From Paeniglutamicibacter sp. Y32M11 (GTDB lineage Bacteria; Actinomycetota; Actinomycetes; Actinomycetales; Micrococcaceae), in contig NZ_CP079107.1 in the NCBI RefSeq assembly GCF_019285735.1, forward strand, positions 1,364,001-1,428,000: a stretch of 64,000 nucleotides of DNA, given 5' to 3'. The notes below the pieces were generated by a model, which was not told where the DNA came from, made no database searches, and saw only the letters and a program-made list of their open reading frames with translations. This document shows positions 1 through 64,000 of the stretch, piece after piece; the stretch's first letter is position 1; each line of letters begins with the position of its first letter. A program made the translations under genes and the position numbers.

Positions 1-1
1 C

Positions 2-670
2 TCAAAGATTTCCGTGAAACCTACGGACACCGAGGAATTCGTCAGCCGTGCCGGGCACAAGCTGGCCGGCGCCCTAGTGGCGTTCTCGCAGATCGAGGTC
101 GAGGGCAAACGCTGCCTCGACGCTGGCGCCTCAACCGGTGGATTCACCGACGTGCTCCTCCGCCGCGGCGCAGACCACGTTGAGGCAGTAGACGTGGGAC
201 ACGGGCAACTTGTCGCCGAACTACGCGCCGATGCCCGAGTGCATGTCCATGAGGGCATGAATGTTCGCTACCTCAAGGCCGAGGACATTGGGGGACAGGT
301 AGCCCTCGTCGTGGCGGATCTATCCTTCATCTCCCTGACCATGGTCATGAACGCACTGGCCAACGCCACCGAGCCCAACGGCGATCTGGTGCTCATGGTC
401 AAACCCCAATTTGAGATCGGCCGCGAGCAACTCGGACGCACCGGTGTGGTCTCCGGCGCCTTCCAACGGCGCAAGGCCGTCGACATTGTGATTACCTCCG
501 CAGTCGGTGCCGGCCTCAGTGTGCGCGGCTTGGCCCGGAGCCCACTGGCCGGACAAGACGGCAATGTGGAATTCTTCCTCTGGCTGCGCCGAACCACGGA
601 TCCAAAAACTCAGGCTTCCCCACAATCCCGCGTCGGGACAGCTGCCTGGCCGGACGTTGACTATTCTTAG
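2..670 (+). CDS. tlyA: TlyA-type rRNA 2'-O-methyltransferase (5' end outside window)
   Basis: This is the C-terminal part of a TlyA-family S-adenosylmethionine-dependent methyltransferase, which in actinobacteria adds 2'-O-methyl groups to cytidines of 16S and 23S rRNA. The frame is open from base 2 and reads through VSRAGHKLAGAL, the SAM-binding stretch CLDAGASTGGFTDVLL, and the catalytic-region motifs VADLSFISL and MVKPQFE. The family is about 270 residues with an N-terminal S4 RNA-binding domain. Here 222 residues remain and the S4 domain is missing, so the true start lies before the window. A GTG at 14 has no ribosome site and would begin inside the conserved region. It precedes nadK and recN in the order seen in mycobacteria. 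Confidence 0.93.
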   Translation, partial: SKISVKPTDTEEFVSRAGHKLAGALVAFSQIEVEGKRCLDAGASTGGFTDVLLRRGADHVEAVDVGHGQLVAELRADARVHVHEGMNVRYLKAEDIGGQVALVVADLSFISLTMVMNALANATEPNGDLVLMVKPQFEIGREQLGRTGVVSGAFQRRKAVDIVITSAVGAGLSVRGLARSPLAGQDGNVEFFLWLRRTTDPKTQASPQSRVGTAAWPDVDYS

Positions 671-725
671 ACTTGCCGGCATCTGAATCGATGTCCCAAC
701 CTTCGGTCCGCCGAGGAAGGAAATC

Positions 726-1760
726 ATGCGCAGGATCTTGATCCTCACCCATACAGGCCGAACCGATGCCCTTCTCGCTGCCGTGGAAACATGCGCCAAG
801 TTGCGAGCCGCCGGACTGATCCCGGTCATGCGTCGATTGGAAATGCAAGCGGTCCGCAATATCCCCGAAGGCGAAAATCTCCAAGTTGAAATTCTCGACG
901 AGGATGTCGCCCTCGAATCGATCGAACTTGGGATGGTGCTAGGAGGGGACGGAAGCGTGCTGCGCGCAGCCGAACTCGTTCGGGGTGCGGGAGTTCCACT
1001 GCTAGGTGTAAACCTCGGACACGTGGGATTCCTGGCCGAAAGCGAACGCACGGCGTTGGAAGAAACCGTCCAATGCATCTGTGACCGACTCTTCACCGTC
1101 GAAGAACGTATGACCATTGACGTGCAGGTTTGGCTCGACAACCGCCGCATCGCCCACACCTGGGCGTTAAACGAAGCCGCGATCGAAAAGGCCAACCGCG
1201 AACGCATGATCGAGGTGGTCATGGAGGTCGACGGGCGCCCGCTGAGTACCTTCGGGTGTGATGGGGTGGTCATGGCTACCCCCACCGGATCCACCGCCTA
1301 TGCCTTCTCCGCCGGCGGCCCCGTCGTCTGGCCCGAGGTTGAGGCCCTGGTGATGGTTCCCATCAGCGCGCATGCACTCTTCGCCAAACCATTGGTTGTT
1401 GCTCCCACTTCGTTGCTGGCCATCGAGATCCTCACCCGCACCGATGCTGCAGCGGTGCTGTGGTGCGATGGACGACGAACCATCGAGCTACCGCCCGGTG
1501 CCCGTATCGAAGTGACGCGTTCCGCCACACCAGTACGCCTGGCTCGAGTGAATCAGACACCATTCTCCGAACGCCTGGTCAACAAGTTCGAGCTTCCCAT
1601 TCAGGGTTGGCGCGGACCGGTTGAGCCGCGCGAGCGGGAAACCGCCACCACCGCGTTGCCGGTGATCACCCCCTCAATGCAAATAGTTGAACCACGGCAC
1701 CACGACCCCAAAGCGGAGCCGGATTCCCTTGCTCACAAGGACCACCGGAGGCAGCTATGA
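726..1760 (+). CDS. nadK: NAD kinase
   Basis: Phosphorylates NAD to NADP in the cytoplasm using ATP or polyphosphate. The 344-residue product has the family GGDG motif at residues 73-76 (VLGGDGSVLRAAE), the following LLGVNLGHVGFLAE stretch, the NE segment (ALNEAAIEKANRERMIEV) and the glycine-rich TPTGSTAYAFSAGGP. The C-terminus after about residue 300 is variable and longer than most homologues. A GGAAGG ribosome site sits just before the ATG. The stop codon overlaps the recN start (ATGA), so the two are translationally coupled. Confidence 0.97.
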   Translation: MRRILILTHTGRTDALLAAVETCAKLRAAGLIPVMRRLEMQAVRNIPEGENLQVEILDEDVALESIELGMVLGGDGSVLRAAELVRGAGVPLLGVNLGHVGFLAESERTALEETVQCICDRLFTVEERMTIDVQVWLDNRRIAHTWALNEAAIEKANRERMIEVVMEVDGRPLSTFGCDGVVMATPTGSTAYAFSAGGPVVWPEVEALVMVPISAHALFAKPLVVAPTSLLAIEILTRTDAAAVLWCDGRRTIELPPGARIEVTRSATPVRLARVNQTPFSERLVNKFELPIQGWRGPVEPRERETATTALPVITPSMQIVEPRHHDPKAEPDSLAHKDHRRQL

Positions 1761-3490
1761 TCCAAGAAATCCGCATTAGCGACCTGGGCGTCATTTCCCA
1801 AGCGACCCTGCCGCTGGGCCCTGGCTTCAGCGTTGTCACCGGTGAGACCGGTGCCGGCAAAACCATGGTCATCACCGCACTGGGCCTGCTCCTTGGGCGC
1901 CGCGCAGATGCCGGGGCAGTACGCCACGGAGCTAAGCAAGCCGTCGCGGATGCAACGATTCTGCTCCCGGCCACCAGCAAGGTACTTGACCGTGCCGAGG
2001 AAGCCGGCGCCCTGGTTGAACGCTTTGACGACGAAGCCGAACTCATCATCACCCGTACCCTGTCCGCCGAAGGTCGCAGTCGTGCCTCGGTCGGTGGTCG
2101 CGCCGCCCCCGTGGGTGTGCTGGTTGAACTGGGCGAAGATCTGATCGCCATCCATGGTCAAACCGACCAGCTGCGGCTCAAGGGCGCGGCCGCACAGCGC
2201 GACTCACTGGATAAGTTCGCCGGCGCCCCGCTGGCCAAGGTCTTGAACAGTTACCAGCAGACCTTTGACCGGTGGGGGAGTGCCAGGTCCGAGCTTGAGG
2301 AGCTCGTGACGGCATCGCGCGAACGGATCCGCGAGGCAGAATCTTTGCAGAGCGCCCTGGAAGAGATTGACGCTGTTGACCCTCAGCCGGGCGAAGACGT
2401 GGATCTGAAAAACCAGTCGTTGAAGCTCTCAAATGTTGAAGCGTTACGGTCAAATGCCAACCTGGCCCACGAATCGCTTAACAGCGAGGAATACGAAGCA
2501 GCCAGCGTCATTTCCCTGGTCGAGGCGGCAAAACACGCCCTCGATCAGGTGGCTGCCGACGACGTTGATATCAAGGCACTGGCCGAGCGACTGAACGAGA
2601 TCGGCATCCTGGCCGCGGAAATCTCCACGGATTTGGCCGCGTATCTCTCGGATCTGGACGCCGAGGGCCCCGAACGCCTGGCCTCACTGGAGGAACGCCG
2701 GTCGGACTTGAACCGACTGATTCGCAAGTATGCACCCAGCATTGATGAAGTGATTGCCTGGGCCAGCACCTCACGTGCCCGTCTCACGGAAATCCAGGGC
2801 GATGATGGCCGGATCGAATCCTTGCAAGCAGAAACCGAATCGCTGCGCACCGAGGTCTTGGAGCTGGCGGGCAAGCTCTCCAAGCTACGCGCCAAGGCCG
2901 CCAAGGAACTGGCCACTCGCGTGACGGCCGAGCTCGCGGCGCTGGCCATGCCGGACGCAAAGTTCGTGCTGGAGATTGAGAAGCTCACCGAACCGCACCG
3001 CTATGGTCTGGACTCCATCACCATGCTGCTGCAACCCCACGCCGGCTCCTCCCCACGCCCGCTGGGCAAGGGCGCCTCGGGCGGCGAGCTCTCGCGCGTC
3101 ATGCTGGCCATCGAGGTGGTGCTTGCGGCCGTTGACCCGGTTCCGACGTTTGTTTTTGACGAGGTTGACGCCGGAGTCGGTGGCAAAGCCGCCGTCGAAA
3201 TCGGAAAACGGCTGGCGATGCTTGCCAAGCATGTCCAGGTGATTGTGGTCACCCACCTGCCCCAGGTGGCAGCGTATGCCGACCGTCATGTGCGCGTCAT
3301 TAAGTCCTCCAACGCCCAGGGTGCCGATGGCGCGGGCTTCACCGCCAGCGACGTAGTGCTGTTGGACGAGGGGGAGCGGGTGCGCGAATTGGCGCGGATG
3401 CTAGCGGGCCAAGAGGACTCATCCACCGCCCAGGCCCATGCCGAGGAACTGCTCGGTGAGGCGCAACTAATGGTGAGCTCACTGAGCTAA
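1757..3490 (+). CDS. recN: DNA repair ATPase RecN
   Basis: SMC-like ATPase acting in double-strand break repair. Walker A is GETGAGKT at residues 29-36. The ABC-type signature GASGGELSRVMLAIEVVL and Walker B TFVFDEVDAGVGGKAA lie near the C-terminus. The middle is the expected helical coiled coil. The length of 577 residues is normal for RecN. The start ATG overlaps the nadK stop by four bases. Confidence 0.97.
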   Translation: MIQEIRISDLGVISQATLPLGPGFSVVTGETGAGKTMVITALGLLLGRRADAGAVRHGAKQAVADATILLPATSKVLDRAEEAGALVERFDDEAELIITRTLSAEGRSRASVGGRAAPVGVLVELGEDLIAIHGQTDQLRLKGAAAQRDSLDKFAGAPLAKVLNSYQQTFDRWGSARSELEELVTASRERIREAESLQSALEEIDAVDPQPGEDVDLKNQSLKLSNVEALRSNANLAHESLNSEEYEAASVISLVEAAKHALDQVAADDVDIKALAERLNEIGILAAEISTDLAAYLSDLDAEGPERLASLEERRSDLNRLIRKYAPSIDEVIAWASTSRARLTEIQGDDGRIESLQAETESLRTEVLELAGKLSKLRAKAAKELATRVTAELAALAMPDAKFVLEIEKLTEPHRYGLDSITMLLQPHAGSSPRPLGKGASGGELSRVMLAIEVVLAAVDPVPTFVFDEVDAGVGGKAAVEIGKRLAMLAKHVQVIVVTHLPQVAAYADRHVRVIKSSNAQGADGAGFTASDVVLLDEGERVRELARMLAGQEDSSTAQAHAEELLGEAQLMVSSLS

Positions 3491-3571
3491 TCAACACTCT
3501 CGAGCCCGTTGCCGTGCACGAGCCTGTAGAGTCTTTCCCAAACGTCAAACAACGAAAAGGTGATAGGGTAG

Positions 3572-5266
<1,695 letters not shown>

Positions 5267-5270
5267 CATC

Positions 5271-5936
5271 ATGGAAAAAACAGACGGCGAGGCGCTGGGC
5301 GATTCGTTCAGCCCTCGCCGCCTGCTTTCTTCCGAGAAAGTCTATGACGGACGCATCTGGGACGTTGTGCAGGACACCTTCGAATATGCGCCAGAGATGG
5401 CGCCGCTGGTTCGTGACTACATCGAGCACCCCGGCGCCGTAGCAGTGCTGGTGCTCAACGACGCCAACGAGGTACTGATGATCAATCAGTACCGTCACCC
5501 GGTGCGCATGAACCTGTGGGAAATTCCCGCCGGACTCATGGATATCGAAGACGAAGCCCCGCACCTGGCCGCGGCGCGCGAATTGGCCGAGGAAGCAGAC
5601 CTCATCGCCTCGGACTGGGCGGTGCTGGTCGACCTCTTCCTCTCCCCGGGTTCCTCCTCGGAAGCGATCCGCATCTACCTCGCGCGCAACCCCCGCGAAA
5701 TCCCCGTGGATCAACGCCACGAGCGTACCGATGAGGAAGCCGACATGGCCATCTCCTGGGTTCCCCTCGATGACGCCATCAACGCCGTACTCGCCGGGCG
5801 GATCCATAACCCCTCCGCGGTGGCGGGCCTGCTGGCTGCTTCCGCGGCACGGCTTGGCAACTATGCCTCGCTGCGTCCGGTGGATACCCCGTTCGACGTC
5901 CATCCGCGGCTGCGTTCGACCGAACAAGCTACCTAG
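5271..5936 (+). CDS. NUDIX hydrolase, ADP-ribose pyrophosphatase type
   Basis: Probably hydrolyses ADP-ribose or related nucleoside diphosphate sugars. The 221-residue protein has the NUDIX core AGLMDIEDE ... [10 protein letters not shown]. There is one extra residue between the leading glycine and the first glutamate, and Asp replaces the usual Gly near the end of the box. The segment [27 protein letters not shown] is typical of the ADP-ribose pyrophosphatase branch. It begins four bases after pyrG, so the two are likely co-transcribed. The position between pyrG and xerD is conserved in actinobacteria. Confidence 0.92.
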
Positions 5937-5950
5937 GACCGGGCCCGCAT

Positions 5951-7036
5951 ATGAGCATCGGCACCGAAGACGCGACCCAGAAGCTGGGTTCGATCCCCGC
6001 CATGGGCCAAGCCGAGACGATGAAGCTCAGCATCATCGATACCACCGCGGTACTGGAGCCGATCAAGGATCCTGTTCCCGAGCTGACGCCCGACCCGGCG
6101 CAGCTGCCCATCGGCAAGCACCTGGCCGGCTACCTGCAACATCTGGCCGTCGAGCGTGGCATGGCTAAAAACACCGTCAGTGCCTACCGGCGGGACCTTT
6201 ACCGCTACGCCGCGTTCCTCGATGCTCAATCGGTGCACGAACCGGCCCAGGTGAACCTGGGCAACCTGACCGCCTTCGCCCAGGCCGTGCGTGATGGAGC
6301 CGACGGCGGCGCCCCACTGAGTGCTCGCTCCGCGGCACGCACCATTGTCGCCGTGCGCGGACTGCATAAGTTCTGGGAGCTTGAGGGCATCGCCCCGACC
6401 AACCCGGCCGTTGACTTACACCCACCGACCCCCGGGCGCCGACTGCCCAAAGCCATTTCGGTGGCCGATGTGAGCGCCATCCTGGATTCGGTATCCACCG
6501 AAACCTCCGCCGGCCTGCGCGATAAGGCGATCCTCGAATTTCTGTATTCCACCGGGGCCCGAATCTCCGAGGCAGTGGGACTCGATGTTGATGACCTGCA
6601 CCTGGAACGCCCGGCGAGTGGACCGGCCGTGGTGCGACTCTTCGGCAAGGGCTCCAAGGAACGCATCGTCCCGCTGGGTTCCTACGCCATCAACGCGCTG
6701 AACGCCTACCTGGTCCGTGGGCGGCCCGAGCTGGTAGCCAAGGGCAAGGGCACGGCGGCCCTCTTCCTGAACCAGCGGGGCGGGCGGCTCTCCCGCCAAT
6801 CGGCGTGGTCGGTACTCACCAAGGCCGCCGAACGCGCGGGCATCGAACAAGATGTCTCACCGCACACCCTGCGGCACTCCTTCGCCACCCACCTTCTAGA
6901 AGGTGGAGCCGATGTGCGTGTGGTTCAGGAGCTGTTGGGCCACGCCTCGGTGACCACCACGCAGGTTTATACCTTGGTCACCGCCGACACGCTGCGGGAA
7001 ATCTACGCCGCGGCGCACCCCCGAGCCCACCACTAG
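5951..7036 (+). CDS. xerD: Tyrosine recombinase XerD
   Basis: Site-specific recombinase that with XerC resolves chromosome dimers at dif. The expected catalytic residues are visible: Arg204 in [10 protein letters not shown], Lys233 in FGKGSKER, His305 and Arg308 in [15 protein letters not shown], His331 in [11 protein letters not shown], and the nucleophile Tyr340. The core-binding domain starts near residue 55. The first 50 or so residues are extra compared with a usual XerD of about 300, so an internal start at 6020 (ATG) is possible. The position after pyrG-nudix matches other actinobacteria, so this is the housekeeping enzyme and not an island integrase. Confidence 0.94.
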
Positions 7037-7088
7037 GGAAGGCACCGCCATCACTAGGCCGCACCCATCGCTCAGTACCCCGATCCGG

Positions 7089-7613
7089 GTGGTCTTGTGC
7101 CTGCCGGTGGTGCATGGAGTCGACGGCACCCAGATTCTCCTGGGGCTGAAACAACGCGGGTTCGGTGCGGGCAAGATGGTGGCACCGGGTGGGAAGATCG
7201 AAGCGGATGAGAGCCGCGAGCAGGCGGCAGTCCGCGAACTATTCGAAGAGACCGCGCTGATCACCGAGACCGATGCGCTGCTGCCAGCGGCCCGGGTGTA
7301 CTTCCGCTTCCCCGCGAACCCGGCCGCGGACATGGACTGCACGATCTTCCTCACCACCGCCTTCAGCGGTCTGCCGGCGGCCTCGTCCGAGCTCATCCCG
7401 CAGTGGTATCCGGCGGATAATTTGCCGTTTGGGCAAATGTGGGACGATTCGGCACTATGGCTGGGTCGAATTCTGGCTGGCGAACGGTTCGACGCCCTGG
7501 TGCGCCTTGCCACCGACAACGAATCGGTAAAACACTTTGCCACCATCAACTGGCCGGGAACAAAGATTCCCGCCATCGATGCAACCGAAGCCGACTTCCC
7601 GGACATTACCTAG
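7089..7613 (+). CDS. NUDIX hydrolase, MutT/8-oxo-dGTP type
   Basis: Likely cleans oxidised nucleoside triphosphates. The NUDIX box is visible as GGKIEADESREQAAVRELF followed by EETALI, within a domain that starts VVLCLPVVHGVDG. The product is 174 residues from the only conventional in-frame start, GTG at 7089, which lacks a good ribosome site. The frame stays open back to 7050, where an ATC sits seven bases after GGGAAGG in exactly the place an ATG would be expected. The true N-terminus may therefore be 13 residues longer. It follows xerD closely, and the ECF sigma gene starts 47 bases after its stop. Confidence 0.85.
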   Translation: MVLCLPVVHGVDGTQILLGLKQRGFGAGKMVAPGGKIEADESREQAAVRELFEETALITETDALLPAARVYFRFPANPAADMDCTIFLTTAFSGLPAASSELIPQWYPADNLPFGQMWDDSALWLGRILAGERFDALVRLATDNESVKHFATINWPGTKIPAIDATEADFPDIT

Positions 7614-7624
7614 GCATGAGGCAG

Positions 7625-7640
7625 CACCCGAAACCGGGTG
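7625..7640 (+). other. Small hairpin before the sigma-factor ribosome site
   Basis: CACCCG-AAAC-CGGGTG forms a 6-bp stem just after the NUDIX stop codon and 20 bases before the ATG of the sigma gene. It could be a weak terminator or could affect access to the adjacent GGGGGAGGG ribosome site. No run of T follows. Confidence 0.35.
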
Positions 7641-7660
7641 TCTTGAGGGGGAGGGAACCC

Positions 7661-8179
7661 ATGGGTGCAAGAACCGCGTTGCATGTGGAAGAACTGCACC
7701 GGCAGTACTCCCAGCGCGTTTACGGCTACGTCTACCGCCGAACCACCGATGTGCAATTGGCCCAGCAGATCACCAATGACGTCTTCCGCATCGCCTGGCA
7801 GCACCAGAAGGAACCTTCCGCGGAGGTGTTGCCCTGGCTGCTGGTGACGGCACGGAACCTTATCGCCAATGAATTCAGGGCCCGGCGCCGCCAACGCAGC
7901 CTCGTTGAGAAGCTCGGTGGTGCCGAACTGGCCCGCCGCCCGGAGCCGGAGGATGACCCCGGTTCAGCGGTCCGCGACGTTCTGAACACCTTGCGCCCGC
8001 AGGAGCGCGAAATCCTCATGCTCGCCTACTGGGATTTGCTGAGCATCCTCGAAATCTCCTCGATCCTTGAATGTTCGCCCGATTCGGCCAAATCACGACT
8101 GTTCAGGGCGCGCAAGGCCTTCTCCAAGAAGGCACCGAACCAGATGTTGAAGGGTGGAACCTCAGATGGACAACATTGA
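7661..8179 (+). CDS. ECF-family RNA polymerase sigma factor
   Basis: A 172-residue sigma-70 family factor of extracytoplasmic-function size. Region 2 covers about residues 10-75 (YSQRVYGYVYRRTTDVQLAQQ, then WLLVTARNLIANEFRARRRQ). Region 4 covers about 105-160, with the helix-turn-helix stretch LRPQEREILMLAYWDLLSILEISSILECSPDSAKSRLFRARK. The ATG at 7661 is chosen because GGGGGAGGG precedes it at good spacing; an upstream in-frame ATG at 7616 has no such site. It overlaps the following membrane-protein gene by 14 bases, the usual arrangement of an ECF sigma factor with its regulator. The sigma-region-4 gene order suggests it opens the accessory protease block. Confidence 0.88.
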   Translation: MGARTALHVEELHRQYSQRVYGYVYRRTTDVQLAQQITNDVFRIAWQHQKEPSAEVLPWLLVTARNLIANEFRARRRQRSLVEKLGGAELARRPEPEDDPGSAVRDVLNTLRPQEREILMLAYWDLLSILEISSILECSPDSAKSRLFRARKAFSKKAPNQMLKGGTSDGQH

Positions 8180-9524
8180 ACAGCTCCTTCGAGACGCCGA
8201 CCCTCGCAGGCACCGGGATTCCGCCGGACCCCTTCCCCTGGACTTGGCTGAACCCGGCCCGGTCTTTGCCCAGCAACCGGTGCGCCAAGCACCGAGGCCA
8301 CGGCGCTCCTGGGGACCGGTGGCACTGGGCGCGATGGTCACCGCCGCCGCGGTGGCCGCGGTGATTTTCTGGTCGCCGTGGAACGCTCCGCTGCCCGAGC
8401 CCGGCCCGGCGATCACCCCCACCCCAAGCCCCACCGCGCCCTCGGAAAGCAGCTCGGCGAATCCGACGACGCCACCGGAGTCTGGTGCACTGCCCAACGG
8501 GTTGTTCCCCGCCTACGACGGCGTGCACTTTGCCGACGATCAGGCGTGCCGCGCCCTGTCACTGCCCCAGCTGCAGGTCGCCGACGCCCGAGGAAAGCTC
8601 AGCACGCCGGGCTATGACACAAAGGCCTTCGCCATCATCGGCTGTGTGCAGGGATTTGCCGCCTTCACACCCAGCGACCAGTTTAAGGTCGAACAGCAGG
8701 TCGAGGACACCTCCGGCGGCATGCTGATAGCGACGTGGGATCCGGCGGCCGAGCACTGGGTCAGTTCGCCAACAAAACTCACGGACGACGGTGTGGAGGT
8801 GCACCAGGAGTACCTCAGCTGGCCCCTGCTGCGTGGCTTTACCTATGAAGCGGATCAAACCCCGGAACAACGCATGAACTTGGCCATCAAAGAGTTGGGA
8901 ATCGACCCGGAAATCGTTGCGGAACTCTTCGGCCCGAATGTGCCGTCGTGGATGGAAACCGAAACCGGGGTGGAACGTGTTCCCTACGGTAATTCGGTCC
9001 TTGAAGTCACTCATCCTGCGTGGACCCAATACGAATTGCTCCGTGACTCCGAGGGCAAAGAAATGGACCAGGTAACCAATGATCCGAGGGACGCGGCCAC
9101 CTACCATTTGACGTTCTTCGATGCCCACGGAAAGGCGGTCTTCAACCTAGCCATCTTCGACGATGACCGGCCCGGGGAGGATGGTACCGAAACCTGCAAC
9201 GACCCGGCAGGTACCTACACGCTGAACGGGCTGAGCCCCACCTCCGTCGTGGTTGATGAGGGGAAGCTGGCCCTGGGGCTGATTACCCAGAGCGACTACT
9301 TCGGGATTGAGCGCTCGGCGGTGTCGTTGGTTCCGGCCGACAGCGCCGCGCAGGGCAAGCTGTGCGACCTGGCCACTGCCTTCCACCTGAACGGGAAGAT
9401 GGTCCAATCCGACGCCTGGACCGGCTACATGGGGTTCAAGGACGCGGCAGAACGCGATACCTACCTGGCCTCCAGCGAGTACCTTCGGGCACAGGAGGTG
9501 GCAGCATCACTGAGGCTCAAGTAG
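8166..9524 (+). CDS. Single-pass membrane protein coupled to the ECF sigma gene
   Basis: Unknown 452-residue protein. Residues 1-48 would be cytoplasmic and begin MDNIEQLLRDADP, a start often seen in proteins encoded beside actinobacterial ECF sigma factors. One membrane helix spans about 49-70 (SWGPVALGAMVTAAAVAAVIF). A Pro/Thr/Ser-rich linker (about 78-110) follows, then an outside domain of about 340 residues with four Cys. The overlap with the sigma gene suggests an anti-sigma or sensor role, but I see no zinc-binding HxxxCxxC anti-sigma motif. ATG at 8166 is preceded by AGGGTGG; a GTG at 8154 is an alternative. Confidence 0.75.
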   Translation: MDNIEQLLRDADPRRHRDSAGPLPLDLAEPGPVFAQQPVRQAPRPRRSWGPVALGAMVTAAAVAAVIFWSPWNAPLPEPGPAITPTPSPTAPSESSSANPTTPPESGALPNGLFPAYDGVHFADDQACRALSLPQLQVADARGKLSTPGYDTKAFAIIGCVQGFAAFTPSDQFKVEQQVEDTSGGMLIATWDPAAEHWVSSPTKLTDDGVEVHQEYLSWPLLRGFTYEADQTPEQRMNLAIKELGIDPEIVAELFGPNVPSWMETETGVERVPYGNSVLEVTHPAWTQYELLRDSEGKEMDQVTNDPRDAATYHLTFFDAHGKAVFNLAIFDDDRPGEDGTETCNDPAGTYTLNGLSPTSVVVDEGKLALGLITQSDYFGIERSAVSLVPADSAAQGKLCDLATAFHLNGKMVQSDAWTGYMGFKDAAERDTYLASSEYLRAQEVAASLRLK

Positions 9525-9534
9525 CTGGTGCTGC

Positions 9535-9569
9535 GGCGTTACCGTCCGGGGACACCGGGCGGTAACGCC
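9535..9569 (+). terminator. Hairpin after the sigma/membrane-protein pair
   Basis: GGCGTTACCGTCCGG pairs with CCGGGCGGTAACGCC across a 5-base loop, 15 bp with one G-T wobble, starting 11 bases after the stop codon at 9524. There is no T run. The right arm overlaps the direct repeats described at 9559-9576. Confidence 0.5.
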
Positions 9570-9581
9570 GCGGTAATGTCC
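9559..9581 (+). promoter_or_regulatory. 11-bp-period direct repeat upstream of the caspase gene (possible SARP-type operator)
   Basis: GCGGTAA occurs at 9559-9565 and again at 9570-9576, exactly 11 bp apart, followed by TGTCC. Tandem heptamers with an 11-bp period are the known binding pattern of SARP regulators, and a SARP-like gene lies at 13408. The same arrangement, GCGGTAACG-N6-TAATNTCC, recurs at 14219-14241. Binding is inferred, not shown. Confidence 0.45.
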
Positions 9582-9637
9582 TGCGGTCCATGCTGGTGGA
9601 GGGATATCCATAACACGGCACCTGACAGGAGCGGATC

Positions 9638-11695
9638 ATGGTTTTGCTGACGGCCCGGGAACCAAACCCCGAGAAAGACGGCGCGGCACGAGGCGTTCTT
9701 CCGGCGGGAATCGATCCACAGGCACTCAAGCGGCACCTGATCAACCTGTCGGACGGACGCTTTTCCGCCGGCGGGCAAATGCGCACCACCCCGGAGGACG
9801 TTCAGGCGATCTTCGCACGCCACCTACCCGAGTTTGTTGCCGCCAACGGCGGACGCGACGTCCCATTGCTCTTGTGGGCCCACGGCGGGCTGGTGGATGA
9901 AAACTCGGGAATTCTCGGGGCAGCGCGCCAGATCCCGTGGTGGCTGGCCAACGGGGTCTATCCGATCTTCTTTATCTGGGAAACCGGGCTCTTTGATGCC
10001 ATCGCCAGCCTGCTCGGAGCCGCCCCGCGCGAGGCGGAGATCGCTGTCCCGGCCGAGCGGGGCTTCCTGCAGGACGCCTGGAACAAGGCCTTGGAACTGC
10101 TAGCTCGCCCCGTGGGACCCAAAATCTGGGGTCAGATGAAACTTAGCGCCGCTCAATCGGTGGCCGACGACGGCGGTGCGCTGTATGTGGCCCGGGAGCT
10201 GGCCGAATATGTTCAGAAAAACCCGCAGGCCCTTCAGCTGCATGCGGCCGGGCACTCGGCCGGCGCGATCTTCCATTCGCACTTCCTGCCGGCCTACGCC
10301 GGGCTGGATGCTGGGCAGGGCTTCTCCACGCTGAGTCTGCTGGCCCCGGCCATCACCACCGACAACTTCAAGCAACGACTGCTGCCGCTGTTGGGGACCG
10401 CCAACGGGGTAGATCACCTGGGTATGTTCTCCATGGACTCGAAGCTGGAGGAGGAAGATAACGTCATTGGTCTCTACCGGCGCTCGCTGCTCTGCCTGAT
10501 TCGCGCCTCACTGGAGGTCGAGCCGAACACCCCGATTCTGGGTCTGGCGGAATCGGTGGCCTCCGACGAATCGCTGACCCAGCTCTTCGCCTCGGCGAGG
10601 GCCGACGCGACCTGGTCGATATCCGCAGGCGGACCCAAGTCGGGGCGCAGCGCCGCGCGGTCTCACGGTTCCTTCGATGATGACCCCGATACCATGACCA
10701 GCGTGCTGTGCCGAGTACTGGGCCGCGAGGACGTCATCGGGTACGGCGGCGCCCGGCCGACTCCGGAACCTGCTGCCGCCGTGAACCCCGCGCCGTCCAT
10801 CGTGGTACCGGACCTCGGGCACGGCGCCAGCTCCGGCCCAGCCGGAGAACGCTACGCCCTCTGCGTGGGCATCAACGACTTCCAGAACCTACCGCGCGGT
10901 TCGTGGCTTAACGGCTGCGTCAACGACGCAAACGACTTTGCCCAGGTCTTGGGGGCTGGGTACGGATTCACCGACCGCCAGATCGAGGTGCTCACCGACG
11001 CCGGTGCCACCAAGGCAGCGGTCATGGGCAAATTGCGAGCGGCCATGGACCGGGCGGCAAACGACGGACTGAAGCACCTGGTCTTCACCTTCTCTAGCCA
11101 CGGAACCCAGATCCCGGATACCTCGGGTGATGAAGCAGACCAGTCGGACGAGGCCTTTGCCACCTATGACCTGAACCAGGCCGGGGACCAATGGGACCCG
11201 GCCACCCTGATCTCCGATGACGAACTCCACGACCTCATTTCCCGGGCGCCGCAAGGGATGCTGGTCGAGGTGGTCCTGGACACCTGCCATAGTGGTGACG
11301 GACTCAAGGCGCTGGACCTGCTGCCCGGGCGGCGCCCACGGTTCCTGCCCCCACCCACGCCGATCGGCCTGGAGCGCACGGCAACGGCGGACCCACGGGC
11401 CTTCCGCGACCTCGTGTCACGCACGGGCGCCGGGGCGCGCCCGGTGCTGCTGGCAGGCTGCCGCTCGGACCAGACCTCTGCCGATGCGATATTCGAGGGA
11501 CGTTATAACGGCGCGTTCACCTACTACCTGCTGCAGGAGCTGCGCACCGACCCCACCCGCACCCGCAAGTTGATTCTGGCCGCCGTCATCAAATCACTGA
11601 CCAAGGGCCGCTTTGACCAGCGCGCGCAACTGGAAGGCCCCGTCGCGGCCAAGAACTCGCCGTGGGGCAGCGCCTTCGCGCCCCGTTCGCGGTGA
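9638..11695 (+). CDS. Caspase-like (C14) peptidase with N-terminal alpha/beta-hydrolase-like domain
   Basis: A 685-residue two-domain protein. Residues about 70-290 look like an alpha/beta hydrolase: LLLWAHGGLVDE near 77, and the nucleophile-elbow-like GHSAG at 205-209 (Ser207). Residues about 405-685 are a caspase/metacaspase fold starting RYALCVGINDF, with catalytic His488 in FTFSSHGTQ and Cys550 in VVLDTCHSG, each after a hydrophobic strand as in family C14. No signal peptide or membrane helix is seen, so it should act in the cytoplasm. The ATG follows an AGGAG site. The stop is three bases before the next metallopeptidase gene, so the two are co-translated. Substrate and trigger are unknown. 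The family may cleave after basic residues as metacaspases do, but nothing here fixes specificity. Confidence 0.88.
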   Translation: MVLLTAREPNPEKDGAARGVLPAGIDPQALKRHLINLSDGRFSAGGQMRTTPEDVQAIFARHLPEFVAANGGRDVPLLLWAHGGLVDENSGILGAARQIPWWLANGVYPIFFIWETGLFDAIASLLGAAPREAEIAVPAERGFLQDAWNKALELLARPVGPKIWGQMKLSAAQSVADDGGALYVARELAEYVQKNPQALQLHAAGHSAGAIFHSHFLPAYAGLDAGQGFSTLSLLAPAITTDNFKQRLLPLLGTANGVDHLGMFSMDSKLEEEDNVIGLYRRSLLCLIRASLEVEPNTPILGLAESVASDESLTQLFASARADATWSISAGGPKSGRSAARSHGSFDDDPDTMTSVLCRVLGREDVIGYGGARPTPEPAAAVNPAPSIVVPDLGHGASSGPAGERYALCVGINDFQNLPRGSWLNGCVNDANDFAQVLGAGYGFTDRQIEVLTDAGATKAAVMGKLRAAMDRAANDGLKHLVFTFSSHGTQIPDTSGDEADQSDEAFATYDLNQAGDQWDPATLISDDELHDLISRAPQGMLVEVVLDTCHSGDGLKALDLLPGRRPRFLPPPTPIGLERTATADPRAFRDLVSRTGAGARPVLLAGCRSDQTSADAIFEGRYNGAFTYYLLQELRTDPTRTRKLILAAVIKSLTKGRFDQRAQLEGPVAAKNSPWGSAFAPRSR

Positions 11696-11698
11696 ACG

Positions 11699-13324
11699 AT
11701 GTCAGTGCCGACACCGCATCGCGCCGGAGATCTGAGCTCACTGACGGTGCTGGCCCAGGGACCGCACTTGATGGACGCCGCGGATCAGCCCATGACTCAC
11801 ATCCTGCGTGTCCCCAGCGAACGACTGCTCACCGGACCGTTGGGCGCACGCCTAGAGGTGGTGGTGCTTGGTCCGCGCGGGCGCAGGGAAAACCAGGTCT
11901 TGAGCCTCGGCGACTGGGGAGCGGAAGACATCACCCCGCCGACGGATCCCGCGAACCTGCCAACGGACCGCCGCTTCCTGGCTCAGCAGGCCTACGCGGT
12001 GGCGGCACACACCCTGGCGTCTTTCGAGCGGGCGCTGGGGCGTCGGATAGGCTGGGCCGGCGGGCGCAGGCTGACGCTGTACGCCAATGATCCGATCGAC
12101 TACCGCAACACCGGCTACTCCCCGGAAGACTGCTCCATCAGGTTCGGGATGATTCACGATTCACGGCACCACAACAAACTCCCGCTGGTGCTCTACCGGG
12201 ATCTGGTGGCGCACGAGGTCACGCATGCAGTGATCGACGGATACCGGCCGCGCTGGGGTGATGCCCACGCCGGGGCCGATCAGCTGGCGCTGCACGAGGC
12301 GCTCGCCGACCTCGTGGCCATGCTGGGGGTCTTCACCGCCGAATCCGTGGTGGAAAAGATCATCACCGTGGAACTTCAGACACCCGGCGCCACCCTGGAA
12401 TCCATCGATTCGACGCTGCTAGCTTCGGGACTCTTCCGCTTTGCCGACAACCTGTTCAGTCACGACAAGGCGGCACGCGATCCGCTGACCGGGGAGCTGT
12501 CGGCGAACTGGCGCCAAGATACCGACCCTCATCGGCGTGCCGCCGGGGTCGTTCGCGCGGTGCTGGGAACCGTACTGCGGTTGTGGCGGGCGGAGCTGGG
12601 GCGTCCGGGTCGCCGCTCAAGTGTTCACCAGGTGGCAGCGGCCGGTGCCCGTATTGGCGAGCGGGTGCTGAACATGCTGCTGCGTGGCCTCGCCTACATG
12701 GCCCCGGTCGATGTGGGATGGGAGGATTTGCTGCGCGGGATCCTGGCCGCCGACGCGGTGGTGGTCCCGCAGGACGAGCGCAACTACCGCGGCGCGCTGC
12801 GCTCCTGCTTTGCGGAGGTCGGTATCCTGGCCGGGCCGCCCCATGCCCTGGACGGGATGGCCGAAATGCGGGAGCTCAATTACCCGGTCCGACTTTCCGC
12901 CCTGGGTGCGGACCCCGACGAGGTGCTGCGTTTCATTTGGGATAACCCCTCGCTGTTGGATGCGGCCAAACTCGATCCGGTGGCAAGGATCACCATCGAC
13001 CGGGTGCGCCCCAGCCTCAGGATCAGTCCCGATGGTTTTGCCGTCGCGGAAATCGGGGCTTCCTTTGTCCAAGAACTGCGTCTGTCCCCGGCCGAGGCCA
13101 AGAGGCTGGGCCTGCGCACCACGGCGGCGGTGGTGTTGCGCGGCGGGGGCCTCCTGCGCTTTGACGAGGGCGGACGGTTGTGTTTTGCCGCACTGAAGCC
13201 GGTGCTGGATGTGGGACGCCAACAGGAACTGATCAACGGGGCCGATGCCGCACGCAGCGCCGCCCAACGGATGGGCAACTCGATGTTCCACCCACCGGCC
13301 GCATCGCAGGCTCCAACACCTTGA
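11699..13324 (+). CDS. Gluzincin-like metallopeptidase (M4-like)
   Basis: A 541-residue protein with a zinc peptidase core: HEVTH at residues 172-176 in LVAHEVTHAVIDGYRP, and the probable third ligand Glu200 in LHEALADLVAMLG. The EALAD segment resembles the EAISD segment of thermolysin. The spacing between the second His and Glu is a little longer (24 rather than 20 residues). No signal peptide or pro-domain is visible, unlike secreted thermolysins. Residues 420-540 form a separate, unrecognised C-terminal part. The start is three bases after the caspase stop codon, so the two are almost certainly one operon. Confidence 0.8.
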   Translation: MSVPTPHRAGDLSSLTVLAQGPHLMDAADQPMTHILRVPSERLLTGPLGARLEVVVLGPRGRRENQVLSLGDWGAEDITPPTDPANLPTDRRFLAQQAYAVAAHTLASFERALGRRIGWAGGRRLTLYANDPIDYRNTGYSPEDCSIRFGMIHDSRHHNKLPLVLYRDLVAHEVTHAVIDGYRPRWGDAHAGADQLALHEALADLVAMLGVFTAESVVEKIITVELQTPGATLESIDSTLLASGLFRFADNLFSHDKAARDPLTGELSANWRQDTDPHRRAAGVVRAVLGTVLRLWRAELGRPGRRSSVHQVAAAGARIGERVLNMLLRGLAYMAPVDVGWEDLLRGILAADAVVVPQDERNYRGALRSCFAEVGILAGPPHALDGMAEMRELNYPVRLSALGADPDEVLRFIWDNPSLLDAAKLDPVARITIDRVRPSLRISPDGFAVAEIGASFVQELRLSPAEAKRLGLRTTAAVVLRGGGLLRFDEGGRLCFAALKPVLDVGRQQELINGADAARSAAQRMGNSMFHPPAASQAPTP

Positions 13325-13407
13325 CCCCGGCCTCGGTAGGGTGGACGATTTGAATGGTGGCTGAATCATCCAGACGGCAACGGACGGGCGAAGGGGGGCT
13401 GCCCACC

Positions 13408-14163
13408 ATGGGCATTGAGGATGGGCTACGGCATTTTCACTATGGGCTGTGCCTGATGCCGTCGTGGGGGCTGTGGCGTAACGGGTGCGAGATCGAGGTC
13501 TCCCTCCGTCAGCAGCGACTTCTGGCTGTTTTGGCGGTACACGGCGCCTGTCGACGCGAATTGATAGCGGGAATGTTATGGCCCGAGTCGCCCGAGAGTT
13601 CCGCGCTGGATAACCTGCGGGTGAGCATCCACCGCGTGACCAGCGGCCTGCCCAACCTGATTCACACGAACCGGCATGTGCTGGAGCTTTCCGAATGGGT
13701 CGGGGTTGATCTGCATCGGGAATGGGAGGTGCTTGAGGGAACTGCAGGTCCCGGGAACGACAAGCCTCCCGGCACCACACCCCTGCTGCAGGGCTGGTAC
13801 GAAGACTGGGTGCTCAACGAACAGGTCCGGCTGTTACAGGCCCGGACCGCCTATTGGCGCAGGACCGCGTTGCAGTGCCTGGCCCGCCACGACTATGCCG
13901 GCACGGTGGAATCGGCGGCCCAGGGGTTGTTCCTTGATGTGTTGGACGAGGCCGCGCTGGAAATTATGGTCGTTGCGCAGCTGGCCCTGGGCCAGTGTGT
14001 TTCGGCGTTGCAGGCGATTGTTGGATTCCGCAGCAGGGCCCGGAAGGAGTTGGGCATAGCCGGTTCCCCGACGTTGGACCGACTCGAGACCCAGGTGCGC
14101 CGTGCCGCGAATGCTCCGTACGCCGGGTTCTCCGTCGGCGGACCGGATAGATGGAGCATCTAA
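13408..14163 (+). CDS. SARP/BTAD-like transcriptional regulator
   Basis: A 251-residue protein resembling Streptomyces antibiotic regulatory proteins. An N-terminal winged-helix region (EIEVSLRQQRLLAVLAVHG ... ELIAGMLWPESPESSALDNLRVSIHRV) is followed by a helical bacterial transcriptional activation domain (about residues 125-240, with LFLDVLDEAALEIMVVAQLALGQ and FRSRARKELGIAGSPTLDRLETQ). The ATG at 13408 follows AAGGGGGG; a longer form from 13354 has no clear ribosome site. It sits inside the protease block. Such regulators bind tandem repeats with an 11-bp period, which are present before two genes of the block. Confidence 0.75.
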   Translation: MGIEDGLRHFHYGLCLMPSWGLWRNGCEIEVSLRQQRLLAVLAVHGACRRELIAGMLWPESPESSALDNLRVSIHRVTSGLPNLIHTNRHVLELSEWVGVDLHREWEVLEGTAGPGNDKPPGTTPLLQGWYEDWVLNEQVRLLQARTAYWRRTALQCLARHDYAGTVESAAQGLFLDVLDEAALEIMVVAQLALGQCVSALQAIVGFRSRARKELGIAGSPTLDRLETQVRRAANAPYAGFSVGGPDRWSI

Positions 14164-14218
14164 TCAGGCTCGCGGTGGAGGTGCATCGCCGACACCCCAC
14201 GCCCCGGCAGGTCATGGA

Positions 14219-14247
14219 GCGGTAACGGGCTGATAATTTCCCGGTCA
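14219..14247 (+). promoter_or_regulatory. Tandem repeats with 11-bp period upstream of the coiled-coil gene
   Basis: GCGGTAA at 14219, CTGATAA at 14230 and CCGGTCA at 14241 follow each other at 11-bp steps. CAGGTCA at 14208 may be a fourth unit. The first 23 bases share GCGGTAACG-N6-TAATNTCC with the site before the caspase gene. TACGCT at 14260-14265 could be a -10 element. The likely ligand, by inference, is the SARP-like protein encoded just upstream. Confidence 0.45.
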
Positions 14248-14365
14248 TGGATGCGCGCCTACGCTGAGGCATCACCGCGGCGGACGGGTGGGGGCCGCTA
14301 GGGGCAAGAGGGCGGTTCTGACACCGTGGGCGTCTTTCGTGGTGAGTCCACAAGGGGAGAAAACC

Positions 14366-15250
14366 ATGGAGAATATCCAACAGGGCACCGATGTCGTTTT
14401 TGAGCGGCTCGTGGCCGCCCGGCGCGAGCACGTTGTTGCCCTTCAGAAGGCGCAGTCCAAGGAGCTGGCGGACCTCGAGACTCGCGGGCAGAGCCGGCTG
14501 GCCAGCCTGAAGAAATCGTTGCCCAAGGAACTCGCGGCCTACCTCACCCAGCAGGAAGAGGCCGAGTCCAAGGTAGCGGCGGCAGCGCTCAAGGACAGTG
14601 AAACCGCGGCCGCTCGGCTGGCGGAGGCGGAGGCGAGTGAGTCCACAGCGCTCCAACTGGTGCTGGGCAACGGACCGGCGGCCGCCGCCGTGGGCTGGCT
14701 CAGCCCGTATTACGGAACCCTGCACGGTTCCGACGGATCGGTGTATTGGCAGGGCTACAACCCCGGCAACATCGATGCATCGTGTTACGCCAACGGAGCG
14801 GGCTCGGGCATCTTCGGCACCGGTGTCGGTTCGTTCACGGTGTACATGGATTGGTGGTTCACCTTTAATGCACCGGAGAACCGCAACTACGCGCAAACGG
14901 TCTATGTGCCGTTTAACGGTTTCTACATCGTGCGTGCCGATGACGGCTGGTTCGATTCGAAGCAGGCCAATGTCGACATTTCGCTCTCGGCCACCGGCTA
15001 CCAGTACAACTACAAGCCCACGGGAAATGCCAACGTGCTCTCGGTGGGCAACGACAACATCAACGTCAACGATCGCTTCGACGGCTGGCGCACCATGTAC
15101 TACTCCGATCTCTTGGGAGCAGACCGCGCTTACCTGCTGGTGAGCGCCAAGCTATCGGTGTATGCGCGCGGCGGCGGTTCCACCGCACAGTTGGACTTCG
15201 CCAGCGGCAACGCCAACTACTTGGGCGTGCCTCTGGTCTACGTCAGCTGA
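14366..15250 (+). CDS. Coiled-coil plus beta-rich protein of unknown function
   Basis: A 294-residue protein I do not recognise. Residues 1-95 are strongly helical and charged, rich in Ala, Glu, Lys and Gln (ERLVAARREHVVALQKAQ, then KELAAYLTQQEEAESK), and likely form a coiled coil. From about residue 100 the composition changes to Gly, Tyr, Trp, Asn and Asp with alternating hydrophobics (GSFTVYMDWWFTF, QTVYVPFNGFYIV), suggesting a beta-sandwich or lectin-like domain. No signal peptide is visible. The ATG is chosen for AAGGGGAG upstream. Given its neighbours it could be a substrate, adaptor or effector of the proteases, but this is inference. Confidence 0.8.
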   Translation: MENIQQGTDVVFERLVAARREHVVALQKAQSKELADLETRGQSRLASLKKSLPKELAAYLTQQEEAESKVAAAALKDSETAAARLAEAEASESTALQLVLGNGPAAAAVGWLSPYYGTLHGSDGSVYWQGYNPGNIDASCYANGAGSGIFGTGVGSFTVYMDWWFTFNAPENRNYAQTVYVPFNGFYIVRADDGWFDSKQANVDISLSATGYQYNYKPTGNANVLSVGNDNINVNDRFDGWRTMYYSDLLGADRAYLLVSAKLSVYARGGGSTAQLDFASGNANYLGVPLVYVS

Positions 15251-15261
15251 AATGCCATTCC

Positions 15262-15304
15262 GCGCGGTGCTGTGCCGGGTCAGCTGCCCGGCACAGCACC
15301 GCGC
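15262..15304 (+). terminator. Strong hairpin between the coiled-coil and astacin-like genes
   Basis: GCGCGGTGCTGTGCCGGG and its exact complement CCCGGCACAGCACCGCGC flank a 7-base loop, an 18-bp perfect stem that begins 11 bases after the stop codon. No T run follows. It may end most transcripts so that the metallopeptidase gene is read through only partly, or it may protect the mRNA 3' end. Confidence 0.6.
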
Positions 15305-15347
15305 CCACCACCCCATCCCTGCACCACCGGCTTGTGAAGGAACCCCC

Positions 15348-16373
15348 ATGAAATACAACAACCAGCCGCTCTGCGTCCCGCGGAACCCGGCACCACGCCA
15401 ACTGCCCCCGGGCATGCCCATCGAACGCGAACGCCTCCTGCGACTGTTGGCCAATGTGTGGGTCAACGGCACCGAACTGCACTACTTCCTCATCGATGGT
15501 GCGGAGCCGCAGCGCAAGGCCGTGCGTGACGCCTTCGCCGAATGGAAGGCACTGCCGCTGGGCTTGGACTTCACCGAGACCACCACCCGCGCGGCCGCCG
15601 AGGTACGGATCTCCTTCGATGCGGCCGATGGTTCCTGGTCCTATGTGGGCCGGGACGTGCTCGGGATTCCCGCCACCGAGGCGACCATGAACTTCGGTTG
15701 GGATTTGACCGACGACTACGGGCATACCACCGCGTTGCACGAGATCGGGCACACCCTGGGGTTACCGCACGAACACCAGAACCCGTTCTCCGGCATCGTA
15801 TGGGACGTGGAGAAGGTCTATGCCTACTTCACCGGATCCCCGAACTTCTGGACCCGGGCGCAGACCGAGTCGAATGTTCTGCAAAAGTTCTCCACCACCG
15901 AGGTGGATGGCTCGGCCTGGGACCCGGACTCCGTGATGGAGTACTGGTTCCCGGCCGGACTGATCCTCCAACCCGCGCAGTACAGCAGCGGGCTGATGCC
16001 CGCCGGTGGGTTGTCGGCTCCCGACCGCGAATGGGCCAAGAAGTTCTATCCGGGTTCGGTGCCGGGGCCCGAGGTTCTGGTGCCCTTCGTCTCCCGGCCG
16101 CTGAGTCTGGGCCCCGGCGCGCAGGCCGACTTCGTTTTGGAACCGGAGGCCTCACGGCAATACACGATCGCCACCTTCGGCGCCTCGGACGTGGTGCTGG
16201 TGCTCTTCGAAGACGACGGCGGCACGCTGCGCTACCTGGGCGGGGACGATGACAGCGGCACCGGGCTAAACGCCAGGCTGCGTGTGCGATTGCTGGCCGG
16301 GCGGCGCTACGTGGTGCGGCTGCGTCTATACTGGGCCGGCGGAAGTGGGGATACCTCGATCATGTATTGGTGA
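15348..16373 (+). CDS. Astacin-like metallopeptidase with C-terminal PPC-like domain
   Basis: A 341-residue zinc peptidase of the metzincin clan. The motif HEIGHTLGLPHEHQNP (residues 131-146) matches HExxHxxGxxHE of astacins. The Met-turn SVMEYW at 195-200 supplies the expected Met and Tyr. Residues about 245-341 resemble a pre-peptidase C-terminal (PPC) beta-sandwich, with LGPGAQADFVL and DDSGTGLNARL. Astacin and PPC proteins are normally secreted, yet the N-terminus MKYNNQPLCVPRNPAPRQLP shows no signal peptide. The ATG at 15348 follows GAAGGA. It is the last gene of the protease block and is convergent with prpC. Confidence 0.85.
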   Translation: MKYNNQPLCVPRNPAPRQLPPGMPIERERLLRLLANVWVNGTELHYFLIDGAEPQRKAVRDAFAEWKALPLGLDFTETTTRAAAEVRISFDAADGSWSYVGRDVLGIPATEATMNFGWDLTDDYGHTTALHEIGHTLGLPHEHQNPFSGIVWDVEKVYAYFTGSPNFWTRAQTESNVLQKFSTTEVDGSAWDPDSVMEYWFPAGLILQPAQYSSGLMPAGGLSAPDREWAKKFYPGSVPGPEVLVPFVSRPLSLGPGAQADFVLEPEASRQYTIATFGASDVVLVLFEDDGGTLRYLGGDDDSGTGLNARLRVRLLAGRRYVVRLRLYWAGGSGDTSIMYW

Positions 16374-16398
16374 TCCGTAGTAGCGATCCCCGGGCACA

Positions 16399-16449
16399 AA
16401 AATGGCCGCTTGGCCAGAGATACCATCTCTGTTGCCAAGCGACCATTTT
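16399..16449. terminator. Bidirectional hairpin between the astacin-like gene and prpC
   Basis: AAAATGGCCGCTTGGC pairs with GCCAAGCGACCATTTT (one mismatch). Inside it CAGAGAT-ACC-ATCTCTG forms a second stem. The A and T ends give a T-rich tail in either direction, fitting a terminator shared by two convergent genes. Confidence 0.8.
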
Positions 16450-16455
16450 CTGCGC

Positions 16456-17592
16456 TTACAGCGCGCGCTGCTCCGGGCCGTTGTAGGCGGAGAGCGGGCG
16501 GATCAACGCGTTGGACGCCCGCTGTTCCATGATGTGAGCGGTCCAGCCGGTAATGCGAGCGGCGATAAAGATCGGGGTGAACATCTCCGTATCGAAGCCC
16601 ATCAGGTGGTACGTCGGACCGGCCGGGTAGTCGAGGTTCGGCTTGATGGCCTTGGCCTCGTCCATCGCGGCTTCCAAACCGTCGTAGAGGCCCAGCATTT
16701 CGCCGCGACCATAGTGCTCGATCATCTTATCCAGCGCGGACTTCATGGTCGGCACGCGCGAGTCCCCGTGCTTATAGACGCGGTGACCGAAGCCCATGAC
16801 CTTCTTCTTGGCGGCCAGCGCTTCCTCCATCCACGTCTTGGCGCGTGCCGCGGCATCCTCACGAGATTCGTTTTTATCGATCCCGATTTCGTGGAAGGTG
16901 TGCATGACTGCCTCGTTGGCGCCGCCGTGCAGCGGGCCCTTGAGGGCGCCGATGGCTCCGGTGACGGCCGAGTGCAAATCCGAGAGCGTGGAGGTGATCA
17001 CGCGTGCGGTGAAGGTGGAGGCGTTGAAGGAGTGCTCCGCGTAGAGCACCATCGAAACGCGGAAGGCATCAACCACTTCCGGCGCTGCCTCCTCGCCGAA
17101 GGTCATCCACAAGAAGTTCTGCGAATAGTCCAGGTCCTCGCGCGGTTCCACCACATCAAGACCGCGCCGGCGTCGCTGGTCGTAGGCGACCACGGCCGGG
17201 AACGCGGCAAAGAGTTCCTTGGCCTTGGACAGCTCGGCGGCCGGGGAGGAATCCTCGGCCAGAGCGTGGTTGGCACCAATGACCGACACTGCGGTGCGTC
17301 CCACATCCATCGGGTGGCAATTGGTCGGCAGCAGATCGATGGCTGCCTTGACGTTCGGCGCCAGGGCGCGTCCGGCACGTTCGGCCTTCACGAATTCTGC
17401 CAGTTCGCCCGCGGTGGGCAATTCGCCGGTCCAGAGCAGCAGAGCCACCTCTTCAAAGCTCTTGGCCGCGGCCAGATCCTGAACGGGGTATCCGCGATAC
17501 AACAGGGAATTGGTGTCCGGGTTGACCTTGGAGACGGCCGTGTAGTCGACGACGACTCCGGCCAGACCCTTCTTGATTTCAGTTTCAGTCAT
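16456..17592 (-). CDS. prpC: 2-methylcitrate synthase / citrate synthase family
   Basis: Condenses propionyl-CoA with oxaloacetate in the methylcitrate cycle. The 378-residue protein has the citrate-synthase features KGPLHGGANEAVM and GFGHRVYKHGDSRVP, and the short length typical of PrpC. The start ATG at 17592 has AGGAG seven bases upstream; GTG at 17595 would be too close. It is the third enzyme gene of the gntR-prpD-prpB-prpC operon, 17 bases after prpB, which favours methylcitrate over citrate synthase. Confidence 0.92.
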   Translation of the reverse strand: MTETEIKKGLAGVVVDYTAVSKVNPDTNSLLYRGYPVQDLAAAKSFEEVALLLWTGELPTAGELAEFVKAERAGRALAPNVKAAIDLLPTNCHPMDVGRTAVSVIGANHALAEDSSPAAELSKAKELFAAFPAVVAYDQRRRRGLDVVEPREDLDYSQNFLWMTFGEEAAPEVVDAFRVSMVLYAEHSFNASTFTARVITSTLSDLHSAVTGAIGALKGPLHGGANEAVMHTFHEIGIDKNESREDAAARAKTWMEEALAAKKKVMGFGHRVYKHGDSRVPTMKSALDKMIEHYGRGEMLGLYDGLEAAMDEAKAIKPNLDYPAGPTYHLMGFDTEMFTPIFIAARITGWTAHIMEQRASNALIRPLSAYNGPEQRAL

Positions 17593-17609
17593 CACTTCGC
17601 TCCTGTTTC

Positions 17610-18539
17610 TTACAGATTCGCGTTGTTCGAATGGATATCTAGATCCGGGACCTGGAAGTTGAAGATCCCGGTGTCGAAGCGGTTGTACGCCTCATAGTCA
17701 ACCAGCTCGTAGAGTCGGGCACGAGTCAACATCGAATCTACCCGAGCTTCCTGCGTTCCGTCGGCCTTGATCGCATCCAATACGCGCTCGGCCTCACCCA
17801 TGGCGCCGCGCAGCAGCGTAACGGGGTAGATGACCATGGCGACGCCGGTGTCTGCCAGCTGCGCTCGGGTGAACAAATCCGATTTGCCGAATTCCGTCAT
17901 ATTTGCCAACACCGGAACGTTGACCGCCTTGCAGACGGCCTCAAATTCACTCAGGTCCTTCATGGCCTCGGGGAAGATGGCATCGGCGCCGGCGTCCACC
18001 AGCGCCTTGGCCCGGCTGATCACCGCGTCAAGCCCCTCCACCCCGCGCACGTCGGTGCGGGCCATGATCAGGAAGTTCGGATCGCGGCGAGCATCTGCCG
18101 CCGCGGCGATGCGTTTGACCATGGTCGCCAGATCCACCACATTCTTGCCATCTAAGTGGCCGCAGCGCTTGGGGTTGAACTGGTCCTCGATGTGGCAGCC
18201 GGCCAGGCCCGCATGCTCAAGTTCCTGGATGGAGCGGGCCACGTTCATCGGCTCACCAAATCCGGTGTCCGCGTCCACCAGGGTCGGCAGGTCACTCATC
18301 CGGGCGATCTGCCCGGCGCGGGTCGCCACCTCGGTCAGCGTGGTCAGGCCGATGTCGGGCAGGCCCAGATCGTTGGCCAGCACGGCGCCGGAGACGTACA
18401 CGCCGTCAAAGCCCTTTTCACCAATCAGCTTGGCCGAGAGCGGGTTAAAGGCTCCTGGGAACTGACGTGCCGTACCGGGGACCAGCATCTCGCGCAGTGC
18501 CGCGCGCTTCTGCTCGGGAGTGACACTCGAGTACAACAT
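17610..18539 (-). CDS. prpB: 2-methylisocitrate lyase
   Basis: Cleaves methylisocitrate to pyruvate and succinate. The 309-residue product carries the family catalytic segment NPKRCGHLDGK, with DADTGFGEPMNVARS for metal binding and KGFDGVYVSGAVLANDLGLPD near the N-terminus. Its start directly abuts the prpD stop codon with no gap, indicating one operon. Confidence 0.95.
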   Translation of the reverse strand: MLYSSVTPEQKRAALREMLVPGTARQFPGAFNPLSAKLIGEKGFDGVYVSGAVLANDLGLPDIGLTTLTEVATRAGQIARMSDLPTLVDADTGFGEPMNVARSIQELEHAGLAGCHIEDQFNPKRCGHLDGKNVVDLATMVKRIAAAADARRDPNFLIMARTDVRGVEGLDAVISRAKALVDAGADAIFPEAMKDLSEFEAVCKAVNVPVLANMTEFGKSDLFTRAQLADTGVAMVIYPVTLLRGAMGEAERVLDAIKADGTQEARVDSMLTRARLYELVDYEAYNRFDTGIFNFQVPDLDIHSNNANL

Positions 18540-20057
18540 TTAGAACAGTCCCTTGGGTGCCGCGGCCAGATCGATGACGCCCGGAGCCGCCACGATATTC
18601 AATTGGTTCAGCTCCCCGGCTCCCAATTTCTCCAGGTTTTCGGCCGCCGCGATGAAGCGATCGATTTCTTCCTCAGCCACCAGACCGGTGGCCAGGGTGC
18701 GGAATTTGTTGATGTACTGCTCGCGGGCGAAGGGCCGTGCGCCCAGCGGGTGAGCATCGGCCACGGCGATCTCATCGGTGATCACCGTGCCATCGGTCAA
18801 GGTGATGACTACCGAGCCGCCGAAGGCCTTCTCGTTGATGTCCAGTGAGTGGTAACGGCGTGTCCACTCCGGGTCTTCCTCGGTGGTGACCTTGTTCCAC
18901 AGCGCGATGGTCTCTGCTCGACCGGCACGCTCGGGGGAGTAGGAATCCACGTGGTGCCAGGCACCGTCCTGCAGGGCCACGGTGAAGATGTACGGAATCG
19001 AGTGATCCAGGGTTTCGCGGCTGGCGGTCGGATCGTACTTCTGCGGGTCGTTCGCGCCCGAACCGATCACGTAATGCGTGTGGTGACTCGTCTTGATCAG
19101 TACCGAGGCGACGTTGTTCGCATCCGCAGCTTCCGGGTGTTCGCGGTTCAGCTTGCGAGCGAGGTCGATCCAGGCCTGGGCCTGGTATTCGGCGGAGTGT
19201 TCCTTGGTGTAGGTGTCCAAGATGGCGCGCTTGGCCTCGCCGGTGCCCGGCAGCGGCACCGTGTACGCGGCGTCTGCCCCATCGAGCATCCAGGCGATGA
19301 CTCCGTCTTCACCCTCGTAGATCGGCACCGGGGAGGTCTGACCGCGCATGGCGCGGTCGGCGGCTTCCACGGCCATCTTGCCGGCAAACGCCGGGGCGTG
19401 GGCCTTCCAGGTGGAAATTTCGCCCTTGCGTGACTGCCGGGTGGCGGTGGTGGTGTGCAGGCCCTGGCCCACGGACTGGAAGATCGTTTCAATGTCCAGG
19501 CCCAGCAGGGTACCGATTCCGGCGGCGGCCGAGGGGCCCAGGTGCGCCACGTGGTCGATCTTGTGCTTGTGCAGGCAGATGGCCTTGACCAGGTCGACCT
19601 GGATCTCGTAGCCGGTGGCGATGCCGCGGATCAGGTCCTTGCCCGACGCCCCGGTGTGCTGGGCGACGGCCAGGATCGGCGGGATGTTGTCACCCGGGTG
19701 GGAGTACTCCGCGGCCAAGAACGTGTCGTGGTAATCGAGTTCGCGCACTGCCACGCCGTTGGCCCAGGCTGCCCACTCGGGGGAGACCTTCTCCGAGATG
19801 CCGAAGACCGAGGCGCCTTCGCCTCCGGTGGATGGGGCGTGGCTCAGTGCCTGGGCACGAGCTGCGATGATCGGGCCGCGGTTCAGCGAGGCGATGGCCA
19901 CCGAGGCGTTGTCGATGACGCGGTTGATGATCATTTCGGTGACCTCGGCGCTGACCTCGACCGGATCTGCAGCAACGGCGGCGATCTTGTGGGCTAGCTG
20001 ATCCTCGCGGGGAAGATTCTCTTCACTTCGGTAAACACGTACTGGGTGATTGATCAT
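18540..20057 (-). CDS. prpD: 2-methylcitrate dehydratase
   Basis: Dehydrates 2-methylcitrate to methylaconitate. The protein is 505 residues and matches the MmgE/PrpD family ([48 protein letters not shown]). Its start ATG directly follows the stop of the GntR regulator gene, so regulator and enzymes share one transcript. Confidence 0.95.
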
Positions 20058-20702
20058 TTAGGTGTCCTCTCTGGAACCGGCATGGTTTTTGATGTGTTCA
20101 AGGCTGTGGTGCAGGTGTAGCTGCGTGGCCGCCGCTGCGACATCGGGATTTCGGGCGGCGATGGCCGCGGCGATGGAGGCATGTTCGATGGCCGAGGTGG
20201 CCAGTCGTTCGGGGTCATCCTGCGCGAGGCGCCGGATGCGGGCCAGGTGCACCCGTAAGGATCGCAGTGCCTGCTCGATGTAGGGATTGGCCACCGCCGC
20301 ATCGATGCTTCGATCGAGTTCGCCAGCTAATTGGAAGAAGGACTCGCGGGTTTCGATCGTGGCGGAGCGACCCGCCTCGAGGAATCGGGCGCTGAGCGCG
20401 GCAAAGACTGCCGGATCGGCAGTCTTTGCCGCGATGCGCGCCGATTCGATCTCCAGCGCACGGCGGAGGGCGAAGAGATTGTCAACGTGTTCAAGTGAAA
20501 CATCCGAGACCATGGCACCGCGGCCGCGCTCCTGGATGGCCAAACCATCGGCCACCAATCGAGCCAGTGCTTCGCGTAGTGGAGTGCGTGAGACGCCGAG
20601 GCGTTCCGCCTGTTCCACTTCGCCAAGCATGGCACCGGGACGCAGTCGCCATTCGACGATGTCGGTTCTTAATGCCTCGTAGGCCTTATCACTTGCCCTC
20701 AT
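20058..20702 (-). CDS. GntR/FadR-type regulator of the prp genes
   Basis: A 214-residue regulator: an N-terminal winged helix (KAYEALRTDIVEWRLRPG ... ERLGVSRTPLREALARLVADG) and a C-terminal helical FCD ligand domain. The ATG at 20702 gives the normal GntR N-terminus MRASDKAYEALR. A longer reading from 20750 would place an operator-like palindrome inside the coding region. It is the first gene of the prp operon and is divergent from prpE. The ligand is probably a methylcitrate-cycle intermediate, by inference from context. Confidence 0.9.
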   Translation of the reverse strand: MRASDKAYEALRTDIVEWRLRPGAMLGEVEQAERLGVSRTPLREALARLVADGLAIQERGRGAMVSDVSLEHVDNLFALRRALEIESARIAAKTADPAVFAALSARFLEAGRSATIETRESFFQLAGELDRSIDAAVANPYIEQALRSLRVHLARIRRLAQDDPERLATSAIEHASIAAAIAARNPDVAAAATQLHLHHSLEHIKNHAGSREDT

Positions 20703-20711
20703 GCCATCAAT

Positions 20712-20719
20712 TGTATACA
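20712..20719. promoter_or_regulatory. Operator-like palindrome before the GntR gene
   Basis: TGTATACA, a perfect palindrome of the kind bound by FadR-branch GntR proteins, lies 10 bases before the regulator start. It covers the likely -10 region (TATACA on the minus strand), so autorepression is plausible. Confidence 0.6.
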
Positions 20720-20773
20720 GAAATCTCTTGAAGTCACGTCTCGTGCCCATTTTTTTCCCAAATATTCCATCTA

Positions 20774-20781
20774 TGTATACA
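20774..20781. promoter_or_regulatory. Second copy of the operator-like palindrome before prpE
   Basis: A second perfect TGTATACA, 62 bp from the first. It lies directly upstream of the -35 box of the prpE promoter, so one regulator could control both directions. Confidence 0.6.
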
Positions 20782-20787
20782 AAGACC

Positions 20788-20816
20788 TTGAAATTACGTG
20801 TGCTGCGTCATAGGCT
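20788..20816 (+). promoter_or_regulatory. Probable prpE promoter
   Basis: TTGAAA at 20788-20793 and TAGGCT at 20811-20816 are separated by 17 bases. The predicted transcript would start near 20823 and have a leader of about 20 bases before ATG 20842. Confidence 0.5.
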
Positions 20817-20841
20817 CTTAGGCACCAGAACACCCCGAGAC

Positions 20842-22764
20842 ATGAATGGATGGACGGTTCGCATGGCACCGACCTACGCGCAAAGATTTGCCGAAGCCAC
20901 CAGCGACCCCGCAGCCTTCTGGCTCAAGGCTGCCGAGGATATTGAATGGGCGATCAAGCCCAGCACCGCTCTTGATGAGAGTCGGGCCCCGATCTACGCC
21001 TGGTTCCCGGATGGCACCCTTAATGTTTGCCACAATGCCCTTGACCGCCACGTCGCGGCCGGCCGCGGCGAGAGCACCGCACTGATTTATGATTCCGCTG
21101 TCCTGAATATCCAGGAGCGATACAGCTACAACCAGCTGCTGGCCAAGGTCGAGCTGTTCGCCGGTGTCCTGCGTGATGCGGGAATCGGGGTGGGAGACAG
21201 GGTGCTGATTTACCTGCCGATGATCCCGCAGGCACATATTGCGATGCTGGCCTGCGCCCGCATCGGAGCGGTGCACACCGTGGTCTTCGGCGGCTTCGCC
21301 CCCAAGGAATTGGCCTCACGCATCGATGACGCAGCTCCAATCGCCATCCTCACCGCAACCGGCGGCATCGAGCCCTCCCGACGCATCGAATACCTTCCCG
21401 CCGTGGACGAAGCGATCATTCTGGCCAGCCACAAGGTGCCCACCGTCATCGTTACCCACCGCGACGGTTTCGCCCACGAGCTCTCCGAATACGGAAGCCC
21501 CGAGACCACCTGGCAAGACTGGGATGAGTTGGCGGCCGTGGCCACACCCGTGGCCGCCGTCCCCGTCCCCGCCACCCACCCGCTCTACATCCTCTACACC
21601 TCCGGCACCACCGGGGCACCGAAGGGTGTGGTGCGCGACTCCGGAGGCTACGCCGTGGCCATGGATTACTCCATGACCAACATCTACGGCGTGGGCCCCG
21701 GCTCCACCATGCTCACGGCCTCGGACGTCGGCTGGGTGGTTGGACACTCCTACATCGTCTACGGGCCACTGATTGCCGGGGCCACCACGGTGCTCTACGA
21801 AGGCAAACCCGTGGGAACCCCCGACGCCGGAGCCTTCTGGCGACTGATTCAGGATCATCAGGTGGACACCTTCTTCACCGCACCCACCGCGCTACGCGCC
21901 ATCCGCAAGGCCGACCCGGAAGCAGAACTCTTAGAGGGCTATGACATCTCCAGCCTGAAGAACTTCTTCGTGGCGGGGGAGCGACTGGACCCGGACACCT
22001 ACCACTGGGCCGGAGCCAAGCTGGGTGTGCCGGTGGTGGATAACTGGTGGCAGACCGAGACCGGCTGGCCGATCGCCTCCAGTCCCGTGGGCATCGAGAA
22101 CATGATCCTGAAGGCCGGATCACCCTCCGTTCCGGTCCCCGGCTACGACGTGCGGATCCTTGATGGGTTGGGTGAGGAGGTTTCCGCGGGGGAAGAAGGC
22201 AACATCGCCATCAAGCTGCCACTGCCCCCGGGCACACTCGCCACGCTCTGGGGCAACGACCAGCGCTTCATCGAGACCTACCTGCAGCATTTCCCCGGCC
22301 ATTACGCCACGGGGGACTCGGGCTACCTTGATGAGGACGGCTACCTCTTTGTGATGGGTCGGACCGACGATGTCATCAACGTCTCCGGGCACCGACTCTC
22401 CACCGGTGCCATGGAGCAGGTCCTAGGCTCTCATCAGGCCGTGGCCGAATGCGCCGTCATTGGGGTTGCCGATGAACTCAAGGGCCAGCGGCCCAGCGGC
22501 TACGTGGTGCTCAAGAGCGGGGTGCAGATCTCCGAGGAGGTGCTGGCCAAGGAGCTCGTTTCCATGGTGCGGGCACACATCGGCCCGGTCGCCGACTTCC
22601 GCGAGGTGCGCATCGTGGCCGCGCTACCCAAGACCCGATCGGGGAAAATTCTGCGCAAGACCATGCGCCAGATTGCCGACGGCAAACCCTACACGGTGCC
22701 CTCCACCATCGAGGACCCCAACGTGATTGAGGAACTGCTGCCGTTCTTGCGCCCCACGGGCTAA
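20842..22764 (+). CDS. prpE: Propionyl-CoA synthetase
   Basis: Activates propionate to propionyl-CoA through an acyl-adenylate. The 640-residue protein has the AMP-binding core YTSGTTGAPKGVVRDSGG followed by YAVAMDY, typical of PrpE, plus FGGFAPKELASRIDDA and the C-terminal TRSGKILRKTMRQI carrying the regulatory lysine. ATG 20842 or 20863 both fit the family N-terminus and neither has a good ribosome site. The frame stays open further upstream but those residues match nothing and would cover the promoter. It is divergent from the prp operon and supplies its substrate. Confidence 0.92.
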   Translation: MNGWTVRMAPTYAQRFAEATSDPAAFWLKAAEDIEWAIKPSTALDESRAPIYAWFPDGTLNVCHNALDRHVAAGRGESTALIYDSAVLNIQERYSYNQLLAKVELFAGVLRDAGIGVGDRVLIYLPMIPQAHIAMLACARIGAVHTVVFGGFAPKELASRIDDAAPIAILTATGGIEPSRRIEYLPAVDEAIILASHKVPTVIVTHRDGFAHELSEYGSPETTWQDWDELAAVATPVAAVPVPATHPLYILYTSGTTGAPKGVVRDSGGYAVAMDYSMTNIYGVGPGSTMLTASDVGWVVGHSYIVYGPLIAGATTVLYEGKPVGTPDAGAFWRLIQDHQVDTFFTAPTALRAIRKADPEAELLEGYDISSLKNFFVAGERLDPDTYHWAGAKLGVPVVDNWWQTETGWPIASSPVGIENMILKAGSPSVPVPGYDVRILDGLGEEVSAGEEGNIAIKLPLPPGTLATLWGNDQRFIETYLQHFPGHYATGDSGYLDEDGYLFVMGRTDDVINVSGHRLSTGAMEQVLGSHQAVAECAVIGVADELKGQRPSGYVVLKSGVQISEEVLAKELVSMVRAHIGPVADFREVRIVAALPKTRSGKILRKTMRQIADGKPYTVPSTIEDPNVIEELLPFLRPTG

Positions 22765-22790
22765 ATAAGCGCAGAGTCATTGACGTGCCC

Positions 22791-23498
22791 TTAGCTCCGC
22801 GGCCAGGAGTATTCGTATTCCGGACGGCCTCGCGTCCCATGACGCGGGGCCTTGGTCACCGCCTTGGTCTCGGCCAGATGTTCGAGGTAGCGCCGAGCAG
22901 TCACCCGGGAGAGATCCAAGAGCTCGGAGACCTCAGTGGCGGAGAGCGGCGCGCTCGCCGTGCGCAGGGTTTCGATGATGGAACCCAGTGTCTCGGTGAT
23001 CAGCCCCTTGGGTAGCGGTGCGGGGCCCACCGAGCGCAGGGCGGCAAACGCATTATCGATCGACTCCTGCGAGGCCGAGCTGCCAGCGGTGCGCAGGTTG
23101 AGCCGAAAGTTGCGGTAGTTTTCCAGCTTCTCGGAAAACGCCGCGAAGCCGAAGGGCTTGATCAGGTATTGGGTGACGCCGGCGGAGATGGCGGTACGCA
23201 CCACATTCAGATCCCTGATCGCGGTGATAGCGATGATGTCCACGGTATTGCCGCGCCCTCGCACACGCCGCGCGACGTCCAGCCCGTGCAAATCAGGCAG
23301 GTTCATATCCAGCAGCACCAGATCGATGGGGGTGCCGGCCTCCTGCGCGGCATCAAGCGCGGCAAAAGCCTCCTGGCCGTTGTGGGCGATGCCCTGCACC
23401 ATGAAGCCGTCGATGCGGGTGACAAACTTTGCGTGCGCGGCCGCGGTGGTGGTTTCGTCGTCAACGACGAGAACGCGTAGGTCTCTGTGCTGATCCAT
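22791..23498 (-). CDS. Response regulator of CitB/DcuR type
   Basis: A 235-residue response regulator with acidic pocket Asp13/Asp14, phosphoacceptor Asp64 in VLLDMNLPD, and the Lys of YLIKPFG. The C-terminal part (ATEVSELLDLSRVTARRYLEHL) is a helix-turn-helix of the kind in CitB/DcuR proteins. It pairs with the sensor kinase encoded upstream at 23569-25257. With the dicarboxylate carrier just beyond, it probably controls uptake of C4-dicarboxylates or citrate. Its 3' end converges on prpE with no visible terminator between them. Confidence 0.92.
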   Translation of the reverse strand: MDQHRDLRVLVVDDETTTAAAHAKFVTRIDGFMVQGIAHNGQEAFAALDAAQEAGTPIDLVLLDMNLPDLHGLDVARRVRGRGNTVDIIAITAIRDLNVVRTAISAGVTQYLIKPFGFAAFSEKLENYRNFRLNLRTAGSSASQESIDNAFAALRSVGPAPLPKGLITETLGSIIETLRTASAPLSATEVSELLDLSRVTARRYLEHLAETKAVTKAPRHGTRGRPEYEYSWPRS

Positions 23499-23568
23499 GG
23501 TCCGGGGTTTCCTCGGGGGGTTGGTGTGTGGCTTGGTGTATGGCGGGGGACGGGTACTGCGGTGCGGT

Positions 23569-25257
23569 TCAGGGACGCAACGAGGGCCCGGGTCTCAGCG
23601 GTAGCGTCACGGTGAATATGGCCCCGGCATCATTATCCACTTCCAGCGAACCACCTAGCCGGGCGACGGCCTGGCGCACCAGCGCCAGTCCCAGCCCACG
23701 CGAACCGCTGCCCGGGGTCATCGGCTTGGAGGAAACACCAAGACGGAAGAATTCATCGAGCAAATCTGGATCCACTCCGGGACCGGAATCGGCGACCGAG
23801 ACCACCACCGATTCCTCATCGGCGGCAAAATCGGCCCAGACGCGGCGTTGCTCGGAGCCGGCGGCGGCATCAAACGCGTTATCCAGCAGATTCCCGGTGA
23901 TCGTCACCAAATCCCGAGCATCAAGGGCCCCGGCCGGCAGATGCCCGGAGGCACTCATGGTCAGGGTAATGCCGCGCTCGTGGGCCTGGGCCGCCTTGCC
24001 CACCAACAACGAGGTCAGGTACGGCTCATCAACCGCCTGCACAAACTCATCGGTGAGTCGCTGGGATTCCTGCCGGTCGGTCACGGCAAACTCCAACGCC
24101 TCACGTTCACGGCCCAGCTCGATGAGTGTCGCCACGGTGTGCAGCCGGTTGGCATGCTCGTGGGTCGCGGCGCGTAAGGCCTCGGTGAGCGTGCGCATTG
24201 ATTCCAATTGCCCGGTCAGCGCCTGAACCTCGGTGTGATCGCGCAGCGTGGCTACGGTGCCCAGAGTGGATTCCACCTGCTTGCGGCGCAGCGTCCAGCG
24301 CACCCGCGCGCCGGGGTCGGAATCGGGTTGTTCGGCGTTCTGCTGGGAGATGACCAGCACCCGGTCCCGGGTCAGATGGATTTCATCCGTTGCGCGCCGG
24401 CCGGAGGAGAAGAGTTCGGCGACGGTTTCCGGCAGCCCCACCTTGTCCACCGGCAGCGGGCGCAACGAACCGGCAGGGGGCAGGCCCAGCAGTCCGGCGG
24501 CCTGGTCGTTGTACAGCACCAGTCGACCCTTGGCATCAACGAGGACCAGGCCCTCGCGCAGCGAATGCAGGGCGGAAAAGTAGTAGGCATAGAGCCGGCG
24601 CAACTCCTCCGGGCCGTAACCCAGGGTGGCGCGGTGTAGATAGCGGCTCAGCGCATAGGTAAAGATGCCACCGAGTCCCACCGCCAGCAGGCCCACCAGC
24701 AGCGTTGCCGGGATGAGCGCGGCCTGGGTGAGGCTCAGGGACTGGAGCGTGACGCCGACGGCCACCATCGCGATGACCGTGCCGTGCTCATCGCGGATGG
24801 GGGTGATGGCACGCACCGAGGGGCCCAGGGTGCCGGGATAGTCCTCCACCTGAGGAATCCCGGTCAGGGCTTGATCGACGCTACCGACGTATTCGCGTCC
24901 GATCTCACCGGGGGTGGGATGGGTATACCGCGTGCGGTCGGTGTCCATGATGGTCACAAAATCCACCGAGGCGTGATCCAAGATTTGTCTGGCAAAGGGT
25001 TGTAGCGTCGCCGAGGGGTCCTGCCGCTGCACCGCTTGGATCACAAAAGGATCGTGCGAGAGGGTTTCGGCGACCGAGAGCACACGCTTGGCGGCGAATT
25101 CGTGGGCCTGGGCCCGAGCGTTGAGATAGCCTGCCGCGCTGACCATGGAGACCACCAGCGCCACCAAGGCCAGCTGCGCGACAAAGATACGGGTGGCCAA
25201 TGAGTAGCCACCACGCTCGGAGCGCGCCGTGACGGCGGGTGTGACAAAGGGTGGCAT
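23569..25257 (-). CDS. Sensor histidine kinase of CitA/DcuS type
   Basis: A 562-residue membrane kinase. The first helix is about residues 22-44, followed by a periplasm-facing PAS-like sensor domain, a second helix (PATLLVGLLAVGLGGIFTYAL), a cytoplasmic PAS domain (GRLVLYNDQAAGLLGL), the family H-box THEHANRLHTVATLIELG, and the ATPase boxes NLLDNAFDA, DSGPGVD and RGLGLALVRQ. ATG 25257 is chosen because residues before it on a longer frame match nothing. It is encoded upstream of its response regulator and divergent from dctA, its likely target and co-sensor. Confidence 0.92.
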   Translation of the reverse strand: MPPFVTPAVTARSERGGYSLATRIFVAQLALVALVVSMVSAAGYLNARAQAHEFAAKRVLSVAETLSHDPFVIQAVQRQDPSATLQPFARQILDHASVDFVTIMDTDRTRYTHPTPGEIGREYVGSVDQALTGIPQVEDYPGTLGPSVRAITPIRDEHGTVIAMVAVGVTLQSLSLTQAALIPATLLVGLLAVGLGGIFTYALSRYLHRATLGYGPEELRRLYAYYFSALHSLREGLVLVDAKGRLVLYNDQAAGLLGLPPAGSLRPLPVDKVGLPETVAELFSSGRRATDEIHLTRDRVLVISQQNAEQPDSDPGARVRWTLRRKQVESTLGTVATLRDHTEVQALTGQLESMRTLTEALRAATHEHANRLHTVATLIELGREREALEFAVTDRQESQRLTDEFVQAVDEPYLTSLLVGKAAQAHERGITLTMSASGHLPAGALDARDLVTITGNLLDNAFDAAAGSEQRRVWADFAADEESVVVSVADSGPGVDPDLLDEFFRLGVSSKPMTPGSGSRGLGLALVRQAVARLGGSLEVDNDAGAIFTVTLPLRPGPSLRP

Positions 25258-25481
25258 GGAGCGGTGCTCATCCTGATTCTCTCGCGGGTTAACTGCGCCG
25301 CATGACCCGAAATCGTAGCTGTTGGGGCCCGACACGCCCCTTAACGGTGGCACGGCGCAAGCGTCACCATGACCATTATGAACACAAGAGAGATCTGGAT
25401 CACGCTGGGCCGCACCATGGAGGAAGAGAAAAGGCACAACCTCGTGCCGACCCGCAGCATCACTCGCATGAAGGAGACACC

Positions 25482-26798
25482 ATGGCAACGACGCCAGAGT
25501 CGGCAGGAGTCCTAGATACGGACCCGAACGGTAGCGCGGAAACTCCGGTCAAAAAAGACCGGACCCACTGGCTCTACATCATGGTGATTGTTGCCGTGGT
25601 CGCTGGCGCCACCATTGGTCTGGTGGCCCCGGAGCTCGGCAAGGCGCTGAAGCCGCTGGGCACCGGATTCGTCGCGCTGATTAAGATGATCATCGCACCG
25701 GTCATCTTCTGCACCATCGTGTTGGGCATCGGATCGATTGCCAAGGCCGCCACGGTGGGCAAGGTCGGCGGACTGGCGCTGCTCTACTTCATCACCATGT
25801 CCACCTTCGCCCTGGCCATCGGCCTGTTTGTCGGAAACCTGATCCACCCGGGAGCCGGCCTGAAACTGGAGAAGTACGAAGGCGCAGCGGGCGGGGCCGA
25901 AAACGCCACCGTCAAGTTCCTGCTGGAGCTGATCCCGGGCGACATCCCGGTGCTCCCGACCCTGGTTCTGGCCCTCTTTGTTGGTTTTGCGCTGCAGTCC
26001 ATGGGCAAGAGCGGCCAACCGGTACTCGGCGCCATCAAGCACATCCAGGCAGTGGTCTTCCGCCTGATGATGATGATCATGTGGATCGCCCCGATCGGTG
26101 CCTTCGGTGCCATCGCCGCCGTGGTTGGTGCCACCGGTTGGGCAGCCATCGGCTCCATGGCCATCCTCATGGGTGCCTTCTACGCGACCTGCGCCCTGTT
26201 CATCATCGTGATCCTCGGCTCGCTGCTGCGCTCCGTCACCGGCCTGAACATCTTCGCCCTGATGAAGTACCTGGCCCGCGAATACCTGCTGATCTTCTCC
26301 ACTTCCTCCTCCGAATCGGCACTGCCGCGCTTGATTGCGAAGATGGAGCACGCCGGAGTCTCCAAGCCGGTGGTGGGCATCACCGTTCCCACCGGTTACT
26401 CCTTCAACCTCGATGGCACCGCCATCTACCTGACCATGAGCGCCTTGTTCGTCTCCACCGCCATGGGCATGCCGATGAACATCGGCGAGCAGATCTCCCT
26501 GCTGGTCTTCATGATCATCGCTTCCAAGGGCGCAGCGGGCGTCACCGGCGCCGGTCTGGCCACCCTGGCCGCTGGCCTGCAGTCGCACCGCCCGGAGCTC
26601 CTCGATGGCATGGGCGTGATCGTGGGCATCGACAAGTTCATGTCCGAGGCTCGCGCACTGACCAACTTCACCGGCAACGCCGTGGCCACCTTGTTGATTG
26701 GTAAGTGGACCAAGGAAATCGATATGGAGCAGGCCCGCGAGGTACTCGCCGGCAACCGCCCGTTCGACGAACTGTCGCTGACCGCCAACGAACACTAG
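25482..26798 (+). CDS. dctA: C4-dicarboxylate:cation symporter, DctA type
   Basis: A 438-residue membrane carrier importing succinate, fumarate or malate with protons or sodium. Family motifs are clear: the serine-rich loop STSSSESALPRLIAKMEHAG, GYSFNLDGTAIYLTM, and KGAAGVTGAGLATLAAGLQ. About eight hydrophobic segments are present. ATG 25482 has AAGGAG upstream; the long frame before it is non-coding. It is divergent from the CitA/DcuS-type kinase and ends at a strong hairpin. Confidence 0.93.
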   Translation: MATTPESAGVLDTDPNGSAETPVKKDRTHWLYIMVIVAVVAGATIGLVAPELGKALKPLGTGFVALIKMIIAPVIFCTIVLGIGSIAKAATVGKVGGLALLYFITMSTFALAIGLFVGNLIHPGAGLKLEKYEGAAGGAENATVKFLLELIPGDIPVLPTLVLALFVGFALQSMGKSGQPVLGAIKHIQAVVFRLMMMIMWIAPIGAFGAIAAVVGATGWAAIGSMAILMGAFYATCALFIIVILGSLLRSVTGLNIFALMKYLAREYLLIFSTSSSESALPRLIAKMEHAGVSKPVVGITVPTGYSFNLDGTAIYLTMSALFVSTAMGMPMNIGEQISLLVFMIIASKGAAGVTGAGLATLAAGLQSHRPELLDGMGVIVGIDKFMSEARALTNFTGNAVATLLIGKWTKEIDMEQAREVLAGNRPFDELSLTANEH

Positions 26799-26810
26799 TC
26801 ACAGCGTTTT

Positions 26811-26848
26811 CTGGCCGTTGTCCTCGCGAAAATGAGGACAACGGCCAG
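26811..26848 (+). terminator. Terminator-like hairpin after dctA
   Basis: CTGGCCGTTGTCCTC and its exact complement GAGGACAACGGCCAG, 15 bp, flank an 8-base loop. It begins 12 bases after the dctA stop. Only a weak T-rich tail follows (TGATGTTTAA). Confidence 0.75.
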
Positions 26849-27059
26849 TGATGTTTAACCGCACCGGCGAGAGACACTGTTCCCGCACCGCTCCCGGAGC
26901 CCCTCGGGGCAGGCCCAATAGCTTAAACGTTGGACTTCAACTTCAAGGTAAAGGCTCGCCGTCAGCCGGGAGCGATGGGACAAAGCGCGCTCCAAAACCT
27001 ATACCCTTGAATCAAGTAGTCAACCAGATCGCACAACGAACGGAAGCGTGGTTCATACC

Positions 27060-27956
27060 GTGAGCGAGGAACAGGGCAGCAAGTCGCGAAGTGCGGGTCT
27101 GCTCAAGGAACCCACCCCTTTGGGCCCCACCGGACGCCCGATGACAATTTTTCCCGAGCCTGCACCGTTGGAGTCCCACGGTCCGGCTCGCGTCATCGCC
27201 ATGGTCAACCAAAAGGGTGGGGTCGGCAAAACGACCTCCACCATCAATCTGGCAGCGGCCCTGGCCGAATACGGCCGCAAGGTCCTGCTGGTCGATTTTG
27301 ATCCGCAGGGTGCGCTCTCGGCAGGTTTTGGCACCAACCCCCACGAACTAGACGTCACCGTCTACAACGTGTTGATGGACCGCAAAACCGACATCCTTGA
27401 CGCGATCATCACCACCGAGGTGGAAAACGTTGACCTGTTGCCGGCCAACATTGACCTCTCCGCCGCCGAGGTGCAGCTGGTCAACGAGGTAGCCCGCGAA
27501 CAGGTTCTGGAACGTGCCCTGCGTTCGGTCACCGATGATTACGACATCGTCCTGATCGACTGCCAGCCCTCCCTGGGCCTGCTCACCGTCAACGCGCTGA
27601 CCGCCGCCCACGGCGTCATCATCCCGCTGACCGCAGAGTTCTTTGCGCTGCGCGCGGTGGCCCTGCTGGTGGAGACCATCGAGAAGGTGCAGGACCGGTT
27701 GAACCCGGCCCTGTCCATCGATGGCGTGCTGGCCACCATGTATGACCCGCGCACGTTGCACGGCCGCGAAGTGGTCGGACGCCTGGTGGAAGCCTTCGGG
27801 GACACCGTCTTTGAGACCGTCATCCGCCGCACCATCAAGTTCGCCGATGCCAACGTCGCCGCCGAGCCGATCACCACCTATGCCGCCAATCACCCCGGAG
27901 CCGAGGCCTATCGCCAGCTCGCGCGGGAACTGATCTCCCGCGGTGGCGCCCCGTAA
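27060..27956 (+). CDS. parA: ParA-family chromosome partitioning ATPase upstream of scpAB
   Basis: A deviant-Walker ATPase with KGGVGKTTSTINLAAALAEYG and the paired motif VLLVDFDPQGALSAGF. It has about 298 residues from GTG 27060; GTG 27048 is an alternative, and a GGAAG ribosome site lies just upstream of both. It directly precedes scpA, with TAATG overlap of stop and start, as in mycobacteria (the Rv1708 position). The link to condensin loading comes from this conserved order; it is not the oriC-linked ParA/Soj. Confidence 0.92.
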   Translation: MSEEQGSKSRSAGLLKEPTPLGPTGRPMTIFPEPAPLESHGPARVIAMVNQKGGVGKTTSTINLAAALAEYGRKVLLVDFDPQGALSAGFGTNPHELDVTVYNVLMDRKTDILDAIITTEVENVDLLPANIDLSAAEVQLVNEVAREQVLERALRSVTDDYDIVLIDCQPSLGLLTVNALTAAHGVIIPLTAEFFALRAVALLVETIEKVQDRLNPALSIDGVLATMYDPRTLHGREVVGRLVEAFGDTVFETVIRRTIKFADANVAAEPITTYAANHPGAEAYRQLARELISRGGAP

Positions 27957-28870
27957 TGACGGCACCCGCCGCCGAGAACACCGCCACCTGCAGCACCGTC
28001 CCCGACGATGCGGCAGGTGGCTTTCGGGTTTCGCTGCAAAACTTTTCCGGCCCCTTTGACCTGTTGCTCTCGCTCATTGCCAAGCGTGAAATGGACATCA
28101 CGCAGATCGCCATGGCCGAGGTGACCGACGAATTCATCGTCTACCTCAAGGTGCTCCAACAAAGCGATGGCACAAAGTCGCTGGATGAAACCACCGAGTT
28201 TCTGGTCATCGCCTCCACGCTGCTGGAACTCAAGGCCGCCCGGCTGCTGCCGCACCACGAGGCGGAGACCGAAGAAGATATGGCGCTGCTCGAGGCCCGC
28301 GACCTACTCTTCGCCAGGCTCCTGCAGTACAAGGCCTTTAAGCACGCGGCCGGATGGATCTCCGGGACACTCTTTGAGGAATCAACCAGCTTCCCGCGCC
28401 AGGTGGGCCTGGAGGCGCACTTCGCCGCGCTGCTGCCCGAACTCATCTTTTCCACCACTCCCGACCAGCTGGCCCGGCTGGCCCTCGGGGCCCTGACACC
28501 TAAGACGCCCGCGCCCACCGAGGTGGGCATCGAGCACCTGCACGGTGGCAACGTCTCGGTCCGCGAACAAGCAGCCATTATCACCGCATTGCTGAAGGAA
28601 CACGGCACACTCGACTTCACCGCGCTGGTGGCCAACGCCGCCAACCACTTGGAAGTCGTGGCCCGCTTCCTCGCGCTGCTGGAAATGTACCGCGAAAAGG
28701 TCATCGCCTTCTCCCAGGATGCGCCGCTGGATGCGCTGAATGTGCGCTGGCTGAATCCCGAGCAGGGGTGGGATCCTGACGCCCTGCACGAGGAATATGG
28801 CCCCGCACCCCACGAATCAACCGAGACATCCGCCACGCCGAGTGCCGGCGCACAGGAAGAAGCATCATGA
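27956..28870 (+). CDS. scpA: Segregation and condensation protein A
   Basis: Kleisin subunit that bridges the SMC heads. The 304-residue protein has the family start FRVSLQNFSGPFDLLLSLIAKREMDI and a conserved LDETTEFLVIASTLLELKAARLLP. The C-terminus from about residue 285 is variable. The start overlaps the parA stop and the stop overlaps the scpB start, so all three are coupled. Confidence 0.95.
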   Translation: MTAPAAENTATCSTVPDDAAGGFRVSLQNFSGPFDLLLSLIAKREMDITQIAMAEVTDEFIVYLKVLQQSDGTKSLDETTEFLVIASTLLELKAARLLPHHEAETEEDMALLEARDLLFARLLQYKAFKHAAGWISGTLFEESTSFPRQVGLEAHFAALLPELIFSTTPDQLARLALGALTPKTPAPTEVGIEHLHGGNVSVREQAAIITALLKEHGTLDFTALVANAANHLEVVARFLALLEMYREKVIAFSQDAPLDALNVRWLNPEQGWDPDALHEEYGPAPHESTETSATPSAGAQEEAS

Positions 28871-29517
28871 GCCAAGGCGTCAATGCAGCACCGTCCCCGA
28901 ACCCCGCACAGGGTCCCGCAGCCGTTGATTTGCTGCCCGGGGGACTGGATGCCGGCATCGAGGCGGTGCTGATGGTGATCGATGAGCCGATTGGTGCCCC
29001 GGCGCTGGCCGAGGTACTGGAGGTGGGTGAGGAACGCGTCACAGCGGCCCTGCTAAGGCTGCGGGCACAGTATGATGGTGGGGATACACCACGCGGTTTT
29101 GAGCTGCGTGAATTGGCCGGCGGCTGGCGCATCTTCTCGCGACGTGATTTTGCTCCCTTCGTTTCACGTTTCGTCATCGACGGTCAAACGGCAAGACTTA
29201 CCCAGGCTGCGCTGGAAACTTTGGCAGTGATCGCTTACCGGCAACCGGTCTCCCGCGGAAGGATCGCGGCGATTCGCGGGGTCAACGTCGATTCGGTGGT
29301 GCGCACCTTACTCACGCGCGGGCTGATCCACGAAGCACCCGACGACGGTGAAAGTGGTGCCACGTTGTATCAGACGACCTCATACTTTCTGGAAAGATTG
29401 GGATTGGGCAGTATTTCCGAGCTGCCCAGGCTCTCCCCGCATCTTCCCGGAGTGGGTGACATTGACGACTACGACGTTGATTCGCCCTGGAAATCGGCGA
29501 ACCACGAAACAACATAA
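28867..29517 (+). CDS. scpB: Segregation and condensation protein B
   Basis: Winged-helix partner of ScpA in the SMC condensin. The 216-residue product has IEAVLMVIDEPIGAPALAEVL and the highly conserved LAVIAYRQPVSRGRIAAIRG then FLERLGLGSISELP. ATGA overlap with scpA. Confidence 0.95.
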   Translation: MSQGVNAAPSPNPAQGPAAVDLLPGGLDAGIEAVLMVIDEPIGAPALAEVLEVGEERVTAALLRLRAQYDGGDTPRGFELRELAGGWRIFSRRDFAPFVSRFVIDGQTARLTQAALETLAVIAYRQPVSRGRIAAIRGVNVDSVVRTLLTRGLIHEAPDDGESGATLYQTTSYFLERLGLGSISELPRLSPHLPGVGDIDDYDVDSPWKSANHETT

Positions 29518-29526
29518 GGACAGATC

Positions 29527-30627
29527 ATGAACCAGGGATCCCGCCCAAGCCGCGGCAACCAGCGCCCACAAGGCTCCGGCTCCGGCAACGGCCGCGGCCG
29601 CGGAGCAACCGGTGCTGGACGTTCCAACGACAATCCACGCAGCTCCAGCCCACGCTCGAGCTCCGATCGCAGCTCCAACCCACGAACGGGTGCGGAGCGC
29701 GGCACCGAGTCCTCGGCAGGTTCATGGTCAAAGGCCCATGGCGGACCCAAGCAGGGCAAGAAGTCCGGCGCCCCGGCCAAGAAGTACGGCGGACCCAAGG
29801 CCTTCGGCAAGGAGCGCTTCGGCCAGAACCTTGGCCCGGTGACCTCCGAGCGCACCCGCCCGACCCAGCGTGCCCAGGCGGCTGCGGCACATTCGGATCT
29901 TGAGGGTGTGCGCCTGCAGAAGGTCATGGCCAACGCCGGTGTGGCTTCCCGCCGTGTCTGCGAAGAAATGATCGCCAACGGCCGCGTTGAGGTCAACGGC
30001 GTGCTCATCACCGAGCCCGGCGTCCGCATCGACCCGGAGCACGACAGCGTGCACGTGGACGGCATGCGTCTGCAGCTGAACGCCGACTTGAAGTACTTCG
30101 TCTTCAACAAGCCGCGCAACGTCGTCTCCACCATGGAGGATCCGGAGGGCCGCAAGTGCATCTCCGACTTCATGCGCAAGAAGGGCCAGGAGCGCCTCTT
30201 CCACGTTGGACGTCTTGACTTCGCCACCGAGGGCCTGCTGTTGCTGACCAACGATGGCGAAGCAGCCAACCGTCTGGCACACCCCTCCTTCGAGGTCCCC
30301 AAGACCTACCTGGTGCAGGTCCGTGGCCCGATGGCCAACGGCATCGGTGCCACGATGAAAAAGGGCATCAAGCTCGAAGACGGCTGGCAGTCGGTTGACT
30401 CCTTCAAGCTGGTCGACTCCACCCCGGGCCACGTGCTCGTGGAGGTCGTCCTGCACTCGGGCCGTAACCGCATCGTGCGTCGCCTCTTCGAAGAGGTCGG
30501 ACACCCGGTGACCCGCCTGGTGCGCGTCCAGGTTGGACCGATCCGCCTGGGAGATCAGAAGCAGGGCACCATCCGCCCCCTGGGTAACCAGGAAGTCGGA
30601 CACCTGCTGGCAATGGTGGGGATGTAA
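29527..30627 (+). CDS. rluB: 23S rRNA pseudouridine synthase, RluB type, with long basic N-terminus
   Basis: Isomerises uridine in 23S rRNA. Residues 1-120 are low-complexity and rich in Ser, Gly, Asn and Arg, unlike the compact catalytic part. An S4 domain (RLQKVMANAGVASRRVCEEM) and the catalytic core with the family Asp in VGRLDFATEGLLLLTNDG follow. The 366 residues exceed the usual 240-250 because of the tail. It begins nine bases after scpB, so it belongs to the same transcription unit. Confidence 0.93.
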   Translation: MNQGSRPSRGNQRPQGSGSGNGRGRGATGAGRSNDNPRSSSPRSSSDRSSNPRTGAERGTESSAGSWSKAHGGPKQGKKSGAPAKKYGGPKAFGKERFGQNLGPVTSERTRPTQRAQAAAAHSDLEGVRLQKVMANAGVASRRVCEEMIANGRVEVNGVLITEPGVRIDPEHDSVHVDGMRLQLNADLKYFVFNKPRNVVSTMEDPEGRKCISDFMRKKGQERLFHVGRLDFATEGLLLLTNDGEAANRLAHPSFEVPKTYLVQVRGPMANGIGATMKKGIKLEDGWQSVDSFKLVDSTPGHVLVEVVLHSGRNRIVRRLFEEVGHPVTRLVRVQVGPIRLGDQKQGTIRPLGNQEVGHLLAMVGM

Positions 30628-30631
30628 CCAC

Positions 30632-31735
30632 ATGCCCACCACCCACCTGGCCGGGCCCATCCTGGTCATCGGTACCGGGTTGCTGGGCACCAGCGTCGGA
30701 CTGGGGCTGAGTCAACGCGGACTATCCGTTCGCCTTGTTGACCCCTCGCCCAGCGCGCAGGTGGTTGCCCAGGACATCGGCGCCGGCACCATCCATGTTC
30801 CGGGGGCACCGCTTGCCCCGGAACTGGTGGTGGTGGGTGCACCGCCCGACGTCACGGCCCAGGTCGTGGTGCAGGCGTTGCTGGATTACCCGATGTCCAC
30901 CGTGGTGGATATCGCTTCCGTTAAGGGCTCGATCCTCAACGGTGTGCGTAATGATCCGCGGATCACCGCCGAACACCTGAGCCGTTATGTTGGCACGCAC
31001 CCGATGTCCGGGCGCGAAAAATCCGGTCCGGCCGCGGCCCGTGGTGAGCTCTTCACCTCGATGCCGTGGGTGATTTGCGCGCACGAGGATTCTCGGGGAG
31101 ACGCGGTGAAAACCGCCGAGGCGCTGGCCATCGACTTGGGTGCCACCGTCTCACGAATGAGCGCGGGGGACCACGATGAGGCGGTCGCGCTGATTTCGCA
31201 CTTCCCGCAGGTGGCCTCGTCGCTCATCGCCTCACGGTTGCTAAACGCACCGGGTCATTCCCTCGCGTTGGCCGGTAACGGATTGCGCGACACCACCCGG
31301 ATCGCGGCGAGTGATCCGAAGTTGTGGATTCAGATCTTGAGCCACAACGCCGACGCGTTGCTCCCGATCCTGCGCGGAATGCGTGAGGATCTGGATCGAC
31401 TGGTGCACACGCTCAGCGCACCGAGTGCGCCAGGTGCCCTGCTGGACCTCGCCCAATTGATGGGGGAGGGCAACGCCGGTCAGGGCCGGATCCCGGGCAA
31501 ACACGGCGCCCCGCCGCAGGCCTTTGCCCTGGTCACCATCGTGGTCAAGGACAAACCCGGGCAGGTAGCCCGGCTGCTGGCGGACATTGGCGAGGCCGGC
31601 ATCAACGTCGAGGATCTGCGGATGGAACACTCCGCCGGTCACCAGGTCGGACTGGTTGATATCTCCGTCATCCCCGGACGTCGGGAAGAATTGATCACAG
31701 TGCTCAGTGCACTTGGATGGAAGGTTGCGCAGTAA
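30632..31735 (+). CDS. tyrA: Prephenate dehydrogenase with C-terminal ACT domain
   Basis: Makes 4-hydroxyphenylpyruvate for tyrosine. The 367-residue protein starts with a Rossmann NAD(P) loop ILVIGTGLLGTSVGLGL and contains GTHPMSGREKSGP, diagnostic for the family. Residues about 297-367 form an ACT regulatory domain (LVTIVVKDKPGQVARLLADIGEAGINVEDL), so tyrosine feedback is likely. It starts four bases after rluB and its stop overlaps the cmk start. Confidence 0.95.
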   Translation: MPTTHLAGPILVIGTGLLGTSVGLGLSQRGLSVRLVDPSPSAQVVAQDIGAGTIHVPGAPLAPELVVVGAPPDVTAQVVVQALLDYPMSTVVDIASVKGSILNGVRNDPRITAEHLSRYVGTHPMSGREKSGPAAARGELFTSMPWVICAHEDSRGDAVKTAEALAIDLGATVSRMSAGDHDEAVALISHFPQVASSLIASRLLNAPGHSLALAGNGLRDTTRIAASDPKLWIQILSHNADALLPILRGMREDLDRLVHTLSAPSAPGALLDLAQLMGEGNAGQGRIPGKHGAPPQAFALVTIVVKDKPGQVARLLADIGEAGINVEDLRMEHSAGHQVGLVDISVIPGRREELITVLSALGWKVAQ

Positions 31736-32397
31736 TGCAGAAACTCACGGTCGCCATTGACGGCCCCTCGGGCAGCGGCAAATCATCGGTCTCCAAGGAG
31801 GCAGCACGCCGCCTGGGTGCTGCCTACCTTGATACCGGTGCCATGTACCGCGCCGTCACCTGGCATGCGCTGGATGCCGGCACCGACCTCAGTGATGCCG
31901 CCGCCGTTGAAGCGGCCGTGAAGGCCGCAGATCTGTTCATCTCCACCGACCCGGACCTTGAGCTCGTCACCATCCACGGCACCGACGTCACCCAGGCGAT
32001 CAGAGAGCCCTTCGTCTCCGAGGCCGTCTCCGCGGTGGCCACCAACCTCGCGGCACGGGCAGAATTGGTGTCCCGGCAGCGGGCCATCATCAACGCCCAC
32101 GAACGCATCGTGGCCGAGGGTCGGGACATCACCACGGTGGTAGCTCCCGATGCCAACGCCCGGATTTTGCTCACTGCCTCGGAGGAGGCACGGTTGCGCC
32201 GCCGCGGACTTCAGCTCGGTGGCACCCAGTCGGCCGAAGCGCTCGAGGCTCAGGTCTTGGCCCGCGATGCCAAGGATTCAACCGTCGTGAACTTCACGGT
32301 GGCCGCCGATGGTGTTGCTACGGTGGACTCCTCGGATCTGGATTTTGAACAAACCGTCACGGCAGTACTTTCGGCCATTTCGGCGCAGGATAAATAA
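31735..32397 (+). CDS. cmk: Cytidylate kinase
   Basis: Phosphorylates CMP and dCMP. The 220-residue protein has the P-loop AIDGPSGSGKSSVSK, DTGAMYRAVTWHAL, and GRDITTVVAPDANARILLTAS. The start overlaps the tyrA stop (TAATG). Confidence 0.96.
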   Translation: MQKLTVAIDGPSGSGKSSVSKEAARRLGAAYLDTGAMYRAVTWHALDAGTDLSDAAAVEAAVKAADLFISTDPDLELVTIHGTDVTQAIREPFVSEAVSAVATNLAARAELVSRQRAIINAHERIVAEGRDITTVVAPDANARILLTASEEARLRRRGLQLGGTQSAEALEAQVLARDAKDSTVVNFTVAADGVATVDSSDLDFEQTVTAVLSAISAQDK

Positions 32398-32433
32398 CTT
32401 CACACCCCGGTCCGCAGCGTGCGGATCATCACC

Positions 32434-32475
32434 CCCGGTCTCGGTGCACAGCGAAAGCTGCGCACCGAGACCGGG
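32434..32475 (+). other. GAAA-capped hairpin between cmk and der
   Basis: CCCGGTCTCGGTGCACAGC pairs with GCTGCGCACCGAGACCGGG (one mismatch) around a GAAA tetraloop, 19 bp. A smaller hairpin TCCGCA-GCG-TGCGGA sits at 32411-32425. No T run follows. It may be an attenuator, a processing site or a weak terminator. Confidence 0.55.
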
Positions 32476-32540
32476 TACATGCTTGAATTGATACCGGCTT
32501 CCGCGATTGGTGGAGGCACGCAACGCAAAGGAACCACACC

Positions 32541-34076
32541 ATGAGTGAGAGCCTGCTTCCGGACGGCGGCGAAGAGTACGTCCCGTTCAACGAGGACCAC
32601 ATCGCCGAACGCCTGGCCGAAATCAGCGACGAGGATGCCGACGCACGCGCCACAGCGCTGCTCGCCGGCCTCGACGACTACGACCTTGACCCGGAGGACG
32701 CCGAACTGCTGGCGCGTCTGGGCGAGGACTACGACGACGATGCCGACGAGATCATCCCGCCGGTACTGGCCATCATCGGTCGACCCAACGTGGGTAAGTC
32801 CACGCTGGTCAACCGCATCTTGGGCCGCCGCGAGGCAGTGGTTGAAGACGTCCCGGGTGTCACCCGTGACCGCGTGTCCTACCAGGCCGAATGGGCCGGA
32901 CGGAACTTCACCGTGGTTGACACCGGTGGCTGGGAGCACGATGCCAAGGGCATCCACGCCCGCGTCGCCGAACAGGCTGAGATCGCCGCCGACTTGGCCG
33001 ATGTCATCCTCTTCGTGGTTGACTCGCGAGTTGGCGCTACCGCCACCGACGAGGCAGTCGTGAAGATGCTGCGCCGGAAGAAGAAGCCGGTCTTGTTGGT
33101 CGCCAACAAGGTTGATGACCAGAACCAGGAAGCCGATTCGGCATTCCTCTGGGGCCTGGGCTTCGGTCAGCCATGGCCGGTGTCGGCCCTGCACGGCCGC
33201 GGCGCGGCGGACCTCTTGGACGAAGTTGTCTCCAAGCTGCCTACCCACTCCGCCTTCGGTGGCATCATCCCGCGTGGTGGCCCGCGCCGCATCGCACTGA
33301 TCGGCCGCCCGAACGTGGGCAAGTCATCGCTGCTGAACAAGATGGCCGGTTCCGAGCGCGTGGTTGTTGATACCCTCGCCGGCACCACCCGCGACCCGGT
33401 TGATGAGCTCGTGGTCTTGGGCGATGAGGTCTGGCGCTTTGTGGACACCGCCGGCATCCGCCGCCGTCAGCACATGGCTCAGGGCTCCGACTACTACGCT
33501 TCGCTGCGTACCCAGGCCGCCCTGGAAAAGGCCGAGGTTGCCGTTGTGCTGCTGGCCGTTGATGAGGTGCTCTCGGAGCAGGATGTTCGCATCTTGCAGA
33601 TGACCATCGATTCGGGCCGCGCCTTGGTTCTCGCCTTCAACAAGTGGGACCTGATGGACGATGACCGTCGTCGCTACCTGGAGCGTGAGATCGAAACCGA
33701 TCTGGCGCACGTGGAGTGGGCACCACGCGTGAACATCTCGGCGCTGACCGGTTGGCACAAGGACAAGCTCGTACCTGCCCTGCACACGGCCCTAGAGTCC
33801 TGGGACAAGCGCATCTCCACCGGCAAGCTCAATACCTTCCTGGGTGAGCTTGTGGGCGCGCACCCGCACCCGTTGCGCGGTGGCAAGCAGCCCCGTATCC
33901 TCTTTGGTACCCAGGTGTCCTCGCGACCACCTCGCTTTGTGCTCTTCACCACGGGTTTCTTGGATCCCGGGTACCGCCGCTTCATTACTCGCCGCCTGCG
34001 CGAGACCTTCGGCTTCGAAGGAACCCCCATCGAAGTAGCGATGCGCGTGCGCGAAAAGCGTCAGCGTTCAAAGTAA
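32541..34076 (+). CDS. der: Ribosome biogenesis GTPase Der (EngA)
   Basis: Double GTPase for 50S assembly. The first G domain begins [19 protein letters not shown] with DVPGVTRDR and DTGGW. The second begins [18 protein letters not shown] with [12 protein letters not shown] and [11 protein letters not shown]-like C-terminal domain follows. An acidic N-terminal extension of about 70 residues ([20 protein letters not shown]) is present, as in several actinobacteria. 511 residues. Confidence 0.96.
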
Positions 34077-34160
34077 CCCAAAAAGTATAGTAGGGTTATC
34101 TAGGAGCTTTTCGCAGACGGCACCTTCATGCAAATGAGGGAGAACGGCTGCGAAAGCAAC

Positions 34161-34234
34161 CGGGCTATGGCGCAGCTTGGTAGCGCGCCTGACTGGGGGT
34201 CAGGAGGCCGTGGGTTCGAATCCCGCTAGCCCGA
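34161..34234 (+). tRNA. tRNA-Pro (anticodon GGG)
   Basis: A 74-base cloverleaf: acceptor CGGGCTA/TAGCCCG with discriminator A, anticodon stem CCTGA/TCAGG around the loop CTGGGGG (anticodon GGG), and T arm GTGGG-TTCGAAT-CCCGC. The 3' CCA is not encoded in full; the genome reads A then CCGG. It is followed at once by a terminator. Confidence 0.96.
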
Positions 34235-34240
34235 CCGGTT

Positions 34241-34287
34241 AAAACCCCGGTGATTCAACGAAGTAGCGTTGAATCACCGGGGTTTTT
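34241..34287 (+). terminator. Rho-independent terminator of tRNA-Pro
   Basis: AACCCCGGTGATTCAACG and its exact complement (18 bp) around AAGTAG, with flanking AA and a TTTTT tail. One of the clearest terminators in the window. Confidence 0.92.
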
Positions 34288-34554
34288 CCTTTGTCTGGCC
34301 GCGTTCCCCACTTCCGCGTACTTCCGCGGTTTTCTTAAAGTCTGCCGGGACTCATAGCCAGTGAATTGCCCACGGGTTTCTTGCCGCGCGTGCTCGCGGC
34401 AGCAAAGCCTCCCGCTGCGCATGATCCGCCCTTTTCAAGGCTGCGAACTCTGGCAGCTTGATCCCTAGCACGGTGTGTTGGGCTTCCTCCTTGCACTGAT
34501 CCTGCGGGCCACGCGCAACCTTGCGAGCAAAAGAGCTGCCGCCGGGGGAGTCAT
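34288..34554. other. Intergenic stretch without a recognisable gene
   Basis: Between the tRNA terminator and the minus-strand terminator at 34555. Short open frames on the minus strand (for example 34352-34585) show no family resemblance and run into the terminator stem. I see no tRNA fragment or direct repeat that would mark an integration site. Confidence 0.5.
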
Positions 34555-34616
34555 CGTAAAAAATAAGGCCGCCGCCCGGCCCCAATCTCGAAGAGATAAC
34601 GGGCGGGGCGACGGCC
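34555..34616 (-). terminator. Terminator of the minus-strand membrane-protein gene
   Basis: On the minus strand GGCCGTCGCCC (34616 downward) pairs with the arm at 34567-34577 (one mismatch). An inner ATCTC-GAA-GAGAT stem lies between, and the minus strand continues into TTATTTTTTACG. It lies 110 bases after the stop at 34727. Confidence 0.7.
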
Positions 34617-34726
34617 AGTGGAATCTAGCGTGGGAATCGGATGTCATCTCATCCCCGGCTGCTATCTACTGAGTTGAGCCGATCGGTCAGGTCTGCTGCT
34701 GCGGCGAACGAACCGCCAACGGTGAA

Positions 34727-35413
34727 CTAGCGGGAGGATCCTGGGTTCTCGGGATTTAGCACGGTGGGCTCGGGGCGCTGTTCTGCGTCCAGCAGAGCGC
34801 TTCGTTGGGCCTCGCGGGCCACCTGCGCCTGCTTGTCGCTTTCTGCCGCTCTGGCAGCGGCCTGAGACTTCATTTCCGTTTTCAGGCTTTTCATCTTCTT
34901 GCCCCGCGCGCGCCAGAGGTGCCAGAAGGCGGCGATACCCACGAACAGAATCAGGGCAGCAGCGGCACCACCCATCGTCCAGGACGGGAACCAGGTCGCA
35001 CTGATATCGATCATGGACCTAGCCTTGGCCGCGGCTCCGGAAGAGTTGGCATAGATACTCAGGGTCAGCAGGTTGGGGATGGCCACAATGATGGCCAACA
35101 CCACGATGACGGCCTTCCACGGCCAGGACACCTTTTTGTAGCGTGCTTGCCAAGCGATCAGCAGCGGAACGAAGGTGAAGACGAAACCGTAGGTAAGGCC
35201 CAGGATGATTCCGCTGGTGACGGATCCCTGTGTTTGGTTGCTGACTCGGGTGGCCCACCACACGGGGAGGAAAAGAAGCACCACGAGATAGACAATGGCC
35301 AGAATGATGATGGCGGCAACACCCAAGCCAATGCGCAGGCCCCAACGGGGTGAGGAATCCTCACGTTGAGTGTCGGCCGATGAGGACGGGACGGAGTTCT
35401 GTGATGCAGACAT
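34727..35413 (-). CDS. Four-helix membrane protein of unknown function
   Basis: A 228-residue protein with four hydrophobic segments: about 28-50 (LGVAAIIILAIVYLVVLLFL), 65-88, 99-118, and 147-167. A charged cytoplasmic tail rich in Lys, Glu, Gln and Ala follows (KSLKTEMKSQAAARAAESDK). I do not recognise a family. The start is divergent from garA with 169 bases between, room for two promoters. Confidence 0.75.
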   Translation of the reverse strand: MSASQNSVPSSSADTQREDSSPRWGLRIGLGVAAIIILAIVYLVVLLFLPVWWATRVSNQTQGSVTSGIILGLTYGFVFTFVPLLIAWQARYKKVSWPWKAVIVVLAIIVAIPNLLTLSIYANSSGAAAKARSMIDISATWFPSWTMGGAAAALILFVGIAAFWHLWRARGKKMKSLKTEMKSQAAARAAESDKQAQVAREAQRSALLDAEQRPEPTVLNPENPGSSR

Positions 35414-35582
35414 GTGTGCATCTTCCCATGCCGAGGGCGCAACTGTGGAGATTGAGTACCTCGATATTCAAGAAAACTCCTCGGCGACTAGTAGGCTAAT
35501 CTGGAGAGTAGGATGCTCAACACTCATTGGGGTTGAACATTGCCAAACGTGAAGTATGAAAAGAATTTTTGGAGGACCGGAA

Positions 35583-36047
35583 ATGGCTGAAGCTCAGGTG
35601 CCCAAGCAGGGGCACGAAGCATCAACCGAGACCACAGGCATTGCATTGCCGCCGGTGACGGCGGAGACTGTGGTCTTTTATGGCTTGAGCGCCGAGGAGC
35701 GCTCCGCCGTTTCTGCGTTGCCTCACGGTTCGGCCTTGTTGATCGCTCACTCTGGACCTAACCAAGGTGCACGCTTCCTGCTGGATCAGGATGTGACCCA
35801 AGCCGGACGACACCCAGACGCAGCAGTCTTCCTCGACGACGTCACCGTCTCCCGTAAGCATGCGCAGTTCCTTCGCAACGCCGAGGGCTTCAGCGTCGTC
35901 GATAGCGGTTCATTGAACGGGACCTACGTTAATAACGATCGAGTGGATTCGGTGCGTTTGACCAATGGCGCGGAGGTGCGCATCGGAAAGTTCCGGCTCA
36001 CCTTCTACATCTCGCTGCCCAACAACCCGGCCACCGCCCGCGACTAA
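35583..36047 (+). CDS. garA: FHA-domain regulator of GarA/OdhI type
   Basis: A 154-residue phosphothreonine-binding protein. An N-terminal TETT segment at residues 15-18 matches the Ser/Thr-kinase target site of GarA and OdhI. The FHA domain has AGRHPDAAVFLDDVTVSRKH and SLNGTYVNNDRVD. In mycobacteria and corynebacteria this protein restrains 2-oxoglutarate dehydrogenase and activates glutamate dehydrogenase until phosphorylated. The ATG at 35583 has GGAGG eight bases before it. It opens the conserved garA-ftsR-DUF151-merR cluster. Confidence 0.92.
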   Translation: MAEAQVPKQGHEASTETTGIALPPVTAETVVFYGLSAEERSAVSALPHGSALLIAHSGPNQGARFLLDQDVTQAGRHPDAAVFLDDVTVSRKHAQFLRNAEGFSVVDSGSLNGTYVNNDRVDSVRLTNGAEVRIGKFRLTFYISLPNNPATARD

Positions 36048-36060
36048 GCAGACCCAGCTA

Positions 36061-36810
36061 GTGATTCAGGCAGCCCGAAACCCGCGACTGGCAGTAGTAG
36101 CCGGCGATTCTCAGCGCGCCGTAGCGCTTAATATCGGCGAGGTCCTCTCTGAGCTACATGAGGAGTTCGCGCAGGTCACCGCCTCGAAGATTCGCTTCCT
36201 CGAGGAAAAGGGACTGCTCACACCACAGCGGACATCGGCCGGGTATCGCAAATACCTGCCCGATGACGTTGGTCGATTGCGCTTCATTTTGGGTCTGCAA
36301 CGAGACCAATACCTGCCGTTGAAGGTCATCAAGGACTACTTGGATGCCGTTGACCGGGGAGATCGCCCCGAGCAGCTGCCCGGCGGACACACCCTGGCCC
36401 CACGTAGCATCAGCGAGCAGATGACCCGGGACTTGGTGGCTCGCACCCGACCGGTCACTAAGGCCGAGTTGCAGGGTCTGTGTGGTGGCAGCATCGAATT
36501 AATTGAAGACCTAGTGGCCTTCGGCATGATTGTGCCGGAGAACGACCGATTTGATGAGCATGCACAAAAGATCGCTGTTGCCTCGGCGGCTCTGGCGGGT
36601 CATGGCATCGAACCACGGCATCTACGCGCCTTCCGGGCGGCGGCCGATCGCGAGGTAGGACTCGTTGAGGGGGTAGTTGCCCCGCAGCGTAGCCGCGGCG
36701 ATATGGCCTCACGAGCGCGAGCAGCGGAAACCGCTCGGGAGATCAGCGACGCCTGCATGGCTCTGCACGGAGCGCTTGTTAATGGAGCCATCGCAAAAAT
36801 GGACCACTAG
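36061..36810 (+). CDS. ftsR: MerR-family regulator, FtsR/Rv1828 type
   Basis: A 249-residue regulator starting at GTG 36061, 13 bases after garA. The MerR winged helix is visible (LNIGEVLSELHEEFAQVTAS, KIRFLEEKGLLTPQRTSAGYRKY) with the actinobacterial FILGLQRDQYLPLKVIKDYL. The position between garA and DUF151 equals Rv1828. The corynebacterial member FtsR activates ftsZ, so a link to cell division is likely by family. No strong ribosome site supports the GTG, and no other start fits. Confidence 0.85.
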   Translation: MIQAARNPRLAVVAGDSQRAVALNIGEVLSELHEEFAQVTASKIRFLEEKGLLTPQRTSAGYRKYLPDDVGRLRFILGLQRDQYLPLKVIKDYLDAVDRGDRPEQLPGGHTLAPRSISEQMTRDLVARTRPVTKAELQGLCGGSIELIEDLVAFGMIVPENDRFDEHAQKIAVASAALAGHGIEPRHLRAFRAAADREVGLVEGVVAPQRSRGDMASRARAAETAREISDACMALHGALVNGAIAKMDH

Positions 36811-36861
36811 TTGGGACCCGGTGACTGCCGATAGCAGTTGCCCCGAGTTAGGAGCGGAACC

Positions 36862-37344
36862 ATGCACGAACTTGAAGTTGTGGGAGTACGCATCGAACTT
36901 CCCTCCAACCAGCCATTGGTCCTACTCAAGGAAATTCACTCGGCGCGACACCTTCCCATTTGGATCGGTGCGCCGGAAGCTTCGGCGATTGCTATGTTCC
37001 AGCAGGGCATTGTTCCGCCCCGCCCGCTGACTCATGATTTGATGATTTCCACCTTCCACGCCCTGGGTACCCCGTTGATCCGCGTCGAGATCATTTCGGT
37101 GCTAAACGCCGTTTTCACCGCCGAATTGGTGTTTGCCGACGATGTGCGGGTTGATGCCAGGTCCTCGGATGCCATTGCCCTGGCCTTGCGCGCGCAATGT
37201 CCCATTCTGTGTGATGACAAGGTGCTTGATGAAGCTTCGGTACTTGTTTCCGATGACGCAGAGGTTGCCGAGGGCGAAGAAGATCAGGTGCGCGAATTCC
37301 GTGAATTCCTCAACGAAGTTGAGCCAGAAGATTTTGATAAATAG
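36862..37344 (+). CDS. DUF151 bifunctional-nuclease family protein
   Basis: A 160-residue protein of the DUF151 family, reported as DNase/RNase in some members. Family segments are PLVLLKEIHSARHLPIWIG, RPLTHDLMISTFHALG and VDARSSDAIALALRAQCPI. The acidic C-terminus DDAEVAEGEEDQVREF follows. ATG 36862 has GGAGCGG upstream. It is part of the garA cluster (Rv1829 position). Confidence 0.9.
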   Translation: MHELEVVGVRIELPSNQPLVLLKEIHSARHLPIWIGAPEASAIAMFQQGIVPPRPLTHDLMISTFHALGTPLIRVEIISVLNAVFTAELVFADDVRVDARSSDAIALALRAQCPILCDDKVLDEASVLVSDDAEVAEGEEDQVREFREFLNEVEPEDFDK

Positions 37345-37533
37345 GCGGCTGTGCGCGACACGCCTCAAGTTAAGCTTGAAGGTCTTTGACGCGGCCCCAA
37401 TGTAGTCGTACCGTCGAAGCATAAGTTTACTAAGGTCTGCCCTTCTGCGGTTCTCGGTTTCACTCGCAAAGAAATCGTCCCACGCCCGGCAGGCCTCCTT
37501 CCCTCACGGGGATGCTTGAGCAAGGAGATTCCA

Positions 37534-38118
37534 ATGAATCCCACGGACGACCAACGCGCAACGCCCCTTAGGCATGCCACCTCGCAGCACAATACCCAAG
37601 GACTTCTCTTCACCGAGGACCTTCCGGTGCTTGATGAGGACGCGGGCTACCGCGGTCCCATCGTGTGCAAGGCCGCGGGAATCACCTACCGCCAACTCGA
37701 CTACTGGGCCCGAACCGGATTGGTTGAGCCAGCCGTGCGCGAGGCCAGCGGTTCCGGGACTCAGCGCCTCTACGGTTTCCGTGACATCTTGGTGCTCAAG
37801 GTCGTGAAGCGCCTGCTGGACACGGGCGTGTCCCTGCAACAGATCCGCAGCGCCGTGGAACACCTGCGTGAACGCGGTGTTGAAGATCTGGCCCAGATTA
37901 CGCTGATGAGCGATGGCGCGTCGGTCTATGAATGCACCTCCGCGGATGAGGTCATCGACCTGGTGCAGGGCGGACAGGGCGTGTTTGGTATCGCCGTCGG
38001 CCGGGTCTGGCGCGAAGTTGAAGGATCCTTGTCGCAGCTGCCCAGTGAACGAGCCAGCGAAGAATTACCGCAGGACGAGTTGTCCCTGCGCCGGGCCGCG
38101 AAGCGCTCGGCCAGCTAG
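37534..38118 (+). CDS. MerR-family regulator (Rv1830 type)
   Basis: A 194-residue MerR protein: helix-turn-helix and wing GITYRQLDYWARTGLVEPAV ... GSGTQRLYGFRDILVLKVVKRLLDTG, then a helical C-terminus without metal-binding Cys. The ATG at 37534 is preceded by AAGGAG. It sits at the conserved position after DUF151 and is followed by a 23-bp terminator stem. Confidence 0.9.
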   Translation: MNPTDDQRATPLRHATSQHNTQGLLFTEDLPVLDEDAGYRGPIVCKAAGITYRQLDYWARTGLVEPAVREASGSGTQRLYGFRDILVLKVVKRLLDTGVSLQQIRSAVEHLRERGVEDLAQITLMSDGASVYECTSADEVIDLVQGGQGVFGIAVGRVWREVEGSLSQLPSERASEELPQDELSLRRAAKRSAS

Positions 38119-38149
38119 GTCCGTTGCCGCTCCAATCCTCGTCAATGAG

Positions 38150-38205
38150 ATGGGCCGGGGTGTTACTCACGTCTACACGTGAGTAACACCCCGGCCCATT
38201 TCTTT
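38150..38205 (+). terminator. Rho-independent terminator after the MerR gene
   Basis: A perfect 23-bp stem with a CTAC loop (arms 38150-38172 and 38177-38199, core GGGTGTTACTCACG) followed by TTCTTT. Confidence 0.9.
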
Positions 38206-38270
38206 AGGTTCGGTGATCGTCGATGGCCGATTGACGGACCGGGTGCAGGAAAGCATCGGGACGGCAAAGG

Positions 38271-38316
38271 ACCGCTTCGCCGTGACTTGAAGATGCTTAT
38301 CTCACGGCGAAGCGGT
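38271..38316 (-). terminator. Hairpin after the orphan ParA gene
   Basis: ACCGCTTCGCCGTGA and its exact complement TCACGGCGAAGCGGT, 15 bp with a 16-base loop. It lies 22 bases beyond the stop of the minus-strand gene at 38338. The tail on the minus strand is CCTTTGCC, only weakly T-rich. Confidence 0.65.
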
Positions 38317-38337
38317 CTTGTGTGTACTGGGATGTAG

Positions 38338-39156
38338 CTACTTCTTGGGGGAGTCGGTGATGTTCCGCAGCAGCTCATCAAAGAGCCCTGCGGTCTTTTG
38401 CGCGGGGCGACCTGGCCACTGGTGCACCGAATAGGCGGCACCCTGGATCTGCTGCCAATCGGCAAACTCGGGCAACTCCGGGCTCAAGACCGAAGCACCG
38501 AACATGGAGCGCATCTCGGTCAGGCGGAAGCGGTGCTCATCGGAATCCTTGCGGACGCGGTTAGCGACAACATCGATGCGGCCAAGATCCGGTGCATATT
38601 CCTTGCGGAACATTTCTAGGGCGCGCTGGGTACGTTCGGTACCTGCCACGGAGAAGAGCGACGGCTCGGCAACCAGCATGATCCGATCACTCGCACTCCA
38701 CGCCATTCGAGTCAACCCGTTCAGCGAAGGCGGGCAATCAACCAGCACCAGCGCGTAACCCGAGGTCTTAGAAAGTAACTGAGTGAGTCGACGCAGATCG
38801 CGAGCGCGTAAATCTGGGCGGTCGTAAATACCGGTGTAGGCATCGCCCACCGCTACATCCAATACCGGAACACGGGTCAGCGAACGCTTGGAGATGGCCT
38901 TGGCCTGCCATGAGCTGGAGACGATGTTGTCAGACAGATTCGCCTTACGCGCATTTTTCAGCATGCGCCCGATCGTCAACTTGCCCTCGGCTCGAACTCC
39001 CAGACCAGTGCTGGCATCGGCATGTGGATCAAGGTCGATAACGAGTGTGGGTATACCAGCGGCTAGGGCGGCCGAAGCAAGCCCCAATGTAACGGAGGTC
39101 TTGCCTACGCCACCTTTAAGGCTGCTAATGCTCACTACCTGCACGGAACTGACCAC
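38338..39156 (-). CDS. Orphan ParA/MinD-like ATPase
   Basis: A 272-residue deviant-Walker ATPase: SSLKGGVGKTSVTLGLASAAL and VIDLDPHADASTGLG. No ParB or kleisin gene is adjacent. The start may be GTG 39156 or GTG 39144; the latter gives the more usual N-terminus beginning at QVVSISSLKGG. It is divergent from pyruvate carboxylase with 267 bases between. The role is unknown; positioning of a chromosome region or protein cluster would be the family expectation. Confidence 0.87.
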   Translation of the reverse strand: MVSSVQVVSISSLKGGVGKTSVTLGLASAALAAGIPTLVIDLDPHADASTGLGVRAEGKLTIGRMLKNARKANLSDNIVSSSWQAKAISKRSLTRVPVLDVAVGDAYTGIYDRPDLRARDLRRLTQLLSKTSGYALVLVDCPPSLNGLTRMAWSASDRIMLVAEPSLFSVAGTERTQRALEMFRKEYAPDLGRIDVVANRVRKDSDEHRFRLTEMRSMFGASVLSPELPEFADWQQIQGAAYSVHQWPGRPAQKTAGLFDELLRNITDSPKK

Positions 39157-39423
39157 GCCCTTTTCTACTGTTAGTTGCTCGCGACTAAACGATTGGTTCC
39201 CTCAACATCATAATCGGGTTCCGGAGGCTTTGCCGACACCATCCAAAATGAGCGACTGACACCAGTGTTTCGTACCTCACGCAATCTTTTGCGGTGCGTG
39301 TGCGCGGTCACTGTAGGGTGTGACGTGGGGCGCCAGCGACTACTGCGGCCCCAACGTCGCAAACTCACGACCTGAGATATGCGTGCGTCATTCACCCCCC
39401 TTTTATCATTTCGCAGGAGCACC

Positions 39424-42400
39424 ATGTTTACTAAGATCTTGGTAGCCAACCGCGGCGAGATCGCCATCCGCGCCTTCCGTGCCGGCTACGAGCTGGGCGC
39501 GAAGACCGTCGCCGTATACCCCTACGAGGATCGCAACTCGATCCACCGTCAAAAGTCTGATGAGGCGTACCGTATTGGCGAAGAAGGCCACCCGGTACGT
39601 GCCTACCTGGATGTGGACGAGGTCATCCGTGTGGCTAAGGAAGCCGGCGCGGATGCCATTTACCCGGGGTACGGATTCCTGTCGGAAAACCCTGATCTGG
39701 CCCGTGCTGCGGCCGAAGCAGGGATTAAGTTCATTGGCCCGGCCGCGGAGATCCTTGAGATGGCCGGTAACAAGGTCGAAGCCCTGCGCGCTGCCCGTGC
39801 GGCGGGAATCCCCGTGCTGCAGTCCTCGGAGCCGAGCTCCGATGTTGAGTACCTCACCGCCGAGGCCGACAAGATCGGCTTCCCGGTCTTTGTTAAGGCA
39901 GTCGCCGGCGGCGGCGGGCGAGGCATGCGCCGCGTGGATAGCCGCGATCAACTGGCCGAGTCACTCTCCGCGGCGATGCGCGAAGCAGCAAGCGCCTTTG
40001 GTGATGACACGATGTTCGTTGAACAGGCGGTGCTGCGTCCGCGTCACATCGAGGTCCAGATCCTGGCCGATGAGCATGGCAACGTCGTTCACCTCTTTGA
40101 GCGTGATTGCTCGCTGCAGCGCCGGCACCAGAAGGTCATCGAGATCGCTCCGGCACCGAACCTGGACGAGAAGATCCGCCAGGCTCTTTACTCCGATGCC
40201 GTGAAGTTCGCCAAGTCGCTGAAGTACCAGAATGCCGGAACCGTGGAGTTCCTGGTCGATACCGTGGGCGAGCGCGCCGGTCAGCACGTGTTCATCGAGA
40301 TGAACCCGCGCATCCAGGTGGAGCACACCGTCACCGAAGAAATCACCGACGTTGACCTGGTGCAGGCGCAGATGCGGATTGCCGCCGGTGAAACGCTCGA
40401 AGAGCTGGGGATCCGCCAGGACGAGCTGCAGATCCGCGGCGTTGCCCTGCAGTCGCGTATCACCACCGAGGACCCGGCCAACGGCTTCCGCCCGGACGTC
40501 GGAACCATCACCGTGTACCGCTCGGCCGGCGGCTCCGGCGTGCGCTTGGACGGTGGCACCATCTACACCGGCGCCGAAGTCTCCCCGCACTTTGACTCGA
40601 TGCTGGTCAAGCTCACCTGCCGTGGACGCGATTTCCCCACCGCGGTGGCTCGCGCCCGCCGTGCCCTGGCAGAATTCCGTGTTCGCGGTGTGACAACGAA
40701 CATCCCGTTCCTGATGAACGTGCTTGATGACCCGACGTTCCTGGCCGGAGAGGCCGCCACCGACTTCATCGACGCGCACCCGGAACTGCTCGCCGGCAAG
40801 AAGTCACAGGACCGTGGCACCAAGGCGCTGGCGTTTTTGGCCGACGTGACGGTCAACCAGCCCAACGGTGAACGCATTGACGGCATCGATCCGCGCAAGA
40901 AGCTTCCCTCCTTCCCGGGAGATAAGGCGTCACAGCCCGAACGTAGCCCGTTTGATGGTCCCTCGGATCAGGTGCCGGCCGCCGGCTGGCGCCAGCGTCT
41001 GCTGGAACTTGGCCCGGAGGGCTTTGCCAAGGCGCTGCGTGACTCCACGGCCGTGGCAGTCACCGACACCACCTTCCGCGATGCGCACCAGTCGCTGCTG
41101 GCCACCCGCGTGCGAACCCGTGACCTGTTGGCCGCGGCACCCGCCTACGCTCACGTGATGCCGCAGCTGTTCTCCATGGAGGTCTGGGGAGGTGCGACCT
41201 ACGATGTGTCGCTGCGCTTCCTGGGCGAGGATCCGTGGAAGCGACTGGCGCTCTTGCGTGCGGAACTGCCGAACATCCCGTTGCAGATGCTGCTGCGCGG
41301 ACGCAACACCGTTGGCTACACCCCCTACCCGACGGAGGTCACCGACGCGTTTGTGAAGGAAGCCGCTGCCACCGGCATCGACATCTTCCGCATCTTTGAC
41401 GCGCTGAACGACGTCTCACAGATGGCTCCGGCCATCAAGGCGGTACGCGATACGGGTACGGCCGTGGCCGAGGTGGCCCTGTGCTACACCGGTAACCTGC
41501 TGGATCCCAAGGAAGATCTGTACACGCTGGATTACTACCTGAATCTGGCACAACAGATTGTTGACGCCGGGGCACACATCCTGGCGATCAAGGACATGGC
41601 CGGGCTGCTGCGCCCGGCGGCGGCCACCAAACTGGTCACCGCCCTGCGCGAACGCTTTGACCTGCCGGTGCACCTGCACACCCACGACACCGCCGGTGGC
41701 CAGTCGGCCACGCTGATGGCAGCGATCAACGCTGGCGTCGACGCGGTGGATGTTGCCGCGGCCTCGATGTCCGGGACCACCTCCCAGCCATCGTCCTCGG
41801 CCCTGATTGCCGCGCTGGAGAACACCGAGCGCGACACCGGCATCTCCCTTGAGGCAGCCGCCTCGCTGGAACCGTACTGGGAATCGGTGCGCACGATGTA
41901 CGCACCGTTTGAATCCGGGCTTGCCGCTCCGACCGGACGCGTCTACCGCCACGAAATCCCCGGAGGCCAGCTCTCCAACCTGCGCCAGCAGGCCATCGCG
42001 CTGGGCCTGGGGGAGCGCTTCGAGGCCATCGAAGACATGTACACCGCGGCCAACGCGATTCTGGGCCGACTGGTCAAGGTCACCCCGTCCTCCAAGGTGG
42101 TGGGCGATTTGGCCCTGCAGCTGGTGGGCATGGGTGTTGACCCGGTGGAGTTTGAAAAGAACCCGCAATCCTTCGACATTCCGGATTCGGTCATCCAGTT
42201 CCTCTCCGGGGAACTGGGCGATCCTCCGGGAGGCTGGCCCGAGCCGTTCCGCTCCAAGGCGTTGGAGGGGCGTGTGGTGCGTCCACACGTTGAGCAATTG
42301 CTGGCCGAAGACTCCGCGGCACTGAACGCGGATTCCGAGACTCGTCGCGCCACGCTGAACCGCCTGCTCTTTGCCGGCCCGACGCGTGACTACAACACGA

Positions 42401-42873
42401 TGGTTGAAAACTACGGCGACGTGTCCACGCTGCACACCCGTGACTACCTCTACGGTCTGGTCAAGGGCCGTGAGCATGTGGTGTCCCTGGGTAAGGGGGT
42501 CCGCCTGCTGGTGATCTTGCAGTCCATCTCGGAGCCCGATGAGAAGGGCCTGCGCACCGTGACCGTCACGCTGAACGGCCAGTCCCGTCAGCTGAGCGTG
42601 CGCGACGCATCGGTGGAATCCACCGTGGTGACCGCGGAGAAGGCAGATACAACCAACCCCGCCCACATTGCCGCCCCGTTTGCTGGCGCCGTCACCCCGC
42701 AGGTTGCCGTGGGTGACACGATTGAGGTGGGTGGAACCGTTGCCACCATCGAAGCGATGAAGATGGAGGCGGGGATCACCTCCACCGTCGCCGGCACCGT
42801 GGCTCGTTTGGCGATTGGCGGAACCACTCAGGTACAGGGTGGGGATCTGTTGATCGTCATCGACCCTGCCTAG
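39424..42873 (+). CDS. pyc: Pyruvate carboxylase
   Basis: Biotin enzyme replenishing oxaloacetate. The 1149-residue single chain has a biotin carboxylase (FTKILVANRGEIAIRAFRAG, AVAGGGGRGMRRV), a carboxyltransferase (TDTTFRDAHQSLLATRVRTRD, AIKDMAGLLRP), and a C-terminal biotin carrier with the attachment lysine in EAMKMEAG. The length matches the family. The ATG at 39424 follows GCAGGAG. Together with the prp and dct genes it fits growth on organic acids. Confidence 0.97.
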   Translation: MFTKILVANRGEIAIRAFRAGYELGAKTVAVYPYEDRNSIHRQKSDEAYRIGEEGHPVRAYLDVDEVIRVAKEAGADAIYPGYGFLSENPDLARAAAEAGIKFIGPAAEILEMAGNKVEALRAARAAGIPVLQSSEPSSDVEYLTAEADKIGFPVFVKAVAGGGGRGMRRVDSRDQLAESLSAAMREAASAFGDDTMFVEQAVLRPRHIEVQILADEHGNVVHLFERDCSLQRRHQKVIEIAPAPNLDEKIRQALYSDAVKFAKSLKYQNAGTVEFLVDTVGERAGQHVFIEMNPRIQVEHTVTEEITDVDLVQAQMRIAAGETLEELGIRQDELQIRGVALQSRITTEDPANGFRPDVGTITVYRSAGGSGVRLDGGTIYTGAEVSPHFDSMLVKLTCRGRDFPTAVARARRALAEFRVRGVTTNIPFLMNVLDDPTFLAGEAATDFIDAHPELLAGKKSQDRGTKALAFLADVTVNQPNGERIDGIDPRKKLPSFPGDKASQPERSPFDGPSDQVPAAGWRQRLLELGPEGFAKALRDSTAVAVTDTTFRDAHQSLLATRVRTRDLLAAAPAYAHVMPQLFSMEVWGGATYDVSLRFLGEDPWKRLALLRAELPNIPLQMLLRGRNTVGYTPYPTEVTDAFVKEAAATGIDIFRIFDALNDVSQMAPAIKAVRDTGTAVAEVALCYTGNLLDPKEDLYTLDYYLNLAQQIVDAGAHILAIKDMAGLLRPAAATKLVTALRERFDLPVHLHTHDTAGGQSATLMAAINAGVDAVDVAAASMSGTTSQPSSSALIAALENTERDTGISLEAAASLEPYWESVRTMYAPFESGLAAPTGRVYRHEIPGGQLSNLRQQAIALGLGERFEAIEDMYTAANAILGRLVKVTPSSKVVGDLALQLVGMGVDPVEFEKNPQSFDIPDSVIQFLSGELGDPPGGWPEPFRSKALEGRVVRPHVEQLLAEDSAALNADSETRRATLNRLLFAGPTRDYNTMVENYGDVSTLHTRDYLYGLVKGREHVVSLGKGVRLLVILQSISEPDEKGLRTVTVTLNGQSRQLSVRDASVESTVVTAEKADTTNPAHIAAPFAGAVTPQVAVGDTIEVGGTVATIEAMKMEAGITSTVAGTVARLAIGGTTQVQGGDLLIVIDPA

Positions 42874-42889
42874 CCGCCGCTAATGATCC

Positions 42890-42927
42890 GTTGGTGACCC
42901 GCCGAAGACCATCGGCCGGTCACCAAC
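42890..42927 (+). terminator. Hairpin after pyc
   Basis: GTTGGTGACC ... GGTCACCAAC continues into GCCGA ... TCGGC after a C-C mismatch, 15 paired bases with a 6-base loop, starting 17 bases after the stop. No T run. Confidence 0.6.
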
Positions 42928-42975
42928 ACACGGCAACAGCCGTCGTCAGAACCGACGTCACCTATTCACAACCTC

Positions 42976-43039
42976 AAGCGAGGACGGACCCGTAGCTGCC
43001 TTTCCCACCGTGGGGGCGCTGCGGAATCCGTCCTCGCTT
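42976..43039. other. Inverted repeat before the gene at 43136
   Basis: AAGCGAGGACGGA at 42976-42988 and its exact complement TCCGTCCTCGCTT at 43027-43039, separated by 38 bases. Function unknown; it could be an operator pair or an RNA stem about 95 bases before the start codon. Confidence 0.5.
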
Positions 43040-43135
43040 GCGTGTTATGGTGCGAGAGACGGTGCAATCACCTCGGCAGATCAAGACAAACCGGCGGACG
43101 CCATCATGCGGTGCAGCCAGAAGGAGTGGGGTCCC

Positions 43136-44296
43136 ATGGCCAGCAGTGGGTCAGGATTTTTTGCACGGTTCTTCAAGCGGCGAGAACGGCCAAGCACCGT
43201 GCAGCAAGAGGTGTCGACGCAGGGGAGTAACAATCCCGCCGCGGATGCTGGACGAGACACGGAAGCGATTCTTAACACCGCGGTGAGGGACACCGCTGAG
43301 ATGCCGGTGCCGGACCAGCAGAGCGTTGTCAGTCCGGAGCCAGTTGAAGTTCCCTCAGTCGGTGGCACGCCCGATGCTCGCACGCCCGAGGTTCTCACGC
43401 CCGAGGCGCCCACTTCCAGTGCTGCGGTCACAGCTCCAGCTCCAGCTACTACTCCAGCGCCGGATTCGGCTGAGGACCTTGAGTCGAGTGCCGATGCCGC
43501 TGACCCCACGAAAGCGGCTGCCGACACGGAAACCGAAGAGTCGAAGGACGCTGCTGGCATCACGGACTCGGCGCAGGATTTCGAACCCGAAAATCCACCG
43601 GCCCCGGCCGCTACAAATGACGGCACAGAATCGAAAATCACCCCGAAGGTGGCTTCTACTGCGGACATCGAGCCCGCCCCGGAGGACGAGGCAGCAACTG
43701 ACACGCCGGTTCCTGTCCCGGATCATGCCACTGCTGCGGAGAATAACCCCGAAACAGCCACGCCCAATCCCATCGCTGACACCGCTTCGGCCGCAAAAGC
43801 TCGTATCCCGGCACCTTCCGGTGTCCCAGAACTGCGTGTCGTCACGATTGTCTCGCTGGCCGAACACGCCGGGGCGACCACCGTCGCCGCGGCGCTGGGG
43901 AACCGCTCGGAAGCCAAACGCTGGCAGATCCGTGCCACCGGGCCGGGACTGAGTCGCGCGGCATTCTCCGGGATGCTCACGGACACCGACGCGCTGGTAT
44001 TGGTCTCCCCGGCGGATCCGTCCAGCACCTCAGTGCTGGACGAGAAGTTGCGCTGGCTCATCTCAAATAACCGTCCCGCCCTGCCCGGGCGCACCATCTT
44101 CGTGATCAACCTCGGTTCCGCGCATGACGCGGGCCTTCAACTTCCCGCGGATTTGGAAAACCCTGTGGTCCTGCTGCCGCTGGATCCGGCACTGGCTCTG
44201 CCCGCGCTCACCCCGAGGGCCCCGCGCCGGGCCGCCCGCCGTGCCATCGACCAACTTGTTGAAGAAATTTCGTCCATCCTTGAGGAGCAAAGTTAA
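43136..44296 (+). CDS. Acidic Pro/Ala-rich protein with degenerate ParA-like C-terminus
   Basis: A 386-residue protein. Residues 1-25 are basic (FFARFFKRRERPS). About 26-230 is a low-complexity stretch of Ala, Pro, Glu, Asp and Thr, probably disordered. Residues about 235-386 resemble a SIMIBI P-loop fold: VVTIVSLAEHAGATTVAAALG stands where a ParA P-loop would be, but the lysines needed for nucleotide binding are absent (AGATT instead of GKT). ATG 43136 has AAGGAG upstream. It runs into mtr four bases later, so co-transcription is likely. I do not recognise a named family. Confidence 0.78.
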   Translation: MASSGSGFFARFFKRRERPSTVQQEVSTQGSNNPAADAGRDTEAILNTAVRDTAEMPVPDQQSVVSPEPVEVPSVGGTPDARTPEVLTPEAPTSSAAVTAPAPATTPAPDSAEDLESSADAADPTKAAADTETEESKDAAGITDSAQDFEPENPPAPAATNDGTESKITPKVASTADIEPAPEDEAATDTPVPVPDHATAAENNPETATPNPIADTASAAKARIPAPSGVPELRVVTIVSLAEHAGATTVAAALGNRSEAKRWQIRATGPGLSRAAFSGMLTDTDALVLVSPADPSSTSVLDEKLRWLISNNRPALPGRTIFVINLGSAHDAGLQLPADLENPVVLLPLDPALALPALTPRAPRRAARRAIDQLVEEISSILEEQS

Positions 44297-44300
44297 CACT

Positions 44301-45713
44301 ATGGCGCACTACGATCTGGCCATCATCGGTTCGGGATCCGGAAACTCGTTGATCACCGAGTTCTGGGACAACAAAAAAGTGGCGATCATCGATGCCGGCA
44401 TCTTTGGCGGCACCTGTCTAAACGTCGGCTGCATCCCCACCAAGATGTTCGTTTACCCCGCCGCGCTGGCCGCATCCGTGGCCGAAGCGAAACGTCTGGG
44501 CGTCTCGATGAGTTTTGCGGGGGCCGACTGGCCCGCCATGCGCGATCGCATCTTCGGGCGCATCGACGCCATCTCGGAAGCGGGCAAGAACTACCGCGCC
44601 AACGAGCTGGAAAACGTCACGCTGTATGCCGAACACGTCTCCTTCGTCTCGGCCCATGAGCTGCGCACGGCCAGCGGGGTGAGCATCACCGCAGAGAAAA
44701 TTGTCATTGCTGCCGGCTCGCGCGCCGTGCTGCCGCAGGCGCCGGGCATCAACCTGCCCGGCGTGCACACTTCCGACACCATCATGCGCCTGGAGCGCCT
44801 GCCGCAGCGCCTGGTGATCCTGGGTGGTGGCTACATCGCCAGCGAATTCGCTGCCGTCTTCTCGGCTCTGGGCAGTGAAGTCACTCAGGTGAACCGCTCT
44901 TCTGCCCTGATGCGCGGGCAGGATGCGGATATTTCCGCTGCCTTCACGAAGGCCGCAACCACCCGCTGGGGTGTTGAGCTGAACGCCGCGCTCAGCGGCA
45001 TCACCCGCGAAGGTGAGGTGTTGAGCATCCATCTGGAACGCGACGGGCAGCCCTTCGTATTGGAGGCCGATGCGGTCCTGGTGGCGACCGGTCGGACGCC
45101 GAACACCCATGGGCTCGGGGTGAGCGAGCTCGGCTTTGATATGCGCGCGGACGGCTCGCTGGTGGTCGATGACTACCAGCGTATCCTGGCCGACGGTGCG
45201 GTGGTCGAGGGGCTCTTCGGGATGGGTGATGTGGCCAACACGCAGCAGCTCAAGCACGTGGCCAACCGCGAGGCCCGCGTGGTGATCAACAATCTTGAGC
45301 ACCCCGAGTCCCTGCGCACCATGGATCGCAGGGCAGTTCCGGCGGCGGTCTTCAGCAACCCGCAGATCGCCTACGTGGGTGCCACCGAGGAGCAGGCCCG
45401 TGCCGAGCATGGGGATCGGGTGCTGAGCGTGGTGCAGCCCTATGGGTCCACCGCCTACGGCTGGGCCATGGAGGACGAGGAAGGCATCGTGAAGCTGCTG
45501 GCTCATCGGGACACCGGTCTGCTGCTCGGCGCCCACATCATGGGGCATGAGGCATCGTTGTTGATTCAGCCGTTGATCCAGGCGATGTACTCCGGCATGG
45601 ATGTTAACACCATGGCCCGCGGCCCGTTCTGGATCCACCCGGCGCTGAGCGAAGTGGTGGAAAACGCGCTGTTGGCCCTGGGCATGAGTCCTCGCGCCAA
45701 CGAGCCGCTGTAG
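44301..45713 (+). CDS. mtr: Mycothione reductase
   Basis: FAD enzyme that reduces mycothiol disulfide with NADPH. The 470-residue protein has the FAD loop LAIIGSGSGN, the redox-active pair Cys39/Cys44 in GGTCLNVGCIPTK, a second nucleotide loop VILGGGYIASEFA, and a C-terminal dimerisation domain with the catalytic His in GPFWIHPALSEVVENALL. This C-terminal form is typical of mycothione rather than glutathione reductases. A GAGGAG ribosome site lies in the end of the preceding gene. Confidence 0.93.
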   Translation: MAHYDLAIIGSGSGNSLITEFWDNKKVAIIDAGIFGGTCLNVGCIPTKMFVYPAALAASVAEAKRLGVSMSFAGADWPAMRDRIFGRIDAISEAGKNYRANELENVTLYAEHVSFVSAHELRTASGVSITAEKIVIAAGSRAVLPQAPGINLPGVHTSDTIMRLERLPQRLVILGGGYIASEFAAVFSALGSEVTQVNRSSALMRGQDADISAAFTKAATTRWGVELNAALSGITREGEVLSIHLERDGQPFVLEADAVLVATGRTPNTHGLGVSELGFDMRADGSLVVDDYQRILADGAVVEGLFGMGDVANTQQLKHVANREARVVINNLEHPESLRTMDRRAVPAAVFSNPQIAYVGATEEQARAEHGDRVLSVVQPYGSTAYGWAMEDEEGIVKLLAHRDTGLLLGAHIMGHEASLLIQPLIQAMYSGMDVNTMARGPFWIHPALSEVVENALLALGMSPRANEPL

Positions 45714-45740
45714 GCCGACGCCGGAGAGTGTAAGCACACA

Positions 45741-45780
45741 TACCGTGGGGCGGACATCAGCTGATGTCCGCCCCACGGTA
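45741..45780. terminator. Perfect palindrome between convergent mtr and fadD-type genes
   Basis: TACCGTGGGGCGGACATCAG followed at once by its exact complement, 20 bp per arm. It lies between two convergent stops, so it likely ends transcription both ways. There is no T run. Confidence 0.8.
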
Positions 45781-45812
45781 GTTGGAGCCCGTCACGGGCT
45801 GTGGTGTTCTGA

Positions 45813-47627
45813 TCAGGCGCGCGGCTTGGCGCCGGAGTAGATCTCCTGAATGATGGCGTCGTAATCCTTGAGCACCTGGGCGCGCTTGATCTTCAGCGAC
45901 GGGGTGAGGTGCCCCGAATCCTCGGTGAAGTCGGTGGGCACGATCCTGAACTCCTTGATGGCCTCGGCCCTCGAGACGGTGGTGTTGGCCTTTTCCACCA
46001 GAGCGGCGATCGCCTCGCGAACCTGGCTCAGCTCCGCGGCCTGGGCGATCGTGGTTTCGGCTGGCAGCTGGTGCCGGGCCAGCCAGCCCGGCAGCGCATC
46101 AACGTCCAGGGTGATCAGCGCGGCGATGAATGGCCGGGCATCACCCACCACAACACACTGGGAGACCAGCGAGTCGGCGCGGATCTGGTCCTCGAGCATG
46201 GCCGGGATGACGTTCTTGCCGCTGGCGGTGACGATGATTTCCTTCTTGCGCCCGGTGATGCGCAGGAAGCCCTCTTCATCCAGCTCGCCGATGTCACCGG
46301 TGCGGAACCAACCATCAACAAAGGTTTCCGCCTCAAGATCCGGGCGGTTGTAGTAGCCGCGCATCACGCAGAAGCCCTTGGCCAGGATCTCTCCGTCGTC
46401 GGCAATTTTCACGGCGTTGCCCGGCAGCGGCCGGCCCACGGTGCCGATTTTCAGGTGTGTGGGGGTGTTGACGGTGATCGGTGCGGTGGTCTCGGTCAGG
46501 CCGTAGCCCTCCAGGATGGTCAGTCCGATGCCGTGGAAGAAGTGCCCGAGCCGTTCGCCCAGCGGTGCGCCGCCGGAGACGGCGTGCACCACCTTTCCGC
46601 CCATGGCGGTGCGGATCTTGGAGTAAAGCAGGACATCAAAGAGCTTGTGCTTCAGCTTCAGGACCAGCGGGATCTTGCCGGCGGCCTCGGCCCGGGAGAA
46701 CGCAATGGCGACATCGGCTCCGGCATGGAAGATCTTGCCCTTGCCGCCGTCCTCGGCCTTGAGCATCGAGGAGTTGTAGACCTTCTCAAAGACGCGCGGC
46801 ACCGCCAGAATGAAGTTCGGCTGGAAGGATTGCAGATCCGGCAGCAGGTTTTTCACGTCGGCGGTGTGGGCCACCCTGACGCCGGCGGCCACGGACAGTA
46901 CCGAGATGTAGCGCGCAAAAACGTGGGCCAGGGGCAGGAACATGATGGTGGAAGCGCCGGGATAAACGCATTCGGGCAGGGCTGCTGCGGCGTTCTCACT
47001 CAGGGCGACGAAGTTCGAGTGGGTCAGCTCGCAGCCCTTGGGCCGTCCGGTGGTGCCGGAGGTGTAGATGATGGTGGCGAGCGAGTCCATGTTGGTGGAG
47101 CTGCGGCGTTCCTCCAAGACCTCGTCGCTGATGCCGGCACCGGCCTTGCGTAGCGCGTCCAGGCCGCTGCCGTCCATCTGCCAGACGTCCGTGAGCTTCT
47201 CCAGTCCCTCCTGGTGAGCTGCCTGGCGGACGACGCTCTCGTGGCGTGGCGCCTCGACCACTGCCGCGACGGCGTGGGAATCGCCCAGGATCCAGGCGAC
47301 CTGGCTGGGGGAGGAGGTCTCGTAGACCGGAACCGTGACACAGCCGGCGAACCAGATGGCGAAGTCCACCAGCGTCCACTCGTAGCGGGTGCGTGCCATC
47401 AGTCCGATGCGGGCCCCGGGTTCGATGCCCGAGGCGATGAAGCCCTTGGCCAGGGCGGCAGCATCGGCGGCGAATTCTGTGGCGGAGATATCGATCCAGC
47501 TGCCATCGGGACCCGGCTTCACCAGCAGCGGCGGATTGGCCGCGGAGCGAGCGTGGCGCAGCAAAAGATCGGTGATGTTGCTCTGCGGCGGTGTGTCCAC
47601 CATTGGAGGGACTGCGAGTTCCTGCAT
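45813..47627 (-). CDS. Long-chain fatty acid-CoA ligase (FadD15-like)
   Basis: A 604-residue adenylate-forming ligase with YTSGTTGRPKGCELTHSNF, EGYGLTETTAPITVNTPTH and GWFRTGDIGELDEEGFLRITGR. ATG 47627 has AAGGAG eight bases upstream. The order with plsC, aroG and pknL resembles the mycobacterial fadD15 to pknL region, so it probably feeds acyl-CoA to phospholipid synthesis. It is preceded on the minus strand by 183 bases of promoter region. Confidence 0.92.
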   Translation of the reverse strand: MQELAVPPMVDTPPQSNITDLLLRHARSAANPPLLVKPGPDGSWIDISATEFAADAAALAKGFIASGIEPGARIGLMARTRYEWTLVDFAIWFAGCVTVPVYETSSPSQVAWILGDSHAVAAVVEAPRHESVVRQAAHQEGLEKLTDVWQMDGSGLDALRKAGAGISDEVLEERRSSTNMDSLATIIYTSGTTGRPKGCELTHSNFVALSENAAAALPECVYPGASTIMFLPLAHVFARYISVLSVAAGVRVAHTADVKNLLPDLQSFQPNFILAVPRVFEKVYNSSMLKAEDGGKGKIFHAGADVAIAFSRAEAAGKIPLVLKLKHKLFDVLLYSKIRTAMGGKVVHAVSGGAPLGERLGHFFHGIGLTILEGYGLTETTAPITVNTPTHLKIGTVGRPLPGNAVKIADDGEILAKGFCVMRGYYNRPDLEAETFVDGWFRTGDIGELDEEGFLRITGRKKEIIVTASGKNVIPAMLEDQIRADSLVSQCVVVGDARPFIAALITLDVDALPGWLARHQLPAETTIAQAAELSQVREAIAALVEKANTTVSRAEAIKEFRIVPTDFTEDSGHLTPSLKIKRAQVLKDYDAIIQEIYSGAKPRA

Positions 47628-47810
47628 TTGGTGCTCCTTCGGTTCCGAGGCGGTGCGGCAGATGCCTGACCAGCCCGATCGTGACGTCCTACCCCTCATC
47701 ATAGAGTGGTTTGCATCACATTTAATTACTCACTAGTAACATACGGTGAATTGCCGTGCCGCGCAAACTTGGACGGTGCCCTTGCGCGAGGTCACGGCGC
47801 GATGAATGAA

Positions 47811-48341
47811 CTACACGCGCGCTCCGTCATCACCCTCGTGGCGCTGCCGGGGCAAACGGGCGAAGAGGAAGACGATGGCAGCGACCGCCACTACCACCAA
47901 CCCGATCCACAACGGCATCGGAGCCCGGCGCCAAACGATGGCCAGGATCAGCAACATCAGCGGGGCACCGGCGGCAACGATCCAGGCCAGATTCAGCAAC
48001 GGGTTGCCCGAACCCAGCGCCGGGGGATCCTCGGGCACAAAGCCGCCGTCGTGCTCATCCTCGGGTTCCGAATAATCGCGGGGGCCACCCAGCGCCGGGT
48101 GGAAGGTGAACAGCTTCGGGTCTACGGGGCCGCCGGTACCGGGGCGACCTCGCGTGGCCGCGTCCGCAGGCGCATCCGTAGCTGTGCCCGGAGCCGTGTC
48201 CGCGGGCGCGGCCCCGGACGTGTCGGCTGCCCGTGGGCCATCGGGGGACGCTGATGGGTCCTGAAGTCGACGGACCAAATCTTCCCACACGGGGTCATCG
48301 GGATCGCCGGACTCCGCCGGCTCGTGAAACGGATTGGTCAT
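47811..48341 (-). CDS. Two-helix membrane protein with disordered N-terminus
   Basis: A 176-residue protein of unknown function. Residues 1-110 are acidic and rich in Pro, Ala, Gly and Asp. Two hydrophobic segments follow at about 115-138 and 142-163, then a short basic tail. Its start overlaps the hydrolase stop by four bases on the minus strand, so the two are translationally coupled. Confidence 0.75.
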   Translation of the reverse strand: MTNPFHEPAESGDPDDPVWEDLVRRLQDPSASPDGPRAADTSGAAPADTAPGTATDAPADAATRGRPGTGGPVDPKLFTFHPALGGPRDYSEPEDEHDGGFVPEDPPALGSGNPLLNLAWIVAAGAPLMLLILAIVWRRAPMPLWIGLVVVAVAAIVFLFARLPRQRHEGDDGARV

Positions 48342-49108
48342 GGCCGCTGCTGCTGCACTTCCTGAAAGAACGAGATGGTGCGGGCGAAAATGCTCTCCGC
48401 CTCATAGTCAAGCGTGGCCACGTGGTAGCTGCGCGTCAATCGATTCACCTCTAGGTGGACATGCTCCGATAGCCCGCGGCGCAGGGTGCGCATGCTGGAT
48501 TCGGGTACCACGTGGTCGGTATCCGAACGGAAGACCAGCACCGGGGCGGTGATCCGTGGCAACAGTGTGATGGTCTCGGCGAAGAGTTTGCGCAACTGAT
48601 GCACACCGGCCACCGGGGTACGGGCATAGGCATGTTCGTCGCCTCCCGGTTTGGCCATATCGTTCGCGATGCCCGGCACGCTGGGCAGCAGATGACGCAG
48701 CACCCCGGTGAAGGGCGCCAGCGGGGAGGCGATGCTCAGCCCCGGATTCACCAACGCCAGCCCGGCGACCTGATGGGTCGCGGCAAGATTCAGCGCCAGC
48801 GCCCCACCCATCGACAGACCGGCCACAAAGACCCGCCGGTGAGTAGCGGCCAGGGCCGCGTAACGCTGCTGTGCCGCAGCAAGAATTTCGGTGTACTTCA
48901 TGCCGGAAAGCTCCTGCCAGCTGGTGCCGTGGCCGGGTAACAATGGCAGGTCAACGGTGTACCCGGCATCGGCCAAGGACCGTGCCCAGGGCAGTAGACC
49001 GGCCGGACCGGCGGTGAACCCGTGCAATATCAAGACCGCGGCACCGTTGGAACCCCGCTGGTGGAACGGCGCATTGGGGCCGGCGTCGGCCTCGGGATCA
49101 ACTGACAT
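48338..49108 (-). CDS. Alpha/beta hydrolase, carboxylesterase or monoacylglycerol lipase type
   Basis: A 256-residue hydrolase with oxyanion HGFTAG at 29-34, nucleophile Ser99 in GLSMGG, a probable Asp in FRSDTDHVVP, and His in TRSYHVATLDYEA. This resembles Est30/Rv2183-type carboxylesterases. ATG 49108 is chosen; the longer frame upstream is unsupported. It is encoded near plsC and fadD, pointing to lipid turnover. Confidence 0.88.
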   Translation of the reverse strand: MSVDPEADAGPNAPFHQRGSNGAAVLILHGFTAGPAGLLPWARSLADAGYTVDLPLLPGHGTSWQELSGMKYTEILAAAQQRYAALAATHRRVFVAGLSMGGALALNLAATHQVAGLALVNPGLSIASPLAPFTGVLRHLLPSVPGIANDMAKPGGDEHAYARTPVAGVHQLRKLFAETITLLPRITAPVLVFRSDTDHVVPESSMRTLRRGLSEHVHLEVNRLTRSYHVATLDYEAESIFARTISFFQEVQQQRP

Positions 49109-49340
49109 GGGACGCTCCAGGTGGTGTCGGAGGGGCGCGCATCGAAAATTCCAGCGGAATTCCACTCGGGGAGTGTGACCGATCGCGTTGTTTTGCCTAC
49201 AGTTAGAGCCTAACGGAGAACCGGATCATCGGTGCCGAAGGCTCGGCGCCCCTCTGGTGCCGTCGGCCGGCCGCACCAACTCGCTGCGGTTCTTCGTTCA
49301 TTTGTTCACCATTCACCCGCGCCCGGAAGGCACCCACCGC

Positions 49341-50048
49341 ATGTTCTACCTCTTTATGAAGCGGTTTATCGTCGGACCGCTCGTAAACGTGATCTTCCGT
49401 CCCTGGGTTAAGGGGATCGAGAACATTCCCGAAAGTGGCGGGGCGATCCTGGCCAGCAACCACCTCTCGGTATCCGACTCCATTTTCCTGCCCGTGGCGG
49501 TGGACCGCCCGGTCATCTTCCTGGCAAAAATGGACTACTTCACCGGCCGGGGCATCAAGGGGCGCATCACCGCCTGGTTCTTCCGGATGATCAACCAGCT
49601 TCCGATGGACCGTTCCGGTGGGGCCGCCAGCGCCAATTCCCTGGGAGCCGGTGCCCAGGCGCTGGTGGATGGCAGCCTGCTGGGCATCTACCCGGAGGGC
49701 ACCCGCAGCCCCGATGGCCGGCTCTACCGCGGCAAACTCGGGGTGGCCAAACTGGCACTGGAAGCCGGAGTCCCGGTGATCCCGGTGGCCATGATCGGGA
49801 CCGACAAGGTGCAACCCATCGGCAAGCGCGTACCCTCGATTCGTCGTGTTGGCATGATCATCGGTGAACCCTTGGACTTCTCCCGCTATGCGGGGATGAG
49901 CCAGGACAGGTTTGTCCAGCGTTCGGTGACCGATGAAATTATGTACGCGATCATGCGCCTCTCCGGTCAGGAATATGCCGACACCTATGCCGCCACCGTG
50001 AAGGCCAAGCTGGACGCCGAACGCCGTGAGACCAACAAGAAGAAGTAG
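49341..50048 (+). CDS. plsC: 1-acyl-sn-glycerol-3-phosphate acyltransferase
   Basis: Makes phosphatidic acid. The 235-residue protein has the NHxxxxD motif NHLSVSD at 41-47 and the substrate motif YPEGTRSPDG. A hydrophobic N-terminus lies near RFIVGPLVNVIFRP. ATG 49341 gives the family N-terminus; the frame is open upstream but unrelated. Confidence 0.93.
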   Translation: MFYLFMKRFIVGPLVNVIFRPWVKGIENIPESGGAILASNHLSVSDSIFLPVAVDRPVIFLAKMDYFTGRGIKGRITAWFFRMINQLPMDRSGGAASANSLGAGAQALVDGSLLGIYPEGTRSPDGRLYRGKLGVAKLALEAGVPVIPVAMIGTDKVQPIGKRVPSIRRVGMIIGEPLDFSRYAGMSQDRFVQRSVTDEIMYAIMRLSGQEYADTYAATVKAKLDAERRETNKKK

Positions 50049-50131
50049 CGCCCGCGTAATGATCTGTGACCCATTCATGTCGCGGATGACGCACTAAATG
50101 CTTAAGTGAGCTCCCGGCGGTTTACGCTTGG

Positions 50132-51532
50132 ATGGTGACTCAGCTATCTTCGACTTCCTCATTGCCCGGACAATCCGCGGTGGGCCCCTCGGCCGACCCA
50201 GCACTGGACATCTGGCGCTCCTTGCCCATTGCCCAGCAACCGACGTGGAGCGAGCACCCGCACTACGCGGAGTCGGTCAGTGCCCTTGGCGCGCGCCCTC
50301 CGCTAGTTTTTGCCGGCGAGGTTGATGTGCTGCGCGAGCGGCTGGCCGCTGCCGCACAGGGCAAGGCCTTCCTGCTGCAGGGTGGCGACTGCGCCGAGAC
50401 CTTCGGCGACGCCACGGCGGATAAGATTTCCGCCCGCGTGAAGACCATCTTGCAGATGGCCGTCGTGCTCACCTATGGCGCCTCGATGCCGGTGATCAAG
50501 ATGGGACGCATGGCCGGGCAATTTGCCAAGCCGCGTTCCTCCAACGATGAAACCCGCGACGGCGTGACGCTCCCGGCCTTCCGTGGCGACATCGTTAACG
50601 GTTACGAGTTCACCCCCGAATCCCGCGCCCACGATCCGCGCCGCATGGTGGATGCCTACAACACCTCCTCCGCCACGCTGAACCTGATCCGCGCCTTCAC
50701 CCAGGGTGGTTTTGCCGACCTGCGTTCGGTGCACTCTTGGAACGCCGGCTTCATGGCAAACCCCGCGCACACCGCCTACGAGCAGCTCGCCGGCGAAATT
50801 GACCGCGCGGTGAAGTTCATGGATGCCTGCGGAGCGGACTTCGAGGCCCTGAAGCGCACCGAGTTCTTCGCCTCCCACGAGGCCTTGCTGCTGGACTACG
50901 AGCGCGCGCTGACCCGCACCGACTCACGCACCTCCCAGCCGTACGACACCAGTGGGCACTTCCTCTGGATCGGTGAGCGTACCCGCCAGCTCGACGGCGC
51001 ACACGTAGACTTCCTCTCCCGGGTGCGTAACCCGATCGGCGTCAAGCTGGGCCCGACCACCACACCCGAGGACGCCCTGGCGCTCATCGAGAAGCTTGAC
51101 CCGAACCGCGAGCCGGGCCGCCTGACCTTCATCACCCGCATGGGCGCGAAGAACATCCGTGAGAAGCTGCCGAACCTGGTCGAGAAGGTCACCGCTTCCG
51201 GCGCCCAGGTGCTCTGGGTCACCGATCCGATGCACGGGAACACCGTCACCTCCGAGAACGGTTACAAGACGCGCAAGTTCGACGACGTCATGGACGAGGT
51301 TCGCGGCTTCTTCGAGGTCCACGATTCACTGGGCACCTTCCCCGGTGGCCTGCACGTGGAAATGACCGGCGACGATGTGGCCGAGTGCCTGGGCGGTGCC
51401 GATCCGATCCGTCAGGAACAGTTCGACGACCTGTACGAGTCGGTCTGCGACCCGCGCCTGAACCACAAGCAGTCCTTGGAAATGGCCTTCTTGGTCTCCG
51501 GGGCCCTGGCCAAGCGCGGACCACGCGCCTAA
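50132..51532 (+). CDS. aroG: 3-deoxy-7-phosphoheptulonate (DAHP) synthase, class II
   Basis: First enzyme of the shikimate pathway. The 466-residue protein matches class II (plant/mycobacterial) DAHP synthases: FLLQGGDCAETF, RPPLVFAGEVD, FITRMGAKNIREKLP and WVTDPMHGNT. The start is ATG 50132 (or GTG 50135). A TACGCT box at 50123-50128 is so close that the transcript is probably leaderless. It is convergent with the PASTA kinase, as aroG and pknL are neighbours in mycobacteria. Confidence 0.95.
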   Translation: MVTQLSSTSSLPGQSAVGPSADPALDIWRSLPIAQQPTWSEHPHYAESVSALGARPPLVFAGEVDVLRERLAAAAQGKAFLLQGGDCAETFGDATADKISARVKTILQMAVVLTYGASMPVIKMGRMAGQFAKPRSSNDETRDGVTLPAFRGDIVNGYEFTPESRAHDPRRMVDAYNTSSATLNLIRAFTQGGFADLRSVHSWNAGFMANPAHTAYEQLAGEIDRAVKFMDACGADFEALKRTEFFASHEALLLDYERALTRTDSRTSQPYDTSGHFLWIGERTRQLDGAHVDFLSRVRNPIGVKLGPTTTPEDALALIEKLDPNREPGRLTFITRMGAKNIREKLPNLVEKVTASGAQVLWVTDPMHGNTVTSENGYKTRKFDDVMDEVRGFFEVHDSLGTFPGGLHVEMTGDDVAECLGGADPIRQEQFDDLYESVCDPRLNHKQSLEMAFLVSGALAKRGPRA

Positions 51533-51573
51533 CTAGGGGCCGCCGGCATCGCCTCAGCCGATGCACCAGCCGA

Positions 51574-51627
51574 TGGCCGGGGTGCTGCACCTGACTCTTA
51601 GTCAGTGAGGTGCAGCGCCCCGGCCAT
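51574..51627. terminator. Bidirectional terminator between aroG and the PASTA kinase
   Basis: ATGGCCGGGGTGCTGCACCT pairs with AGGTGCAGCGCCCCGGCCAT (one G-T wobble). Inside it CTGACT-CTT-AGTCAG makes a second stem. It lies between two convergent genes. Confidence 0.8.
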
Positions 51628-51766
51628 TGCCGTGTCCGGGATGCGCGTGGATCGCCCAAAATCCGGGTAGGCCCGAACTGACCATGATCCGGCGGCACCA
51701 CCAGGTGCTTGGCCCGTACGCCGAGGGGTCATGCTCGGTACCTCGTCAAGCGGACCGGCTCAGGGG

Positions 51767-53950
51767 CTAGACCACAACGAGGTGAATCGTTGAGCCCTCC
51801 GGCGCGCTACCGTTAGCTGGATCTTGTGAGCGCACCGTGCCAAAGAAGCCGCCCAAGAATTCCTGCACCTCGACCTCAAAACCTAGTGCTTCAAGCTCGG
51901 CGAGGGCCTGCGTCAGCTGCTTGCCCTGCACGTTTGGTACATCGATCATCCGTGGGCCGCGCGAAATCACGTACGTGACCGTAGAGCCACGCTCCGCCGT
52001 GCCACTCGAGGGATCCTGTGAGATGACGGTGCCAACCGGAACGCTGGTGCTGTATTCCTTGGGTGCGGCAGAGCCCTTCAGCCCCGCGTTTTTTAACGCG
52101 GACTCGGCCTCCTGCGCGCTCATGCCGCCCACATCGGGGACGTCCACCGGTGCCGGTCCACGCGAGATCACCAGCGCCACGGTAGTATCGCGGCGCAGCT
52201 GCTCACCCTTTTTTGGTTTCTGGCTGATCACCAGGCCCTCGGCCACGTCCTCCGAGTACTCCTGAGTGACCTTGCCCAGTGCCAGGCTGCGGATCGTGAG
52301 CTGTTCGGCGGCGGCAGCTTGTTGCTGACCTTTAACGTCGGGCACGGAAAAAAGCTCCGGCCCCTTGGAAATCTTGAGCGTCAGACCTTGAAATCGACGG
52401 ATAGTTTCTCCTGCGACGGGTTCACTTCCCACCACGAGTCCGCGCCCGATCTCTTCGTCAAATACCTCGTTGATGTCGGTCGTCACTCCGGCTTTTGCTA
52501 GCCGTTCCACGGCGGCATCCTGCGACATGCCGCTGAGTCGTGGAATCTGAATGGGTGCGCCGGGTCCCATCCCGAAGAACAGACTGACGGCGGTGACCAG
52601 CGCGATGAGCAGCGTCAAGATGATGCCGATCAGCCATTTGCGGCGTGCCGGGGACCTTGGTGCCAACTCGTGGGTGGGGATCTGGGCATTCTTACGCCAC
52701 GCCAGCTCGGCGGCCTTCGAGTTCTTCTTGGCCTGCCGGGCGGAGATGGGCCGTTGCGGGGTGACGGCGATCGCCTGGGTTGCCGAGGCCGCTGCCGATG
52801 CCGGATTGGTCTGGTCCCACTGACCCGAAAAGACCTGAGTATGCTCGGCATTGCCCAGCACCGTGGTCTGCTCCCCGATGCCCGCCAACGTTCGGGTGGC
52901 ATCGTCCTGGTTGGCGCCCGAGTGAGTGGGGGATTGCACCACGGTGGAGTCCGCGTCGGCGCCCGAGGCCAGAATGCGTCCGGCGGCCGAATCACGGTAC
53001 TCCTGAGCCTGGGCGAGCCGGTCATGCACGGAGGTGTGCGGGCTCAGCGCCGGCGGAATCAGGTCCCTGATGCCGCCCAATGTCTGCGAACCCAGATCGA
53101 GCTGCGCGCTTGAAAGCGAGTCGTGGATCTGCTTCAGATCACTGAGGAGGAAGGTGGCATTCTGCGGCCGATCCTCGGGGTCCTTATTCGTGCAGTACGC
53201 CACCAGCTCATCGAGCTCGGGAGATAACCCCGGTACGGAGGCCGACGGGGCGGGCGTCTGATCGTGGATGTGCTTGTAGGCCAGCCCATAGGCACTTTCC
53301 GCGGTGAAGGGCTGACGGCCGGTGAGCAGCTCATAGGCGATGATGCCCACGGCATAGATGTCGCTGCGTTCATCCGAGGGTTCACCCTTGGCCAGCTCGG
53401 GGGAGATGTAGGCGGCAGTACCGAAGAAGTTGGTGGCGTTGGTGTGCGCGGAGGATGCCCGGGCCAGCCCAAAGTCGGCAACCTTGATGCGGCCCTCATC
53501 GGAGATCAGCACGTTGGCTGGCTTCATGTCACGGTGCACGATGCCTTCCTCGTGCGCCACCGACAGCCCTGTGCAGATGGCCTGGAGCACCACAAGTGCC
53601 TGGCGTGGGGTGTAACGGCCTCGGCTGTTAAGCGATTCGCGCAGGTTCAACCCGCGCACGTACTCCATCACCAGATAGGCGGTATTGCGCGAGACATGGT
53701 GATCAATGATGCCCACGATGTTGTCGTGGGTGAGACCGGCAGCGATGATCGCTTCGGAAGCGAAGCGCTCCAAAACCGCTGGGTCGGAGGTCAGGTGGGC
53801 ATGCAGAATCTTAACTGCCACGGTGCGGTGAAGTCGCACGTCCATGGCGCGGTACACGGTGGCCATGCCGCCGTCGGCGATGCGTGCGTCGAGGCGGTAA
53901 CGCTCATCAAGCGTTGTTCCGATGCGGGGGTCGATGTGTGGTTCACTCAC
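51767..53950 (-). CDS. pknL: Serine/threonine kinase with four PASTA repeats (PknL-like)
   Basis: A 727-residue receptor kinase. The kinase domain covers about 18-280: glycine loop GGMATVY at 27-33, Lys47, HRD at 139-141, DFG at 159-161. A juxtamembrane linker rich in Ala, Thr and Gln is followed by one membrane helix at about 439-461. Outside, four PASTA repeats run to the C-terminus (for example PNVQGKQLTQALAELEALGF). PASTA repeats bind peptidoglycan fragments or lipid II. Its place beside aroG matches PknL. Possible targets encoded here include the TETT site of the GarA-like protein. Confidence 0.92.
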   Translation of the reverse strand: MSEPHIDPRIGTTLDERYRLDARIADGGMATVYRAMDVRLHRTVAVKILHAHLTSDPAVLERFASEAIIAAGLTHDNIVGIIDHHVSRNTAYLVMEYVRGLNLRESLNSRGRYTPRQALVVLQAICTGLSVAHEEGIVHRDMKPANVLISDEGRIKVADFGLARASSAHTNATNFFGTAAYISPELAKGEPSDERSDIYAVGIIAYELLTGRQPFTAESAYGLAYKHIHDQTPAPSASVPGLSPELDELVAYCTNKDPEDRPQNATFLLSDLKQIHDSLSSAQLDLGSQTLGGIRDLIPPALSPHTSVHDRLAQAQEYRDSAAGRILASGADADSTVVQSPTHSGANQDDATRTLAGIGEQTTVLGNAEHTQVFSGQWDQTNPASAAASATQAIAVTPQRPISARQAKKNSKAAELAWRKNAQIPTHELAPRSPARRKWLIGIILTLLIALVTAVSLFFGMGPGAPIQIPRLSGMSQDAAVERLAKAGVTTDINEVFDEEIGRGLVVGSEPVAGETIRRFQGLTLKISKGPELFSVPDVKGQQQAAAAEQLTIRSLALGKVTQEYSEDVAEGLVISQKPKKGEQLRRDTTVALVISRGPAPVDVPDVGGMSAQEAESALKNAGLKGSAAPKEYSTSVPVGTVISQDPSSGTAERGSTVTYVISRGPRMIDVPNVQGKQLTQALAELEALGFEVEVQEFLGGFFGTVRSQDPANGSAPEGSTIHLVVV

Positions 53951-54054
53951 TTATTGATCGTAACCAGTGCTGGAAGGGAAGGCGGAACTCGCAACACGAT
54001 GCTGCACCCGGTTGTTGCAGCATTGTGAGGTTCGCTGGTTCGCTGGGCCACAGG

Positions 54055-54095
54055 AAAACAAAAGAGGGGCCGGTCCACCTGCGAACCGGTCCCTC
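54055..54095 (-). terminator. Rho-independent terminator of whiB
   Basis: On the minus strand GAGGGACCGGT pairs with ACCGGCCCCTC (one mismatch, 10-base loop), then CTTTTGTTTT. It lies about 30 bases beyond the whiB stop at 54126. Confidence 0.85.
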
Positions 54096-54125
54096 ATGAT
54101 GAAATGTGCTGGAGCACCGCTGGAA

Positions 54126-54374
54126 TTAGGAAGCGCGGCGTGCTCGGGCTGCCCGACGCTTCAGCGCCCGACGCTCGTCTTCGCTCATACCGCCCCAAAC
54201 ACCGGCATCTTGGCCGGATTCGATGGCCCACGCCAAGCAGGTGTCCACGACGGGGCACCGTCGGCAGACACTTTTAGCTTCTTCAATCTGGAGCAGAGCC
54301 GGTCCGGTGTTTCCTACCGGGAAGAATAGTTCCGGGTCCTTGTCCAGACAAGCCGCGCGGCTACGCCAATCCAT
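54126..54374 (-). CDS. whiB1: WhiB-family iron-sulfur regulator (WhiB1-like)
   Basis: An 82-residue WhiB protein. The four cluster ligands are Cys9, Cys37, Cys40 and Cys46 (CRRCPVVDTC). The GVWGG turn is at 58-62, followed by a basic tail ALKRRAARARRAS. The sequence MDWRSRAACLDKDPELFFPVG is close to WhiB1, which binds a 4Fe-4S cluster and sigma factor and responds to nitric oxide. The assignment to WhiB1 is from memory of the family. It is found only in actinobacteria. Confidence 0.93.
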   Translation of the reverse strand: MDWRSRAACLDKDPELFFPVGNTGPALLQIEEAKSVCRRCPVVDTCLAWAIESGQDAGVWGGMSEDERRALKRRAARARRAS

Positions 54375-54699
54375 GCTTGTTGATGCTCCTTGAATGTAGG
54401 AAAATGAGGGGGATCGCCCTAGCTAATCCGCCGGGGCAAAAGCAATGCGACCGGTGAATTGCTATACCCGAACGACTGCCTAACAAGGTTTTCATGTTAC
54501 GTTCACGTAAACAAGGGGCCCGTGTCGCAAATAGCTCCGCATCCTTGAGTGCTTGGTCACAAGGTCAAGTTTCAAGAGTGTGACTAACAGGTTTCCCTCG
54601 CTGTGACAAGGGTGTTCTGAGGCACTTTTGGACTCACTTGGTGCCTCGGGCGCTTCGGCCACTTCGCGTCCGGGATGGACTCCGTACTAGATTTGACGG
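54375..54699. other. Divergent promoter region between whiB and the gene at 54700
   Basis: No gene is visible in these 325 bases. TAGATT at 54688-54693 is a likely -10 for the rightward gene. A separated inverted GTCACA/TGTGAC pair near 54557 and 54580 has the wrong orientation for a CRP site. Confidence 0.5.
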
Positions 54700-55143
54700 G
54701 TGACTAACCAGCCAGCCTCCACCGCAAATCTCCCCTCGCCCCAGCACCGCCCGTTCTCGGTGTGGGTCGTTACCGTGCTGTTGCTTCTAGAGGGCCTCGC
54801 GGTACTCGGCTACGCACTGAGCTACGCACTTCAACTGGGAGCTGCAGGCGCGCTGGGTATGGGGGCACGAATCTTCATGCTGGTGCTCATCGTGATCGCG
54901 GGCACCTGGCAATTGCTGGTCGCTCACCATTTCTTCCGGGGTCGGGCCTGGACGCGTGCCGCAGTATTGTTCTGGCAGGTCTTCCAAATTATTCTAGCGA
55001 TCCCGTATTTCCAATCCGGTGACGCACTCATGGCGTGGGCTTGGTTGGTTCCTGCTGCCGCCATCACGGTACTGCTCTTTGACCCGAGGGTCACGGCATT
55101 CTTGGGCGACCGTCCCGGTACGCAGTCCCCGGCGGCAAACTAA
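54700..55143 (+). CDS. Small integral membrane protein, unknown function
   Basis: A 147-residue protein with four hydrophobic segments, for example VWVVTVLLLLEGLAVLGYAL, GARIFMLVLIVIAGTWQLL and WAWLVPAAAITVLLF. The start GTG at 54700 lies six bases after a -10-like TAGATT and has no ribosome site, so the mRNA is probably leaderless. It is convergent with the FtsK-like gene. I do not recognise the family. Confidence 0.72.
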   Translation: MTNQPASTANLPSPQHRPFSVWVVTVLLLLEGLAVLGYALSYALQLGAAGALGMGARIFMLVLIVIAGTWQLLVAHHFFRGRAWTRAAVLFWQVFQIILAIPYFQSGDALMAWAWLVPAAAITVLLFDPRVTAFLGDRPGTQSPAAN

Positions 55144-55180
55144 GCACGGCCGGTGTCCCGGTGTCCGCGGAGTCGAAGGC

Positions 55181-58100
55181 CTACCCGGCTACCGAGGGTG
55201 TTTGATTAACACACTGGATCTGTCTGATGATCCCGTGATCAAAAACCAGCGCCCGACCTCGTGTGCTGCGGACCACGGGAGAAAGCCTGAACCCACTCGG
55301 GTCAGCGTCCGCTCCAAATTGCGGGTCTAGTACCAAGAACGAGCGCTGATCGCGCACCACGGCGGAGAGCCCCAAGTCAAAGAGCAGTCGGGCGGATGGT
55401 TCCGCGCTGAGTAGCACCTGAAGATTCGCGCCGAGCAAAACCTGAATGGCACGCGAAGCTTCGCCCACACGCCTATCCGCACGCTCAAGCAGAACGCGCG
55501 ACACCCCTGGATGCCCGGCGAGGAACTCGTTGGCCTCGGCGGGAAGCTGCTGCTTTTCGCGAAAACGTACCGTGTGCCCCGCCTCCGAATCTCCCAATGA
55601 AGCCAGATGGTTCATCAGGCTCTCCTTTCCCGCACCCTCACGCCCGATGACGATCCCACAGGATCCGGGGGACCAGATGAAGGCAGCATTGTCGGGGCCG
55701 CACACCCCGATGGCCAAGGCCGGAGGTAACGTGCCTGGGCATTCGAGCCGAGGGAGCTCGCGGCTGGAGAGCCGATCCGGTAATTCCAGATTACGGAGCC
55801 AGAGCTTCGGAGGCGGTTCGGCCGCCCGGTTGCCATCCGGAGGCCCATCGAGCAATTGAAACTCAACACCTTTAGCCGGCTCCTGCGGGGCAATCACGAT
55901 CCCACGCCCCTCATGCGGGGATACCTTGCGCAGTGGGGGCCAACCCATCATCACCTCTGGGCCGGCTCCGCGGGGCAAATACCATCGGGTTTCGCACAAT
56001 GAGGCCGCACGCGATCCGGTGAGATCACGATCCCCGCAGATCACCAGCGCACGACCAAGCTGGGGCGCCAGCCGGGCAAAGCCGGTCAGGAAGGCCTCAA
56101 GACGCATGAAGGCATTCGCCTCCAACACCTGCGCCCAACCTCCCAGCCCGCAGACCACCAAGAGAACCTGGCCCACACACTCAGGATTTCCCAGTTGAAG
56201 CAGCAACTCGTTGATCCGCCAGCTGTCCCCGGGACCGAAGTATCCGCCCACGGCCCCATGCGCACCGAGTGATTCCAAGGTCCCGTTGCCATCGAGCAGC
56301 ATGGCGGGAATCGCGTGACCGCGCTGATTGACGGCATGGATCAGCAGTTCTGGCACTCTCTCGATCCCTGACCCAGGTAAACCGCAGACCATCAGTCTGG
56401 GGGTGTGGGCAGGGTCGAAAACCAACGCTTCGGGCTGTGGTAACGCGGGACGATCCAACAGCCCCACGATGCCCCGTTCGAGCGGCACCCGGCGGGCGAC
56501 CGAACGCGGAATTCGGGCCAGCGTGGCGTCCAGCGCCGGCGAAAACGGATTGACTGCCGGCTCCACCTCCTTGTAGCGGGCTCGAATCGCTGTCACCAGC
56601 AACTGCAGTTCTTTCCCCGTGGCATCGGCGGGGTCCTCTGCAGAACCGGAGTTTAAGGCCAGTGCCGTAGTAAAAAGTTCGGTGCCGAGGTTCGACCCGA
56701 AGGCGCGCACCCCGGCCGGAACGCTGGGCCGGGCATTCACCCGAGCTCGGAATAACTCCGCGGGGCCCGCTCCTCGACGAAAATACGCCATCCCCGGGAC
56801 GCCCGGATCCAGTCGGGCCGCCGCTCCGGTGGAGATCAGATCGTTGGATTCGAACTCGCCGATCGTCCGAAGCGCGATCACGGTACCGATGTTGGCTCGC
56901 AGTGGTGCGCTGATGATTCCGGCCGGACGTTGAGTGCTGAGCACCAGATGAACGCCCAGGGACCTGCCGACCGTGGCAATGTGAACCATGCGTTCCAGAG
57001 CCTCGGGGAGCTCCGTGGCAAAGACGCGAAACTCGTCGATGACCACCACCAAGCGCGGTAGTGGTGGATCCGAGGCGGTGCGCGTGTGGTGGAAATCCTT
57101 CCAATCGGTGGCACCGTAGCTGGCCAGAAACTTCTCACGCCGATGCAGCTCGTGTCCAAGAAGTTCTAAAATCCGTTCCCCGGCGGCGGCATCCAGATCC
57201 GTTACGATGTTCTGGACATGAGGTAGCGCGCTCAGTGGCGCCAATGTCGCCCCACCCTTAAAGTCCACCAACATGAAGGCCAGCTCATCGGGCGCCGTCC
57301 CCGCGGCAAAACCCAGTACAAGAGTCCGGAGCAGCTCGGATTTCCCCGAGCCAGTGGTACCCGCGATCAAAAGGTGCGGCCCATCCGCCTCCAGATCCAG
57401 AGGCAAGGGACCACTCTCGCCATCGCCGATGATGGCAGTAAGCCGGTGACCGTTCCCGGGCACCTCCTCGATTCGCTCGCCGATCACACCTCCATCAACG
57501 CCTCGACCGCTAGCTGCGTCCCGGGGGTTCACTGCGGAGATGGAGATACCGGTGCCCTGGGTTGTACCGAGGACCGAAGGCAGCAACAGAGAGATGGCGG
57601 TTGCCAGCGCTCGCATCGAGATCCCCTCTAACTCGGGGTGAAGTTCGGCATCAAAACCGGCGCTCCGCTGCTCGGAGGTATCCCGGGAGCGCGAAGCGTT
57701 CGATGACGTCGCGGCGGGAGAGTAGGTACCGGTGATTCCACGTCCATGCCCCAACACCGATGACCGGGGCCGTCCGCCACCGGCCGGGGCAGGGAGACCC
57801 AACGCCCAGGGGTTATGAGCGCGCCCTTCGGATCGCAGTAGCACGGCCTGTGCGGTTACATCGATGAGGATCTCCGCCTCGGTGCCCGGATCGGGACCAC
57901 CACAAAACAGCCAGCTGCTGCCCGCCGAGGGCATCTGCGTCCGCTCATCGTTCGATTTCTGGTACATCTCGGTGGCGCAGCAGCGCAGCACAATCGTGGG
58001 CAGCGGTGAGGGCGGCAGCGAGGTGCCGGTTGGGATGACCCTGACGCCGGCCAGCATCAGGAGTTCCGCCGGAAGGAAACCGGCGGGACCCACTAGCACC

Positions 58101-59317
58101 AGCCGGAGCGCGCCAGAATTCAGCAGCGGAAGCCACCTCACGATGGCTGCCCGCAGCACGGGACCCCACGTCGTCTCGGTGCCCTTGAACCACACCCCAC
58201 GTCCGGCAGACAGACGCAACAGCACCGGGGAATCGGATAGGACCCCGGGTTCAATTGCCATCGAAGGATCGATGGCGGACGCTCGCCGAACATGATCCTG
58301 CCGGCGGTTTCGCGCCCGACGCTTCGCCCCACGCCGGTGAGAGGTCTTTGGCGGTGGGGGATCTGCACCACCGGTGGTCTTCAACCAGGCACTGCCCCTG
58401 CCGCGACCGATCACCAACGCTGGAAGCCTATCGGTGTCCACTGCGCTGGACCCGGCAAGGCCCGCCGCCACGGCGCCCACCGGCGGTGCGAGATCCTCGC
58501 GTCGTGCGGCATCCATCAGCGTCGCGGCGATCCACGCGCGACGAAAGCGTTTCCGAGCACCCAAAATCATGAGCGCGGGCAAACCTCCGGTCAGCAGCGA
58601 GATGGCCGAAAAAGCCAGAAAGAACACGCTATGCGTCATCAAAAACAGCCCGACGCCCAATCCCAGGGGAGCCAACGCGCCAACCAACAACATCGCTAAA
58701 CGACTTCCTGGTTCGGCTGCGTCGATCACTACGGGTTCCGGCGGCCACCGCGGATTTCCCTCGGGTATACCGCGTGCCGGAAGTACGGCAAAGCTACTGG
58801 TTCCGGCGGTGAAGGTGTCTCCCAGGAGTATCCGTCGCTCGGTGATGGGCAATTGGGCGAAAAACACCCCGTTGGCCGAACCCTCGTCACTGAGCACGAT
58901 GGAGGTGTCACTCACCCGCAGCAGAGCGTGTCGGCGTGAGAGCTGGAGGTCGCCAATGGATAAATCCACCTCGCCCCGGCCCAGCGCATAAACACCGCGT
59001 CGCAGGTGCAGCGAACCTCCCGGGTCGGGGCCGCGCAGTACCACCAGCACCGGGGAACTGCCCGGACGTGGTGACACTGATCCGCGGACCGCTGCCGGAT
59101 CCAGCGGCGCATCACCGAGCAAGATCCGGCCCCGAAGCGGCAGCCGGTCTACCTGCCCGAGGGCCCGCTCCGACCAAAACCAGTGCACCGTTGGCCAGCG
59201 GCGGTGAAGTTCCGCTGCCAACACCGCCCCACCAACGGGTTCTGCGGCCTCCACCTCAAGGAGTACCGGCATCCCCAGTACGGGAGAGACAAGCTGGATG
59301 TACAGTACGTTTCCCAT
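55181..59317 (-). CDS. FHA-domain FtsK/SpoIIIE (EssC-like) membrane ATPase
   Basis: A 1378-residue protein. An FHA domain covers about residues 100-175 (YALGRGEVDLSIGDLQLSRRH, SDEGSANGVFF). Two membrane helices lie at about 207-250. The first FtsK/SpoIIIE ATPase has an intact Walker A, GTTGSGKS at 653-660, and Walker B VVVIDEFR around 761. A second site, VCGLPGSGIERV near 980, lacks the Walker lysine. A third, GREGAGKESL near 1225-1234, keeps it. This layout resembles EssC/EccC coupling ATPases of type VII secretion, but no WXG100, EccB, EccD or EccE gene is adjacent. ATG 59317 is taken from homology; the upstream frame is basic and unsupported. Confidence 0.85.
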   Translation of the reverse strand: MGNVLYIQLVSPVLGMPVLLEVEAAEPVGGAVLAAELHRRWPTVHWFWSERALGQVDRLPLRGRILLGDAPLDPAAVRGSVSPRPGSSPVLVVLRGPDPGGSLHLRRGVYALGRGEVDLSIGDLQLSRRHALLRVSDTSIVLSDEGSANGVFFAQLPITERRILLGDTFTAGTSSFAVLPARGIPEGNPRWPPEPVVIDAAEPGSRLAMLLVGALAPLGLGVGLFLMTHSVFFLAFSAISLLTGGLPALMILGARKRFRRAWIAATLMDAARREDLAPPVGAVAAGLAGSSAVDTDRLPALVIGRGRGSAWLKTTGGADPPPPKTSHRRGAKRRARNRRQDHVRRASAIDPSMAIEPGVLSDSPVLLRLSAGRGVWFKGTETTWGPVLRAAIVRWLPLLNSGALRLVLVGPAGFLPAELLMLAGVRVIPTGTSLPPSPLPTIVLRCCATEMYQKSNDERTQMPSAGSSWLFCGGPDPGTEAEILIDVTAQAVLLRSEGRAHNPWALGLPAPAGGGRPRSSVLGHGRGITGTYSPAATSSNASRSRDTSEQRSAGFDAELHPELEGISMRALATAISLLLPSVLGTTQGTGISISAVNPRDAASGRGVDGGVIGERIEEVPGNGHRLTAIIGDGESGPLPLDLEADGPHLLIAGTTGSGKSELLRTLVLGFAAGTAPDELAFMLVDFKGGATLAPLSALPHVQNIVTDLDAAAGERILELLGHELHRREKFLASYGATDWKDFHHTRTASDPPLPRLVVVIDEFRVFATELPEALERMVHIATVGRSLGVHLVLSTQRPAGIISAPLRANIGTVIALRTIGEFESNDLISTGAAARLDPGVPGMAYFRRGAGPAELFRARVNARPSVPAGVRAFGSNLGTELFTTALALNSGSAEDPADATGKELQLLVTAIRARYKEVEPAVNPFSPALDATLARIPRSVARRVPLERGIVGLLDRPALPQPEALVFDPAHTPRLMVCGLPGSGIERVPELLIHAVNQRGHAIPAMLLDGNGTLESLGAHGAVGGYFGPGDSWRINELLLQLGNPECVGQVLLVVCGLGGWAQVLEANAFMRLEAFLTGFARLAPQLGRALVICGDRDLTGSRAASLCETRWYLPRGAGPEVMMGWPPLRKVSPHEGRGIVIAPQEPAKGVEFQLLDGPPDGNRAAEPPPKLWLRNLELPDRLSSRELPRLECPGTLPPALAIGVCGPDNAAFIWSPGSCGIVIGREGAGKESLMNHLASLGDSEAGHTVRFREKQQLPAEANEFLAGHPGVSRVLLERADRRVGEASRAIQVLLGANLQVLLSAEPSARLLFDLGLSAVVRDQRSFLVLDPQFGADADPSGFRLSPVVRSTRGRALVFDHGIIRQIQCVNQTPSVAG

Positions 59318-59752
59318 GGCTTTCCGAGCTCCCCGTTCCTTCCCCTGGCTGCCACGGGCTGTCGCTGGTGGGCCAGTTATTGATCTGCTGCTGTGGCGCC
59401 GGGCTGTTCTCGAGTTTTTGACCCGCGAACGGGCAGATTTCATGTGGTGCGGCAGGTTTTCAATCTAGGGGTGAGGCGGGATACTGACCGCGTCACCGGT
59501 GCGCGGCTGTGGATCGATGAGGACGTGATCGTGATGACTTCTCCACAGATGCGGCTGGAGCCTTGATGCTGCGGCCATGCGCGAGTATGGTCACGGTACT
59601 GCGCACTACAGCTAACTGGATATCGCCGATCGCCAGCACCAACGGGAACCGAACATGCGAGGCAGGCACCCCGTCCAACCCTTCCCGACCGCTTCGTCGA
59701 GCGGCACCGTTTCCGGCCTACCCCGGAAGCGGTTTACGGGCGGGGAAGCATC
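59318..59752. other. Divergent upstream region of the FtsK-like and tad genes
   Basis: 435 bases between divergent starts. Only short open frames are present and none resembles a protein family; a CpaE/Ssd-type gene often found before tadA is absent. It contains the promoter listed at 59563. Confidence 0.5.
59563..59591 (+). promoter_or_regulatory. Probable tad operon promoter
   Basis: TTGATG at 59563-59568 and TATGGT at 59586-59591 with a 17-base spacer, 161 bases before the tadA start. A long leader would result. Confidence 0.4.
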
Positions 59753-60982
59753 ATGTCAGAAGGATTGGCGATCGTCGAGGATGAGGTACGCGAACTCATC
59801 CGCAGGCGGGGACTAGATCCCGCCACGCAGATTGCCGAGGTCCGCCGACTGATCGATGACGTCGTCGGCGAATACGACCAACGTTCCTTGCTGGGTGTTC
59901 TGCCCGCACTGGGGGACCTGTCACTGGCTCGCCGGCGGGTGATGGATACGGTGGCCGGGCTGGGGGCTCTGCAGCCGTTACTTGATGACGACGAGGTAGA
60001 GGAGATCTGGTTAAATTCGCCGCATGAGGTCTACGCGGCACGCGGTGGAACCAGTGAACTGACATCAATTCGGCTCTCCGAAGCCGAAATTCCTGCCTTG
60101 GTGGAACGCATGCTGAAGTCGTCGGGGCGCCGGCTTGATCTTTCCCAGCCGTTTGTCGATTGCCAATTGGTCGATGGATCACGACTACACGTGGTGATCC
60201 CGGACATCACTCGAAAACACTGGGCGGTAAACATCCGCAAGTTCATTGCTCGGGCCAGCCGGCTCGAGCACCTGGTGGAGCTCGGCTCGCTCAGTCGGCA
60301 AGCGGCCCACTACCTGGACGTTGCCGTCGGGGCAGGACTCAACGTTCTCGTTTCGGGTGCTACCCAATCGGGAAAAACCACGATGCTCAACTGCCTGGCC
60401 TCCTCCATTGGAAGCCGTGAACGCGTTGTCACCATCGAGGAGATTTTTGAGCTGCAAATCAATCTTCGCGATGTGGTGGGGATGCAGACACGGCAACAGA
60501 ATCTTGAGGGCACGGGCGAAATTAGCATGCGCAAGCTGGTCAAGGAAGCGCTGCGTATGCGTCCAGACCGCCTAGTCATCGGCGAAGTTCGTGAGGCCGA
60601 AGCACTGGACATGTTAATCGCGTTAAATTCTGGGCTTCCCGGGCTCTCCACGATCCACGCGAATTCTGCCCACGACGCGGTCACCAAGATCTGCACCTTG
60701 CCACTCCTCGCCGGAGAAAATATCTCCGCCGCCTTTGTGGTTCCCACGGTTGCTGCGTGCATCGACCTGGTGGTCCATTGCCGACGTGACGCCACCGGGC
60801 GCCGATTTGTTGGGCAGATCATGGCGCTGGGCAGGCGTGTAGAAAACGGTGCGATCGAAACAAGCATTCTCTTTGACCAGTCCGATGGAACGCTTCGGCT
60901 TCAACCCGCGGCGGACCTCGCACACCAGAAGTTGATCGATGCCGGGATCGACATCGCCGAACTCGGGCGGCTTGTGGCATGA
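59753..60982 (+). CDS. tadA: Tad pilus assembly ATPase TadA/CpaF
   Basis: Secretion ATPase powering Flp pilus assembly. The 409-residue protein has Walker A GATQSGKTT at 202-210, the Asp box-like VTIEEIFELQI, and Walker B with MRPDRLVIGEVREAEALDML. The His box is LSTIHANSAHDAV. ATG 59753 has GGGGAAG upstream. Its stop overlaps the tadB start (ATGA). Confidence 0.94.
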   Translation: MSEGLAIVEDEVRELIRRRGLDPATQIAEVRRLIDDVVGEYDQRSLLGVLPALGDLSLARRRVMDTVAGLGALQPLLDDDEVEEIWLNSPHEVYAARGGTSELTSIRLSEAEIPALVERMLKSSGRRLDLSQPFVDCQLVDGSRLHVVIPDITRKHWAVNIRKFIARASRLEHLVELGSLSRQAAHYLDVAVGAGLNVLVSGATQSGKTTMLNCLASSIGSRERVVTIEEIFELQINLRDVVGMQTRQQNLEGTGEISMRKLVKEALRMRPDRLVIGEVREAEALDMLIALNSGLPGLSTIHANSAHDAVTKICTLPLLAGENISAAFVVPTVAACIDLVVHCRRDATGRRFVGQIMALGRRVENGAIETSILFDQSDGTLRLQPAADLAHQKLIDAGIDIAELGRLVA

Positions 60983-61830
60983 GCATCATTCTGGGCCTCA
61001 CCCTAGGGTTCGGGCTGCTACTTGTTCTTAATGCTTTTAGCCCGCGAATCCGGCCGATCGTTGGGGGGTCGCCCGGACGCATTGAAAATCTGCTGCTTCA
61101 TGCGGGGCTGGACAAGGTGAGCCGCGGTGGATTCATTTCTGCCTCGCTTACAGCGGGGGTCATCGTTGGGCTCATCGTCTTGATCTTGACCGCGGCACCG
61201 CTGATCTCCCTGACCTTTGCCGGATTTGGCATGTGTGCGCCGTGGATGTTGGTCTCCCATCAGGCAACAAAGCGTGCTGCGAACCTTCGGGAGCAATGGC
61301 CAGATGTCGTTGACCACCTGCGCTCGGCTATTAGGGCGGGAATGTCCTTGCCGGAGGCGCTGACCCAACTTGGTCAACAAGGGCCGGAGGCACTACGCCC
61401 GGCATTTTCCGATTTCGGCCTCGACTATCGCGCCACCGCCCGTTTTAACGATTCGTTGGAACGCTTGGCAGCGCGGCTGGCGGATCCGGTGGCCGACAAG
61501 ATTGTTGAAGCCCTGCGCATCACTCGCGAAGTCGGAGGCACGGACCTGGGAGAAATGCTGGGGACCCTGAGCTCCTTCCTGCGGGACTCGGCCCGGACCC
61601 GCGGCGAACTCGAAGCTCGGCAATCCTGGACCGTCTCGGCAGCCCGGCTAGCGATCGCCGCACCATGGGTCATCCTGCTGTTGCTCGCCAGCCAACCTGC
61701 CGCCGTCTACGCATACTCCACCTTCAGCGGAATGCTTGTGCTGATTGGGGGACTGGTGGTGTCGTTCATTTGCTACCGGGCCATGATGCGCATCGGCCAA
61801 TTGCCCGAGGAAGAGCGGGTATTCAGATGA
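60979..61830 (+). CDS. tadB: Tad pilus inner-membrane protein TadB
   Basis: A 283-residue T2SSF-type membrane protein with helices near the N-terminus (ILGLTLGFGLLLVLNAF), about 50-90, and at the C-terminus. The cytoplasmic domain has WPDVVDHLRSAIRAGMSLPEALTQLG and GTDLGEMLGTLSSFLRD, the family pattern. Both ends overlap neighbouring tad genes by four bases. Confidence 0.92.
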   Translation: MSIILGLTLGFGLLLVLNAFSPRIRPIVGGSPGRIENLLLHAGLDKVSRGGFISASLTAGVIVGLIVLILTAAPLISLTFAGFGMCAPWMLVSHQATKRAANLREQWPDVVDHLRSAIRAGMSLPEALTQLGQQGPEALRPAFSDFGLDYRATARFNDSLERLAARLADPVADKIVEALRITREVGGTDLGEMLGTLSSFLRDSARTRGELEARQSWTVSAARLAIAAPWVILLLLASQPAAVYAYSTFSGMLVLIGGLVVSFICYRAMMRIGQLPEEERVFR

Positions 61831-62768
61831 GCGGCACCATGATTCTTGCCCTAGTACTGGGACTGGCTTTGGGCAGCGGTCTGTGGCTGGTGTTAGTACG
61901 CATTCCGCAGATGCGCCCGGTGACGTTTTCCCAACGTGTGGCTCCGCACTTGCGGGCGGGCCGTAGCGGGTCACGAATGCTCGACGAACCCTTCAGTGCA
62001 CAAACGCCCTTTGGGCCACTCGGTCGTATCCTCGGCCCCGTCCTTGGCGACCTGGCCAAGATCTCCCAACGCTTTAATCCCAGCAGCGAGGCACTTGCCC
62101 GGCGACTTTTGCGGGCGGGGCTGCGAATGAGCGTGCTCGACTTCCGTGCTCAACAGCTGTTGTGGTCCGCGGGGATGACCTTGGTAGGGGCGGTATTGAT
62201 CGGTGTAAACATGGCCGCGGGACGGTTCAATCCGATGCTGGCCCTGGTGGTATTGATCTTCTGCGCCGTCGGAGGCTACCTGCTGCGAGACTGGTATTTG
62301 GGACAGCAAAGCATCAAGCGCAGTAGACGGATCCTTAACCAATTCCCGACGATCGCCGAACTGATGGCCTTGGCGGTCGCCGCGGGCGAAAGCACCGTTG
62401 GATCCATCGAGCGGGTGGCCCGTACATCCAAGGGAGCGCTAAGTGAGGAATTTTCGTTAACGTTGGCGCACGTGCGGGCGGGGGCGACGCTTGCCGAAGC
62501 GCTCGCCGAGATGGCTGACAGAATCCGGCTGACGGCGATGACGCGGTTTGTTGATGCGATCACTGTGGCCAGCGAACGCGGAACCCCAATTGCCGCGGTC
62601 ATGCGCGCGCAGGCTCAGGACGTACGAGATGCAGCAAAGCGCGAGCTGATGGAAACGGCCGGAAAAAAGGAGATTGGCATGATGGTTCCCATTGTCTTCG
62701 GCGTACTTCCCCTGACGATCGTTTTTGCCGTTTTCCCGGGCCTCTCGCTGATCGATATGAATTACTAA
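61827..62768 (+). CDS. tadC: Tad pilus inner-membrane protein TadC
   Basis: A 313-residue second T2SSF-type protein. Helices are at about 5-25, 115-160 and 285-305. The conserved segment is FPTIAELMALAVAAGESTVGSIERVA ... TLAEALAEMADRIRL. ATG 61827 overlaps the tadB stop. It is the last intact tad gene in the window. Confidence 0.92.
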   Translation: MSGTMILALVLGLALGSGLWLVLVRIPQMRPVTFSQRVAPHLRAGRSGSRMLDEPFSAQTPFGPLGRILGPVLGDLAKISQRFNPSSEALARRLLRAGLRMSVLDFRAQQLLWSAGMTLVGAVLIGVNMAAGRFNPMLALVVLIFCAVGGYLLRDWYLGQQSIKRSRRILNQFPTIAELMALAVAAGESTVGSIERVARTSKGALSEEFSLTLAHVRAGATLAEALAEMADRIRLTAMTRFVDAITVASERGTPIAAVMRAQAQDVRDAAKRELMETAGKKEIGMMVPIVFGVLPLTIVFAVFPGLSLIDMNY

Positions 62769-63026
62769 CGACTTACAACCTAGGAGGCCAACCTGCACCA
62801 ACACCGGTAAACGAAGCCCGCGTGGTTTCAACAGAGCAGCAGCTGCGCCCGAGCTGGACGTAGAGAACAACGGTTCATCCAGGAGTCAGAAGCGAGAACT
62901 GACCCAGCTGGAACAAGGGTCCGCGGAACGTGAGGAATCCCGGGGACAGACCTAAAAGCATTTACGCATCACGTGTCTCGGTGTGAGTTCAACGCACGGG
63001 GACGCAAACCAGCAAGGAGAAGGATC
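62769..63026 (+). other. Gap after tadC with a ribosome site lacking a start codon
   Basis: AGGAGG at 62782-62787 is a perfect ribosome site. Only CTG at 62792 follows at the right distance, and that frame stops after five codons. The neighbouring frame is open from 62791 to 62955 without a start. A small tad gene broken by a frameshift is possible. Confidence 0.4.
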
Positions 63027-63158
63027 ATGAGGATTGCACGGCAGGTGGGGATGTTGGTAGCCGGAATGGGGATCTGGCTCAGCACGAGTTTCATGAGGTT
63101 AGCCGGGCACATTAAACGTAATGAACGTGGTGACGTTCCCGGCTGGGTCATGATCTAG
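63027..63158 (+). pseudogene. Flp/TadE-like small pilus gene, apparently cut off
   Basis: An ATG with AAGGAGAAGG upstream opens a 43-residue frame with a short hydrophobic stretch and then HIKRNERGDVPGWVMI, after which it stops. In related actinobacteria, as I recall, small Tad-locus proteins continue from GDVPGWV(M/L) into a hydrophobic TLMTAGL-type segment. Here the frame ends exactly where that helix should begin, and the DNA becomes more AT-rich. Truncation by an insertion is the likely cause; a genuine 43-residue peptide cannot be excluded. Confidence 0.5.
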
Positions 63159-63229
63159 AAACACCGATGTAGACTTGCCAGCAAAATAAGCGCCCTTGAG
63201 TAGCAACGACGAGGATGTGAGGTCGCAAC

Positions 63230-63268
63230 ATGCATGTGTCATTTACGGATGAGAGAATGCAAATATGA
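63230..63268 (+). CDS. Possible 12-residue leader peptide
   Basis: ATG 63230, preceded by GAGG, opens a 12-codon frame (MHVSFTDERMQI) whose TGA overlaps the ATG of the next gene. It could couple translation of that gene; there is no other support. Confidence 0.3.
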   Translation: MHVSFTDERMQI

Positions 63269-64000
63269 CCTTGACTTCGAATTCTGTCCTAAGAGTACGT
63301 ATTATCAGCACCCTTGTTTCTATGGTCGATTTCAAGGGGCAACGGGCCGACGTTCTTGATGCTATGGCTTCCGAGTATGCCGATTTGTGGACATCGGAGG
63401 ATCTTGAGATTCGAACTTCACGCGGAACTGAATTGAAATGGCGCAACAACGCGAGCTTCGAACGCCAGGCCATGGTTAACGAAGGTTTACTCGTTGAAGG
63501 ATTGCAAGGAGTTTGGGCTCTAACAGAGAGCGGGCGCGCTCTAGCTTCTACCCTGTCGGTCCGCCATGCGAAGCAAATCGCGCGTGAAACAGCTCGTCGT
63601 GAACTGATGTGGAATGAGCTGCAAGGGCGGTTGTCGAGCGATGGAATGGCTAGCGCTGAAGACACTCGAGCAGTGGGAATGTACTCCGGTGCACGAGGGG
63701 TCTACGCCGATAAAGAGAAGACTCGTACGGAATTCGCTCCATCAGGCATCCTGGTGTCAATGCGTCATACGGGCAAGCATTACGAGGATGAAATGACAAG
63801 CGACGGGATGATCTATCACTTCCCAAAGACTCAACAACCAGGGCACGATAAGTCAGACATTGACTCGCTGGTCATGGCGCACAAGCTTGGCATGCCAGTA
63901 TTCCTAATTAGCTCGCCCGCTGAGAAACCAACGCGTAGGCAGATCTTCCGGGGGGTCATCGAAGCAGTCGATCTAAACGTTGATACTGCCCTGATTACCT
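63265..64000 (+). CDS. Restriction-endonuclease-like protein, partial (3' end outside window)
   Basis: At least 245 residues, open to the window end. Residues about 10-105 resemble a winged-helix Mrr N-terminal-type domain (NASFERQAMVNEGLLVEG, GVWALTESGRALAS). From about 140 the sequence GARGVYADKEKTRTE, ILVSMRHTGKHYEDEMTSDG and IYHFPKTQQPGHDKSDID resembles an N-terminal reader domain I associate with HNH-type, modification-dependent endonucleases. The nuclease domain itself would lie beyond the window. Codon use (CTA, TTA, AGA) and lower G+C differ from the flanking tad genes, indicating transfer. The start at 63265 is moderate; the gene may be coupled to a 12-codon leader. Confidence 0.65.
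   Translation, partial: MTLTSNSVLRVRIISTLVSMVDFKGQRADVLDAMASEYADLWTSEDLEIRTSRGTELKWRNNASFERQAMVNEGLLVEGLQGVWALTESGRALASTLSVRHAKQIARETARRELMWNELQGRLSSDGMASAEDTRAVGMYSGARGVYADKEKTRTEFAPSGILVSMRHTGKHYEDEMTSDGMIYHFPKTQQPGHDKSDIDSLVMAHKLGMPVFLISSPAEKPTRRQIFRGVIEAVDLNVDTALIT

Follow-up and report, generated by a model that had tools for sequence, protein, structure and literature searches.

A five-gene peptidase block of Paeniglutamicibacter preceded by putative SARP-type operators, a candidate inducible hydrolase module

Which of the neighbouring genes at positions 7661..16373 of the 64,000-nucleotide stretch analysed here (the window, from Paeniglutamicibacter sp. Y32M11) belong together, what controls their transcription and what might their products do? 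A preliminary description took seven genes at this place to be one block that encodes an intracellular proteolytic cascade under dual control by an ECF sigma factor and a SARP-type regulator. All seven open reading frames are present there on the plus strand. Together with the putative control elements they are:

7661..8179, plus strand: ECF sigma factor (Pfam Sigma70_r2 and Sigma70_r4 over cut-off), a neighbour outside the block
8166..9524, plus strand: membrane protein, possibly an anti-sigma factor, overlapping the ECF gene, a neighbour outside the block
9559..9580, plus strand: putative operator 1, two 11-bp repeats (GGTAACG and GGTAATG) before the hydrolase-caspase gene
9589..9594, plus strand: -10-like hexamer CATGCT, 10 bp past the last repeat of operator 1, read from the sequence
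9638..11695, plus strand: hydrolase (GHSAG)-caspase fusion of 685 amino acids, from Peptidase_C14 and hydrolase motifs
11699..13324, plus strand: gluzincin-type metallopeptidase of 541 amino acids, from an HExxH + E motif and a weak M4 likeness
13408..14163 (start possibly 13354), plus strand: small SARP-type regulator with a BTAD domain
14208..14251, plus strand: putative operator 2, upstream of the coiled-coil gene and made up of four 11-bp repeats
14260..14265, plus strand: -10-like hexamer TACGCT, 10 bp past the last repeat of operator 2, read from the sequence
14366..15250, plus strand: coiled-coil protein of 294 amino acids with a jelly-roll-like domain, from alignment, a predicted model and fold comparison
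15348..16373, plus strand: metzincin (astacin/myroilysin/AbsR1-like) of 341 amino acids, from Pfam, the AbsR1 model and a structure match

The locus was compared among 12 sampled genomes of the genus; genes of compared loci were called with an in-house script, and in our counts the near-identical genome pairs G145/G171 and G023/G051 enter twice and the statistics ignore kinship. The ECF-membrane pair occupies the same site in all 12 genomes. In five of them every block gene is absent. The membrane gene, called as two pieces in loci L034 and L144, travels with the ECF gene independently of the block; its product has its strongest hydrophobic segment at residue 52 in a hydropathy scan and matches no Pfam family over cut-off. 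Because the pair is resident in genomes without the block, control of the block by the ECF factor was rejected. The operator scan revealed no SARP-type site upstream of the pair, and the proposed dual control is not supported. As judged by sequence comparison, the variable block consists of the five genes for the hydrolase-caspase fusion, the gluzincin, the SARP regulator, the coiled-coil protein and the metzincin. These five of the seven genes are linked; the ECF and membrane genes are not part of the block.

The caspase half of the fusion is assigned to Peptidase C14 (caspase/metacaspase) by its profile (Pfam Peptidase_C14, E 1.5e-20, 74 bits against a cut-off of 21.4) and by the catalytic His and Cys, invariant in all 11 aligned caspases. 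It resembles metacaspase structures with E values down to 4e-22. The hydrolase half has no Pfam match and no meaningful match among PDB sequences, and its predicted structure is unusable (pLDDT 39.7). All 22 aligned sequences share its HGG motif and the serine within G(H/F)SAG without exception, and a relative carries the annotation alpha/beta hydrolase. The gluzincin remains below the cut-off of Pfam Peptidase_M4 (E 0.029, 15.3 bits against 22.4) and reaches E 0.094 in a profile comparison with thermolysin; its HExxH and HE...D motifs are invariant in the 16 aligned sequences. It adjoins the caspase in 16 of 17 genomes, and a search of the phylum with its profile gave matches in 4 of 396 genomes, one of them the genome of the window. 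Relatives of the hydrolase occur, with other partners, in 16 PLSDB plasmid records and relatives of the gluzincin in 36, mostly rhizobial. The coiled-coil protein has no match among the PLSDB plasmids, and no relative of it or of the hydrolase was confirmed on viral contigs.

The coiled-coil protein matches no Pfam family over cut-off. Across 17 sequences 77 positions are invariant, all within the C-terminal domain. A predicted model of middling confidence contains two long helices and a beta-sandwich, and the C-terminus may resemble lectin-like or carbohydrate-binding-like folds, a likeness that serves as a lead only. The metzincin matches Pfam Astacin (E 1.3e-7, 32 bits against a cut-off of 22.5) and Matrixin (E 2.7e-6), both over cut-off, and its nearest solved structure is that of myroilysin (E 4e-37), a secreted protein. 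In all 11 genomes that contain the coiled-coil gene, a count that omits two weak coil-only matches, a metzincin gene lies no more than 3 kb away from it; of 22 genomes with the metzincin, 11 lack the coiled-coil gene. The name beta-glucuronidase, given to AbsR1, was not adopted because the metzincin scores below the cut-off of the AbsR1 equivalog NF050131 (420 against 650 bits) and because the published AbsR1 protein was presumably produced in E. coli, which has a beta-glucuronidase of its own. SCO6992, a characterised relative, is reported to be without protease activity (PMC9705864).

The full five-gene set was found at one site in one genus; elsewhere the support is module by module. The caspase-gluzincin and coiled-coil-metzincin pairs are separate in loci L041 and L099, and in other genera the hydrolase and the SARP adjoin either module (L038, L044, L065, L154). 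By its gene order the block is a composite of a caspase-gluzincin module, a coiled-coil-metzincin module, the hydrolase and the SARP. Enzymes are replaced with the slots kept in Arthrobacter Leaf141 and Dyadobacter, and among relatives papain takes the place of the caspase, M6 that of the gluzincin and a trypsin-like enzyme that of the metzincin. The co-occurrence of the genes across genomes exceeds chance but is modular, with the ECF and membrane genes unlinked to the rest. The components of the block are combined differently in other genera; the proteolytic cascade of the preliminary description stays hypothetical. One could go further and see in the block two unrelated small operons that came to be inserted next to each other at a hot spot, with only each pair functional. 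The restriction of the full set to one site in one genus, the partial sets in genomes G190 and G094 and the separate occurrence of the pairs would agree with this. Arguing against it are the hydrolase and SARP genes beside either module and an operator common to both operons, and we consider a lack of joint function rather improbable.

GGTAAYG-like direct repeats with an exact spacing of 11 bp lie upstream of both operons. Direct heptamer repeats with an 11-bp period before target genes are a hallmark of SARP regulators. In the upstream alignment of the first operon (8 sequences from three genera) operator 1 supplies 10 of the 16 invariant columns; in that of the second (7 sequences) T66, A67, C68 and T71 of the -10-like hexamer TACGCT are invariant, and the repeats of operator 2 have positions that are invariant across two genera. 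It is well supported by these alignments that both operons are preceded by a common, new, putative operator of the SARP type. A matrix score of the window's own operators is circular because these sites belong to the training set. PimR-type operators (PMC5930380) likewise consist of heptamer direct repeats with 4-bp spacers and an 11-bp period, in two or three copies; those of the block differ by GGTAAYG instead of CGGCAAG and by targets that are hydrolases and conflict genes rather than biosynthesis regulators. The BTAD domain of the block's SARP is barely over cut-off (22.4 against 22.1 bits). With weaker and larger SARP matches removed beforehand, a threshold of E < 1e-40 gives 85 genes for small SARPs of this family, spread over 46 of the 197 genomes.

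Support for a wider use of the operator was obtained with a matrix trained on the genus and applied to 44 loci outside the training set, of which two (L135, L136) lie at other places in genomes of the genus and 42 belong to other genera. Left out of this test were the loci of the block and the empty sites within the genus, as well as L102-L104 and L157-L163, which are duplicates, lie at contig edges or match only weakly or distantly. Sites were found before 17 of 56 target-family genes as against 12 of 728 others; the 39 target genes without a site include those of the convergent caspase-gluzincin pairs and the majority of the hydrolase genes that stand alone. Strict sites numbered 60 against 16 for a reversed-word control in genomes that encode the SARP family, and 28 against 30 elsewhere, so that the excess over the control occurs only in genomes with this SARP family. 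Nine strict sites, at six places, are no farther than 1.5 kb from a gene of this SARP family, against an expectation of 0.13. As to the 11-bp phase, according to totals summed from per-genome counts, the SARP genomes contain 60 sites at spacing 5 against 19 at spacings 3, 4, 6 and 7 combined, the other genomes 28 against 56. The reversed word occurs 624 times at those four spacings together and only 46 times at spacing 5, which makes it a poor yardstick across spacings.

Among 88 strict sites overall, 46 fall within the 40 regions examined, which were picked first from site-rich genomes. They represent 42 separate places, and at 41 of these a gene starts 37-340 bp downstream, at one none. The genes that follow include those for TIR-nSTAND1-WD40, DUF4062-TPR, trypsin-NucA, papain and subtilisin proteins; a matrix site precedes a patatin gene, the product of which matches the PADLOC model 'Effector, Phospholipase'. 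Strict operators are also located before MscS, glycosyltransferase, alpha-amylase and Rpf-like genes, which either suit a conflict role badly or represent chance occurrences; an operator stands before an M1 peptidase gene as well. Thirteen of 26 genes scanned under operators have no Pfam family. Unnamed families under the operator comprise the coiled-coil/jelly-roll protein and peptides of 63-65 amino acids, and a lectin-like metalloprotease was noticed at L135 and L243 by eye and by weak Pfam matches. Taken together, membership of the block in a SARP regulon is well supported at the level of sequence; SARP binding and function are proposed.

SARPs are best known as activators of antibiotic synthesis (PMC10972967), and SCO6992 of Streptomyces coelicolor, to which the metzincin is related through NF050131 (420 bits), is reported to have increased antibiotic production (PMC9705864). 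The SARP might thus be a conventional activator within a developmental or secondary-metabolism programme that has no link to invaders and in which a starving or stationary-phase cell is remodelled or recycled by the hydrolases. Operators before the alpha-amylase and M1 peptidase genes would fit such a programme. The same operator precedes the TIR-nSTAND1-WD40, DUF4062-TPR and trypsin-NucA genes, however, and a developmental core would not be expected to be missing, as the block is, from 5 of the 12 genus genomes. We regard this explanation as unlikely. SCO6992 (PMC9705864) shares its family with the block's metzincin; it differs in that it adjoins the LuxR-type regulator SCO6993 and has no known coiled-coil partner.

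A simple hydropathy scan, which is not a signal-peptide predictor, revealed a strongly hydrophobic N-terminus in none of the five block proteins. The linked intracellular proteases of the preliminary description hold, as an apparently cytoplasmic set under common control with a flavour of conflict or cell death. Proteins without signal peptides may also be released, by lysis or by way of a contractile injection system, and attack neighbours or prey. Lectin-like or carbohydrate-binding-like domains, in the coiled-coil protein and in the lectin-like metalloprotease, and the proximity of the metzincin to myroilysin would suit exported or injected effectors. Only 3 of the 19 genomes with or near the block encode the eCIS marker Pvc16_N, and the window's genome is not one of them, which ruled against an eCIS cargo, and no injection genes were seen within the block; export or injection is quite improbable.

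Caspases together with an alpha/beta-hydrolase, and sets of several peptidases, have been described as conflict systems (Kaur et al. 2020, PMC7159879). The VMAP ternary systems described there combine a caspase-superfamily peptidase with an alpha/beta-hydrolase; the block pairs its caspase with a putative hydrolase of this kind. In the block the hydrolase is fused to the caspase and the gluzincin, metzincin, coiled-coil protein and SARP are added; Pfam revealed no vWA, MoxR or VMAP domain among eight genes scanned. System 3, for which the same source proposes proteolytic activation, resembles the block in having several unrelated peptidase families per operon, next to a NucA endonuclease; the block contains a caspase and two metallopeptidases instead of NucA or trypsin. 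A trypsin-NucA gene is under the same operator in L228. In the two-gene EACC1-caspase system (PMC7159879), too, a gene for a membrane protein adjoins that of an actinobacterial caspase. The membrane gene here, by contrast, is resident without the caspase, and the model of the EACC1-associated caspase scored 29.2 bits against a cut-off of 140. PADLOC models matched the seven proteins only with the generic caspase PDLC02987 and with no other known anti-phage system. Among the literature matches listed, neither this gene set nor an association of conflict genes with a GTAACG SARP operator is described in title or abstract.

In the reading that we prefer, with confidence about evenly balanced, the block belongs to a SARP regulon as an inducible module of cytoplasmic hydrolases and most likely serves a self-destructive or anti-invader response. 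Some signal, which may be damage to the cell or an invasion, would raise or activate the small SARP encoded in the block. Copies of the SARP would then occupy the GGTAAYG-like tandem repeats of 11 bp that precede each of the two operons, as the sequence and its comparison suggest, and recruit RNA polymerase to the -10 element 9-10 bp downstream. The hydrolase-caspase and the gluzincin would be made together, as would the coiled-coil protein and the metzincin; activity of the enzymes is predicted from their catalytic residues. The peptidases may cleave cellular or invader proteins, or one another, and the hydrolase may act on a lipid or an ester. For its peptidase partner the coiled-coil protein may be a scaffold, binder or substrate. 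The cell would destroy itself or the invader would be blocked. A broader proposal, tentative and rated somewhat short of even, is that this subfamily of small SARPs in Micrococcaceae activates an immune or suicide regulon through one 11-bp-repeat operator, with caspases, metallo-, serine and papain-type peptidases, putative lipases, STAND/TIR and trypsin-NucA proteins as members and the block of the window as a self-contained cassette that carries its own SARP.

If true, an inducible layer at the level of transcription would be added to peptidase-based conflict systems, which have so far been described mainly from gene neighbourhoods. The operator would provide a means to find further members, including families without a name, and the role of bacterial caspases would become directly testable through one small SARP.

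The seven genes occupy the positions given in the preliminary description, as confirmed by the sequence and a Pfam reading of the window, and two putative operators lie among them:

7661-8179, + strand, ECF gene
8166-9524, + strand, membrane protein gene
9559-9580, + strand, operator 1, two repeat units
9638-11695, + strand, hydrolase-caspase fusion gene
11699-13324, + strand, gluzincin gene
13408-14163 (alternative start 13354), + strand, SARP gene
14208-14251, + strand, operator 2, four repeat units
14366-15250, + strand, coiled-coil protein gene
15348-16373, + strand, metzincin gene

The metzincin gene is followed by gltA on the opposite strand. The gap lengths suggest three transcription units: the overlapping ECF and membrane genes; caspase-gluzincin-SARP, with gaps of 3 bp and then 29 or 83 bp; and coiled-coil-metzincin, with 202 bp ahead of the unit and 97 bp inside it. 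The genome, a single contig of 4.17 Mb, contains one Pfam caspase match, and among named relatives with the coiled-coil gene the nearest is Paeniglutamicibacter terrestris, at 99% identity.

The family sample comprised 197 genomes, 12 of them from the genus of the window; in all 12 the ECF-membrane pair lies between a nudix gene and gltA. The caspase fusion and the gluzincin are found at this site in seven of the 12, all five block genes in five of these seven, and no block gene in the remaining five genus genomes. At the site of genome G094 the SARP gene is present and the coiled-coil and metzincin genes are absent; G190 lacks all three there, with a metzincin and a SARP found elsewhere in its genome. 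Because the pair is constant and the block genes vary, the block is read, from gene content, as a variable insert with at most five genes, and the ECF and membrane genes as bystanders. The boundary of seven genes drawn in the preliminary description is therefore replaced by one of five, since the pair stays in genomes without the block. The membrane gene is called as two pieces in loci L034 and L144. A tandem duplication of the pair was seen in L035 and L141 (genus genomes G126 and G141).

The coiled-coil gene was found in 11 of the 197 genomes at an identity of at least 60%, with a metzincin gene within 3 kb in all 11; metzincin occurs in 22 genomes, 11 of which have no coiled-coil gene. Among 16 coiled-coil loci of the named genome collection a metzincin is nearby in 11, the other five being L156; L159; L161 and L163 (contig edges); and L162 of Dyadobacter, with a trypsin-like gene (Trypsin_2, E 1.2e-4, below the cut-off) downstream of the coiled-coil gene. 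The homologue in Dyadobacter, a member of Bacteroidota, has 53% identity (L162:10001-11897), and more homologues lie at the edges of MAG contigs from Chloroflexi and Planctomycetota. Another member of the metzincin family adjoins, at L137:7183-9797, a DUF6345 protein (Pfam E 1.3e-14) whose His and Cys motifs look caspase-like by eye.

The gluzincin, found in 17 of the 197 genomes, adjoins a caspase in 16, in the same direction in two genera and convergently in three. The neighbours of the exception, in G187 (32% identity), resemble by eye an MBL-fold hydrolase and DUF2235. Plasmid relatives of the gluzincin also adjoin MBL-fold genes (by annotation, or by Pfam with one of two over the cut-off), some with DUF2235 genes nearby, and this association looks like a separate conflict-like module. 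Distant relatives with MBL-fold neighbours are located at L173, L174, L176, L177 and L178 (plasmids) and L102, in rhizobia, Hymenobacter, Deinococcus and a planctomycete, with DUF2235 in some cases; on pCMU01 the gluzincin match falls within a gene annotated as an S8 peptidase.

Fusion partners of the hydrolase domain are a caspase of the window type, a more distant caspase and papain; the domain also stands alone. In Glutamicibacter L044 and L045 the hydrolase, coiled-coil and metzincin genes are consecutive, and Arthrobacter Leaf141 (L154) unites a papain-hydrolase, an M6 peptidase (TIGR03296, E 1.6e-50), the coiled-coil gene, metzincin and SARP. Judged by gene content, the slots are kept and the enzymes exchanged among relatives. 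Hydrolase relatives also occur on plasmids (L170, L171, L179, L172); on Eleftheria and rhizobial plasmids they are fused to C1 (papain) peptidases, and Mesorhizobium pOM4 has hydrolase, caspase, phospholipase D and trypsin in a row.

Ahead of both operons stand direct repeats close to GGTAAYG with an exact period of 11 bp, a geometry equal to that of known SARP sites, which the consulted portions of PMC5930380 and PMC10972967 describe as heptamers with 4-bp spacers. The word GCGGTAAYG has four matches in the window versus 0.9 expected, three of them at these operators. In an alignment upstream of the hydrolase gene (eight sequences, three genera) 10 of the 16 invariant columns are repeat positions; upstream of the coiled-coil gene (seven sequences, two genera) 56 columns are invariant in all, the repeat positions and many others among them. 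The window's genome has five matches to the looser form GRTAAY-N5-GRTAAY and none to its reversed control; operators 1 and 2 are two of these matches, and the remaining three lie by arsenic-type and by ribosomal or unrelated genes. The strict site GTAACG-N5-GTAACG is absent from this genome, whose two operator sites are of the looser form. Just 3' of the membrane gene an inverted repeat at 9535-9544 / 9560-9569 (GGCGTTACCG / CGGTAACGCC) is perhaps that gene's terminator; its right arm is also the first unit of operator 1, and of the relatives read, the nearest (L032) alone has the complete inverted repeat, with one mismatch.

A matrix derived from the genus sites was run on 44 other loci outside the training set. 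At a score of at least 13, an upstream site was found for 17 of 56 target genes (hydrolase, caspase, coiled-coil or metzincin) versus 12 of 728 others (Fisher 7e-14, uncorrected for relatedness). The 12 include M6, M4 and patatin genes, by eye a subtilisin and a lectin-like metalloprotease, three membrane proteins of similar appearance, one gene each of histidine-kinase-like and glycosidase-like type, and two small ORFs. The 39 of 56 target genes without an upstream matrix site, notably convergent caspase-gluzincin pairs and most lone hydrolases, count against the operator reading.

Across the 197 genomes the strict site occurs 88 times, in 53 genomes, and the reversed word 46 times. The excess is accounted for by the 46 genomes that carry small SARP genes of the window's family (85 genes), with 60 sites versus 16 controls there and 28 versus 30 in the other 151. 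At least one strict site is present in 28 of the 46 versus 25 of the 151 (Fisher 1.8e-8, uncorrected for relatedness), and nine sites in six places lie within 1.5 kb of a SARP gene of this family, 0.13 being expected under uniform placement. The spacing of the repeats matters: spacing 5 versus spacings 3, 4, 6 and 7 summed gives 60 versus 19 in SARP genomes and 28 versus 56 elsewhere. Since the reversed word matches 624 times at the four remaining spacings and 46 times at spacing 5, it is no guide across spacings; weight is therefore put on comparing sites with controls at spacing 5, and on the difference between SARP genomes and the rest. Of 38 sites in SARP genomes, 12 have a -10-like [TC]ANNNT 9 or 10 bp past the last repeat; each of the other offsets between 3 and 17 accounts for at most two.

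Downstream genes were inspected at 42 places in 40 regions, genomes rich in strict sites being taken first; of 26 proteins scanned with Pfam, 13 had a family at E <=0.01. Conflict-type genes comprise a TIR-nSTAND1-WD40 protein, a DUF4062-TPR protein with an AAA match below threshold, and, downstream of a strict operator, a trypsin-NucA fusion; trypsin and a NucA-type endonuclease form the core pair of System 3, a multi-peptidase conflict system, in the consulted part of PMC7159879. Papain, subtilisin and M1 peptidases are also found downstream, as are a lectin-like protein that weakly matches metzincins and, in G038 (L231), a related metzincin under a strict site. The patatin under a matrix site in L147 matches the PADLOC model 'Effector, Phospholipase' (E 1.2e-41), which we take to be a CBASS-type effector. 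Other families are DUF2278, alpha-amylase, MscS, glycosyltransferase, DMFA2_C and SHOCT/PLDc_N. Three loci of genus g8, L145, L146 and L147, each have an operator (scores 13.7, 22.3 and 14.3) ahead of a shorter metzincin-like gene, which is followed by a caspase protein of ~790 aa and a partner of ~200 aa.

Three genomes (G098, G186, G182) each encode, under the strict operator, a peptide of 63-65 aa from a family that shares an 'LPSRETL' core:

L221:709-903, + strand, peptide without Pfam or NCBIfam match
L249:2732-2920, - strand, peptide
L253:2728-2922, - strand, peptide without NCBIfam match

Arthrobacter (L154:4007-5089, + strand; no Pfam or NCBIfam family) and Glutamicibacter (L044:5129-6283, + strand) each have, close to the coiled-coil locus, a gene under a strong operator for a membrane protein of 360-384 aa, which may be a membrane effector belonging to this regulon.

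The block is of a known general kind, since the consulted part of PMC7159879 describes both the pairing of caspase with hydrolase and conflict systems with several peptidases. The literature searched yielded no description of its gene combination, without an NTPase core, or of a SARP operator common to such a block and conflict genes; the earlier statement that no described system has this set holds within that literature, for five genes and not seven. The regulatory link through the putative SARP operator makes the system testable.
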